Origin: a virus
DNA length: 38,672 bases
Virus record (IMG/VR): IMGVR_UViG_3300037395_000031
Location: 1 to 38,672 of that record
Strand: one strand, 5' to 3'
The translations under genes were made by a program, and so were the position numbers. Below the pieces are notes generated by a model. That model ran no database searches, was not told the origin of the DNA, and saw nothing but the letters and a program-made list of their open reading frames with translations. This document shows positions 1-38,672 of this stretch, one piece after another (positions within the stretch are counted from its first letter, which is position 1; each line of letters begins with the position of its first letter).

Positions 1-2339
1 GGAACGTAAGCAAAGATCGTGAAGAAAGTGGCTGCGGCTACAGTAAAGCTTGGAACTGCTGTTTCGAGCGTAGGGGCATTAGTAGTCCCGACTCCAAGAG
101 TTAATGTTGCCGTTGTGGCTGCACTCACTTGAACTACGATATTCAAGAGCACATCATATCCAGTCGTATTCTGTAGCGCTGTTCCGGCAGTTAAGCTACT
201 TCCAAATGCTACGGTAGCTACGCTTGCTGCGACTGGTGCAGTGACAATGTTCCCTTTAATGGTAGTAGTAGTAGCTGTATCTCCGATATTGATTGCGTGA
301 GTAACCGAAGTATTTCCAGCGGCTATATTTACTGTCCCCGCGGTTGTGGAAGAAGCATTATTGAAGATGTTGAGAGAGTTAGTTCCCCCACTATTATTAG
401 CATTGAAGATATTGAGCGAGTTGGTACCACTTGAGATAGCACCCGAATATAAGTTTAATGAGTTAGTCCCACCAGCTATTGCCCCATCCAGAACACTAAA
501 TGAGTTAGTCCCTTGCGTAATTGCAGCCCCTTGAATTGCTACAACTTGATTTCCAGCCGAGTTGATACCACCCATAATATTGAGTGTTGTAGTCGCTCCG
601 GGAGTTGTCCCACTGAGTAAATTAACTGTCTGAGCTCCAGTTGCAGATGCCCCAGAAGCAATGTTTAGTGTTTGTGTACTCGCAGCGACACCATTCATGA
701 GACCAACTGTGAGAGCACCAGTGGAAGTTCCCACATTGATATTGCCAGTTTGTGCAGCAGCTCCGATAGTTATAACTTGGCCCGCATTACCACCCACTCC
801 AATATTAATATTGCCAGAAGATCCGGCAATTATAGTTACGTTTCCTCCCGCATTACTACCGATGTTGGTTACATGAGCAGCACTTGTCCCGGTACCGATA
901 TTTGTGGTGCCCGCGTGAGTAGAAGCGCCAGAGAATAGATTGAAAGTCCCAGCAACTGTTGTATAAGCTCCAGAGAACATATTTACAGAGTTTGTACCAC
1001 CGGTGAAAGCACCATTGAATACATTGAATGTATTCGTTCCGCCACTAGTTATACCGCCAAAGAATGTAGCACTGTTGGTCCCCTGCGAAATAGCACCGCC
1101 TTGCGAAGCGAACACTTGGTTACCGGCGCTGCCCACACCACCCATTATGGTTAATGTTTGATTGGCAGCTGGTGTAGCCCCGCTGAGAACGTTTACTACA
1201 CAAGCATTAGAGTTAGATGCTGCATTGTTGATTGCAACTGTATTGGTTCCAACTCCAGCAGAGATAGCTACAGTATTAACTCCGCTTGAACTCCCCAGCG
1301 TAATAATCCCAGTTTGGGCTGTGCCGCCAATAGTTGTTGTGCCGGTAGTGGTAGATGCTCCAATAGCATAAGTAGAAGAACCAACACCATCTAAGACGAA
1401 GTTCCCGCTTCCAGTATAGAGAGCAAGACTCGCTGCGCCAGTAGCATCACCGATGGTGATTGCGTTAGCTGCTCCAGTTCCAATACCGATTGTATTGGCT
1501 GAAGTTCCAGTACCGATATCGATGGTATTGGTATTATTATCAGCCCCGATGGAAATTGTATTGCCGTTACCCGTGATGGCAATATTCCCAGAGCCAGCAG
1601 CGATAGTGATCGCTCCGGTGGCAGCAGTGTTACCAATAGTAGTATTCCCAGCGCCCGATACATTAATAGAAACATTTCCTAGTTGAGTTACGCCCGCTAG
1701 AGTTGTTGTCCCAGTTACGGCAAGTGTAGAGCCAAGTGTGGTAGCTCCAGAAGCGTGTAGAGTTGAGCTGAAAGTTGCAGTCGTACCAGAAAGACCGGCG
1801 GATAGCGTTGTAGCTCCAGTTACCGCTAAAGTGCTGCTGGCAGATAAAGTAGTGGCGGACACTGCTGCGGGAGTTGTGCTACCCAAAGCGAATGGAACGG
1901 CAAAGACAGCAGCTAAACTTGCTGGATTGATAGCATAGTTTGTGGTTAGCATCCCCATTTGAGCTTGTGCTGGAGTGGCAAGAAACACGTATCCTTGCGC
2001 AACTGTAGTGGCGGGCACTCCCGCTCCCACTACAATAGCTGCAAGAGCTGTGGCTACATCATTGGCTGAAGAGACGTAACTCGCACTTGGAGCTCCACCA
2101 GAAGCTGTCTCAGCTGTAGTCGCTAGATAAACAGATCCAAGTAACGTTTGCGTTGCTGGAGCGGCTCCGCCAGTCGTCCATGTCAAACCATTGTAGATGT
2201 ATTCAGTGGGGGGTGTAGTCGTATTGTCAAAGTACTGCTGACCCAATTGCCCCATGAACGATGCTCCCGGGGGACCGTTACCCGTGATGGCTCCTTGCGG
2301 AACAGATGTGAAACCGGAGAGACCGTAGACGAGTGGCAT
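1..2339 (-). CDS. Tail fibre protein, C-terminus cut by left edge
   Basis: The frame is open from an ATG at 2339 to the left edge (779 codons, no stop). The start follows an AAAGGA ribosome site. After a non-repetitive N-terminus (MPLVYGLSGF...) the protein is Gly/Thr/Ser/Asn-rich with short beta-type repeats such as TTLSAGLSG, NTIGIGTG and GGTNSLNIF. This composition is typical of trimeric beta-helical phage fibres. A module of about 85 residues, from 'IMGGVGSAGNQV' through the GGTN repeats, is followed later by a second copy starting 'IMGGINSAGNQV'. The last visible part (LNIVVQVSAATTATLTLGVG) looks like a globular C-terminal tip, so probably only a short piece is missing. Likely role: host receptor contact. 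The fibre call is from composition and context; the receptor is unknown. Confidence 0.75.
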   Translation of the reverse strand, partial: MPLVYGLSGFTSVPQGAITGNGPPGASFMGQLGQQYFDNTTTPPTEYIYNGLTWTTGGAAPATQTLLGSVYLATTAETASGGAPSASYVSSANDVATALAAIVVGAGVPATTVAQGYVFLATPAQAQMGMLTTNYAINPASLAAVFAVPFALGSTTPAAVSATTLSASSTLAVTGATTLSAGLSGTTATFSSTLHASGATTLGSTLAVTGTTTLAGVTQLGNVSINVSGAGNTTIGNTAATGAITIAAGSGNIAITGNGNTISIGADNNTNTIDIGTGTSANTIGIGTGAANAITIGDATGAASLALYTGSGNFVLDGVGSSTYAIGASTTTGTTTIGGTAQTGIITLGSSSGVNTVAISAGVGTNTVAINNAASNSNACVVNVLSGATPAANQTLTIMGGVGSAGNQVFASQGGAISQGTNSATFFGGITSGGTNTFNVFNGAFTGGTNSVNMFSGAYTTVAGTFNLFSGASTHAGTTNIGTGTSAAHVTNIGSNAGGNVTIIAGSSGNINIGVGGNAGQVITIGAAAQTGNINVGTSTGALTVGLMNGVAASTQTLNIASGASATGAQTVNLLSGTTPGATTTLNIMGGINSAGNQVVAIQGAAITQGTNSFSVLDGAIAGGTNSLNLYSGAISSGTNSLNIFNANNSGGTNSLNIFNNASSTTAGTVNIAAGNTSVTHAINIGDTATTTTIKGNIVTAPVAASVATVAFGSSLTAGTALQNTTGYDVLLNIVVQVSAATTATLTLGVGTTNAPTLETAVPSFTVAAATFFTIFAYV

Positions 2340-2432
2340 GACAGAGATCCTTTGTATAGTAAAAATTTTATTTTACACATACGCGAAAATAAAGCTAGTG
2401 GGAAATTGTCGGGATGGTCTATAATTGCCCAT
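2340..2432. promoter_or_regulatory. Divergent promoter region, fibre gene / HTH operon
   Basis: This short spacer separates the minus-strand fibre gene from the plus-strand HTH operon. On the plus strand TATAAT lies at 2420-2425, only 7 nt before the ATG at 2433. The HTH mRNA would therefore be leaderless or nearly so, and I see no ribosome site. On the minus strand there is an AT-rich run and the 12-mer TTACTATACAAA (plus-strand TTTGTATAGTAA, 2351-2362). That 12-mer recurs exactly at 17749-17760 upstream of another minus-strand gene. Promoter function is inferred from these motifs. Confidence 0.4.
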
Positions 2433-2663
2433 ATGAACAAAGCTTTTTACTCGATCAAAGAGTTTGCGGAAATAGTAAGTCTCAAACCCAAAACGATATG
2501 GAAAGCGATAAGAGCTGGGAAAATCAGTGCTTTTAGAATCGGAAATTCTAGACGCTCTGAATACCGAATTGCGGCTAGCGAGATCGAAAGATTGGCTGAA
2601 GTTAATTTGGAAGCGATAGTAAATGATATGGTGGAGAAACGTTTGAGAAAAAAAACAATATGA
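2433..2663 (+). CDS. Small MerR/excisionase-type HTH protein
   Basis: A 76-residue protein starting MNKAFYSIKEFAEIVSL. Residues 6-55 fit the helix-turn-helix of the excisionase/MerR-like HTH_17 group: 'SIKEFAE' opens the first helix, 'KTIWKAIRAGKI' is the recognition helix and 'FRIGNSRRSEYRI' the wing. The C-terminus is a charged helix. It probably binds DNA as a small regulator. The frame is open further upstream, but that part overlaps the fibre gene on the other strand. I chose the ATG at 2433 because the fold starts there and TATAAT lies just before it. It is the first gene of a plus-strand operon joined by ATGA overlaps. Confidence 0.75.
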   Translation: MNKAFYSIKEFAEIVSLKPKTIWKAIRAGKISAFRIGNSRRSEYRIAASEIERLAEVNLEAIVNDMVEKRLRKKTI

Positions 2664-2842
2664 GTGAAGAGAGTTTTCTACAAAAGATTTACTTCGTTAT
2701 GACGATCGATGATGAAGAAATTCGTATCCACCGGCCAGTCTTTGGGACTGAAGCTGAAGCTGTGCATTTTGGGAAGCTTCTCGGCACTCCATTCTACGTG
2801 CAAGAATTTGTGGAATCTCATACTACGGAATACCAGCCATGA
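2660..2842 (+). CDS. Hypothetical protein, 60 aa
   Basis: A 60-residue acidic protein (MSEESFLQKIYFVMTIDDEE...) of unknown function. Its start overlaps the stop of the HTH gene as ATGA, and its own stop overlaps the next start the same way, so the three genes are translationally coupled. There is no membrane segment or recognised motif. The composition (alternating hydrophobic residues, then GTEAEAVHFGKLL) suggests a small alpha/beta fold. The overlaps make it a convincing gene; its role is open. Confidence 0.65.
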   Translation: MSEESFLQKIYFVMTIDDEEIRIHRPVFGTEAEAVHFGKLLGTPFYVQEFVESHTTEYQP

Positions 2843-3027
2843 GTAAAACAAAAACAGAACGATTGAATGTAGAGATGATAATCGCTTTAACAATCGTTAT
2901 GATAACTATTCTTGGGTCGACGATTCCTCTTTACATTCACAGCAGCAATCAAATTGAAGCTATAAGACAAGATGTAAAAGACTTCCATGGTAGACTATGT
3001 GCTATCGAAGAGAGAAATAAGAAATGA
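2839..3027 (+). CDS. Small single-span membrane protein
   Basis: A 62-residue protein: short charged N-terminus, one transmembrane helix (about residues 13-34, IIALTIVMITILGSTIPLYI), then a helical tail (IEAIRQDVKDFHGRLCAIEE). Small phage membrane proteins with this layout and a 'DFHGRL' tail are common, with no agreed function. It might contribute to lysis or to the virion-membrane interface, but nothing shows this directly. It is coupled to its neighbour by an ATGA overlap. The last 33 bases of the gene belong to a direct repeat that recurs 68 bp downstream. Confidence 0.65.
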   Translation: MSKTKTERLNVEMIIALTIVMITILGSTIPLYIHSSNQIEAIRQDVKDFHGRLCAIEERNKK

Positions 3028-3097
3028 TTTTTATTACGATAATATGCTTACTCTCAGATCTCCTATGTGCTATCGAAGAGAGAAAAAAGAAATGATT
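2995..3097. repeat. 35-bp direct repeat, 68 bp apart
   Basis: Copies at 2995-3029 and 3063-3097 share CTATGTGCTATCGAAGAGAG and the following AGAAATGATT. They differ at one base (T in the first copy, A in the second). The repeat carries the end of the 62-aa membrane protein gene (CAIEER), its stop and the ATGA overlap. The second copy gives the next micro-ORF the same C-terminal end. A local duplication followed by partial deletion would explain this. Confidence 0.85.
3024..3095 (+). CDS. Possible micro-ORF, 23 aa, hydrophobic
   Basis: A 23-residue ORF overlaps the previous stop as ATGA. It encodes a hydrophobic stretch (MIFITIICLLSDLL) followed by CAIEERKKK. The tail CAIEER is a copy of the C-terminus of the preceding membrane protein, carried by the direct repeat. 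It is either a duplicated remnant or a genuine tiny membrane peptide. The preserved ATGA coupling on both sides is the only support for expression. Confidence 0.35.
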   Translation: MIFITIICLLSDLLCAIEERKKK

Positions 3098-3160
3098 ATG
3101 TATATTTTAATTCCATTATTATTATTACCAATTATAGCATGGATAGATAAAGCTAGATAA
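3092..3160 (+). CDS. Possible micro-ORF, 22 aa, membrane peptide
   Basis: A 22-residue ORF (MIMYILIPLLLLPIIAWIDK...) starts inside the previous micro-ORF's stop as ATGA and ends 1 bp before the stop of the convergent ejection-protein gene. It is one hydrophobic helix with a charged end, as in tiny phage membrane peptides. It closes the plus-strand operon. Support is limited to the chained overlaps and the composition. Confidence 0.35.
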   Translation: MIMYILIPLLLLPIIAWIDKAR

Positions 3161-3161
3161 T

Positions 3162-5564
3162 TTATTGAAGCAAATCTTTTCTGTGTTCTATAAGCATTCT
3201 AATTGTATCCATATCCACTAATCCATATTCCGCTTTTTCAATTGCTGGTCGTAGAATACTCCAAGTATCATAGAGCGCTTCTCCAGTAGCTATTGGACCA
3301 CGAACAAATGGAACGAGTTTACCCATATTCTTTACTAATCTCATAGACTGATGCATCTTGGATAGATTTTTATCAATTTTTGCGACATTGTTGACTATTT
3401 CTCTTAGATCGTTTGTCACACTTTTACCAAGTGTATGCTCTAACAGAGCTCTTTGGTTGACATCGTTAAGTATCTTTTTAAGAGATTGTGATTGAGCTGA
3501 TGGGTTGATTTTACCTTGTGTTAAGAGATTTACAGCCGCGTAATCTTTGATTTGATCCATCATTGCATGACCTTCGGCAGTCTGGGGTAAATGACTCTCT
3601 AATCTTTTAAGACCACGCGCTGACTCCATGTCAGATAAAATAGAACGATCGGATTTATACGGAAAAGCTTTAGAGATATCAGATGCTTTCTTGCGCCATT
3701 CAGCAAACTGATTACTCTGTGAAGAGACTAGATGAGCATGTTCTTTTTTTGATTCCGCATAAACTTCTTTCAATCTTTCATAATTGCGAGCTTCTTCACG
3801 AGCATCAAATAATATGCCGTCAATACGAGCATTTTGCTCCGGAGTCAAAACTTCTTTAAACTCACGCATCTTCTTAGTGAAATCCAATGAATCCATTTTC
3901 TTTGGATTCTCCAGATATGGTGTCAAAGTTTTCTCAATATAGTCTCGCTGAAGACGTTTGTAAAGCTCTTGCCCACTTTTCGTTCTATTAAGTACTGGCT
4001 GGATTGTCAATAGTTGATCAGGATTTTCAATGCTCTTTAGCAATTTAGTATAGTCAACTAAACTTGGGTCACGCCATTTTAGCATTTCCGGTGATTTTGC
4101 TACTTCGGCCCATTCTCTATACGCGCTTCGGGCTTGGTTGAATTTGGCAAATGCTTCTGGATTGATGCTTTCGGTTGATTCAATCGCTTGCTCTAATATC
4201 TTGTTTAAATGCAGATAAGCATTAGATGGCTGACCTTGTAAATAATCATGCTTGACTTTTTGGTTATTGCTTTCAATCTGTGCAATTATAGAATCATTTC
4301 CGATATTTCTATAACTCACTATATTACCCTTTTGTCTTATAGACCCATCTGCAATATACTTTTTGGCAATTTTTCGAATATCTTTTTGGACATTCGACGG
4401 TTCTTTTGCTAAATCAATATTTTGTACTAATTCTTCTAAGTCATTTATCATTTTTGGGTGAGCTGTTGAGACTGTTGAATTAGCTGTACGAGATTCTTTG
4501 TATAACTTTCCGACGGCATTATATTCTTTCTCCAATGTGCCGCGTATATTATGAGCAATAGATTGAGCTCCAGTTCGCTGACTTGGAAATGAGCTTGAAG
4601 CTATCTGGTTACCGATACGTTGCTGTAGATCGAAAGCCGATGATTTTGGCGGCGGAACTTTTATTGCTTGTTCGATTATGACGATGGGGGGTGGCGAGCC
4701 CAACTTTTTCTCGAGTTCTTTAGTAAGCATCGGTTCGATACGCTCTAGAATCTCATGCTCCGGAACCAAAGATTTGAAAAATGGTTTTTCAGTAAGTCTC
4801 TCAGCTTCGGGATTGATAATATCGGGGGGTTTTCCACCACCGCCACCACCACCGCCACCACCACCGCCTTCATCGCGATAAAGATCTTCAGTATTCTTCT
4901 CTGCTATCTGCTCAAGCTTTGTGGGATTTGAAACTTTTTCTTTGAAAGATGGAAACTTAAATTGAGCTAATGTAAAGCCCACCAAATCGGACACTGCTTC
5001 ATTAGCTCCGCCAGCTTGCATTGCTTTAGTATATGCCCCAGCTTTGAGAGCAGTGTGGGTTCTTACCGCGGCACTTCCTTTGGAAAAACTTCCAACAGTC
5101 GCTATAAATTTAAGAAATCTTTGTCCGGGAGTTTTAGCTTCAAATGGTAGACCCGTTTTTTCTTCAAGGGCATGTATGATTTTTGGAGATGTTGGAATCA
5201 TTTCTCCAAATTTAGCAACAATTTCATGTCCTTTGCGAATATCATCTTTGATTTCTTTTTCACTTTTTTTCTCAAAAGCCATTGGAAACGATTTTTGTAA
5301 TCTCGGCAATCGTTCTTCAAGTTCTTCCAATTCTTGATGTCCTTGGCCAGTTGATATACCTTCTGCTATATCTAGTGGGGTAGCAAGATAAGTGATACCA
5401 GCTGCTCCAATTTGCCCGAGATAGCGATTGAATGTCTGGAGAGCGTCTTCTTCCGGCTCTTGAGATTCTTCTTCGACTTCTTGCGGTTTAAATGATTTGG
5501 GGAAATTAGATGGCTCTTGTGAAACTTGTGGTTTAAATGATTTTGGAAAGTTTGTAGAGGTCAT
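3162..5564 (-). CDS. Large internal virion / DNA ejection protein
   Basis: An 800-residue, mostly helical, charged protein, third of three genes downstream of the tail nozzle. In P22- and T7-like phages this position and size belong to ejection proteins that leave the head with the DNA. It begins with a duplicated motif (NFPKSFKPQ at about residues 5-13 and 19-27). Residues 230-245 hold a run of 12 glycines preceded by acidic residues. Long coiled-coil-like stretches follow (for example EEARNYERLKEVYAESKKEH). The C-terminal third includes a hydrophobic patch near VRGPIATGEALYDTW. The start overlaps the stop of the preceding gene (ATGA). The role is inferred from synteny and composition; I recognise no enzymatic (for example transglycosylase) motif. 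Confidence 0.65.
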   Translation of the reverse strand: MTSTNFPKSFKPQVSQEPSNFPKSFKPQEVEEESQEPEEDALQTFNRYLGQIGAAGITYLATPLDIAEGISTGQGHQELEELEERLPRLQKSFPMAFEKKSEKEIKDDIRKGHEIVAKFGEMIPTSPKIIHALEEKTGLPFEAKTPGQRFLKFIATVGSFSKGSAAVRTHTALKAGAYTKAMQAGGANEAVSDLVGFTLAQFKFPSFKEKVSNPTKLEQIAEKNTEDLYRDEGGGGGGGGGGGGKPPDIINPEAERLTEKPFFKSLVPEHEILERIEPMLTKELEKKLGSPPPIVIIEQAIKVPPPKSSAFDLQQRIGNQIASSSFPSQRTGAQSIAHNIRGTLEKEYNAVGKLYKESRTANSTVSTAHPKMINDLEELVQNIDLAKEPSNVQKDIRKIAKKYIADGSIRQKGNIVSYRNIGNDSIIAQIESNNQKVKHDYLQGQPSNAYLHLNKILEQAIESTESINPEAFAKFNQARSAYREWAEVAKSPEMLKWRDPSLVDYTKLLKSIENPDQLLTIQPVLNRTKSGQELYKRLQRDYIEKTLTPYLENPKKMDSLDFTKKMREFKEVLTPEQNARIDGILFDAREEARNYERLKEVYAESKKEHAHLVSSQSNQFAEWRKKASDISKAFPYKSDRSILSDMESARGLKRLESHLPQTAEGHAMMDQIKDYAAVNLLTQGKINPSAQSQSLKKILNDVNQRALLEHTLGKSVTNDLREIVNNVAKIDKNLSKMHQSMRLVKNMGKLVPFVRGPIATGEALYDTWSILRPAIEKAEYGLVDMDTIRMLIEHRKDLLQ

Positions 5565-6502
5565 TCAACTCTATACCCCGGTGGTAATTCTCCCACTTCT
5601 CCCATCTCGACAGTTCCGGCTAATTTCCCATTGCTGTCATATACATTAACTCGCTGACTACCGGATTCATTGGATTCTTCTGCATCACCGGGTAAATATC
5701 GACTCACTTGTTTTTTGATAGCATCGAGTCGGCCGCGATTAGCACGTTCAGATAATTTTGAACTGGGGAGCTTTGTTAATAAAACGTTGAATACTTTTTG
5801 TGGAAGCACTCCCTTAGTATTCATTTCACGCAAAAAACCTTCGAGACTGAAAGCTAGAACATCAAATTCTTCTCTCTTTTGAACCGCTTGGCGATTCAAT
5901 GAGTGACCCAAATATGATTTTGTGAAAGGTATCTGAGTTGATCCAGTATATTTAATCATCTTCTCGAGATCGTCAATCGTCTCTAAATAACCAGTTTTTT
6001 TTCGAGCTAGATCTTCGCGCTTAACAATATTTGGGTCTGCTTTATGCTTTGCTAAAATATCATAAGTACTTTTTGAAGTTCCCGGGATATGTTCTTCGGG
6101 GACGGGTAGACCAGCTTTCTTGTAAGCTTCATGCGCAGCAGCAGCTTCGTCTTCTTCTCTTTGTAATTTAGCAGCCGTTTCTGATTGTTTTGTTTGAGCG
6201 TCTTTAGTCGAACGTAGAATGTTCCCAAGTGTTGGGTCAACTAATGCAGCCATTGCGATATCTTTATCGCTTAGATTGGCAAAGTCAAATCCCCCTTCAC
6301 CGGATTCACCACCAAATAGACTTTGAGCAAATTCTTGCTTTTGAGCCATTTCAGCCAATTTGCTCTGACTTTTTAGTCTATTTGTTAATTCGGCTTCTTT
6401 AAGTCTTTGAGCACTTGCTTGTTGCTTCTCATAACCACTTGCCAATCCACCCGCAACTTGTTGTCCAAATGTTGGATTATTTCTAAAATGATAGATACTC
6501 AT
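5561..6502 (-). CDS. Internal virion protein, helical, 313 aa
   Basis: A 313-residue protein, Ala/Gln/Lys/Glu-rich and helical in its first half (QQASAQRLKEAELTNRLKSQ, then AAKLQREEDEAAAAHEAYKK). A more globular region follows, ending in a short beta-like tail (RVNVYDSNGKLAGTVEM). It lies between a small Gly-rich virion protein and the 800-aa ejection protein and overlaps both by 4 bp. That matches the three-gene ejection cassettes of P22-like phages. A ribosome site (AGGATGG) precedes the ATG. The ejection role is inferred from position. Confidence 0.6.
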   Translation of the reverse strand: MSIYHFRNNPTFGQQVAGGLASGYEKQQASAQRLKEAELTNRLKSQSKLAEMAQKQEFAQSLFGGESGEGGFDFANLSDKDIAMAALVDPTLGNILRSTKDAQTKQSETAAKLQREEDEAAAAHEAYKKAGLPVPEEHIPGTSKSTYDILAKHKADPNIVKREDLARKKTGYLETIDDLEKMIKYTGSTQIPFTKSYLGHSLNRQAVQKREEFDVLAFSLEGFLREMNTKGVLPQKVFNVLLTKLPSSKLSERANRGRLDAIKKQVSRYLPGDAEESNESGSQRVNVYDSNGKLAGTVEMGEVGELPPGYRVE

Positions 6503-7065
6503 TTAAACCATCCTCCACCGAGTCCACCGCCAAGAGCTTGACCACCAATGTTTCCAAGACCGCCAAAAAAGGATTCCCAGAAAGATGGTTTTTCTTCCAC
6601 GTATTCATGTGGGCGCTGACTAAGCAACATATTACTCATGCTGAAGAGATCTTTGAGTGCTTGACTGGATAGTGCTTGGCGATTCGACTGCAAACTTTGC
6701 GAAAATTCAGATAGAGCTTGGCTGCCAGCGTTCTGGAAACCGCTGCTTTTACGCGCTCCGGTGCCACCCATGCCACTGAATTTGGAAGCTAAGCCGCCCA
6801 AACCAGCAGTGAATTGAGAGTATGCGGGGGCTTCGATCTCATTGAAGATGCTCTCGTCACCACCAGCAAGTCTAGCAGTACGGCTATTGGGGCCCAATTG
6901 GCCGAATAGACTCTGGAAGAGCTGCATCATCTCGGGGGTAAAGTTTGGGAGCTTCTGAAAGCCTTTGGTAGATCCGGAATCTATTGCTCGCGGATTATTT
7001 CGAGAAGCTTGTGCGAACTGCCCTATCGAACCAGTATTTGTGCCACCACCCATTGTCGCAGACAT
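6499..7065 (-). CDS. Small Gly-rich internal virion protein
   Basis: A 188-residue protein with a Gly/Ser-rich N-terminus, a helical middle (PEMMQLFQSLFGQLG; FNEIEAPAYSQFTAGLG; SALSE-type helices) and a Trp/Gly-rich C-terminus (SFWESFFGGLGNIGGQALGG). Proteins of this look are found next to ejection proteins in many podovirus genomes. The amphipathic, Gly-rich tail could interact with membranes. The start ATG follows a GTGAGTATATATG context that resembles those at 19616 and 20058. It is first in the cassette of three overlapping internal virion genes. Confidence 0.6.
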   Translation of the reverse strand: MSATMGGGTNTGSIGQFAQASRNNPRAIDSGSTKGFQKLPNFTPEMMQLFQSLFGQLGPNSRTARLAGGDESIFNEIEAPAYSQFTAGLGGLASKFSGMGGTGARKSSGFQNAGSQALSEFSQSLQSNRQALSSQALKDLFSMSNMLLSQRPHEYVEEKPSFWESFFGGLGNIGGQALGGGLGGGWFK

Positions 7066-7193
7066 ATATACTCACTTTTTATTTTAAAAATAGCACTTTC
7101 CAAATAAAGATTCAATTTGGTATTACGGTGACACCAAATTCTCCATTTGAGATTTGTAGTTTTTGGTCACCCACTTCGGTGGGTGTTTTTTTT
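7066..7193. promoter_or_regulatory. Leader of the ejection cassette, with a dyad
   Basis: This gap contains an 8-bp inverted repeat, AATTTGGT (7114-7121) and ACCAAATT (7133-7140), around an 11-nt loop. It also has the AT-rich run TTTTATTTTAAAAATAG just upstream of the 7065 start. The AT-rich run resembles others in front of minus-strand late genes (13580, 18490, 22680). A separate terminator-like hairpin occupies 7168-7193. The dyad could be an operator or an mRNA stability hairpin. Confidence 0.35.
7168..7193 (+). terminator. Plus-oriented intrinsic terminator
   Basis: CACCCAC (7168-7174), TTCG loop, GTGGGTG (7179-7185), then eight T. The T-run follows on the plus strand only, yet the flanking genes are all on the minus strand. 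It would stop plus-strand read-through or an antisense transcript, not the virion mRNA. Confidence 0.7.
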
Positions 7194-7685
7194 CTATGGC
7201 TGTGCTAGCCACTCAAGAATCACAGTACCGCTAGTCATCGCTGGAACCCCAGCACCCACGTTGAATATTATTTGAGTCATGGTGACGTAGAACGTGATTA
7301 GACCGGCTACAGTGACGCTATCGCCCCAAACTAGACCATATGCCCCAGTCCCATCAGTATATGAGCCCCAGCACCGTTTAAATTGATTTGGCGACTGTAT
7401 GTTGAGACCATGGGGAATCATGCTTCCAGTGATTATAGCTGGAGATCCGGGAATCTGGTAGACTTGGCGTAGAGATTGCTGCTTTTGATTGCCGGTGATG
7501 AACCACTCTTCGCCAGTGATTGCTGGCATTGTAGTAGGGAACATCCCGCGTGTGCATGTATTAACAACACTCGCAATGTTGATATAAGACTTATCGATTT
7601 CAGTAGCTAGCTGTTTAACATCGCTAGCTGGGAAGTTACGCGATGTTCGCAAAAAGCCGCCGGGATTAGAGACATTTTCAAGCAT
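7194..7685 (-). CDS. Hypothetical virion protein, 163 aa
   Basis: A 163-residue protein (MLENVSNPGGFLRTSRNFPA...) directly downstream of the tail nozzle gene, one base after its stop. Its N-terminal 'R..PAS....L..E..KSYI.IA..VN' pattern, followed by beta-rich sequence with many W/F/Y residues, recurs in small proteins next to tail genes in podoviruses. It could be a minor tail or fibre-attachment protein. I know no exact function. It is co-transcribed with the nozzle. Confidence 0.55.
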   Translation of the reverse strand: MLENVSNPGGFLRTSRNFPASDVKQLATEIDKSYINIASVVNTCTRGMFPTTMPAITGEEWFITGNQKQQSLRQVYQIPGSPAIITGSMIPHGLNIQSPNQFKRCWGSYTDGTGAYGLVWGDSVTVAGLITFYVTMTQIIFNVGAGVPAMTSGTVILEWLAQP

Positions 7686-7686
7686 T

Positions 7687-10600
7687 TTATGCCAAGAGTG
7701 ATGATTGATTTAGATCCATGATGATCCCATGTAGTTCTATCTCCCCAAATTGTATTGGGTATCCCGGCGTTGGATCAGTCATCTGGGCTGCATCTAAAGT
7801 AATGGCCAGCTGGACAGTGTCCCCAAGTAGAGAAGTATTGAGTCTATGCCAGATTTGAGCTTGGGACGCCGCTGTGGGACTTTGAATATTTTGTACATAG
7901 TATTTGAAATTGGTTGTGGTTGTTTGAGCTGTGGGAGCTGCTGTAAATGCAATAGTCACTACTCCGGTATTGTAGCTAATCGTTGAGCCGGTAGAATTCC
8001 CCGTGCCAGTGACTGTAAAGCCACCAGAGCCATTATCTGTGAATGTAGCCACAGTGCCAACGGTAATTGTTGTAGTGCCGGGAACAAGTGAAGCAAATTC
8101 TATGCCAAATAGTGAAAAATAATTGAATGTAAAGCTAGTAATTATACCATTGCCAATCGTTCCAAGAGAGATGTTATTGCATGACTGTATGTACAAATCT
8201 GGGCACGTATTGATTGGTGTAGAGTAAACAAGAGAATTATTCTCTGAGTCGGGATCTGGAACTATCGGCGGTTGACTCCATGGGTCATCAGCATCTTGGC
8301 TCAAGTAGATGTAAAGCGTTACTTGACCCTGCGCTGTAGTGGTGAACAGATATTGCTGATTGCCGATGCGGGTTTTGCGGGCGAGATCCCAAGCCATGGG
8401 GAATTGCTTAGTCTGGATGAATGGGATGTAGAGTCTTGTGATCGTTCCACCGCCCACATATGTAAACCCGCTTGACAATAGTGGGTCTAAGAGAAATGTA
8501 TTTGCGGTGACATTGTTGATTTGGAAGATCTTCCCATTGACTTGTGAAGCCACTGTGCCGATAGCCCCATTGATGATGATGTAGTCTCCACTATTCAAAG
8601 AGTGATTTACTGAAGTAACAGTTCCGGTACCGGTGATGTTAGTGATAGCTAGTGACGGTTGCTCAGTCGTACCAACATCGCGAATCATCAAGAATCCCTG
8701 CTGATTACCCCCCAAGACTTTTGGCTGAAGACCGTTGCTAGCTCCGGAGTTCCATGGCTCATTCCAATCTGCCCATGTGGGATAGAAGAGACCGACGGTA
8801 GCCCATGTGAAGTTGGTATTGATCTTGAGTGTGCCATATGTGGTGTAGTTTTCGTAGAATAGTGCCCAGCTATTGTCTCTGTAGTTGTATTGAAGAGTTT
8901 GGTTGGGAAATATCCACGGAATTTGATCTGAGCAATATGTAAAGTACACCCACTCGTTGATAAAGTCGCGGATGGCTGTAAAGCGCTCAGTGCCGTTGTT
9001 GAATAGATTCTGCTCAAATACAGCATCGGGGATAGACAAATCTATACGGGTGGCATCTGTCTGGCTAGTGACGATGAAGCCACGCGAACCTTTGGTCATA
9101 GCTCCCTTGTCGAGAGTGATGGAGCCAAAAGCGTTGCCAGAGCCAAACTCTGAGTTAATGACGAAAAACGAGAATGGGATAATATCGTTACCCGAGTATA
9201 TCAAGCGTGTTTGCTTGTTTGTAAAGCCAACTATCAGCACGTCTTCATTCGATGTAACGGATGTGATATCTTGATCTAAACCAGAACTTATCCAGCCACC
9301 AAACCCAGAAACATCTTCAAAATAAGCACCGGGTACCGCAGTTTGATTAGTGGGAACTAATATTGGTGTTGTAGCTGTGGTAGCTAAAGTCTGTGCATTG
9401 TTGTTAGCATTCTGCGGGAAACTCGCTGTATAATATGGAGTTCCATTTTGGCTATAGACAATCGTATCGTTGAGATATATGGGGACACCCGTAGATGTCT
9501 GCACTACTGGGCCAAAGAATATAAGCCGGTCTTTGAAATTGAAGATAACACGCGCGCCCACGAGATAATATTGAGCGGGTATCAAATCGTTTATCGTATA
9601 TGGCAAATTCGAGAGTGGGGGCATGAAGTTAACCCACCCACGCGTACCATTTAGCACTGGATTGGTGGCACTGCCATTTGTGGGATCTCCATCGTACCAT
9701 CTAAGACAATCTCGAGTAGTAGAGCTTCGATTGGTAAGATACTGGAGTATCCCCGGCACTAATCCAGCGGCGCCAATTGTCGCATTTGGAAAGACTACTG
9801 TATAAGTCGTGCCAGCAACTACTGTGACGTAGCCGGTTTGATAGTTAAGCGTGGGGCCAGACGTTCCAGTGAATTCGTTAGCAAAGACAAAGTCCCCAAC
9901 TACAAGCGGGGAGCCAGTGATAACAAAATTGACGGTAGTGGCACTAACTTGGGTAGCTGAAACTATTGAGCTGGCCGGAGCGAATTGCATGCCGATTGTA
10001 GAGCCCGTAAACGGAACATCGATGCCATTGGTAGTCCAGAGAGCCCCCTGATAGTTGACTGTCCAGAACTGCTGGTAATTGGCTCCATTCCACGTAACTG
10101 GAGTCTCATTGGTTTTAGCTACATATCCGGGATAAATTCCGTTTGGTGGGTTCTTGTAGAAACTAACATCGTAGATAACTGGCGGTTGAGTGGGCGTAGA
10201 GTCGTATGCGTACGTAGTATCGAAGTCTATCAGATTGGGGAAAGCACTCGATGGGTTGTAAAAGTCTTCTATACCCATCACTGGTAGATTTGGATAATAT
10301 ACAAAAACAGCGGTAATATTATCCCCAGCAGCACCAGTGATAGTGACAAAAGTAGAAGCATAATTGATTGTTCCTGTGCCGGCGGGTGTGCCGACTAAAA
10401 TTCCATCTAAGCCGGGATCTGTGTAAATATTATTCGGCATAGTACTTGTATCTGTGATAATCACTGTGCCGGGGATGATCATGCCCGTTGACTGAAGCTG
10501 AAAAGAACTTGTTAGAGTTGTAGTTCCATTGCCAGAACCATCGTTCAATAAAGTCGCTGTGGCATGGCTGCTATATGAAATACTATTCGAATTGAAGTAG

Positions 10601-10764
10601 CGTTGTAATCTACCCCATAGAGACGTACCGCGCTTACGCTTTACACGCCCACGCCACTGATATGCATTGATGAGCACGGGGAAGCTGTCGTTATCGATGT
10701 TGAATGGAGTAACATCGTTTCTTAGTCCCTTAGTGAATGGTCCAACAACGAGCTTTTGTCCCAT
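7687..10764 (-). CDS. Tail nozzle / tail tubular B-like protein
   Basis: A 1025-residue, beta-rich protein. Its opening (VVGPFTKGLRNDVTPFNIDN, then YQWRGRVKRKRG) and its middle (FGSITLDKGAMTKGSRGFIV) match the pattern of podovirus tail nozzle proteins (T7 gp12 / P22 gp10 type), which form the tube end below the adaptor. At about residues 700-770 it holds a small domain, 'ITNITGTGTVTSVNHSLNSG', like the FCCH-type beta domain also seen in the 399-aa protein at 13652. The C-terminal half contains further beta-sandwich-like repeats ending in FTDNGSGGFTVTG. It follows the adaptor and a 205-aa gene in the same operon. The fold assignment rests on pattern memory and synteny. Confidence 0.65.
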   Translation of the reverse strand: MGQKLVVGPFTKGLRNDVTPFNIDNDSFPVLINAYQWRGRVKRKRGTSLWGRLQRYFNSNSISYSSHATATLLNDGSGNGTTTLTSSFQLQSTGMIIPGTVIITDTSTMPNNIYTDPGLDGILVGTPAGTGTINYASTFVTITGAAGDNITAVFVYYPNLPVMGIEDFYNPSSAFPNLIDFDTTYAYDSTPTQPPVIYDVSFYKNPPNGIYPGYVAKTNETPVTWNGANYQQFWTVNYQGALWTTNGIDVPFTGSTIGMQFAPASSIVSATQVSATTVNFVITGSPLVVGDFVFANEFTGTSGPTLNYQTGYVTVVAGTTYTVVFPNATIGAAGLVPGILQYLTNRSSTTRDCLRWYDGDPTNGSATNPVLNGTRGWVNFMPPLSNLPYTINDLIPAQYYLVGARVIFNFKDRLIFFGPVVQTSTGVPIYLNDTIVYSQNGTPYYTASFPQNANNNAQTLATTATTPILVPTNQTAVPGAYFEDVSGFGGWISSGLDQDITSVTSNEDVLIVGFTNKQTRLIYSGNDIIPFSFFVINSEFGSGNAFGSITLDKGAMTKGSRGFIVTSQTDATRIDLSIPDAVFEQNLFNNGTERFTAIRDFINEWVYFTYCSDQIPWIFPNQTLQYNYRDNSWALFYENYTTYGTLKINTNFTWATVGLFYPTWADWNEPWNSGASNGLQPKVLGGNQQGFLMIRDVGTTEQPSLAITNITGTGTVTSVNHSLNSGDYIIINGAIGTVASQVNGKIFQINNVTANTFLLDPLLSSGFTYVGGGTITRLYIPFIQTKQFPMAWDLARKTRIGNQQYLFTTTAQGQVTLYIYLSQDADDPWSQPPIVPDPDSENNSLVYSTPINTCPDLYIQSCNNISLGTIGNGIITSFTFNYFSLFGIEFASLVPGTTTITVGTVATFTDNGSGGFTVTGTGNSTGSTISYNTGVVTIAFTAAPTAQTTTTNFKYYVQNIQSPTAASQAQIWHRLNTSLLGDTVQLAITLDAAQMTDPTPGYPIQFGEIELHGIIMDLNQSSLLA

Positions 10765-10768
10765 TATC

Positions 10769-11386
10769 TCACACTTGTAAAACCATTACTGTAAAGCCAA
10801 TGGCAGAATTAACTCCGGATGGATTGTAGATACCAATGTTAAACTGTGTAGCGCTAACAATAGCTGTAGTAGTGGTAAATGGAGTGTTGGCATACAGACC
10901 CACAAATACACCATAATTGACGCTGTTCACTATGCCCGATGGCATCGTCATCGTGTAAAAGTAAGTCCCCATTCCACCATTTCTTGTAGCAGTCAAATTG
11001 ATAGTGTTTAATGAATTGCCCGCACTATCGAATTGCCCAAAAGCTTTGATTATACTGACTGGAAATGGGCTAATGGGTGTTGTTGCGCTACCACTTTGAT
11101 TAAGATAAAATAGCTCAGCAACAGTTGAAGCACTGGCTGTGTTAAAAGCTCCGGCTGATAGATTATTTGTATACAATACAGATTGTGGATCTGTTTGTGA
11201 GCCTTGCGCTGGAACGTTTTTATTGCTAAAAGTAACTTGCTTATGTTGACCCGTAAATGGCGCTGTATTGAAACCAATATGATCCACATTGATCAAGTTG
11301 GTGATGGCAGTGAAGTTGTTCTCCATAAGCGGTTGATCGCTACTCGGATTGTTGTTAGCTGCTGGGATATTGAACGTAAATGTCAT
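10769..11386 (-). CDS. Virion protein between adaptor and nozzle, 205 aa
   Basis: A 205-residue protein whose start (FNIPAANNNPSSDQPLMENN, then NLINVDHIGFN...GQHKQVTF) matches a short motif common to podovirus structural proteins near the tail. The rest is beta-rich with Thr/Asn. The ATG overlaps the adaptor stop by 4 bp and has GGTGGAG upstream. It may cap the neck or attach fibres. The motif family is familiar to me only as an uncharacterised virion protein. Confidence 0.6.
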   Translation of the reverse strand: MTFTFNIPAANNNPSSDQPLMENNFTAITNLINVDHIGFNTAPFTGQHKQVTFSNKNVPAQGSQTDPQSVLYTNNLSAGAFNTASASTVAELFYLNQSGSATTPISPFPVSIIKAFGQFDSAGNSLNTINLTATRNGGMGTYFYTMTMPSGIVNSVNYGVFVGLYANTPFTTTTAIVSATQFNIGIYNPSGVNSAIGFTVMVLQV

Positions 11387-12588
11387 AATGAGACTCCACC
11401 GCCATAGTTGTTGTTAAATCCAGCTCCCTGCCCAAAACCCTGCGAATAAATAGATTCAGTGCGCGTAGCTGTGAATTGTCTTTGCGAGCGCTTCCACACG
11501 AGCATCTCTTGCTCACGAAACAGCGGCTCATAGAATTGGAATTGCTCGATGTCTCCAGTGTCTGAGAGAAGTTTTCTGGCTGCCCCACGTGCTATATATT
11601 CAGCCATATAGCCGAATGGGATGGCTTGCGCTGTATTCAAGAACGCAGCCGGAGAGAGATAAGCATCGATCTCTACGAGATATTGGATGTCTGGCGGAGA
11701 TCTGAGAGTGAGCATATTATCGTAGTAGAGAACTCCGCGGGGAAGTCCCGATTGATAATAGAAGCACTGAGCATTGATATTATTGCCAGCTGGAACGCTC
11801 TCGTTAAAAGTTACGTAAGCTTCTCCCGTAAAGTAATTTACAATGTTATTTGTGGCTGTATAACCGCCGGGTAGCGGTGCATTGCCATATGGAGCGTTGC
11901 CCGGAGTCATCAGAAGACCGCAGTTAACATTGGTGTCTAAGAAGACACCAGAATCAGCTACAACAATGTTCTGCCCAGCTGCATTTAGCGTGGTGATGAA
12001 GACGGCTGAATCTACGCTTGTGGTGGGTATCGATGGAATTAGCGTTTGCGCATATACACTATCTACAATAGGGGGATCGATGTTATCGTTAGTTGCTATG
12101 ATTCCTTCGATATCGATGTGGCCGCGGAGTAATCCATCGAATGGGGGATTGTTGGGCGGCTGATTGGGTAGTATTGGAAATTTAAGCGTATATGGCCCCG
12201 GCGTATTATTGCCAACACCCACGAGTCCCAAATTCTGGACGATGTTTGGCCAGATATTATAGAACTGCATCTTCTGAGTCTGGAATGGCACTTGGATGCC
12301 ATTGATGTACACTGGAGCGATGAAGCCTTGATAGACTGGGTACATCCCAATGCTTTGAGCGCCCGGCTGTATTTGGACGTCGTAGAGCGGCATGTTGTAC
12401 TTGTCTACGCCGGGAGTCGTTTGGAACTGATATTTGCTCTTGAGATCAAAGAGCTGGATGCGTGCGTCGACGTCCATAATCCAAAAGCGATTTATGTAAT
12501 CGATTAGCAACGCATCCGTAATGACTGCATTAGATGGGCTCTTAACCAATCTGCGTATGTAAGTGATTATATCTTGGAGAAGATTCAA
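11383..12588 (-). CDS. Head-tail adaptor-like protein
   Basis: A 401-residue protein between capsid and nozzle genes. The N-terminal helix pair (IITYIRRLVKSPSNAVITDA, LLIDYINRFW) and C-terminal helices (MAEYIARGAARKLLSDTGDI, FYEPLFREQEMLV, ending RTESIYSQGF) are the pattern of podovirus portal-binding adaptors (P22 gp4 / T7 gp11 type). The middle is a large beta-rich insertion of about 250 residues, which makes it longer than P22 gp4 (about 166 aa). The start is TTG immediately after the preceding stop. It would dock below the portal and receive the nozzle. Confidence 0.65.
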   Translation of the reverse strand: MNLLQDIITYIRRLVKSPSNAVITDALLIDYINRFWIMDVDARIQLFDLKSKYQFQTTPGVDKYNMPLYDVQIQPGAQSIGMYPVYQGFIAPVYINGIQVPFQTQKMQFYNIWPNIVQNLGLVGVGNNTPGPYTLKFPILPNQPPNNPPFDGLLRGHIDIEGIIATNDNIDPPIVDSVYAQTLIPSIPTTSVDSAVFITTLNAAGQNIVVADSGVFLDTNVNCGLLMTPGNAPYGNAPLPGGYTATNNIVNYFTGEAYVTFNESVPAGNNINAQCFYYQSGLPRGVLYYDNMLTLRSPPDIQYLVEIDAYLSPAAFLNTAQAIPFGYMAEYIARGAARKLLSDTGDIEQFQFYEPLFREQEMLVWKRSQRQFTATRTESIYSQGFGQGAGFNNNYGGGVSL

Positions 12589-13131
12589 TTACGCCGCAGC
12601 TCCCATGAATACAGATTTCTTGTTAAAGACTGGCTCAGCTGTAATGCGAGAGACGATATTATCTACAACAAGCGCTCCATACATCGTGCCCGCATGATTG
12701 ACTGCTGTTGGTCGCGATTCGTCCATACGCAGACGGTGATAAGTGCAGTTACGTAGTTGCTCGGCTAGATAGCGTGGCCCCCATACTGGCTTATTAGCTG
12801 GAACTTGCCAGAATTCGGCTCCCTTGCCGCCAAACGGGTGCGTCCAAAGCTCAATTGTCTCTCCGGGACTCTCTTTGTGCTCAGCGATGAATTGGACGTA
12901 TTCTTTCGCAAACTCCCAGTCTTTTTGAAATTCTGAGTTGAATTTCTGGCCATCAGAGATCCAACGAGCCGGCTTCAGATAATGATCATTAGATCTGTCC
13001 AGTTCTTTGGAAGAGAGCTGAGTTTGGGGCTCTACATCAAGACGGGGAGCTTCGTTCATACGATCTAGTGTTAAATTTTTTACTTGGTTCTCGAACTCGT
13101 CGAGTTGCTTGGCTGCTTCTTTTGTTTTCAT
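12589..13131 (-). CDS. Hypothetical protein in capsid-tail operon, 180 aa
   Basis: A 180-residue charged protein. The first 50 residues are helical and polar (KEAAKQLDEFENQVKNLTLD). A conserved-looking core follows (WTHPFGGKGAEFWQVP, WGPRYLAEQLRNCTYHRLRM) and a C-terminal hydrophobic segment (MYGALVVDNIVSRI). A strong AGGAG site lies 5 nt before the ATG. I do not recognise the family. Its place between capsid-associated and adaptor genes suggests a virion or head-completion role. Confidence 0.6.
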   Translation of the reverse strand: MKTKEAAKQLDEFENQVKNLTLDRMNEAPRLDVEPQTQLSSKELDRSNDHYLKPARWISDGQKFNSEFQKDWEFAKEYVQFIAEHKESPGETIELWTHPFGGKGAEFWQVPANKPVWGPRYLAEQLRNCTYHRLRMDESRPTAVNHAGTMYGALVVDNIVSRITAEPVFNKKSVFMGAAA

Positions 13132-13139
13132 TTAGACTC

Positions 13140-13562
13140 CTATAGTGCTAATGCGGGTGAAATGTTGATAAAACTTCCGGGGATATACGTTTGCTCTGTA
13201 GACGGCTTCATGTTGGTTGCCCCGCTATTGATGTCACCGATGGCCATAATCTGTGGTTGAGTGGTAGCTGGCGAACTAACGAATGGATCGTAACTGTTTG
13301 AGTTTATAGTGATTACGACTTGAGTGGGTGACGGGATTGAGTACACATATGCTATTTGCTCATTGAGTTGACGTATGCCGAATGTGGGGGGAATAACTAG
13401 TCTAACTTGCTGGCCAACAACGTAGTTATGGTTGACTGTGGTCGTCACTGTAGTCATCCATCCACGAGTGATAGCGCTGATGAAGAATTGGCTTGGCTCA
13501 TACCATTGCGGCTCAATGGGCACATTCTGATACGCTGGTATTGGATAAGATATGACGCTCAT
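13140..13562 (-). CDS. Virion protein sharing a domain with the 399-aa protein
   Basis: A 140-residue beta-rich protein. Residues 35-95 (TTVTTTVNHNYVVGQQVRLV, then IPPTFGIRQLN, then VYSIPSPTQVVITINS) align by eye with a segment of the upstream 399-aa protein (TTVATTMYHNFEVGQEIAFR, IPPLWGVTQLN, YVSSVTDNWTFVCTIN). The two genes are neighbours, so this looks like duplication of one structural domain. The likely location is the virion surface or head-tail region. The upstream spacer holds a terminator and an AT-rich motif, so it probably has its own promoter. Confidence 0.6.
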   Translation of the reverse strand: MSVISYPIPAYQNVPIEPQWYEPSQFFISAITRGWMTTVTTTVNHNYVVGQQVRLVIPPTFGIRQLNEQIAYVYSIPSPTQVVITINSNSYDPFVSSPATTQPQIMAIGDINSGATNMKPSTEQTYIPGSFINISPALAL

Positions 13563-13579
13563 GAGCCCATACTATCAAT

Positions 13580-13591
13580 TAAAATATTTAA
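13580..13591 (-). promoter_or_regulatory. AT-rich 12-mer shared by late-gene leaders
   Basis: TAAAATATTTAA (plus-strand reading) lies 18 bp upstream of the 13562 start. The identical 12-mer is found at 18490-18501 upstream of the scaffold gene. Related near-palindromic TTAAA..TTTAA runs precede the portal gene (22678-22694) and the 7065 gene. It is a candidate late-promoter element. Confidence 0.35.
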
Positions 13592-13601
13592 TTTACAGAA
13601 A

Positions 13602-13625
13602 GTAAAACGGGGGCCGAAGCCCCCG
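13602..13625 (-). terminator. Intrinsic terminator after the 399-aa gene
   Basis: On the minus strand CGGGGGC, TTCG loop, GCCCCCG is followed by TTTTAC. It lies 27 bp past the stop of the 13652-14851 gene and upstream of the next gene, so it should end or attenuate the capsid transcript. Confidence 0.75.
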
Positions 13626-13651
13626 TATCCAATAGAATCAAAGATCACAAA

Positions 13652-14851
13652 TTATGGAGACGCAAAGTCATGGAGATATGCGTGCCATAAGACCTCTGCG
13701 CCCGAAGTTACGATCGTTCCGGTTCCCGCTTGTTCTTGCGGTGTACCATTACCGATAATAAATCCTTGCGAAGTGTTGTTTGTGAATGCGCCACGAATCG
13801 CAGGACCGTTAATTGACGGTACACGGTTCGTAGATGTGGGGTAAAATGGTGGCGGATACAAGATTGTTGTTCCATTGAGACCATATATTTGCCCACCAGT
13901 GTTTACATCGCCAACAGACAACGTTTGCGGGTAAGTCAAGCCAGATAGTGTGGCTGCCGTCATCGTAAAGTTGTTAGTATACGCTGTAAATGCTGTTGAA
14001 TTGATTGTGCAAACGAATGTCCAGTTATCAGTGACCGATGAGACATACCCATAGATCGGCTGACCGGGGATCAATACGTTTGGCAACGAGTTTAACTGTG
14101 TCACTCCCCAGAGTGGTGGAATTCGGAACGCAATCTCTTGTCCAACTTCGAAGTTGTGATACATCGTAGTAGCGACAGTAGTTGTGTTTCCAAGTGTAAC
14201 AAATGAAACAACGTTATCTTCCGGTAGATACAAGAACGGATACAATACTTTCTTAACGAGTGCTCCGGCTGGAGAGCCCGAAATGGCTGTATAGTTAGAT
14301 CCGCTTGAATCCCATTTGATTGTAAATGTTGTGGAAGATCCAACAGCAGTGATAGTGAATGGAACTCCATTCAATAACTGCATGTTGTTTGTGGTGCTAA
14401 GAGCTATCCCCTGCATAATCACTGTATCGCCAACGTTATAACCATGAGCAGAAACTGTAGTAACTACTGCTGGGTTAGCTTTGGTAATACCAGAGATTTG
14501 CTGAGTAGCTCCGTATTGGAGAGCTATTCCCCCACTGAATGCACTAATACCGGCTGCGGGAGCTGTACCACCCGTAACCCCATTTGTGTAGACAGTGTCA
14601 TATATAACAGCTGGAGTAGCGTTATATACTTCTACCATCGTTTGAGAAGCGGATTTCCCAGATGGTGTGTATGGAGGAATGTTGTTGTCCCAATATGCTC
14701 TTAAAATATTACCAGCTAGAGCAGCTGAGCCAATATTTGTAAGATTCCATACTTCGACATAATCGGGAGTGAATGGAAGTGTTACCACAGCACTGGTTTG
14801 GCCAGTTGCAGCTGTAAAGCTTCCCTTTGCTAGTCTTGAATATTCTGCCAT
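13652..14851 (-). CDS. Capsid-associated virion protein with FCCH-like domain
   Basis: A 399-residue, beta-rich Thr/Gly/Asn protein encoded directly after the major capsid gene (4 bp apart). Residues 121-180 (GITKANPAVVTTVSAHGYNV, GDTVIMQGI, LNGVPFTITAV) fit the small beta-barrel often annotated as ubiquitin-activating-enzyme E1 FCCH-like in phage virion proteins. Residues 225-290 are the domain shared with the 140-aa neighbour. The N-terminus (GQTSAVVTLPFTPDYVEVWN) is typical of decoration or structural proteins. Likely head decoration or a structural accessory. A GGGGG site lies upstream of the ATG. Confidence 0.6.
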   Translation of the reverse strand: MAEYSRLAKGSFTAATGQTSAVVTLPFTPDYVEVWNLTNIGSAALAGNILRAYWDNNIPPYTPSGKSASQTMVEVYNATPAVIYDTVYTNGVTGGTAPAAGISAFSGGIALQYGATQQISGITKANPAVVTTVSAHGYNVGDTVIMQGIALSTTNNMQLLNGVPFTITAVGSSTTFTIKWDSSGSNYTAISGSPAGALVKKVLYPFLYLPEDNVVSFVTLGNTTTVATTMYHNFEVGQEIAFRIPPLWGVTQLNSLPNVLIPGQPIYGYVSSVTDNWTFVCTINSTAFTAYTNNFTMTAATLSGLTYPQTLSVGDVNTGGQIYGLNGTTILYPPPFYPTSTNRVPSINGPAIRGAFTNNTSQGFIIGNGTPQEQAGTGTIVTSGAEVLWHAYLHDFASP

Positions 14852-14855
14852 AATC

Positions 14856-15455
14856 TTATACCCCCAAGCTAAATAGACGAGTTGATAATAGATTGCGAAT
14901 AGCAGTATCCTGCGTAATCGCTTGTGCTTGAGCGAACTTAACAGCTAGTGTCGCGTTCTGAGCAAGCATGCCAGAATAGTATGGATCGCGATAAATCAAG
15001 TTCATCGAGTATCCATCTTGGTTGATGTGTGTGACAGCTTGTTTACCAACAACTGTGTTGTAATAAACGTCGCTGCCCTTTGCGCTAGTTCCACGAGCTA
15101 CTGGAGCTTCAGAACTTGTCAGAATACGAATGTTGTATACCGAGCCATATTCTGATGGTAGAGCGCTGGCATTGGTTGGATAGTTCCAGTTAGATATGAA
15201 ACCAGAACCACTTAAGCCATCGAAATCAGACTGTAGCTCAGTAGAGCTCAACATAAAGTATGCTGAACGTATTGGGCCGGTGCCGAATCGATCCATACCT
15301 TCGATACCGCTCATGAATTTATAAGCGTTATTTGTATCGAGAGTTGTAGCCACTAAGCTAAAGTCAGTGACGCCCAAGTTCGTTGGGTTATCGCCATTGC
15401 TTCCGCCACCAGCATTGATCTGCGAAGCCGCAGACACGATGTAATCTCTTAGGAT
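14856..15455 (-). CDS. Major capsid protein, exon 2 (N4-gp56 family)
   Basis: C-terminal about 199 residues of the major capsid protein. Hallmarks of the N4-gp56 family are visible: NAGGGSNGDNPTNLG, 'IEGMDRFGTGPIRSAYFMLS', YPTNASALPSEYGSV and QDGYSMNLIYRDPYYSGMLA. The reading frame has no good start of its own (a GTG at 15437 lies inside the conserved helix), which is why I treat it as an exon. The family pattern as I remember it (TEDQLTRDMLAATAS...GGTNGDNP) aligns without gaps if exon 1 ends in AEDL and exon 2 begins ILRDYIVSAAS. That puts the 3' splice site after a G at 15456. The spliced protein would be about 322 aa, a normal length for this family. Confidence 0.8.
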   Translation of the reverse strand: MLRDYIVSAASQINAGGGSNGDNPTNLGVTDFSLVATTLDTNNAYKFMSGIEGMDRFGTGPIRSAYFMLSSTELQSDFDGLSGSGFISNWNYPTNASALPSEYGSVYNIRILTSSEAPVARGTSAKGSDVYYNTVVGKQAVTHINQDGYSMNLIYRDPYYSGMLAQNATLAVKFAQAQAITQDTAIRNLLSTRLFSLGV

Positions 15456-16609
15456 CTTTTCTGTTACTTTTTGTGACCAAATTTTAATTTGGCGGAGAAA
15501 GTTCTTCGACTCTCTCTCTCGGATTTCATGTATAGTCCGAGTTCAGACTGTTGCATACGCTTTCGCGTCCATCTCGCTCAGTCGTTCACGCTGCAATTAC
15601 GCTTGCGCCTCGTCACCCCATCGGGCTTCCGAGTCAATCAGAGACGGTTTATAGATCTCACCACTATTTAACTGCTTTAATCTTTGATAGCTATTTTCTC
15701 TAAATTCAAGTTCATCAACGGGAATCCCATTTTGCTTATGATTAATACGAGTATAATTTAAGCAAAAATTTCTCAATTCTTTCGCTGATTCAACTTTAAA
15801 CTTAAGATAAGGAATGATTCTATTTATGGTATCGATGCATTCATCGATTTTCCCAATGGCCATTTTATAAACAAACCCGCGTTGAGTTGTTTTTGCTTTT
15901 GGAAAACAAACCGACCCATAACACATATTTTTTCTTATATGATTCATAGTTGGGAAACTAGCCATACACAATTGGATAACTGGATTATATTTATAAGATA
16001 TACATCCCCATGAAGGTTTATTTTTTCTTATAGAAAATGATCCTTCAGTATCCAGAATACCGGCAAAATATGACCAGAAGATCTCTGATTCTGTATTTTT
16101 TTTCGCCTGTTTCACAATTGAATCGCTATTTACAAGACATGAATTATTGAGCGATTGCATTTTCAAATGCATATTCATAGTTTCTTTGCATTCAATTATA
16201 AAATTCAATAGATGCTTGGCTTGATCTTTTTTCAATATTAAATATGGATAGAGAGAGTCAATCACTGATTTACAAGATTCTCGACCACGTACACACCATA
16301 CATATTGGATCTTCTTGCTATGACTTTGACGGCTTTTTATTTTTTTGCTTCCGCCAAAAGTGTCATGCAATAGATCGATCATGCCTTTAAATACATTGCT
16401 TAACTGAATACATGGGTAATATTTAGCGCCAGCAGCTCGATTCTCTTTGATTATCGAGATACTTCCATCGCCATCTATTAGACCCGCTATATATGCCATT
16501 AAATTTCCCTTATCTTCCATGTGAGTCTCCGTTTTATAGAGCAACTATACCACATGGTCGAATTGACTACCAAATGCTATTTTCAAGCAGCCAAAAGATA
16601 TTCTTCTTT
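15456..16609 (-). ncRNA. Group I intron in the major capsid gene
   Basis: About 1154 bp separates the two halves of the capsid coding sequence. The predicted 5' exon ends in U and the intron ends in G, as in group I introns. Core elements near the 3' end on the minus strand: ACGACUGAG (P7 5', 15579-15583 core) pairing with CAGUC (15546-15550); a P8 hairpin ACGC-GAAA-GCGU (15557-15568); a 6-bp P9 hairpin CUCGGA/UCCGAG (15518-15541); and a further hairpin CCAAAU-UAAA-AUUUGG (15477-15492). The 5' part (16521-16609) can form a P1-like pairing around GCCGAAGAU...AUCUU but I could not confirm the U.G wobble. The intron carries a LAGLIDADG endonuclease gene. Boundaries rest on protein alignment from memory. 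Confidence 0.75.
15597..16520 (-). CDS. LAGLIDADG homing endonuclease, intron-encoded
   Basis: A 307-residue protein with two LAGLIDADG motifs: YIAGLIDGDG (residues 10-19) and YFAGILDTEG (151-160). The acidic catalytic positions are D18 and E159. Spacing and length fit a single-chain, two-domain endonuclease acting as a monomer on a long asymmetric site. Substrate-binding beta strands follow each motif (for example YYPCIQLSNV; NPVIQLCMAS). It should cut intronless copies of the capsid gene and so spread the intron. The ATG at 16520 has GGAGA 8 nt upstream; the alternative upstream ATG adds 8 residues without a better site. Its A-rich codon use differs from the flanking virion genes, in line with an independent origin. 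Its last codons run close to the P7 core. Confidence 0.88.
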   Translation of the reverse strand: MEDKGNLMAYIAGLIDGDGSISIIKENRAAGAKYYPCIQLSNVFKGMIDLLHDTFGGSKKIKSRQSHSKKIQYVWCVRGRESCKSVIDSLYPYLILKKDQAKHLLNFIIECKETMNMHLKMQSLNNSCLVNSDSIVKQAKKNTESEIFWSYFAGILDTEGSFSIRKNKPSWGCISYKYNPVIQLCMASFPTMNHIRKNMCYGSVCFPKAKTTQRGFVYKMAIGKIDECIDTINRIIPYLKFKVESAKELRNFCLNYTRINHKQNGIPVDELEFRENSYQRLKQLNSGEIYKPSLIDSEARWGDEAQA

Positions 16610-16978
16610 AAGATCTTCGGCTTGACGCATAGCTACTGCTAAACGCTCTGATACCCACGCCAAAACACCTTCTTGATCTTGAATTATCACCTGTTCATTG
16701 ATGATGCATCCAGTACCGAAGAACGCCATTTGTGCGTCTATGATATCTCGTTGTGGAATCTGAGCTGGGGGATCAATCCCCGAGTTACCCAACTGTACGG
16801 TGGGCGGTGTTAATGCGCGCGGGCGCATAAATCTGCAAGTCGTACCGCCATTGGCTGGCATACTGACTTTGTCGCAGATAGTAATGTAATTCATTGTGGG
16901 AGTTGGAACGTAGAGCATCGCAGGCGCGAGAGACTGCAAGATCAACGGCCCCAAATTCCCAGTGGTCGTAATAGACAT
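16610..16978 (-). CDS. Major capsid protein, exon 1 (N4-gp56 family)
   Basis: N-terminal 123 residues of the major capsid protein. Family features include the helix LGPLILQSLAPAMLYVPTP, 'VSMPANGGTTCRFMRPRALT' (compare the usual IPANGGTT.R.RR), VQLGNSGIDPPAQ, 'FFGTGCIINEQVIIQDQE' and the helix RLAVAMRQAEDL. The unspliced frame runs on for nine codons (KEEYLLAA, stop at 16583) that do not fit the family, so the transcript must be spliced to give a capsid protein. The ATG at 16978 has AAAGG 6 nt upstream. An ATG at 16999 is possible but less well placed. The leader upstream is highly structured. Confidence 0.8.
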
Positions 16979-16984
16979 AGTAAA

Positions 16985-17104
16985 CCTTTTACTTGTCATT
17001 TCTTACGATATGATGATCGGTAGACGAGCCTACTTACGTCAGTTCTCGATCATATCTGGCTTGGGGAGCGAGTCCCAATTACGCGGAAGCCATTACGTGG
17101 CTAG
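16985..17104 (-). promoter_or_regulatory. Structured leader (5' UTR) of the capsid gene
   Basis: Four inverted repeats lie in about 100 bases ahead of the capsid start: AGCCA-ttacg-TGGCT (17088-17102); TTGGG...CCCAA (17061-17078); a long stem between CGATCATATC (17047-17056) and GATATGATGATCG (17007-17019); and, in its loop, GTAG-acgagc-CTAC (17020-17033). Together they form a compact folded leader on the capsid mRNA. It could protect the mRNA or control translation. I recognise no known riboswitch. Confidence 0.5.
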
Positions 17105-17144
17105 CGTGAGTTCATTATATAAATTTTTTGAATTTGTAAAAGAA

Positions 17145-17477
17145 TTATTTGTCTAACGCTTTCTCAAGCATGCGATTAGCCCAGAGAAGTTCGCCATTAG
17201 ATCTCCGCAGACGAGCTTCACGGATATTTTTATCTACCCACGACTCTTTGTTGTGCTCGCCCAGAAATATTTGCAATGTACCGTGTGGGAGCATATCTAT
17301 CAGCTTAGAGCAGTGCTCGCAGAAGATATACATCTTAGCCCCGCATACTCTAATTGATCCATTCTTGGACGAAAGCTTACATTTGTCGCATTTTGGGCGC
17401 ATAAATATAAATGGGCATCTCAATTTGTCGCGTCTCTTGCAGCCCCAAGACGCTTTCGATGGTGTATCTCCACCCAC
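17145..17477 (-). CDS. Zinc-ribbon-like hypothetical protein
   Basis: A 110-residue basic protein with clustered cysteines: CKRRDKLRC, then CDKC (about residues 33-36), C45 and CEHC (about 54-57). Two CxxC knuckles around 20 residues apart suggest one zinc ribbon. The tail is a charged helix (VDKNIREARLRRSNGELLW). It lies between the scaffold region and the capsid gene. The start is a GTG at 17477 without a clear ribosome site; the in-frame ATG of 'MRPKCDKC' is an alternative. The Cys pairs decide the strand; the overlapping plus-strand ORF lacks a sensible composition. It may bind nucleic acid. Confidence 0.5.
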   Translation of the reverse strand: MGGDTPSKASWGCKRRDKLRCPFIFMRPKCDKCKLSSKNGSIRVCGAKMYIFCEHCSKLIDMLPHGTLQIFLGEHNKESWVDKNIREARLRRSNGELLWANRMLEKALDK

Positions 17478-17483
17478 TGCAAT

Positions 17484-17526
17484 GCGGGCTCAGACTACCC
17501 AATTTATTAGACTGGGCCGACCCCGC
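17484..17526. other. Two-tier hairpin between genes
   Basis: Outer stem GCGGG (17484-17488) with CCCGC (17522-17526), and inner stem CCCA (17498-17501) with TGGG (17513-17516). It sits in the 81-bp gap between the Lys/His-rich gene and the Zn-ribbon gene. No T-run follows on either strand, so it is not a standard terminator. It may be an mRNA processing or stability element. Confidence 0.35.
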
Positions 17527-17558
17527 TTTAGAGTCCGTGGTCACGACTGTAAAGCGCT

Positions 17559-17726
17559 TTACTTTGCTTTATGATGCATTTTGTGATGCTTAGAATGCTC
17601 TTCATGGTGTTTAGCCATGGGGGCTTTCGCCATTTTGTGCTTAAGAGCCATTTTCTTCGGCGCTTTTTCTTCTTTGTGCTTTACGTGAGCTTCTGGTTCG
17701 CGTTTAGCCATTGGTGTTTTTGCCAT
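17559..17726 (-). CDS. Lys/His-rich basic peptide, 55 aa
   Basis: A 55-residue, strongly basic protein made of Lys, His, Ala and Met (MAKTPMAKREPEAHVKHK..., ending in a His/Lys run). MAKTPMAK and KMAKAPMAK are near repeats. This composition resembles histone-H1-like tails, so DNA or RNA binding in or around the head is possible. The start at 17726 has GGGA before it; an in-frame upstream ATG would add 13 residues. The 12-mer TTACTATACAAA, also found before the fibre gene, lies about 23 bp upstream and may belong to its promoter. Confidence 0.5.
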   Translation of the reverse strand: MAKTPMAKREPEAHVKHKEEKAPKKMALKHKMAKAPMAKHHEEHSKHHKMHHKAK

Positions 17727-17774
17727 TTTTATCCCGGCGGTTGAGTTTTTTGTATAGTAATTCAAATCTTTTTT

Positions 17775-18440
17775 TTAGCCAAGACGCATTCTCTTTTGGA
17801 GTTCTTTCATTTTGTCGTAAGCTGTCTTCTGTCCAGTCTCGCTAAAGTCGCCGGCCGCTGCGTATGGTGGGCTGGTATTTGAAGTTGGAGAGTAAAAGAG
17901 ATGTTTTTTGTTATTGTCGATCTTCTCTTGGATACTCGGTTGTTTTTGCTCTGACTGATGTAACCCCATGGATTTGATGCTTCGATAGACAAGCTTTTTT
18001 CTCTCGAACGTATCCGGCATCTGCAAGATAGATTCAGCAAGTTCTGGATCTTTCTGCACGATCTTTTCAGCATGCTGCATAGTATCGTAAAAGTCTGGGT
18101 TAGTCTGAAGCCACATACGCTCTCTCTCGGCAGCAAGCGCTTGCTGAACCGTTTGTTGAATAGCTTCATTTGTCTGCTTTTTGACATTGGCATCGTAGTT
18201 AGCCAGCTCTTTCTTTAATCGTTTTCTGTCCACATACGGCTCATCATCCGCAGAATCATCCGCTGATGTATTTCGGTTTCGCAATTCGTCCAGTTCTCTT
18301 TGGACTTGCGCACGCTCGTGTCTTTCCAATTCAAGTTGGCGCTGAGAAGCCGCTGCTTTAGCTTCGAGAGCACGGAAGTTGAATTCTTTATCATTTGGTT
18401 TCTTCTCTTCTGGAGAGATCATTTGGACTTCTGCTGACAT
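17775..18440 (-). CDS. Scaffold protein
   Basis: A 221-residue, highly charged helical protein. Residues 25-55 are coiled coil (LEAKAAASQRQLELERHERA), followed by an acidic linker (TSADDSADDEPYVDRKRLKK), more helix (EAIQQTVQQALAAERERMWL), then QTNPDFYDTMQHAEKIVQKD and a C-terminal basic helix (YDKMKELQKRMRLG) that would contact the capsid protein. Composition, size and place between portal and capsid gene are those of podovirus scaffold proteins, which direct procapsid assembly and then leave. A GGGG site precedes the ATG, and the late-type AT-rich 12-mer lies at 18490-18501. Confidence 0.75.
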   Translation of the reverse strand: MSAEVQMISPEEKKPNDKEFNFRALEAKAAASQRQLELERHERAQVQRELDELRNRNTSADDSADDEPYVDRKRLKKELANYDANVKKQTNEAIQQTVQQALAAERERMWLQTNPDFYDTMQHAEKIVQKDPELAESILQMPDTFERKKLVYRSIKSMGLHQSEQKQPSIQEKIDNNKKHLFYSPTSNTSPPYAAAGDFSETGQKTAYDKMKELQKRMRLG

Positions 18441-18489
18441 ATTTCCCCTTTACGCTGGTGTGCGCTTTTTTGGCTTTACTTCATTAAAG

Positions 18490-18501
18490 TAAAATATTTA
18501 A
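18490..18501 (-). promoter_or_regulatory. AT-rich 12-mer upstream of the scaffold gene
   Basis: TAAAATATTTAA (plus-strand reading), about 50 bp before the scaffold ATG, is identical to the element at 13580-13591. It may mark a late promoter. Between it and the plus-strand gene at 18593 there is also AGAAAA-tcggcg-TTTTCT (18541-18558), a weak hairpin in the divergent spacer. Confidence 0.35.
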
Positions 18502-18592
18502 TATATAGCAATACACACTTGGAATTCACCGACAAAAACAAGAAAATCGGCGTTTTCTCGAGAGACAAAAAATAAGTTTGTAGCAAATTGCA

Positions 18593-19114
18593 ATGAAGAT
18601 AAACAGACTAGAAACGCACGATCGGCTCGTACACTTCAAAAAAGACCAAGACGTCAATGTCTTTCTGGGTGCTGAAGAGTGTCTGAAGAAGAATCCAGAC
18701 TCTCTCAAGTACCAATCCCACTCACCGTACATATACATCTACTCCCACCCGCGCACTACGGATGATGGATTGCATAAACGTCTACTGTGGCAGCCACGGC
18801 TTATCAAGCCAAAGCCAGAATCGAATTCTTGGCTATTTAGAGCCGCGTCACACACCGATCTATTAGAGATCTGCTGGCTATTGCCCGATGAGATATTGTG
18901 GCCCCAATTCGAAGCAAATAAGCTTGCGAGCGATCCAGATATCTTGTGGTCAATTGAGCAATATAAGCATAATCGTGAAGCTCTTGGACGTCCCCATCCC
19001 GAAGACTGGTCGATACCGCAAGCTGGGAATATATTGCTAGCTATCTTAAGAGAGTCTATCGCTGAAAAGAATAAAGAGAACTTACTAGATCGTCACTTCA
19101 AGCTAATTGCTTAA
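18593..19114 (+). CDS. Conserved phage protein of unknown function, 173 aa
   Basis: A 173-residue protein on the strand opposite to its virion-gene neighbours. The core 'WLFRAASHTDLLEICWLLPD' followed by 'WSIEQYKHNREALGRPHPED' is a motif I have seen in phage proteins without known function. It is mixed alpha/beta with no signal or membrane segment. The stop overlaps the convergent 68-aa gene by 4 bp. The start has no good ribosome site. It is more likely an accessory gene than a virion component, because it interrupts the minus-strand late block. Confidence 0.6.
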   Translation: MKINRLETHDRLVHFKKDQDVNVFLGAEECLKKNPDSLKYQSHSPYIYIYSHPRTTDDGLHKRLLWQPRLIKPKPESNSWLFRAASHTDLLEICWLLPDEILWPQFEANKLASDPDILWSIEQYKHNREALGRPHPEDWSIPQAGNILLAILRESIAEKNKENLLDRHFKLIA

Positions 19115-19317
19115 GCGAGAGAGCGCGGGGGATTCTTCATTTTTGGGGGAGAAATAATTTCTTGACCCAAGCCAGAACGAATTTTGCCGAGTTTCGCAGG
19201 TATTGCAACGCCATAATAGTCACCAAGCCCCTTGCGTGATTTGGGAGTGTGGGCAGCACCGCTGTATCCCTTCTTGCTTTGTGACTTTTGAGCATTGGGC
19301 CAGTTGTCGTAGTTCAC
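19111..19317 (-). CDS. Small basic hypothetical protein, 68 aa
   Basis: A 68-residue basic protein (NYDNWPNAQKSQSKKGYSGA..., then GLGDYYGVAIPAKLGKIRSG). The start is GTG at 19317, four bases after the stop of the 100-aa gene, with AGGG upstream. The tail is Pro/Lys-rich. Small Gly/Lys proteins like this occur between portal and scaffold genes in related podoviruses. Function unknown. Confidence 0.55.
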   Translation of the reverse strand: MNYDNWPNAQKSQSKKGYSGAAHTPKSRKGLGDYYGVAIPAKLGKIRSGLGQEIISPPKMKNPPRSLA

Positions 19318-19322
19318 AGCAG

Positions 19323-19616
19323 TTAACCCTCTTCGTCATCTCGCATTGTGCTAATTTTGCCAAACGGAAGAACATCGACTCGCAGCTTAGCTGGGCCGTC
19401 GTGACCGACTGGTTGATTGATACCAACGCCGTAGTGAGTTCCGGCATTCACGAAGTTGCCGGAGCGCTGGTCGTACTGTGAACATCTGAAGTCCCATGGA
19501 GACTTTTTGGCGTCCAATGGCTTCTCACGCTCGCGCTCGAATTTGATGCGATCGGGATCGGCGATCATGGATTTTTCAGAGATTCTTTTATCGAAAGAAG
19601 TTTTTCTCAATGCCAT
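19323..19616 (-). CDS. Hypothetical protein, 97 aa
   Basis: A 97-residue hydrophilic protein. A helical basic N-terminus (ALRKTSFDKRISEKSMIADP, then KFEREREKPLDAKK) leads to a beta-like C-terminus (NFVNAGTHYGVGINQPVGHD). I chose the ATG at 19616 because GTGAG lies upstream in a GAGTATA..ATG context shared with the 7065 and 20058 starts. A GTG four codons earlier is possible. It belongs to the short operon between portal and scaffold. Function unknown. Confidence 0.6.
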   Translation of the reverse strand: MALRKTSFDKRISEKSMIADPDRIKFEREREKPLDAKKSPWDFRCSQYDQRSGNFVNAGTHYGVGINQPVGHDGPAKLRVDVLPFGKISTMRDDEEG

Positions 19617-19661
19617 ACTTATACTCACTTGTTAAAATCTGCTGGTTTGACTGGCTCAGTC

Positions 19662-19802
19662 TTATGGGTAACCAGCAAACACCATCGAGTCGACCGGGAA
19701 GTCCCAGTCACTTGGCCACTCAAAATTATCGCCAATGTATCTGCTACCACGCATAACGTGATCATCATCAATACACCAGCGATCCCCAGCGGGGATGCTC
19801 AC
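19662..19802 (-). CDS. Probable small protein, 46 aa
   Basis: A minus-strand frame fills the gap between the 72-aa and 97-aa genes. From a GTG at 19802 it encodes 46 residues rich in Trp/Asp/Pro (DRWCIDDDHVMRGSRYIGDN, then EWPSDWDFPVDSMVFAGYP). The sequence reads like a compact folded protein and the frame stays open upstream (SWRLRFPVCV) to near the end of the 72-aa gene. Because of this the true start may be earlier and non-standard, or reached by frameshift. No clear ribosome site. A plus-strand ORF covering the same stretch looks less protein-like. Confidence 0.45.
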   Translation of the reverse strand: MSIPAGDRWCIDDDHVMRGSRYIGDNFEWPSDWDFPVDSMVFAGYP

Positions 19803-19839
19803 GCAAACTGGAAATCGAAGTCTCCAGCTTTCCGTGGGA

Positions 19840-20058
19840 TTAGTAGCGATAGCCCGGTTTTAGCGGACGATCTTTAAGTTTCTTTACTTCTTCTTTCTGC
19901 ATACTGCCGATTGCTTGCTCAGTATCTTCGTAACGCATTACGGAGCCAGCTCCTTCGACATCAGAAATAGCTTTAGTCTTTGCACCGTCGGGGAAAATAG
20001 AACCTTTGGAACGCCCGCCGGCCCAAAACGCATGATCATCAATTCGTTGACCAGCCAT
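19840..20058 (-). CDS. Conserved small phage protein, 72 aa
   Basis: A 72-residue protein, MAGQRIDDHAFWAGGRSKGS..., with 'DVEGAGSVMRYEDTEQAIGS' in the middle and a basic C-terminus (KDRPLKPGYRY). I remember proteins of this form (an N-terminal 'MAG.RI.DHA.W.G', a 'YEDT' helix, a 'KPGYR' end) in many podoviruses near the portal gene, always uncharacterised. The ATG at 20058 has GGAG upstream. It is the first minus-strand gene after the portal block. Confidence 0.65.
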   Translation of the reverse strand: MAGQRIDDHAFWAGGRSKGSIFPDGAKTKAISDVEGAGSVMRYEDTEQAIGSMQKEEVKKLKDRPLKPGYRY

Positions 20059-20138
20059 ATATACTCCAGTTTGGTATTTTCTTTTCATTATAGCAAGCTG
20101 GGGGAATCATTCAAGAAATTATTTTAATATCGCCATAA

Positions 20139-20309
20139 ATGACCGCCGAGCAGATGATTGCATTAAGAGAAGACTTTGAAATCACTAAATATTTGAGTTT
20201 AATCATGTCTGAACATATGCTTAACGGTATTTTAAAAATGAGATGCTGGGTTTACTGCTCAGCGCTAATCTTTATAACTGTGGTGGAAGTATGCAAAAAG
20301 TTGTTTTGA
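20139..20309 (+). CDS. Possible small membrane protein, 56 aa
   Basis: A 56-residue plus-strand ORF. A soluble helical N-terminus (MTAEQMIALREDFEITKYLS) is followed by one membrane segment near the C-terminus (WVYCSALIFITVVEVC). It overlaps the start of the lipoprotein gene by 19 bp in another frame. A membrane protein overlapping a small Pro-rich lipoprotein recalls inner/outer spanin pairs, though here the membrane helix is C-terminal, which is not usual for an i-spanin. No ribosome site. Tentative. Confidence 0.4.
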   Translation: MTAEQMIALREDFEITKYLSLIMSEHMLNGILKMRCWVYCSALIFITVVEVCKKLF

Positions 20310-20488
20310 TCTTGGGGAGCTGCTGTTTGTTAACAGCTTGTGGTGATGCCGGGGGAAATTATCATGGAGACTTAGCTATGGTGCCCGTAGATACGCACGG
20401 AACGCTTTTAGTCTTTTGGCCACCGGATATTATTCCACATCCACATCCACCGCAGCCAGAGCCTAGAGACCCCAACGAAATGGCTTAA
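20291..20488 (+). CDS. Small Pro-rich lipoprotein
   Basis: A 65-residue protein with a lipoprotein signal: basic start (MQK), hydrophobic core (VVLILGSCCLLTA) and lipobox L-T-A-C with C17 as the lipidation site. The mature part ends in a proline-rich tail (PPDIIPHPHPPQPEPRDP). Asp follows the lipidated Cys by one residue (CGDAG). Size and proline content fit an outer-membrane spanin subunit (Rz1-like) or a superinfection-exclusion lipoprotein. It implies a Gram-negative host. It is convergent with the portal gene (4-bp overlap of the ends). Confidence 0.7.
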   Translation: MQKVVLILGSCCLLTACGDAGGNYHGDLAMVPVDTHGTLLVFWPPDIIPHPHPPQPEPRDPNEMA

Positions 20489-22677
20489 GCGGCTAGATTC
20501 TGCATTGGATTCTGGCCATTTTGCTGTGGATTTTGACCACTATTTTGACCGGAGTTCATCTGCCCGAGCATTTGTTGTACAAAGTCATTAGATAGTGTAG
20601 TATTTTTCGCATCAGCTTTCTCTCGATTTTCGTTCATTTCTTGTTTGTAATCGAATGTCTCAATCTGATTTAGCTTGAGCATCGTCTCGATCTCTCCATA
20701 TTTAGCGATAACATCGATCATCTTCTCGAGAGCTTCCATCTTATCTTTAGTGGCGAGCGCTCGGTTACGCGTGATCTCCGATAATCTCTCTTCGAATAGC
20801 CCCACGTTGGCTTCCGCTCTACCATGACGCTCACGGGCAGTAGCTAAATTGGACGTAGCTTTAGACATCAACTCTTTTAGCTTCATCTCTTCGAATGCAT
20901 GCTGGATAGTCGTAGCTTCTTGCTGTTGCGCTTGCATCGATTGCTCTTGTTGCTGCAAGTATTCCATGATTTCAGCTTTCCCCTGGACATTCATATCTTT
21001 GATAATCATGCTTGGGGGGAGCACTTCACGGCCAAATGTCTGATTGATATCCAACATCTGCTGAGCTTGTAGATTTTTCTGTGTTGGAGTTAAGAGACCC
21101 TCTTCTACCACAGTTTGGAATTTAGCGAAGATCTTAGAAGAGAAGTGGGGCGATGGCTCTTCTCCGATCATCTGAGCGATTTTGTGCTCATTCCAGTTGT
21201 TTAGCACGATTTGGAGCATCCTAGTGCCGAGTTGTTTCAAAGAGTAATCCCACTGATCGAAATACTTCTGGAAGACCATCAAATTGGCTGCTTGCTTCAT
21301 CATCACAGTGAGAGATGATGCTTGCTTGTCTTCTTGAGCCGACCAGTTCTCTAAGTTAATGCCAGCTGTCTGAAAAACTAAATCAGCCATCTGCTGTGCA
21401 AGTGCGAGATCGGACTCTGGAACCGCTGATGGGATGATTTTCTCTACATCAGTGAGTTCATAGCCATCATTGATAAGAATGTCCCATCCCTGGCCAGAAC
21501 GTTTTAAATTGTCTTCGTTAGCAACTGCACCAACTTTGCGCTTCCAACCCGCATTAATAGTAGCGGCAGCAATATCATTGTTGGTAATAATCTTGTAATT
21601 ATATAGAAACTGAGCATCACGCATAGTGCGAATAAGAGACCGGACGCGTAAATCGTAATAATTAATATGTGGCTCATAGTTCCAATAAACTGGAATAAAC
21701 GGACAATCATCGAAGCCAAGTGGATTATCTCCTTGAAACATTAGTTGGTCGTTCAGCACTACAGCCAATTTCCATGTGGGGACTTTGACTGTCACTTCTT
21801 CTAAGTCGGGGATGGCTTGGAGTACTTGACCGATGTTGTTGTCTTCTGGAGAGAAGTCGAAGAATTGATTGAGTTTGCGAGAGTAGAGACGCTTTCTAGT
21901 CGTCTGCCATTTATACCAGACGTATGAGAGCACCATCAGATCGTTTCTCGCCATGTTGTAGTTCTCTGGCAGAAAATAGAAGCTACCATATCGCTGGGGG
22001 GTTCCAGCCATCGGTGCTATTGCTTGGACTTTGTCTGGGAAGCGCTCTTCGGCTTCTTTTTTAGATATATACTCTTGCGTCCAGACAAATTGAGCATCGC
22101 TCATATCGGGAGAGCGGAAGTATGGATCGACAAGAAATGCGTTGTATTCCCAGATCTTGAGTTTAATTTGACCCTGCGCTGGATCGTCGCCAGTAAAATC
22201 TAAGTATGGCTGTAAAAGCACCATTCCAGAGATAGCCGCTAACTCACAAGCTTTGGAGAATTGCTCGTGGATGCCTTCGGTATTGCAGACGTGGCCGATT
22301 ATACGTGTATATTGGTCGGTAGTGTGCGGGTCAGCTCCTTCGATGGGTACGTACGTTATAGCTTTACGGTGCTGGCGTTGTAAGCCCGTAATCATGTTTA
22401 CCGGTTGCTGGCAGATATTGAAGTAGTATTGCTGGTAACTGGTTGTGGGCGCGAAGTTAAAGTATCTATTCACGAATGTCTGCGAGCCGGCATAGAACAA
22501 AGTGTCAATGTTACTTTGGTTCCAGCGAGATTGCTCAATCGGCTGGAACTTGCTGTAGAGATTATCAAGCCACTGCCGAACGTTACCTTGCGATGGTTCT
22601 AATGCGTTATTCCATGGGGGATAATAGAAAGCGATATGACCCTCTGAGATTAAAACTATTAATCCCAAAGGTATCAT
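20485..22677 (-). CDS. Portal protein (P22-like)
   Basis: A 730-residue protein with the podovirus portal layout: an N-terminal region with YFNFAPTTSYQQYYFNICQQ, then PVNMITGLQRQHRKAITYVP; a wing region with the FVWTQEYISKKEAEERFPDK helix; a central 'RVRSLIRTMRDAQFLYNYKI' segment and stem helices with 'SSLTVMMKQAANLMVFQKYF'. The C-terminus is a Gln/Met-rich helical barrel (MEYLQQQEQSMQAQQQE) and a low-complexity Gln/Asn/Gly tail (GQNSGQNPQQNGQNPMQ). It forms the dodecameric DNA gate and binds terminase and adaptor. The ATG at 22677 lacks a ribosome site; the first 12-14 residues may not belong to the protein. Confidence 0.85.
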   Translation of the reverse strand: MIPLGLIVLISEGHIAFYYPPWNNALEPSQGNVRQWLDNLYSKFQPIEQSRWNQSNIDTLFYAGSQTFVNRYFNFAPTTSYQQYYFNICQQPVNMITGLQRQHRKAITYVPIEGADPHTTDQYTRIIGHVCNTEGIHEQFSKACELAAISGMVLLQPYLDFTGDDPAQGQIKLKIWEYNAFLVDPYFRSPDMSDAQFVWTQEYISKKEAEERFPDKVQAIAPMAGTPQRYGSFYFLPENYNMARNDLMVLSYVWYKWQTTRKRLYSRKLNQFFDFSPEDNNIGQVLQAIPDLEEVTVKVPTWKLAVVLNDQLMFQGDNPLGFDDCPFIPVYWNYEPHINYYDLRVRSLIRTMRDAQFLYNYKIITNNDIAAATINAGWKRKVGAVANEDNLKRSGQGWDILINDGYELTDVEKIIPSAVPESDLALAQQMADLVFQTAGINLENWSAQEDKQASSLTVMMKQAANLMVFQKYFDQWDYSLKQLGTRMLQIVLNNWNEHKIAQMIGEEPSPHFSSKIFAKFQTVVEEGLLTPTQKNLQAQQMLDINQTFGREVLPPSMIIKDMNVQGKAEIMEYLQQQEQSMQAQQQEATTIQHAFEEMKLKELMSKATSNLATARERHGRAEANVGLFEERLSEITRNRALATKDKMEALEKMIDVIAKYGEIETMLKLNQIETFDYKQEMNENREKADAKNTTLSNDFVQQMLGQMNSGQNSGQNPQQNGQNPMQNLAA

Positions 22678-22825
22678 TAAATTTTTTATTTAACAAGAGA
22701 GTGAGAGCCAAAATACAAAACTGAGTGAATTTTTCCAATTCTAAATCAGAAACTGGATTGCGCTTAAACTTTGATTCAAGTTACAATTCTTGGAAATTAC
22801 ATACCCATTTCATACTTAAATACAA
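22678..22825. promoter_or_regulatory. Divergent spacer, portal / HTH-ParB pair
   Basis: A 148-bp AT-rich spacer with the inverted repeat TTAAAT-ttttt-ATTTAA at 22678-22694 immediately before the portal start, resembling the other late-leader AT elements. Nearer to the plus-strand gene there is AACTT-tgattc-AAGTT and a TTGGAA hexamer about 30 bp before the ATG, with only weak -10 matches. It probably holds divergent promoters and may hold an operator for the HTH protein. Confidence 0.35.
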
Positions 22826-23302
22826 ATGAAGAGAATAAAACGGCCATTTACTCTAGAAGATAGAAAAATCATTGAACAGATGCTTAACGATGGATTCTCT
22901 CAAAAAGAAATTGGAGAAAAGCTGAACCGATGTCGAGCACTAATATCTAGAGAAATCAATCGTCATTTAAATGAAGAAAAAAAATATAACGCACTGACGG
23001 CTAATAGAGCTGCCCATCGAACAAGAACTGACACAAACATAAAAAAAAGAAGATTATTTAGTGATGAAGAGTTGAAAGAAATTAAAAATGGCCTAGAGAG
23101 CGGAATTTCAATGTCAAATCTAGCAAAAAAATATCATACTTCTTATTACATAATTAGCAAAGTTCTTGGTAAGTCAGGAGTTGAATATCCTATTGATCAA
23201 AAAGTTGCAAATATTGAAAGCAAAATCGATGCATTAACTACACAGTTTGAATTAATTATAGAGCTTATACAGGAGATAAAAAATGTACCACCAAACAGCT
23301 GA
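22826..23302 (+). CDS. IS30-type HTH DNA-binding protein
   Basis: A 158-residue basic protein. Residues 7-45 match the IS30-transposase-type HTH: TLEDRKIIEQMLNDGFSQKE, IGEKLNRCRALISREINRH. A second HTH-like unit lies at about 74-112 (FSDEELKEIKNGLESGISMS, NLAKKYHTSYYIISKVLG). The C-terminus is a coiled coil (ANIESKIDALTTQFELIIEL). There is no DDE catalytic domain, so it is a binder rather than a transposase. It overlaps the ParB-like gene by 20 bp, suggesting a regulator/partner pair. A-rich codon use and the opposite orientation in the late block suggest an acquired cassette. Confidence 0.65.
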   Translation: MKRIKRPFTLEDRKIIEQMLNDGFSQKEIGEKLNRCRALISREINRHLNEEKKYNALTANRAAHRTRTDTNIKKRRLFSDEELKEIKNGLESGISMSNLAKKYHTSYYIISKVLGKSGVEYPIDQKVANIESKIDALTTQFELIIELIQEIKNVPPNS

Positions 23303-24005
23303 TTATAGTATGTTTAAAAAGCATCCAAATAATCGTGAATTGTGCCCAAGAAATATCGAAAAGATAAAGAATTCTTTGCAATTAAAGAATCTGCTTCATC
23401 TCCGACCATTGCTTGTTGACTCTGATTTTCGACTTATCGATGGCCAGCATCGTCTAGAAGCTGCCAAACAGCTCATGATTCCTGTTTTCTATTCTGTGAT
23501 CGAAAATGCCATTCATTCGGATATTATAACTCTTAACAATAATCAGAAGCAATGGAAGCTTAATGATTATTTGAATTACTACTGCCATGAAGGGATTGAA
23601 TCATATCTAACTTTACGCTCATTCATTGAGAAAAAAGACATGAGTATAAATTGTGCATTAACACTTTTCGCTCATAAGAATGGGGATGTTTTGGTAAAGT
23701 TTAGAAATGGGACTTTCGAAGTAAAAGAAACGTTTCAAACAAGATGCGCTCTATATATGGAAGTGGAAACCTTTCTAAATCACATCCGTATGTTGAAAGT
23801 TGCCAATAAGCTTTTTCTCAAACAAACAAGATTTTTGAAATGCTTACTCGCATTTATAAGAAGAGAAGATATTAACTTTGACGTTTTCAAGAAAAAAGTT
23901 GAATTAAAGATCGATGCATTTCACTCCTGTCATACTCAAGTCCATTACATGAATATGTTTAAAGAAATTTATAATTATCGAAATTCAGAACCAATTAATG
24001 ATTAA
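23283..24005 (+). CDS. ParB/Spo0J-like N-domain protein
   Basis: A 240-residue protein. Residues 16-65 follow the ParB/sulfiredoxin fold: NNRELCPRNIEKIKNSLQLK, then RPLLVDSDFRLIDGQHRLEA with the GQHRLEA box at 54-60. The rest (SVIENAIHSDIITLNNNQKQ, WKLNDYLNYYCHEGIESYL) is helical and resembles ParB-like proteins of mobile elements. It may act with the upstream HTH protein in DNA binding, regulation or nucleotide-dependent switching. No ParA is visible. AGGAG lies 7 nt before the ATG. It converges on the small genes downstream of terminase, overlapping by 11 bp. Confidence 0.65.
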   Translation: MYHQTADYSMFKKHPNNRELCPRNIEKIKNSLQLKNLLHLRPLLVDSDFRLIDGQHRLEAAKQLMIPVFYSVIENAIHSDIITLNNNQKQWKLNDYLNYYCHEGIESYLTLRSFIEKKDMSINCALTLFAHKNGDVLVKFRNGTFEVKETFQTRCALYMEVETFLNHIRMLKVANKLFLKQTRFLKCLLAFIRREDINFDVFKKKVELKIDAFHSCHTQVHYMNMFKEIYNYRNSEPIND

Positions 24006-24228
24006 GACCCGGATTGTCATTTATCAACCCATCTTTGATTTTATTGGAGAAGACTATGAGTGCGTCTTGAACTGAATCGCGGATCTCTTCGAGCGAAAAC
24101 CCGCGCTCGTGGCATATCTTGAAATAGACAGACATCAGCGCATTTAAACCGATAGATGGGTGGTCGAGTGTCTCGCATATAGAGCCGAAGATGTGCATGG
24201 CTTTCATTATCTCGAGATTTTCATTCAT
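23995..24228 (-). CDS. Small acidic helical protein A, 77 aa
   Basis: A 77-residue helical protein. The segment GLNALMSVYFKICHERGFSL, then EEIRDSVQDALIVFSNK, resembles the middle of its upstream neighbour and of two genes at 27671 and 27909. The shared pattern is a hydrophobic helix, a turn with Gly/Phe, and a second helix ending in Tyr/Phe and Lys. The start overlaps the previous stop by 8 bp. Function unknown; it is probably an adaptor or regulatory peptide. Confidence 0.6.
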   Translation of the reverse strand: MNENLEIMKAMHIFGSICETLDHPSIGLNALMSVYFKICHERGFSLEEIRDSVQDALIVFSNKIKDGLINDNPGLNH

Positions 24229-24451
24229 CGTCTTCGCACTCTTCCATTACGTTTCGGTATTGATTAACTCCGTTTTGCAGAAACTTGTGAACTTCGTGGA
24301 TATCAAATTCAAATCGCTGCATGTAGATAAGAAGTACTCTAAGTAAACTATCCATTACGATGTCGGTATCTTCTATAGCTATAAAAGCTACAGAATCGAT
24401 AGCGTTGCAGAGCAACAAGAATTTTTCGTCAGATTCGAGCATCTGATTCAT
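24221..24451 (-). CDS. Small acidic helical protein B, 76 aa
   Basis: A 76-residue acidic helical protein (LLLCNAIDSVAFIAIEDTDI, VMDSLLRVLLIYMQRFEFDI, HEVHKFLQNGVNQYRNVM). It shares a pattern with protein A, so the two look like tandem paralogues. It overlaps the preceding 65-aa gene by 23 bp; the in-frame ATG three codons later (MLESDE) would reduce this. Part of the operon that follows large terminase. Function unknown. Confidence 0.6.
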   Translation of the reverse strand: MNQMLESDEKFLLLCNAIDSVAFIAIEDTDIVMDSLLRVLLIYMQRFEFDIHEVHKFLQNGVNQYRNVMEECEDDE

Positions 24452-24626
24452 CCGAATCTTTTATTCTTTTTCTCTCATACTCATAGAACGGCTCTAAAAG
24501 ATGTTCAGCTAATGAATATAATAAAATTTGCTGGCGTCTTGGGAATTCTATTGGATCACAAATAGCGCGCGCTCTATTTAAATCTTCATGAAGCTTTTGC
24601 ATACGAGCAACTTCTTTATCTTCCAT
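24429..24626 (-). CDS. Small helical protein, 65 aa
   Basis: A 65-residue charged helical protein (MEDKEVARMQKLHEDLNRAR, then RRQQILLYSLAEHLLEPFYE). I chose the ATG at 24626 because GGGGGA lies 4 nt before it; the longer frame only overlaps terminase in another frame. It overlaps the terminase stop by 11 bp, so it should be translated with terminase. Function unknown; terminase or packaging accessory is a guess from position. Confidence 0.6.
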   Translation of the reverse strand: MEDKEVARMQKLHEDLNRARAICDPIEFPRRQQILLYSLAEHLLEPFYEYERKRIKDSDESDARI

Positions 24627-25896
24627 TAAATCCCCCGAATCTGTTTTGCATATATTCATTTTGACGCTTATTGTGTGCTTCGTAATCAAAAAATGTTGGC
24701 TTATGTGTATAGATAGCATAGCGAAGAGCATCGAGTAAATGGTCATCTTTCTTAATGGGCTTATCATCTCCCTTTTCTGCGGCTTTGCTATCCCATACGT
24801 ATGTCTCTATCTCACGGATTAGATTCGGACACTCTTGAGAGACGTAGAGTATATTGTCGCGCATAGCGGACGTCATGACGGAGATTCCATTGAGTACGTC
24901 GTTATCAGCATCTACGACTGGCAAGCCACGTCTACGAAGCTCTAGCTTGAATGCAGCTGCTGATGGGTCGACGTATATAGCTCGTACGCCATATGGCTCT
25001 AGAAACGCTTGTACGTCGTCTGCATACTCGCTATTGGTTTTCTGGCGATTAGTTTTACGCGCATCCCAGTAGTACTCTTTCTCAGCCCATCTACATAGCC
25101 CCATTTGATCGTAACGGCCCGTAGAGACACCGACCAGTACACAGCCAAATGCATTGAGAGTCCCGTAGTCTATACCCGCTACGTGATACTCAGCGTTTCT
25201 GGGGGGCTTTTTAACTACGTGATATTTGCGCTCAAAGAAGTCGAAGATAGCCCCCTCTGCGAGACACCATTCGCCAAGATAGTTTCGTTTGTAGAACACA
25301 CCGCTCAGAGAGTTCTTAATACGATTTTTATAATCTTCGTCCACAAACGGATTGTCTTCAAGCTTCCAGTGGAGTGAGTAGTAGTTCGTATCCCCTGCGA
25401 CACCTTTATTGATCCACTGCTTGATAATGTGGTTCGGGTGTGCTGGGTTACATGTCGCAAAGCCCATAGAGTGCGGGGTGCTGAGACGCGTGTCTATCAT
25501 CTCTGTAATCTCGGGGTCGTAGAGCGTAATCTCGTCGCAGTAGATGAGAGATGCAGTCATACCAGCGAATGTAGCTAGAGAGCCCTTGTCTTTAGCTCCA
25601 AGCACTGTGATTATTTTGTCCCGAAAGTAGAGTTTCTTGCCACTCCATGAGCAGAACGGCCGATATAACGCTAATTCCGGGGCTTCGAGTATGGGGCGTA
25701 TGACGTTGCGGTATGCAGTATCGAATGTGTGGCCGACGATGTAAATGCGCGAGTCTGGGCAATTCTGACACGCTTGCAAAAATCTGAATGTATTTGCTAC
25801 CGTCTTGCCGGTACGGACACTACCGTGAGCAATGTTCCATTTGCGAGTAGAGTTGATGATGTATTCGAGTTGCTTGGGCGCTAGTGGTAAAGACAT
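24616..25896 (-). CDS. terL: Large terminase subunit
   Basis: A 426-residue packaging motor of the PBSX/Terminase_3-like type. ATPase: Walker A GSVRTGKT (residues 25-32), Walker B LIYCDE (117-122, D121/E122), coupling motif ATCNPAHP (148-155). RNase H-like nuclease: GIDYG (D243), AIYVDPSA (D310) and DDHLLDALRYA (D385, D389), giving the acidic metal-binding set. All key residues are present and the length is normal. With the small subunit it recognises, cuts and pumps phage DNA through the portal. The gene sits 30 bp from a divergent plus-strand operon; neither start has a ribosome site, so leaderless or unusual initiation is possible. Confidence 0.93.
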   Translation of the reverse strand: MSLPLAPKQLEYIINSTRKWNIAHGSVRTGKTVANTFRFLQACQNCPDSRIYIVGHTFDTAYRNVIRPILEAPELALYRPFCSWSGKKLYFRDKIITVLGAKDKGSLATFAGMTASLIYCDEITLYDPEITEMIDTRLSTPHSMGFATCNPAHPNHIIKQWINKGVAGDTNYYSLHWKLEDNPFVDEDYKNRIKNSLSGVFYKRNYLGEWCLAEGAIFDFFERKYHVVKKPPRNAEYHVAGIDYGTLNAFGCVLVGVSTGRYDQMGLCRWAEKEYYWDARKTNRQKTNSEYADDVQAFLEPYGVRAIYVDPSAAAFKLELRRRGLPVVDADNDVLNGISVMTSAMRDNILYVSQECPNLIREIETYVWDSKAAEKGDDKPIKKDDHLLDALRYAIYTHKPTFFDYEAHNKRQNEYMQNRFGGFNGR

Positions 25897-25926
25897 AATT
25901 TTGAATATATATAAGTAATAAATTTA
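25897..25926. promoter_or_regulatory. 30-bp divergent start region, terL / accessory operon
   Basis: Only 30 AT-rich bases (with TATATATAAG at about 25909-25918) separate the terL ATG from the ATG at 25927 on the opposite strand. No Shine-Dalgarno match exists on either side. At least one of the transcripts must start inside the other gene or be leaderless. Confidence 0.3.
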
Positions 25927-26442
25927 ATGGAAAGCAAACATCTCTATACTTCGGACCAAAAGATTCAATGGTTTGGATATGGCGAATGGGTAGAAGAGCC
26001 CGATGAAGTTAATTTTGAGCACTTGGGATTTAAATGTTTAGTATGGCGTGTTGTGGCTTTGGAATATAGCGGATACGCTTTTGGTGGGCACTTGTGCGGT
26101 TATATGCAAATTCCAATCGATCATCCATGGTATGGAAAGACATACGATGATATAGACTGCGAATGTCATGGTCGATTGACTTATAGCGATTTTGGTCTAC
26201 GTGGTGAACGTGATGGGTACTGTATTGGATTCGATTGTGGTCATATCGGCGATGTGACTCCATCAATTGACAAACTAATGGGTGATAGAGTTACGCAAGA
26301 ATCGAACGAATATGTGCAAAATTATGCTGCTCACCGTCTCAAATATTTCCATCCAACATACAAAAACATACCATACGCAATCGGTGAGACTAAATCGTTG
26401 GCTGAACAAGCTTTTAAAGCGGTGTTAAATGGAATGGATTAG
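25927..26442 (+). CDS. Conserved phage hypothetical protein, 171 aa
   Basis: A 171-residue protein with the sequence GGHLCGYMQIPIDHPWYGKT, then YDDIDCECHGRLTYSDFG and YCIGFDCGHIGDVTPS. This 'GG.LCGY...HP.YGK.YDDI...HG.LTY...GFDC.H.GD' signature is widespread in phage proteins of unknown function. The conserved Cys/His/Asp residues could bind metal. It opens a seven-gene plus-strand operon joined by overlaps. Its stop overlaps the DUF551 start by 14 bp. Confidence 0.75.
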   Translation: MESKHLYTSDQKIQWFGYGEWVEEPDEVNFEHLGFKCLVWRVVALEYSGYAFGGHLCGYMQIPIDHPWYGKTYDDIDCECHGRLTYSDFGLRGERDGYCIGFDCGHIGDVTPSIDKLMGDRVTQESNEYVQNYAAHRLKYFHPTYKNIPYAIGETKSLAEQAFKAVLNGMD

Positions 26443-26620
26443 TGTTGAAGATGAGCTACCAGTATGGAGACAATACGTTCTCTGCATAGATAGATGTGGG
26501 GAAATAAACGTATGTGAATATGATAAGCCCTGGGAAGATGACCCACCGGCATGGTTTAGTCGTACATTTGGTGCATTTTATCCCACTCATTGGATGCCAC
26601 TACCCGAGCAGCCCAAATGA
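26429..26620 (+). CDS. DUF551-type protein, 63 aa
   Basis: A 63-residue protein with the DUF551 signature: MEWISVEDELPVWRQYVLCI at the start and FYPTHWMPLPEQPK at the end. DUF551 proteins are small, common in phages and prophages, and of unknown function. Start and stop overlap the neighbours (ATGA at the 3' end). The gene downstream of the phosphatase (27300) also begins with a DUF551-like stretch. Confidence 0.8.
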   Translation: MEWISVEDELPVWRQYVLCIDRCGEINVCEYDKPWEDDPPAWFSRTFGAFYPTHWMPLPEQPK

Positions 26621-27303
26621 TTATCGATTGTATAGCGGATTTACATGGCTACTATCCCAAGCTCGATGGCGGTGATTTACTCATCGTGGCTGGGGATTTA
26701 ACTGCTACTGATGGACCAAAAGAACATTTATTATTTATAGAATGGTTAAGAAACCAGTCTTATCAAATGAAAATATTCATCGCTGGAAATCATGATAATG
26801 CGCTTCAAGACCTGGGACTTAGTGGGACTTGTGGAGACTCATGTTATTATCTCTGCGATTCTGGCACTGAATTTGAATATACGGAGCCAGTACGCAATCT
26901 ATTCGACAGTGAAGATAATTCGCTAGTCTATAGAAAAAAACTAAAGATATGGGGCTCTCCGTGGACTCTTACGTTTGATGGAATGAATCCCCGTTGTAAA
27001 GCATTTACCTTCGATACTGAAAAAGAGCTCGCAGAGAAGTGGGCTATGATACCTGATGATATTGATATACTTGTGACACATTCACCACCATATGGATGGC
27101 AAGACACTGCACTTGATGGCAGACGCGTGGGAAGCTATACTCTCACCACACACTTGTCCCGAATTGTTCCCAAGCTGCATATATTCGGGCATATCCACGA
27201 AGCTTATGGAAGCGATGAATGCAGCGGAATACGATTCATTAACGCATCCCACGTCAACGAGTATTACCAACCCGTCAATCCACCGATACGAGTGACACTA
27301 TGA
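26617..27303 (+). CDS. Calcineurin-like metallophosphatase
   Basis: A 228-residue phosphoesterase with the full metal-site set: DLHG (D7, H9), GDL (D27), GNHD (N58, H59, D60), THSPP (H155) and GHIH (H192, H194). It should hydrolyse phosphate mono- or diesters with two metal ions. The substrate is unknown; cyclic or other nucleotide signals, RNA caps and DNA ends are all possible for the family. The ATG at 26617 overlaps the DUF551 stop (ATGA); the longer frame is an artefact. It lies in an accessory operon, so a host-takeover or anti-defence role is possible but unproven. Confidence 0.85.
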   Translation: MIIDCIADLHGYYPKLDGGDLLIVAGDLTATDGPKEHLLFIEWLRNQSYQMKIFIAGNHDNALQDLGLSGTCGDSCYYLCDSGTEFEYTEPVRNLFDSEDNSLVYRKKLKIWGSPWTLTFDGMNPRCKAFTFDTEKELAEKWAMIPDDIDILVTHSPPYGWQDTALDGRRVGSYTLTTHLSRIVPKLHIFGHIHEAYGSDECSGIRFINASHVNEYYQPVNPPIRVTL

Positions 27304-27674
27304 ATTGGATTAAACTCAGTGACCAAAACTTACCCCCGCAGGGGCTGAAAATCTTAACATTCAATGGCGGCGACTGCTGGACGTGCTATCGATTCAGCTA
27401 TCGCGGCGGCAGCATCTGGGTTGCGTGCGTACCCAATTTCACGCCCGAAGATGTTGAAAAATTTCATGCCCCACTCTGCAATGAGCCGGAATACTGGAGC
27501 TATATCCCATTTGATAAACTGCCCGGCCCGTATACTGGGCTAATGAAGCTAGCTGTTGCTGGCGCAGATGCTGTCATGACATTCGATGAGCTTGAACAGC
27601 AATTCCCGGACACTCACAAACTTGCTATACAAAATTTAGTTAATTATATCGAAAACGAATTGGAACGAACATGA
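27300..27674 (+). CDS. DUF551-like N-terminus protein, 124 aa
   Basis: A 124-residue protein. The N-terminus MNWIKLSDQNLPPQGLKILT resembles the DUF551 start (W-I-x-x-x-D-x-x-L-P). The middle is aromatic and Gly-rich (CWTCYRFSYRGGSIWVACVP; EYWSYIPFDKLPGP). The last 45 residues are a separate helical part (AVMTFDELEQQFPDTHKLAI, then NLVNYIENELER). ATGA overlaps occur at both ends. Function unknown. Confidence 0.65.
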   Translation: MNWIKLSDQNLPPQGLKILTFNGGDCWTCYRFSYRGGSIWVACVPNFTPEDVEKFHAPLCNEPEYWSYIPFDKLPGPYTGLMKLAVAGADAVMTFDELEQQFPDTHKLAIQNLVNYIENELERT

Positions 27675-27919
27675 TATTAGAAATGACCACGCAGAATTTA
27701 GAATGGACTGAACACCTCGAGCTAGCGCCCGATAGACAGCCGCGCAGCCCACAGATATGCTCACTGTTTACTCAGCACGAGCTAGACTCCGGAGTCGCAC
27801 TAGGGAGCGTCATAGATGCTCTATTTGTTATATCGCTGGATATGGGTATGCCAACGCACATTTTCGATGACTTTATGGATGGGCTAAAGATTGAATACGA
27901 GAAGCACAATGGAAGATAA
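27671..27919 (+). CDS. Small helical protein C, 82 aa
   Basis: An 82-residue protein. After a variable N-terminus, residues 44-80 (GVALGSVIDALFVISLDMGM, PTHIFDDFMDGLKIEYEKHN) share the helix-turn-helix-like pattern of proteins A and B downstream of terminase. The start overlaps the previous stop (ATGA). The role is unknown; the repeated occurrence of this fold in one phage is the main interest. Confidence 0.6.
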   Translation: MILEMTTQNLEWTEHLELAPDRQPRSPQICSLFTQHELDSGVALGSVIDALFVISLDMGMPTHIFDDFMDGLKIEYEKHNGR

Positions 27920-28136
27920 GATTGAAAATAAATTAGCCATAGCAATTTCTGCAACAGTCAATACCTTCTTAAATGAACATAAAATCGATAACAGAAAGCT
28001 GTCGTTGGCTTTACTCATAAATTTGTGCTCTCCAATGATGAAAGCGGGAATATGCGAAGAACAATACGAAGCTTTTATCACAGTAATGAATATACTAATG
28101 AGAAAAATATTATACAGTAATGAATATGGAAGATGA
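27909..28136 (+). CDS. Small helical protein D, 75 aa
   Basis: A 75-residue helical protein (MEDKIENKLAIAISATVNTF, then KLSLALLINLCSPMMKAGIC, EEQYEAFITVMNILMRK). It shows the same two-helix pattern as A, B and C, though more diverged. It overlaps both neighbours in the operon (11 and 17 bp). I chose the ATG at 27909; an upstream in-frame ATG at 27891 adds six residues. Function unknown. Confidence 0.6.
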   Translation: MEDKIENKLAIAISATVNTFLNEHKIDNRKLSLALLINLCSPMMKAGICEEQYEAFITVMNILMRKILYSNEYGR

Positions 28137-28332
28137 GCTAAAGCCAATTACAATTGAAATCATGCTCGCGGAGCTGACAGAGTATATCAACAACATCGAC
28201 AGACTCCCCCCACACGCACGCTCGTCACCAGCGACTAACGCGGATCTAGCGTATGTGGGGACGATGGTGTTGTCTATATTGCAGACAATGGACGGGCGAG
28301 TCAATCGCTTAGAGTTTCCAGACTATGACTGA
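28120..28332 (+). CDS. Small hypothetical protein, 70 aa
   Basis: A 70-residue protein (MNMEDELKPITIEIMLAELT...), with two helices around a Pro/His/Arg loop (RLPPHARSSPATNADLAYVG) and a second helix (MVLSILQTMDGRVNRLEF). The C-terminal helix pattern 'TM...I...MDGR' is common in small phage regulatory peptides. It is the last gene of the operon that started at 25927. Downstream, GGGAA...TTCCC in the convergent spacer (28374-28394) may act as a weak terminator. Confidence 0.55.
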   Translation: MNMEDELKPITIEIMLAELTEYINNIDRLPPHARSSPATNADLAYVGTMVLSILQTMDGRVNRLEFPDYD

Positions 28333-28402
28333 TCTTAACACAATCTTTAGCGTGGACAGAGATATCAGATAGTGGGAATAGTGCTTATTTTCCCGATTTA
28401 AG

Positions 28403-28840
28403 CTAAGTAAACTTTTTCTCATTTGGGATAAAACCGATGGTTATATCGGGATCAGACTGTGATTTAGCTTGGCTCTGCATAGCATTCAATTGCTCATGCA
28501 GGGCATCTGCTGCTTTCTTGACATCATCAGTCACATCGATAGCTGTGGGCTGATCTTTCTGTCCAAGCATATTCTTGCCGAGCCAAATGAGTAGAGTATT
28601 GTCTCCCTTCTTAGACATTCCAAGAGCTTTTTGATATTGAGCAAGTCTTACCATTGCTTGCCCGTGCGATCGCTTTTGAGTCAAATATTCGGTAAAACTC
28701 ATTTTATATTGCTCTGCCACACGATCATAGAACGTATTACAGTGCATAGAGAAATGAGCCGCTATCTCTGTGCCGGGACATCCGCACATTAGCAACTCGT
28801 CTACAACTCTCCAATCGATTGGTATTTGTGGTCTTGACAT
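28403..28840 (-). CDS. terS: Small terminase subunit (putative)
   Basis: A 145-residue protein. The N-terminal HTH (DWRVVDELLMCGCPGTEIAA, HFSMHCNTFYDRVAEQYKM) is of the type found in terminase small subunits, followed by a helical middle (RLAQYQKALGMSKKGDNTLL, IWLGKNMLGQKDQ) and an acidic C-terminus that would bind the large subunit. The 'LIWLGK..LGQ' segment is the feature I rely on most. The small subunit recognises the packaging site. It is separated from terL by a plus-strand operon of seven genes, which is unusual because the pair is normally adjacent. Confidence 0.7.
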   Translation of the reverse strand: MSRPQIPIDWRVVDELLMCGCPGTEIAAHFSMHCNTFYDRVAEQYKMSFTEYLTQKRSHGQAMVRLAQYQKALGMSKKGDNTLLIWLGKNMLGQKDQPTAIDVTDDVKKAADALHEQLNAMQSQAKSQSDPDITIGFIPNEKKFT

Positions 28841-28890
28841 ATCTGCAAGTTATCAAATCATTATTTTAATTCTCAAGCACAATCTTTTTC

Positions 28891-28920
28891 TTGTGTGTAA
28901 TCTTGCACTCATGCTAGAAT
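28891..28920 (+). promoter_or_regulatory. Candidate sigma-70 promoter
   Basis: TTGTGT (28891-28896), an 18-bp spacer and TAGAAT (28915-28920), 30 bp before the start of the tandem-repeat protein at 28951. A strong AAGGAG site follows, so this is a coherent expression unit. Confidence 0.45.
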
Positions 28921-28950
28921 GTCATCATGATCATAACCAAGGAGATGAAG

Positions 28951-29502
28951 ATGGATTTTTACCAAGACCCCCGACCATACGAAAAATATCGTGGACACGC
29001 AAATTACTGGACGTGGGTGGTCTACGATTGGTTCACAAATACTAACGACGACATTCTAAGTAAATATGAAAACTGTGAATCGATCGAAGATATACGCAAT
29101 TTGTTTTTGGAGGTATACGTCTCTCATCCTCGTGAAATTCGCGGTCTTAACTCTCTTATTGGCGGTCCTGGGGTAGCAGATTTCGGCGGATTACTAAAAT
29201 ATATTAAAGACCGACTAAAATATCTTCAAGAGCAGAAGACGGGTACAATCTCCGATCTGGACGATATGGAGGCGGGTACTCAAACAGAGAGATATTTTGG
29301 CTGGGAGAATTATTGGACGTGGGCTGCGTACTGTTGGCTCACAGGCGACGAAGACACTATAGATAAATATAGACGTTGCAAATCGCCCGAACCACTAGCA
29401 AAGCTGCTTTTGAGAATATGTATCAAACATCCTCTTGCTCGATCTCAGATTGAGATTAACAAAGTAGATCTATGTAAATTAGTAGAATATATTCACCAAT
29501 AA
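28951..29502 (+). CDS. Tandem-duplicated NYxTW-type protein
   Basis: A 183-residue protein made of two copies of one domain. Copy 1 starts HANYWTWVVYDWFTNTNDDI at about residue 16; copy 2 starts WENYWTWAAYCWLTGDEDTI at about residue 118. Each continues with a 'KY..C.S' turn and a helix (LFLEVYVSHP / LLLRICIKHP). The 'NYxTW...WL.ND' start resembles small phage proteins annotated as DUF7249-like, which normally have one copy. AAGGAG lies 6 nt before the ATG at 28951. Function unknown; it is the first of three small plus-strand genes. Confidence 0.7.
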   Translation: MDFYQDPRPYEKYRGHANYWTWVVYDWFTNTNDDILSKYENCESIEDIRNLFLEVYVSHPREIRGLNSLIGGPGVADFGGLLKYIKDRLKYLQEQKTGTISDLDDMEAGTQTERYFGWENYWTWAAYCWLTGDEDTIDKYRRCKSPEPLAKLLLRICIKHPLARSQIEINKVDLCKLVEYIHQ

Positions 29503-29519
29503 CCACGGGGATGAAGATA

Positions 29520-29675
29520 ATGTGTAAAGAATATTGGATCCAAGCCTATGAGTCTGCCATCGAAGATCTGTGCGATGAGTATGATATTGATTCCGATGAA
29601 GCTGAAAAGCGACTAATCAATCTGTTGGATGAGAATCCAAACTACTTAGACAACTATATAACTTACGAAGAATAA
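29520..29675 (+). CDS. Small acidic protein, 51 aa
   Basis: A 51-residue acidic protein, MCKEYWIQAYESAIEDLCDE, then YDIDSDEAEKRLINLLDENP. GGGG lies 9 nt upstream; an in-frame ATG three codons earlier is possible. The fold is probably a small helical bundle. It sits between the tandem-repeat gene and the ribbon-helix-helix gene with short gaps, and all three have similar 'GGRGATGA.' ribosome contexts. Function unknown. Confidence 0.6.
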   Translation: MCKEYWIQAYESAIEDLCDEYDIDSDEAEKRLINLLDENPNYLDNYITYEE

Positions 29676-29687
29676 ATGGAGATGACA

Positions 29688-29891
29688 ATGAATGACGAAT
29701 TAATATCTTTTAGCGTACGCATACCAAAAGATCTCCACTTCCAGATTAAGCATGCAGCTCTTTTAGCTGAGAAGTCTATACAAGACTTGACGACCGAAGC
29801 ATTGCTTAACTATTTAGATGCTTTAGATAATGCGGATATCGAGACACCCGAGCCGAGCGAGTATGTTAGTGATGATGATTTAGCCGACTAG
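29688..29891 (+). CDS. Arc-like ribbon-helix-helix protein
   Basis: A 67-residue protein. ISFSVRIPKDLHFQIKHAAL, then LAEKSIQDLTTEALLNYL, is the ribbon-helix-helix pattern (beta strand SFSVRIP, helix 1, turn, helix 2) of Arc/MetJ-type dimeric repressors. The C-terminus is acidic (IETPEPSEYVSDDDLAD). I chose the ATG at 29688 because GGAG lies 6 nt upstream. It probably binds an operator in this phage, perhaps its own promoter. Confidence 0.75.
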   Translation: MNDELISFSVRIPKDLHFQIKHAALLAEKSIQDLTTEALLNYLDALDNADIETPEPSEYVSDDDLAD

Positions 29892-29892
29892 C

Positions 29893-30084
29893 TTACATTA
29901 CCACCATCTTAGCGCTTACGATGAGATCAGCTGGATGTCCCTGGAACTCCAGCTGTATCTCTCTCAAATACTTTGCTATCACTGGATCGTGCTCATCGAA
30001 CGAGAATGACTCATACACTAGATGTTTTCGTGTTAGAGTGCGTTTCTCATCATCTTTGATTATTACTGTTAGCTCTGCTGGCAT
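29893..30084 (-). CDS. Small hypothetical protein, 63 aa
   Basis: A 63-residue beta-rich protein (MPAELTVIIKDDEKRTLTRK, then DPVIAKYLREIQLEFQG, ending DLIVSAKMVVM). AGAGGAG lies 8 nt before the ATG at 30084. It resembles small phage proteins with a beta-sheet core and one helix; no function known. It is the last gene of the leftward early block and overlaps its upstream neighbour by 16 bp. Confidence 0.6.
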   Translation of the reverse strand: MPAELTVIIKDDEKRTLTRKHLVYESFSFDEHDPVIAKYLREIQLEFQGHPADLIVSAKMVVM

Positions 30085-30275
30085 TTGATTAGCTCCTCTG
30101 CGCATTGGTTTGATATTCTATAAAATTCATTCTCATTCTTGTAGTTCATTAGCCCGTAAGATTCAAAAATATTCTTAACTGCTAAGAGATAACAGTGAGC
30201 TTTACGTAGCTCGCGAATCTTTCTTAATGCTTTTGGGTCTGATAAATCTATTTTCGCGTATCCAGAATTAGACAT
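30069..30275 (-). CDS. Small helical protein, 68 aa
   Basis: A 68-residue basic helical protein (LSDPKALRKIRELRKAHCYL, LAVKNIFESYGLMNYKNENE). No family recognised. It overlaps genes on both sides (16 and 28 bp), which supports it as a real member of the early operon. Confidence 0.55.
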   Translation of the reverse strand: MSNSGYAKIDLSDPKALRKIRELRKAHCYLLAVKNIFESYGLMNYKNENEFYRISNQCAEELIKCQQS

Positions 30276-30442
30276 ACTCTATCTCTATTCACAAACTTAA
30301 TATTTTCGTTCCTAGCGACTATCTTTCTCAGCATCTCTCTAGCTTCTGCTCGAGTAATGCGGAACGTGGTCATGACGTACGACGACGAGACAACGCGGTA
30401 GCGCTGCAAGAACTCTTGGAGCTGTCGTTCGTTCGTGCGCAA
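30248..30442 (-). CDS. Small winged-helix-like protein, 64 aa
   Basis: A 64-residue basic protein (RQLQEFLQRYRVVSSSYVMT, TFRITRAEAREMLRKIVARN, then a strand pair). 'TRAEAREMLRKIV' matches 'TRERARQLLQQIV' in the next gene upstream, and both fit a small winged helix. The start is TTG at 30442 with GGAG 7 nt before it. It is likely a DNA-binding paralogue of the 104-aa protein. Confidence 0.55.
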   Translation of the reverse strand: MRTNERQLQEFLQRYRVVSSSYVMTTFRITRAEAREMLRKIVARNENIKFVNRDRVCLILDTRK

Positions 30443-30465
30443 TAGTCATCTCCGTTAATCCGTAA

Positions 30466-30780
30466 TCATGCTTTGGTTACATCTTTCCACTTAGACGGTT
30501 TCTTTCTTATACGCACTCGCTTCTTGTTTGGCTTAAGATGCTCGGGCAAGTCGTCTTCTCTCCCATTTATCACAATCCAATTATCTTTGAGCCAATAGAC
30601 GTTCATGTAATCATCGACTATTTGCTGGAGCAATTGACGCGCGCGCTCACGCGTTGTCATGAATTTAGATTCAATAAACACGATCGATAGCACTCCAAAC
30701 AAATTCAAGAATTCAATCGCTCGAGCTTTCGCTTTGGCCCTGAACGCAAAGCCCTCAAGAAATTCGTTGGGTTCACTCAT
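30466..30780 (-). CDS. Winged-helix-like basic protein, 104 aa
   Basis: A 104-residue protein. Residues 20-70 (AIEFLNLFGVLSIVFIESKF, MTTRERARQLLQQIVDDYMN, VYWLKDNWIVI) mirror the 64-aa neighbour, with a basic C-terminal tail (KPNKKRVRIRKKPSKWKDVT). DNA binding is likely; the specific role is unknown. The start overlaps the stop of a tiny membrane ORF upstream (ATGA). Confidence 0.6.
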   Translation of the reverse strand: MSEPNEFLEGFAFRAKAKARAIEFLNLFGVLSIVFIESKFMTTRERARQLLQQIVDDYMNVYWLKDNWIVINGREDDLPEHLKPNKKRVRIRKKPSKWKDVTKA

Positions 30781-30863
30781 CTTTTAGATAAAGTCCCCGC
30801 GCACAGAAGTACAAGCCACCATAACGACCAAAAATGTGATTCGATGAATTCTAATATTGTCAT
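30777..30863 (-). CDS. Tiny single-span membrane protein, 28 aa
   Basis: A 28-residue ORF (MTILEFIESHFWSLWWLVLL, then CAGTLSKR). One Trp-rich membrane helix is flanked by an acidic N-terminus and a basic C-terminus. Its stop overlaps the next start as ATGA, which supports translation. Short 'FW..WW' membrane peptides are frequent in phage early operons. Function unknown. Confidence 0.45.
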   Translation of the reverse strand: MTILEFIESHFWSLWWLVLLCAGTLSKR

Positions 30864-30881
30864 ACGTCCCGATAATGTGTG

Positions 30882-30965
30882 TTATGTTGCATCTGGGTGG
30901 TCACAAATAAATACGTAAATTATTAAGCCCAAGAGTATTGCAAATCCAATGCTGTGTCCAATCAT
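30882..30965 (-). CDS. Tiny single-span membrane protein, 27 aa
   Basis: A 27-residue ORF (MIGHSIGFAILLGLIIYVFI, then CDHPDAT) with one hydrophobic helix. A TTG at 30980 would add five residues and has GGGGG upstream. The longer reading of this frame overlaps the SpoVG-like gene and is not credible. It lies just upstream of another tiny membrane ORF, so the two may work together, for example at the membrane during takeover or lysis. Confidence 0.35.
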   Translation of the reverse strand: MIGHSIGFAILLGLIIYVFICDHPDAT

Positions 30966-31012
30966 ATTTAGTTTGTCCAATATGCCCCCACAAGTAGTTG
31001 TGAGCGGGGTAG

Positions 31013-31300
31013 TTAAAACAGCAAATCTTCTTTCCCATTTGCTGTTTGGCGGAACAGCTCGCGCGCTTCGGCACTTATCCGCTCTTTGATCTCTTGGGGC
31101 CAATTGACCATATTCCAATATTTCTTTTTACCGTCTTGCGCTTGATACTGGCGTGCGGCATAGTTGATCCACCATTTGCTTGAATCCACTTCGAATAGCG
31201 CACACTCGACAGTCATGTCGTCATACTGTGGGAACATGAGTGTAAATCCGGCTTTACATACTTTGTCTTGGCCGAATGTCTTTACGTTTCTAATTTCCAT
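31013..31300 (-). CDS. SpoVG-like small protein, 95 aa
   Basis: A 95-residue protein (MEIRNVKTFGQDKVCKAGFT, then ECALFEVDSSKWWINYAARQ, KKKYWNMVNWPQEIKERISA). The arrangement of strands followed by 'WINYAARQY...DGKKKYW' and a terminal helix resembles phage proteins related to the septation/DNA-binding protein SpoVG ('W...P.R.Y.D..G.K.....'). This would make it a nucleic-acid-binding early protein. The ATG has AGAGAG 5 nt upstream. Assignment is by pattern only. Confidence 0.55.
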   Translation of the reverse strand: MEIRNVKTFGQDKVCKAGFTLMFPQYDDMTVECALFEVDSSKWWINYAARQYQAQDGKKKYWNMVNWPQEIKERISAEARELFRQTANGKEDLLF

Positions 31301-31463
31301 TGATACTCTCTTTTAGCTGTGTATATTTTAAATAAATTTCGCATTGCCACTTTAGGATATCCAAATAATCTAAGACACCTTGGATGTCGTGCTCACCATC
31401 CATAAACTTCTTGCACTCCAAGACGTCCAAGTACTTAATCATCTTGAGCAGCTCGCGTCGCAT
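31290..31463 (-). CDS. Small helical protein, 57 aa
   Basis: A 57-residue helical protein (MRRELLKMIKYLDVLECKKF, then DIQGVLDYLDILKWQCEIYL). The frame is open further upstream to 31652, but there it overlaps the conserved 60-aa gene in another frame and is Arg/Lys/Pro-rich, so I start at the ATG at 31463. It overlaps the SpoVG-like gene by 11 bp. Function unknown. Confidence 0.5.
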   Translation of the reverse strand: MRRELLKMIKYLDVLECKKFMDGEHDIQGVLDYLDILKWQCEIYLKYTQLKESINGN

Positions 31464-31483
31464 CGGCTCGTAGACAGTAAACT

Positions 31484-31666
31484 CTACTTGTGGAGCTTCT
31501 TCAGCGTTTCGGCTAAATTCGCTTGCTTGCGTGTCTTGGGGTTCTTTGAGTGCTCGGCCGCTTTTAATTTTGCCGCGGGGATCTTTTCGCCGGGCTTTGC
31601 TTTTAGCTTTTTTCGTAGAGCGCCGGGGTGCTGCACTGCTTTTTGAATCCATTTGTCGTTTGCCAT
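31484..31666 (-). CDS. Conserved basic phage protein, 60 aa
   Basis: A 60-residue basic protein with WIQKAVQHPGALRKKLKAKP, GEKIPAAKLKAAEHSKNPKT and an end RKQANLAETLKKL. The 'W.QKA..HPGALR..L..K.G..I...KL..A..S.NP..RK.A.LA.TLKK' signature is common in phages and not assigned a function. I chose the ATG at 31666; AAAGAGAAAAAG precedes it. It probably binds nucleic acid. Confidence 0.75.
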   Translation of the reverse strand: MANDKWIQKAVQHPGALRKKLKAKPGEKIPAAKLKAAEHSKNPKTRKQANLAETLKKLHK

Positions 31667-31758
31667 CTTTTTCTCTTTGTCGTAAATCACTGAATATGTA
31701 TAATAATCAGCGTTCTACATTTAAAATTTGCTTAGCGCTTGATTGCGCAACTGTTCGT

Positions 31759-31780
31759 GCCCCCGGAAGGGGGCTTTTTT
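31759..31780 (+). terminator. Plus-oriented intrinsic terminator
   Basis: GCCCCC (31759-31764), GGAA loop, GGGGGC (31769-31774), then six T on the plus strand. On the minus strand, where the genes lie, the hairpin follows the stop of the Lys-rich 42-aa gene but has no T-run after it. So it would act best on a plus-strand transcript; on the minus strand it may only stabilise the mRNA end. Confidence 0.6.
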
Positions 31781-31907
31781 ATTTCTTTTTGCTTTTCATC
31801 TTCTCATCGCACTTCTCGAGCTTCTTGTCGCGTGGAATATCTTTCTTGACAAGTGTATTCATCATCTTGTCAATCTTCTTTTTATCTTTTTTGATCAGTT
31901 TGTCCAT
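31779..31907 (-). CDS. Lys-rich small protein, 42 aa
   Basis: A 42-residue protein with about 40 percent lysine (MDKLIKKDKKKIDKMMNTLV, then DKKLEKCDEKMKSKKK). Similar short Lys/Asp 'MDKL.KK..K...KK' proteins are common in phages. It overlaps the preceding gene by 26 bp, has AGAGAG upstream, and its stop runs into the hairpin at 31759-31780. It may bind nucleic acid; function unknown. Confidence 0.6.
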   Translation of the reverse strand: MDKLIKKDKKKIDKMMNTLVKKDIPRDKKLEKCDEKMKSKKK

Positions 31908-32460
31908 ACGTCTCTCTTTTATAGTTTTCTACGTTTCTCTTAATACGCCCATTGGGGTATTGCTTAAATTCCAACAGCTTGTAACGCAGTTCTTTTGGCT
32001 TAACGTAATAAGTTTTGTCTATTTGCTTTTGAACATCTTTGAATTCATCTGGATATTCTTTAAACTTAATGCGGATATAATCATCACCAGCATCCATCGC
32101 TTTAACCAGTGGATCGCTTTTCTTGAATTCATCCAAAGTAATCCATCCAGTCAAATCGACGGGCTCTTCTTTGGGGTGAAACGAGAGCTGTAGTTGCGTG
32201 GGTGTTGTATTGAGAACTACATCGTTAGATTCCCACCCACGCTTTGAAGTAACTGGCTGCGGGTCATGCAACAAAGTATTAAGCGTGTAAAGCCAAAGAT
32301 TTTCTCTCCACATATAAACACGCATATTTTGTTTCACAAAGTCGCGAATTTTGAACAAAGTCGTTCTGCATTCGGGAGTTATAACCATTTTGTTGACAAG
32401 TAAAAAGTTTAACAAAACTTTGTTGTCGTTGCTTAAATTTTCATAACCAATTAAATTCAT
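31882..32460 (-). CDS. Hypothetical early protein with winged-helix-like start
   Basis: A 192-residue protein. The N-terminal third (NLSNDNKVLLNFLLVNKMVI, then TTLFKIRDFVKQNMRVYMWR) resembles the small winged-helix pattern of the 64- and 104-aa genes. The middle is charged, with a 'PVDLTGWITLDEFKK' segment, and the C-terminus is basic (YPNGRIKRNVENYKRE). The ATG at 32460 overlaps the previous stop (ATGA). Likely DNA-binding; exact role unknown. Confidence 0.55.
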   Translation of the reverse strand: MNLIGYENLSNDNKVLLNFLLVNKMVITPECRTTLFKIRDFVKQNMRVYMWRENLWLYTLNTLLHDPQPVTSKRGWESNDVVLNTTPTQLQLSFHPKEEPVDLTGWITLDEFKKSDPLVKAMDAGDDYIRIKFKEYPDEFKDVQKQIDKTYYVKPKELRYKLLEFKQYPNGRIKRNVENYKRETYGQTDQKR

Positions 32461-32657
32461 AAATCTTCTAATACTCCTTCCATACAACATTCTAAATTAT
32501 ATATTTGCCATGCTAAATCATCTACTATCGCACCCACAGACATACCGTGGATAGCTGAACAGTAGAACTTTTTGAACAACTCGCGGTCATGCTCATCGTC
32601 CGTACAGAGCGAATAGCCATTTCTTACTTTCCAAGTCTTGAAGTCGTCATATAGCAT
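32457..32657 (-). CDS. Small acidic protein, 66 aa
   Basis: A 66-residue acidic protein (MLYDDFKTWKVRNGYSLCTD, DEHDRELFKKFYCSAIHGMS, VGAIVDDLAWQIYNLECC). Several Cys and aromatic residues; no recognised family. It begins immediately after the stop of the DUF6496-type gene (TAAATG) and overlaps the next gene by 4 bp. Confidence 0.6.
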   Translation of the reverse strand: MLYDDFKTWKVRNGYSLCTDDEHDRELFKKFYCSAIHGMSVGAIVDDLAWQIYNLECCMEGVLEDL

Positions 32658-32816
32658 TTATTTTTTCTTTTTTTTGGCTTCGCTTAAAGCAATAGCAACA
32701 GCTTGCTTTTGGTTATCAACAAGGGGGCCGCTCTTGGTTCCAGAATGCAGTTTTTGTTCTGAAAATTCTTTCATCACTTTTTTTATTTTTTTCTTCTTCT
32801 TCCCGTCTTTGGTCAT
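32658..32816 (-). CDS. DUF6496-type small protein, 52 aa
   Basis: A 52-residue basic protein: MTKDGKKKKKIKKVMKEFSE, then KLHSGTKSGPLVDNQKQAVA, IALSEAKKKKK. The motif 'KVM.EF....LHSG.K.GP.V....QA.AIALSEA' is the DUF6496 signature found in many phages, with no established role. Nucleic-acid binding is plausible from the charge. It lies in a different frame from the last 34 codons of the upstream gene. Confidence 0.8.
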   Translation of the reverse strand: MTKDGKKKKKIKKVMKEFSEQKLHSGTKSGPLVDNQKQAVAIALSEAKKKKK

Positions 32817-32994
32817 AAGACTCCGGCGTAAATGTTATGTATGCATGGAAGTTTGGCTGCCCAATTAGCGCAGTCTCACTGAATTTTATTTCGTGAACTT
32901 TGCCAGATGTGCTCTCCAAAAAAACATTTATATCTTTTTCCAGATCATATGGCCAGCAATTTGAAAAAATTTTTACTCGCTTCTCCAATTTCAT
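32716..32994 (-). CDS. Cse60-like small protein with overlapping tail
   Basis: A 92-residue protein. Residues 5-55 (RVKIFSNCWPYDLEKDINVF, then GKVHEIKFSETALI, FHAYITF) fit the pattern of sporulation-protein Cse60-like / DUF2758 proteins (K.KIF...DLE..IN.FL....V..IK.S....AYI.), which are small and of unknown function. The C-terminal 35 residues are highly charged and overlap the DUF6496-type gene by 101 bp in another frame. This may be an extension created by loss of an earlier stop. The start overlaps the nuclease stop (ATGA). Confidence 0.55.
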   Translation of the reverse strand: MKLEKRVKIFSNCWPYDLEKDINVFLESTSGKVHEIKFSETALIGQPNFHAYITFTPESYDQRREEEEKNKKSDERIFRTKTAFWNQERPPC

Positions 32995-33386
32995 GCTCCC
33001 CGATGATTGTTAAACCAATTTTTATCCACGATTACTAACTTTTCTTCGGGATAATATTTGTGAAATCTCTTGATCTTTGTGATGCTCTTGCGATCAAAGT
33101 ACCCCTTCACTTCGACCCAGTAATGCGATCCGTCTTTTGCAGTGACACGAAAGTCCGGCAAGTAACTCCGAGTCCCACGCTTGATTTCAAGAAACCAGAA
33201 GATTGTGGGCTCGTGCTCCCAAAGCAAAATCTCTTTTTGGTCTTTAAGCTTCTGAAGATACTTGGCGTAACGGTACTCCCAATCTGAGCGAAAGAATATT
33301 CGCTGATCACCCACGACTTGCCAGCTTTGATTGGCTGTGAAAGTTCGAGTCTTCCCGCCGATTTTGAGCTTTCGCTTAATTAGCAC
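32991..33386 (-). CDS. DUF1064-like PD-(D/E)XK nuclease
   Basis: A 131-residue protein with 'FFRSDWEYRYAKYLQKLKD' (E37), WEHEPTIFWF, IKRGTRSYLPDF (D78) and VEVKGYFD (E92, K94). This is the PD-(D/E)XK arrangement of DUF1064-type phage nucleases, some of which are treated as Holliday-junction resolvases. All catalytic positions are present. It probably resolves branched DNA made during replication and recombination before packaging. The start is GTG at 33386 with an AAAAGAA site. It sits downstream of the replication initiator in the same operon. Confidence 0.8.
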   Translation of the reverse strand: MLIKRKLKIGGKTRTFTANQSWQVVGDQRIFFRSDWEYRYAKYLQKLKDQKEILLWEHEPTIFWFLEIKRGTRSYLPDFRVTAKDGSHYWVEVKGYFDRKSITKIKRFHKYYPEEKLVIVDKNWFNNHRGA

Positions 33387-33402
33387 TTCTTTTGCCCCAG
33401 GT

Positions 33403-33780
33403 TCAACGATCGTTATTATTGGCTACATGGAGTCTGTCTAACATCAGATGTTCAATTGTGGGGCAATTAAACGATGTTCCATAATCATTCAATTCTCTGG
33501 TATCATTTCCAAGTCGATAAATCCCCCAAACTGCATTAGAAATTATGTGTCGCGCTGAAGCGTTGTCGTTTCTAAAGAATGAAAATAATTTATGATCATC
33601 TTCAAGATCCAACACGCAATGTATTTCTTCTTCAGATTTCAAAATAAAAATACAATAATCGATTGCCATTGGAAATTGAGAGACATTTCTTTTACAAATG
33701 ATCTCTGCGATCTCACTAATCGGAATAATTTTTTGATAGAGAACTTCTTCTTTTTCGCAGATAAAATGGATAAATTTCAT
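33403..33780 (-). CDS. Hypothetical protein, 125 aa
   Basis: A 125-residue acidic protein (MKFIHFICEKEEVLYQKIIP..., then FPMAIDYCIFILKSEEEIHC, LFSFFRNDNASARHII). It looks mixed alpha/beta and soluble. The start overlaps the stop of the replication initiator by 4 bp, so the two are coupled. I do not recognise the family; a replication accessory role is a guess from position. Confidence 0.55.
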   Translation of the reverse strand: MKFIHFICEKEEVLYQKIIPISEIAEIICKRNVSQFPMAIDYCIFILKSEEEIHCVLDLEDDHKLFSFFRNDNASARHIISNAVWGIYRLGNDTRELNDYGTSFNCPTIEHLMLDRLHVANNNDR

Positions 33781-34733
33781 ATGTTAATCTCTAATTTTCT
33801 AATGTTTAATTGTTGTTTACACTTATCAATAAAATCTTTGCTGCCGAAAAGCAAGTGAGCTACTTGCGGACCATTGACAAACTCTATGTAATTGTAGCCA
33901 AAGACTATATCGCTACGTTTTCCAAACTTCTCTTGAATTTTCTTAGCTATCTCATCGTGAGTATCCGATGAAATGACAGTTTTGGGCTTCTGGGGATTCA
34001 ATTGATCTTCGAGATACCACTTACGAATGATTGCCGCATAGTCTTTGTATGGGCCATTTTTGCTATTGGGAATGTGATTATTAATCTTAGCGATATAGAC
34101 ATCTACGCGCTCTTTGCCGAGAGTTTCGCAAAGCTCATCATATTCTCCAGCTTTGAGTTTGACGAACTGGCCATGAGACGTTGGCGGGGGTTCTGGTTCT
34201 TTGGCCGGTGGCGAATGATCGGGCGCGCGCGCTCTCTCTCTCTCTTCTTTTTTTATAACTTCTTCTTTACTTAACTTATCATTATAAGATGGGGTCTGTA
34301 GACCCCGCGGATCGGGTCTGGGGACCGCGCCGATCGGGTCTGCAGACCTCATCGCAAACATTTTTTGAGAATCGAGCCATTCTTCATTGGATAATGCATA
34401 CCAACTTGTATGATCAAATTTATTGTTAGAGTAGTTCCCTTTGACAATGTAACCATGCTTAACCAGAAGAGCTAATCCGTCTTTTATTTGCTGTTCTGTT
34501 AGATATTTCATATATTTTGCCATGCTCGGAATGGATTCATACATCCATGTACGGCCATCATGTTGAGTATCTTTATGGATTTTGTTGTACTGTATCCAGA
34601 AAAGAAGATGCTGGAAGACAGTTGCCGCTATGATGCTTTTGGTAGACACCGCAATTCCTTCATTGAAAGAATGAGTGCCGACAGAAAAGAATGGGTTGCT
34701 AAAATTAGCGGGGGCTGATATGTTGTTTGACAT
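33777..34733 (-). CDS. Replication initiator-like protein with internal iterons
   Basis: A 318-residue protein. Residues 30-118 form a winged-helix domain (SIIAATVFQHLLFWIQYNKI; SIPSMAKYMKYLTEQQIKDG; LALLVKHGYIVKGNY), as in phage replication O / DnaD-type initiators. Residues 125-190 are a Pro/Arg/charged linker. Residues 192-250 are helical (LKAGEYDELCETLGKERVDV; KDYAAIIRKWYLED), like the C-terminal part of DnaD-like phage proteins. The linker's DNA carries three 22-bp direct repeats next to an AT-rich tract, as lambda O carries its origin. The ATG at 34733 has AAGGA close upstream; the longer start is weaker. It probably binds the iterons and loads the host helicase. No phage polymerase or helicase is visible, which fits. 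Confidence 0.7.
   Translation of the reverse strand: MSNNISAPANFSNPFFSVGTHSFNEGIAVSTKSIIAATVFQHLLFWIQYNKIHKDTQHDGRTWMYESIPSMAKYMKYLTEQQIKDGLALLVKHGYIVKGNYSNNKFDHTSWYALSNEEWLDSQKMFAMRSADPIGAVPRPDPRGLQTPSYNDKLSKEEVIKKEERERARAPDHSPPAKEPEPPPTSHGQFVKLKAGEYDELCETLGKERVDVYIAKINNHIPNSKNGPYKDYAAIIRKWYLEDQLNPQKPKTVISSDTHDEIAKKIQEKFGKRSDIVFGYNYIEFVNGPQVAHLLFGSKDFIDKCKQQLNIRKLEINI
34247..34353. other. Candidate replication origin: three 22-bp iterons plus AT-rich tract
   Basis: Three direct repeats abut exactly: 34288-34309, 34310-34331 and 34332-34353. Their shared core is GAT.GGGTCTGNNGACC; copies 1 and 3 contain the perfect dyad GGTCT-NN-AGACC. The period of 22 is not a multiple of three, so each copy is read in a different frame of the host gene. 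The repeat is therefore kept as DNA, not as protein. Immediately left lies an AT-rich tract (34247-34288) and then CT and GC dinucleotide runs (34221-34246). This is the layout of iteron origins with an unwinding element. Confidence 0.75.
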
Positions 34734-34755
34734 ATAGTTCCTTGTGTTAGATTGA

Positions 34756-34787
34756 CCCACAGCTAGTCATATGGCTGTGGGTTTTTT
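34756..34787 (+). terminator. Plus-oriented intrinsic terminator
   Basis: CCCACAGC (34756-34763), a 10-nt loop, GCTGTGGG (34774-34781), then six T on the plus strand. On the minus strand the same hairpin lies just upstream of the replication initiator start, without a T-run. It would stop plus-strand transcripts from entering the candidate RNA gene that starts at about 34825. Confidence 0.6.
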
Positions 34788-34897
34788 GTTGCATTAAATT
34801 CTTCGTTCTTTGTATGATGACTACGCAAAAACAAACGCTCGGTTTTCTTTCTTGAGAATCGATCAAATAAAATGGGGGGTGGGACTCTATCTTCCAT
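34763..34897 (-). CDS. Possible small protein, 44 aa
   Basis: A 44-residue basic ORF (MEDRVPPPILFDRFSRKKTE, then LFLRSHHTKNEEFNATKNPQ). AAGGAG lies 10 nt before its ATG and its stop is inside the hairpin at 34756-34787, 30 bp ahead of the replication initiator. It could be a leader peptide for the initiator. The same DNA is the antisense of the plus-strand RNA candidate, so only one of the two may be functional. Confidence 0.4.
   Translation of the reverse strand: MEDRVPPPILFDRFSRKKTERLFLRSHHTKNEEFNATKNPQPYD
34789..34818 (+). promoter_or_regulatory. Candidate promoter for plus-strand RNA
   Basis: TTGCAT (34789-34794), an 18-bp spacer ending in TTTG, and TATGAT (34813-34818). It starts two bases after the T-run of one terminator and about 150 bp before another, giving a complete small transcription unit. 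Confidence 0.4.
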
Positions 34898-34992
34898 TTC
34901 TTAGTCGCTCCTTGCGACACTTGTTCTTGTTACTCGGTGGGGACCGAGTACTTGTTTTGGTTGAGCTCCCGCATCACTGCGGGGGCTTTTTT
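34825..34992 (+). ncRNA. Candidate structured small RNA
   Basis: A predicted plus-strand transcript of about 168 nt between the promoter at 34789-34818 and the terminator at 34965-34992. It folds into three consecutive hairpins: GTCGC-tcctt-GCGAC (34904-34918), TACTCGGT-gggg-ACCGAGTA (34931-34950) and the GCTCCCGCA/TGCGGGGGC terminator followed by six T. It lies antisense to the leader of the replication initiator and beside the XRE regulator gene. Lambda's OOP antisense RNA sits in a comparable place next to gene O. No Rfam-type family recognised; expression is not shown. Confidence 0.45.
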
Positions 34993-35047
34993 CTTTCAGC
35001 AATTTGAACTTTCCGGGAATTGTTTACTAGTTAAAACTTTTTTATGA
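34898..35047 (-). promoter_or_regulatory. Spacer between XRE gene and initiator leader
   Basis: This 150-bp stretch is the minus-strand upstream region of the 44-aa ORF and the initiator. It holds the ribosome site AAGGAG and the hairpins listed under the plus-strand RNA. Near the XRE stop it is AT-rich (GTTTTAACTAGTAAAC, a near-palindrome). I see no clear minus-strand -10/-35 pair, so the initiator may be read through from the XRE transcript. Confidence 0.3.
34965..34992 (+). terminator. Plus-oriented intrinsic terminator
   Basis: GCTCCCGCA (34965-34973), TCAC loop, TGCGGGGGC (34978-34986) with one T.G pair, then six T. It is the strongest of the three hairpins here and would end the plus-strand small RNA. 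Confidence 0.7.
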
Positions 35048-35359
35048 TTAAGCGCTTCTTTGAATAGAATCTTCTTCTACATTAAGTTCTGTTAAAGAAA
35101 CAAAGCATCCAAAACTACTTCTCTTCATAGACACCATCAAAGTTGGCGTATCTTCGAAATGCTCAGAAAGCAGCGCATACAAGTCTATATAGCCGCGAGT
35201 CAAGTGCACAAGTTTATCCCAATACTTTGGGGGAAAATGCTTGTCGCTCCTCAGAAGCTGTGTTAGAAATGGGCGGCTGATTCCAAGCTTGCTCGCGAAC
35301 CAAGTTTTCTCTACCCCGTTTTCTTTCAGATATTGACGTAATTTTTCGCCGATTGTCAT
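35048..35359 (-). CDS. XRE-family (Cro/CI-like) regulator
   Basis: A 103-residue protein. Residues 1-55 are an XRE helix-turn-helix (MTIGEKLRQYLKENGVEKTW, FASKLGISRPFLTQLLRSDK) with the recognition helix at about 28-37. The remainder (YWDKLVHLTRGYIDLYALLS, then SMKRSSFGCFVSLTELNVEE) has no peptidase motif, so it is not a self-cleaving CI. GGAAAG lies 6 nt before the ATG. It sits at the switch between the leftward replication block and the rightward recombination operon and probably controls both. Confidence 0.75.
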   Translation of the reverse strand: MTIGEKLRQYLKENGVEKTWFASKLGISRPFLTQLLRSDKHFPPKYWDKLVHLTRGYIDLYALLSEHFEDTPTLMVSMKRSSFGCFVSLTELNVEEDSIQRSA

Positions 35360-35436
35360 TTTTGTCTTTCCATTAATTTAAGCTCTTGGTAAATTACTAT
35401 CATAGCACAGAAACATCTAAAAAATAAAGAGCGAAT
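35360..35436. promoter_or_regulatory. Divergent control region with dyad operator candidate
   Basis: Between the XRE gene and the recombination operon lies the dyad TAATTT (35374-35379), 11 bp, AAATTA (35391-35396). It is followed by TATCAT, a possible -10 for the rightward operon, and on the other strand by sequences suitable for the XRE promoter. The dyad is a plausible binding site for the XRE dimer. Confidence 0.45.
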
Positions 35437-35625
35437 ATGTTAGATCAAATCGACGAGATGTGGGACGCGTACGAGCAACGGCTTGAAATGCTCCTGCAAA
35501 CGCTAGAAATTTTATCACAGCCCAACGGAGAGAACGAATGGATCGAGAGAACTACCCAAGAGTCACCGATATTATCGGAAAACAAACAATCGAAGATATG
35601 CGAGCTATACCCATCGACGTCTTAG
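35437..35625 (+). CDS. Small acidic coiled-coil protein, 62 aa
   Basis: A 62-residue protein. The first 30 residues are an acidic helix (MLDQIDEMWDAYEQRLEMLL, then QTLEILSQPN). The last 29 codons overlap the exonuclease gene in another frame and look unstructured (QESPILSENKQSKICELYPS). AAGAG lies 5 nt before the ATG, so initiation is credible. It is the first gene of the recombination operon and may assist the exonuclease, but nothing shows this. Confidence 0.5.
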   Translation: MLDQIDEMWDAYEQRLEMLLQTLEILSQPNGENEWIERTTQESPILSENKQSKICELYPSTS

Positions 35626-36140
35626 CCAATGCAGCTATTCGCGGCTCCAAAGTCCACGAGTACTGCACAGCTTGGCTAAACAGCCACTGGATACCGGAGA
35701 TAGATCCGGAGTATGAGCCGTGGTTCAACGCGTTCACCCAGTGGGCTAGCGAGAACATAGTCGAGTGCTTACATTCGGGCGATCGTCTCTATGATGATGT
35801 AAAGCGCTTTACCGGTGAATTCGATTTCATCGCGAAGACGAAAGATGGCTTTACAGTGCTTTTCGATATCAAGACTTCTAGTGTGAAGTCTAAGTCGTGG
35901 CCCGTACAGCTTGCAGCTTATAAACATTTGTGCGAGCTAAACGGCTACCAATTTGATAAAATATGTAATATACACTTAAAGAAATCTTACAAGAAGCCTA
36001 CTGGGTCTGACTCTCACTCATTCCCAGTAGTTGTTGTAGACGCGCTGGTTTACGATTACGAAGATGTTACACAGTACTGGAATATTTTCGCTAGCGCGTT
36101 GACTTGCTATGGCTATTTCCACCACAAAGAGAAATTATGA
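35538..36140 (+). CDS. RecB/PD-(D/E)XK-like exonuclease
   Basis: A 200-residue nuclease of the RecB/Cas4-like (PDDEXK_1) type. Conserved points: the helix 'RGSKVHEYC' (H40), 'GEFDFIA' (E94, D96), 'LFDIKTS' (D110, K112) and QLAAY (Q124, Y128). It has no Cys cluster, so no iron-sulphur Cas4. In the same operon as ERF it should resect DNA ends to give single strands for annealing, as lambda Exo does for Beta. GGAGAG lies 5 nt before the ATG. Confidence 0.8.
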   Translation: MDRENYPRVTDIIGKQTIEDMRAIPIDVLANAAIRGSKVHEYCTAWLNSHWIPEIDPEYEPWFNAFTQWASENIVECLHSGDRLYDDVKRFTGEFDFIAKTKDGFTVLFDIKTSSVKSKSWPVQLAAYKHLCELNGYQFDKICNIHLKKSYKKPTGSDSHSFPVVVVDALVYDYEDVTQYWNIFASALTCYGYFHHKEKL

Positions 36141-36337
36141 ATCAATACCAATACGATTATGCCGAGCCGTGTCTTATTGAATATAAGCTGGCAGTAGAAT
36201 GCAAAGAGCGTATAGCAGAAGTGCTGTGGGACATTTTGCGCAATCAAGAGAGAACAAAATACACCGCTATCTACGACGCTATATATGAGCGCGTAGAAGC
36301 CGATGTTTTAAATGAAAGAAACTATTATGGAGAGTAA
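36137..36337 (+). CDS. Small hypothetical protein, 66 aa
   Basis: A 66-residue acidic helical protein (MNQYQYDYAEPCLIEYKLAV, ECKERIAEVLWDILRNQERT, KYTAIYDAIYERVEADVLNE). The ATG overlaps the exonuclease stop (ATGA), and its stop lies just before the ERF ribosome site and start. No family recognised. Its fixed place between exonuclease and annealing protein suggests a helper in recombination. Confidence 0.6.
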   Translation: MNQYQYDYAEPCLIEYKLAVECKERIAEVLWDILRNQERTKYTAIYDAIYERVEADVLNERNYYGE

Positions 36338-36338
36338 C

Positions 36339-36932
36339 ATGTATCAGTCAGAGCAAATCAATGAACTCGCAACAGCACTAGCAAAAGCGCAAGGAGAAAT
36401 GTCCCCTGCTATAAAAGACAGTTCCAATCCGTTTTTCAAAAGCAAATATGCAGACATCTCGAGCGTATGGAGTGCATGTAGAGAGCCACTAAGCCGTCAT
36501 GGACTGTCGATCGTACAGACGATGGATGACCGAGATGGCAGAATTTTTCTTGTCACTACACTGTTGCATTCAAGCGGCCAGTGGATGAAATCTTTTATTC
36601 CCCTAATCATGGAAAAAACCCATGCTGTTGGATCGGCTCTTACGTACACTCGCAGATATGCACTCTCGGCTATCGTTGGAATGACTACCGAAGAAGATGA
36701 CGATGGCAATGAAGCTACGCGTCCAAGCAGTCGGCCAGCTCCATACGTTGATCCTGCGAAGATCGACTTGCCAATCCCCAACGGCATCGAGCAAAACGAA
36801 GTCGAAGAGTATCTCACTATCCTAGCCGCAAACAGCAAGAAGTCTATCGGCGAAGTAAAGTCCAAAGCCGCTGATAGAGCTGAGTCTTTCTGGAAGATGT
36901 TCTACGAGTGGAAAGCGAAAAAAGTAGCGTAG
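36339..36932 (+). CDS. erf: ERF-family single-strand annealing protein
   Basis: A 197-residue protein with the ERF pattern: INELATALAKAQGEMSPAIK, DSSNPFFKSKYADISSVWSA, then PLSRHGLSIVQT, FLVTTLLHSSGQWMKS, HAVGSALTYTRRYALSAIVG and an acidic EEDDDGNEA. The C-terminus is helical with basic residues. It anneals complementary single strands made by the exonuclease and can circularise or recombine phage DNA. I chose the ATG at 36339 because GGAGAG lies 4 nt upstream. A strong terminator follows at 36994. Confidence 0.9.
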   Translation: MYQSEQINELATALAKAQGEMSPAIKDSSNPFFKSKYADISSVWSACREPLSRHGLSIVQTMDDRDGRIFLVTTLLHSSGQWMKSFIPLIMEKTHAVGSALTYTRRYALSAIVGMTTEEDDDGNEATRPSSRPAPYVDPAKIDLPIPNGIEQNEVEEYLTILAANSKKSIGEVKSKAADRAESFWKMFYEWKAKKVA

Positions 36933-36993
36933 AATGTAAATAATATTTATATTCTGTAGTGCAAGCAAAAAAAAGTTGATGTTCAGTTCGTAG

Positions 36994-37021
36994 CCCCGGG
37001 GGCGGTCTCCGGGGTTTTTTT
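36994..37021 (+). terminator. Intrinsic terminator of the recombination operon
   Basis: CCCCGG (36994-36999), a 9-nt loop, CCGGGG (37009-37014), then seven T. It lies 62 bp past the ERF stop and correctly oriented for the plus-strand operon. Confidence 0.85.
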
Positions 37022-37069
37022 ATGATGTAAAGCCAAGAATTATCAGACGCAATTTGATGCTGCCCGTAT

Positions 37070-37921
37070 CTAAAGCACCACTTCTGTGACAGTAAATTCC
37101 ATCGAAGTTATTGCGCTATTGAAGAACGCGGTACCTGCGCTAGATAAAATATAAGATGTTCCGCCGCCCCCCGTCGTTAAAACCGCATAATAAACGGCAT
37201 ACGTAGTGAGAGAAGTCGTCCCAGCCGCTTTATAGTATGTAAAATTAGCTGTCGATGGCGAATTGTTCGCGACATAAAATGGATATGCCGCAAGGAGAGT
37301 CGATCCGGCAAAGAGAAATAATGATATACCAATCGAAATACTTCCCCCTGTGCCACTCGAAAACGGAACCGTACATTGGAAAAACAATAAATTTGCTGAC
37401 GCCGTTGGCGTATATGTAGTGGATAGCAACGACACTGTATTAGATGTCGTTGGCGTAACTCCCGTTACAGCCAACACCGTAGACGAACTAGTAGCAGTGG
37501 TGCTGGTTACGCGCGATTGACCCACTATGCTCCCCGATCCACCGCCGCTCGCCGCAATCGTTATCGTATTGTGCCCATTCGTCACCGTGATGTTTGTCCC
37601 GGCCGTAATCGTAGCAGCTGCTGGAGCCCCGGCCGAGGAGCCGATCAGTATCTGGCCGTCTACTAGAGTCGCCGATTGCAGAACTCCAGTGGTGGTCGTA
37701 TTCGAGAAGACCGCACCATTGATATTAAATGTAGCCGATCCAGTCCCCCCACCCGCAACAACCGCAGTACCAAATACTGGTTGGGCGGACGCGCCTTGCG
37801 AGATAACTGGTATCCCCGACGTTGCCGATGGTGCAACATTATTCAACAAGTTGCTGGCGCCCCCGGTTTGGATGTTATATTGAGTAATCGTTTGGTCTGA
37901 TGGATTGAGTGTGGTTGGCAT
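37070..37921 (-). CDS. Tail fibre / receptor-binding protein, 283 aa
   Basis: A 283-residue Thr/Ser/Gly-rich protein. The N-terminus (MPTTLNPSDQTITQYNIQTG) is followed by fibre repeats: VVAGGGTGSATFNINGAVFS, GQILIGSSAGAPAAATITAG, 'TNITVTNGHNTITIAASGG'. These repeats are nearly the same as in the next gene upstream. The last 140 residues form a beta-rich tip (ANLLFFQCTVPFSSGTGGSI, AAYPFYVANNSPSTANFTYY). AGGAA lies 4 nt before the ATG. It probably forms a trimeric fibre tip that binds the host surface. Convergent with the recombination operon. Confidence 0.7.
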   Translation of the reverse strand: MPTTLNPSDQTITQYNIQTGGASNLLNNVAPSATSGIPVISQGASAQPVFGTAVVAGGGTGSATFNINGAVFSNTTTTGVLQSATLVDGQILIGSSAGAPAAATITAGTNITVTNGHNTITIAASGGGSGSIVGQSRVTSTTATSSSTVLAVTGVTPTTSNTVSLLSTTYTPTASANLLFFQCTVPFSSGTGGSISIGISLFLFAGSTLLAAYPFYVANNSPSTANFTYYKAAGTTSLTTYAVYYAVLTTGGGGTSYILSSAGTAFFNSAITSMEFTVTEVVL

Positions 37922-37928
37922 TAGATTC

Positions 37929-38672
37929 CTATGTTACCGTTAAATTTCCGACATACGACTCGGCACGCCATACAGTAGCTGTGCCGGCAGTAATACATAC
38001 TAGCCATATACAATCGCCCAAGTTCGTAGAAGCTACACTGCCCCCAGTACCAACCGTGGACGAAGCGGAACCGACTACAATCTGTTGTGTGGCATTCTGA
38101 GCAATCGACCAAGATGTTTGTTTACCCAAAATTCGAATCTGGTCGCCAAGAGCTGCGGTTGCTGGCAGTGTATATACAACCCCACCAGAATGGTCAGTGA
38201 TGTAGCCAGTCTGCACTGCGAGCGCCTGCGTAGAAGCAGCGACATCCACCCATGCGAACGAGCCTCCCGTAGCGGCTATCGTAATGCTGTTGGCACCATT
38301 GGTAATCGTAACGCCAGTGCCAGCGGTGAGCGTGGCAGCTGCTGGAGCTCCAGACCCAGAACCAATGATAAGTTGACCGTTGCTGGCCAGAGCTGTGATA
38401 ACCGGAACGCCAGCAGCACCCGTAGTGAGCACTCCGTTATTAGCTGTCGCTAAACCCGAGACTACGTTTGCAGACGATGAATAAAGTATCTGATTGATAG
38501 TGGTAGTAGATGGGTATGTGGCTGTTGACCATGTTGGATCGGCACCAGTATTGGTTTGAAGCACTTGACCCGTAGTGCCAGCACCCAATTGAGTTAATGT
38601 AGCGGTGCCCGCACCCACTTGCAGAGCATGGTTAGTAAGCCCCGTGAGCTCTGTGGTGAGGGTGTTAGTCCC
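37929..38672 (-). CDS. Tail fibre protein, N-terminus cut by right edge
   Basis: The frame is open from the right edge (GTNTLTTELTGLTNHALQVG) to a stop at 37929, 247 codons visible. The GTG at 38618 is not the start. It has fibre repeats (LGAGTTGQVLQTNTGADPTW, GQLIIGSGSGAPAAATLTAG, TGVTITNGANSITIAATGG) and then a compact C-terminal domain (GGVVYTLPATAALGDQIRIL, AQNATQQIVVGSASSTVGTG, DCIWLVCITAGTATVWRAES) of a kind often found at fibre ends. The next gene follows after 7 bp and shares the repeats. Likely part of the same fibre complex. Confidence 0.75.
   Translation of the reverse strand, partial: GTNTLTTELTGLTNHALQVGAGTATLTQLGAGTTGQVLQTNTGADPTWSTATYPSTTTINQILYSSSANVVSGLATANNGVLTTGAAGVPVITALASNGQLIIGSGSGAPAAATLTAGTGVTITNGANSITIAATGGSFAWVDVAASTQALAVQTGYITDHSGGVVYTLPATAALGDQIRILGKQTSWSIAQNATQQIVVGSASSTVGTGGSVASTNLGDCIWLVCITAGTATVWRAESYVGNLTVT

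Follow-up and report, generated by a model that had tools for sequence, protein, structure and literature searches.

Genomic setting of the XRE-initiator gap

The window analyzed here is the whole of the phage record IMGVR_UViG_3300037395_000031 (38,672 nt), for which all cultured relatives are distant: the closest portal protein match, to Vibrio phage VvAW1, had 22.8% identity at best. An XRE-type regulator gene in a Cro/Cop-like position is followed on the minus strand by a replication initiator gene, and the gap between them contains two intrinsic terminators and promoter-like sites on the plus strand (Table 1). A profile search found relatives of the XRE protein in 35 of 48 related records. 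The initiator gene carries iterons, and at the equivalent position L118 and L119 had repeats spaced by 23 bp. The exonuclease and Erf genes that lie farther to the right share the strand of the antisense unit, so the preliminary description of a unit opposite to the genes around it holds for the XRE and initiator genes and not for these.

On the operon strand, the probable XRE-initiator promoter scored 8.8, and no candidate within the gap of the window scored >4.4, so transcription of the initiator probably starts at the XRE promoter. Several relatives had operon-strand promoter-like sites in the gap with scores up to 9.0, which makes separate initiator transcription possible there.

Table 1 Coordinates of genes, signals, and predicted RNAs in and around the XRE-initiator gap of the window
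Feature	Position	Strand	Details
Replication initiator gene	33777–34733	-	PHROG 11233 replication initiation protein, E 7.6e-23
Three 22-bp iterons inside initiator gene	34288–34353	-	Probable origin, as in lambda O
P_A, predicted RNA-A promoter	34696–34724	+	TTGCTA (34696–34701), 17 nt, TG-extended TATGTT (34719–34724)
RNA-A, predicted antisense RNA, ~57 nt	~34731–34787	+	Predicted from P_A and TERM1
TERM1, intrinsic terminator	34754–34787	+	12-bp stem, 6-nt loop, T run
P_B, predicted RNA-B promoter, sigma70-type	34789–34818	+	TTGCAT (34789–34794), 18 nt, TATGAT (34813–34818)
RNA-B, predicted structured RNA, ~170 nt	~34825–34992	+	Fold; P_B; TERM2
Outer stem of RNA-B, 7 bp	34828–34834/34952–34958	+	Minimum-free-energy and centroid fold
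Four hairpins in outer stem	34839–34862, 34870–34899, 34904–34918, 34931–34950	+	Minimum-free-energy and centroid fold
TERM2, intrinsic terminator of predicted RNA-B	34963–34993	+	11-bp stem
XRE-type regulator gene, Cro/Cop-like position	35048–35359	-	Weak HTH matches
Probable XRE-initiator operon promoter	35399–35428	-	TTTATT, 18 nt, TATGAT

Elsewhere in the window, a strong plus-strand terminator (31759-31774) lies inside a block of minus-strand genes, so further antisense transcription is possible in that block. The minus strand also had short, very lysine-rich frames at 31484-31690, 32658-32816, and 17559-17765. A coat-like gene (14856-16999, minus strand) is apparently split into frames 16583-16999 and 14856-15437, with a LAGLIDADG endonuclease frame between them (15597-16544; PF00961, E 1.9e-10). 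The arrangement resembles an intron with a homing endonuclease; a search for a group I or II intron there gave no Rfam match at E up to 1. Proteins related to the portal protein occurred in three metagenome-assembled bacterial genomes (L165, L166, and L167) labeled as two Bacteroidota and one Peregrinibacteria, labels in which binning errors are likely.

Relatives of the XRE-initiator region

Relatives were gathered through terminase, portal, and exonuclease searches, and their XRE and initiator genes were then located. Searches of IMG/VR with the XRE and initiator proteins as queries returned no matches, and the XRE-initiator region had no DNA-level match among 50,697 phage records, annotated phages included. 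Six relatives had a similar XRE gene (L118/L008, L119/L026, L120, L123/L164, L161, and L162), and in their gaps the opposite strand carried the same order of terminator, promoter, RNA, and terminator, with the promoter unclear in L162. The initiator families varied among these members, and the ORFs following the XRE gene in L120 and L123 were missed by the initiator profile. Since the initiator family differs between members, the antisense unit travels with the XRE gene and not with any one initiator family. The cultured phages BcepMigl, elemoE, and a Vibrio phage, which carry a similar initiator, had no annotated regulator gene where XRE would lie; the initiator gene of BcepMigl and that of elemoE directly abut the gene before them.

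Pattern searches were also made for the unit itself. A core-hairpin pattern gave one match, which fell within the coding region of an unrelated phage gene and was discarded as chance. Scanning for the promoter pattern with the correct spacing recovered three known relatives plus chance matches only, and the wrong spacing gave nothing useful.

Terminators and promoters

Terminators. Both plus-strand terminators that the preliminary description placed around the unit are present, and they account for two of the six strong terminators found when both strands of the 38.7-kb window were scanned. TERM1 has counterparts in six relatives, those in L118 and L119 falling under the strict threshold, and six relatives also have a TERM2 counterpart, 44–118 nt 3' of the XRE stop codon. 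Across 33 phage loci, the 900 nt downstream of XRE contained 26 strong terminators on the opposite strand vs 1 on the operon strand; the background, from 66 related loci, was 0.030 strong terminators per kb-strand. In each of the seven XRE-initiator gaps, the one to three strong terminators present were all on the RNA strand. Given the 26 vs 1 terminators and the same order of elements in six relatives, the opposite-strand terminator and promoter layout is beyond chance.

Promoter P_B. The TTGCAT-18-TATGAT promoter proposed earlier is found directly after TERM1. Its own score in the window is unremarkable (p about 0.09, from one sequence), yet its position is conserved in relatives. In L118, L119, and L120, the P_B blocks form an ungapped alignment of TTG, 17 nt, an extended -10 TGACATAnT, 5 nt, and TAGTTTGACAAA; L123, L161, and the window have a weaker register. 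When promoter scores were tiled around the first terminator in the seven phages, two local peaks emerged over a level of 5–7 in most other tiles: one 52–118 nt after the terminator (mean 8.62), matching P_B, and one 14–80 nt before it (mean 9.39), matching P_A. A further raised tile at 646–712 nt after the terminator (7.78) lies past the XRE gene and coincides with the start of the rightward exonuclease genes in most members.

Promoter P_A. P_A falls within the opening codons of the initiator gene and has the top promoter-like score of the stretch (10.3). The corresponding peak exceeded dinucleotide shuffles (6.21, p<2e-4, a value weakened because the range was fixed after first inspection) and the opposite strand (3.83). 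P_A scores were modest in L120, L123, and L161. Because a promoter signal is found just before TERM1 in seven phages, this terminator most likely ends a separate short RNA, RNA-A, whose 5' end would cover the initiator start codon. TERM1 had been described as the upstream boundary of the unit; as the probable end of RNA-A it would be more than that.

Predicted RNAs

RNA-A. The predicted RNA-A consists of a 5' tail of ~23 nt over the start codon and ribosome-binding site of the initiator gene, followed by the TERM1 hairpin.

RNA-B. The RNA at 34826-34994 folds strongly (-68.5 kcal/mol, z = -7.95), with 0 of 200 shuffles equally stable, and its complement folds more weakly (-46.9, z -4.42). A structured RNA had been proposed here with three hairpins; the structure stands and the count was too low, as the fold comprises four hairpins enclosed by an outer stem and then the terminator hairpin. 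RNA-B does not overlap the initiator ribosome-binding site, so that in cis its target would be the intercistronic stretch only, and in the window ~57 nt would separate its end from the XRE stop codon.

In five phages the predicted RNA-B length was 173–214 nt. The relatives share a conserved 5' start, AGUUUGACAAAA, beyond which the bodies diverge completely and no part could be aligned between phages; a five-sequence alignment gave support mainly for the terminator. Six of the seven phages had an unusually long hairpin before the terminator (combined p 6e-6). The RNA strand of the region folded no better than the mRNA strand in relatives. The structure of RNA-B may be under selection. Rfam 15 yielded no family at gathering score in the window and eight related loci, the best sub-threshold matches being far below.

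In three relatives, the RNA-B stretch had short tandem direct repeats that differ in each phage: L119:1240-1310 (+), 26–27 nt; L118:1280-1315 (+), about 19 nt; and L162:2805-2850 (+), about 15 nt. For a possible repeat-mimic (anti-CRISPR RNA) or tracrRNA-like role of the RNA, no Cas context was seen.

Comparison with known antisense systems

Bacteriophage lambda. As a control, the same promoter and terminator scan was applied to lambda 37.9–39.7 kb. The best minus-strand promoter was CATAAT at 38688 and the only minus-strand terminator was at 38629-38602; we take these to be the promoter pO and the terminator tO that bound OOP. The geometry of OOP is that of RNA-A: a promoter on the opposite strand, where the initiator gene begins, is followed by an intrinsic terminator, giving an antisense RNA directed away from the initiator gene O within a regulator-initiator operon. 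Lambda O also has origin iterons annotated inside it, at the place corresponding to the iterons of the window. OOP is a single 77-nt RNA overlapping the 3' end of cII; RNase III-dependent decay of its target mRNA and an effect on phage development also characterize it. OOP targets cII (PMC12197685), whereas RNA-A and RNA-B both fall short of the XRE coding sequence. In addition, RNA-A would lie over the initiator start and be followed by a second structured RNA that has no lambda counterpart.

The parallel with OOP drawn in the preliminary description was supported in placement and probably attached to the wrong RNA. The closest counterpart is the predicted RNA-A, whose geometry fits better, and we rejected RNA-B as the exact OOP counterpart. 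With no overlap of the upstream gene and as the second of two units, RNA-B does not belong to the OOP kind in the way first described. The broader claim of a compact RNA gene on the opposite strand, next to an XRE regulator and an initiator, was supported by the conserved layout, the rejection of the ORF alternative (below), and the positive lambda control.

Plasmid pMV158. RNAII of pMV158 is a 48-nt RNA from the copG-repB gap with a 17-nt tail and a terminator hairpin with a 6-nt loop; it blocks repB translation, and CopG represses transcription (PMC4485353). The predicted RNA-A is likewise a counter-transcript within a repressor-initiator gap, with a tail (~23 nt in an RNA of ~57 nt) and a terminator hairpin with a 6-nt loop. 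The positions differ: RNAII is located immediately 5' of the signals for repB initiation, whereas RNA-A would lie over the start codon itself. pMV158 also differs in being a rolling-circle plasmid with unrelated proteins and no second RNA; in place of CopG/RepB-type partners, the window has an XRE-like protein and a PHROG 11233-type initiator.

Bacillus subtilis ArrA. ArrA is an antisense RNA over the untranslated leader of dnaA, likewise a replication-initiator gene, and lowers dnaA expression (PMC12112137). It differs in being a chromosomal, single RNA whose production is inhibited by DnaA.

Judged by its anatomy, the whole unit would function as OOP or RNAII does, with a predicted structured RNA in addition.

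Proposed control of the initiator and alternative explanations

We favor, as reasonably probable on the arrangement of these sequence elements, a tandem antisense brake that would act both on expression of the initiator and on transcription of the origin. On the opposite strand, the XRE-initiator intergenic region would hold a control unit made of two antisense parts. The sequences show the elements themselves, their conservation by strand, and the lack of a conserved ORF; from these we infer transcription of both RNAs, their pairing, and the direction of the effect on the initiator. P_A would produce RNA-A, ending at TERM1 and complementary to the start codon and ribosome-binding site of the initiator gene, and P_B would produce RNA-B, ending at TERM2 and complementary to the remaining intercistronic mRNA. 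In the window, transcription from the XRE promoter would pass both antisense units to yield the initiator mRNA. RNA-A pairing with the leader would probably lower initiator translation, and RNA-B together with convergent transcription from P_A and P_B would probably reduce operon transcription into the initiator gene and its internal origin. The XRE protein may thus act as a transcriptional brake and the RNAs as a second one, comparable to CopG and RNAII in pMV158.

Two live alternatives, pure transcriptional interference and an RNA-B acting in trans, partly overlap with the tandem antisense brake. Under the first, which we consider unlikely, P_A and P_B merely oppose the operon, TERM1 and TERM2 stop their transcripts, and the RNAs have no function. 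Lambda pO works partly by this mechanism, damping pR transcription; efficient replication requires it, and OOP leaves O-P mRNA stability unchanged (PMC3985674). Conservation of the promoters and terminators and not of the RNA bodies also fits interference. However, the strand-biased, strong RNA-B fold of the window and the long pre-terminator hairpin of six among the seven phages suggest that the RNA is under some selection.

Under the second, to which we give a rather small chance, RNA-B would act in trans on host or other phage mRNAs, or as a decoy for a host protein, and its proximity to the initiator would reflect timing only. Its own promoter and terminator, its compact multi-hairpin fold, and the conserved 5' sequence in relatives are consistent with this, as are the lack of overlap with coding sequence and the retention of the unit while initiator families change. 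However, past the 5' start region we found no conserved unpaired seed, and the bodies are fully divergent.

It is very improbable that TERM1 and TERM2 serve only to insulate against plus-strand read-through, with no dedicated RNA; the other plus-strand terminator within the minus-strand block (31759-31774) would fit such a role, but insulation leaves unexplained both the two promoter peaks fixed relative to TERM1 and the fold between the terminators. A small minus-strand protein of 44 or 57 aa, with the hairpins incidental, has next to no chance and was rejected: open frames are present in the window and the L118, L119, and L120 frames share a CQT...MS stretch opposite the promoter, but the 44-, 57-, and 65-aa frames had no homologue in about 167 loci, no ribosome-binding site was apparent before such frames, and the common peptide is the promoter read backwards. 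Differences among the L118, L119, and L120 frames were about equal across codon positions (14/21/18, 15/19/17, and 15/21/16), with no third-position excess, so the peptide likeness is due to P_B. The 44-aa frame in particular, whose preservation in relatives had been put forward as a refutation of an RNA gene, is not conserved.

Implications

The tandem antisense brake would extend antisense control of replication initiators, known from lambda and some plasmids, to an uncultured phage group. More tentatively, and with some doubt on our part, the unit may be a family-wide, two-RNA replication-control cassette in which an OOP- or RNAII-like RNA-A precedes an independent RNA-B of an undescribed kind of phage RNA, the whole moving with the XRE gene while unrelated initiator families swap. 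The comparison of relatives suggests that a control cassette has apparently been kept while the initiator protein was exchanged. The signature of an opposite-strand promoter and terminator before an initiator gene also finds lambda OOP, and can be scanned for across viral genomes.
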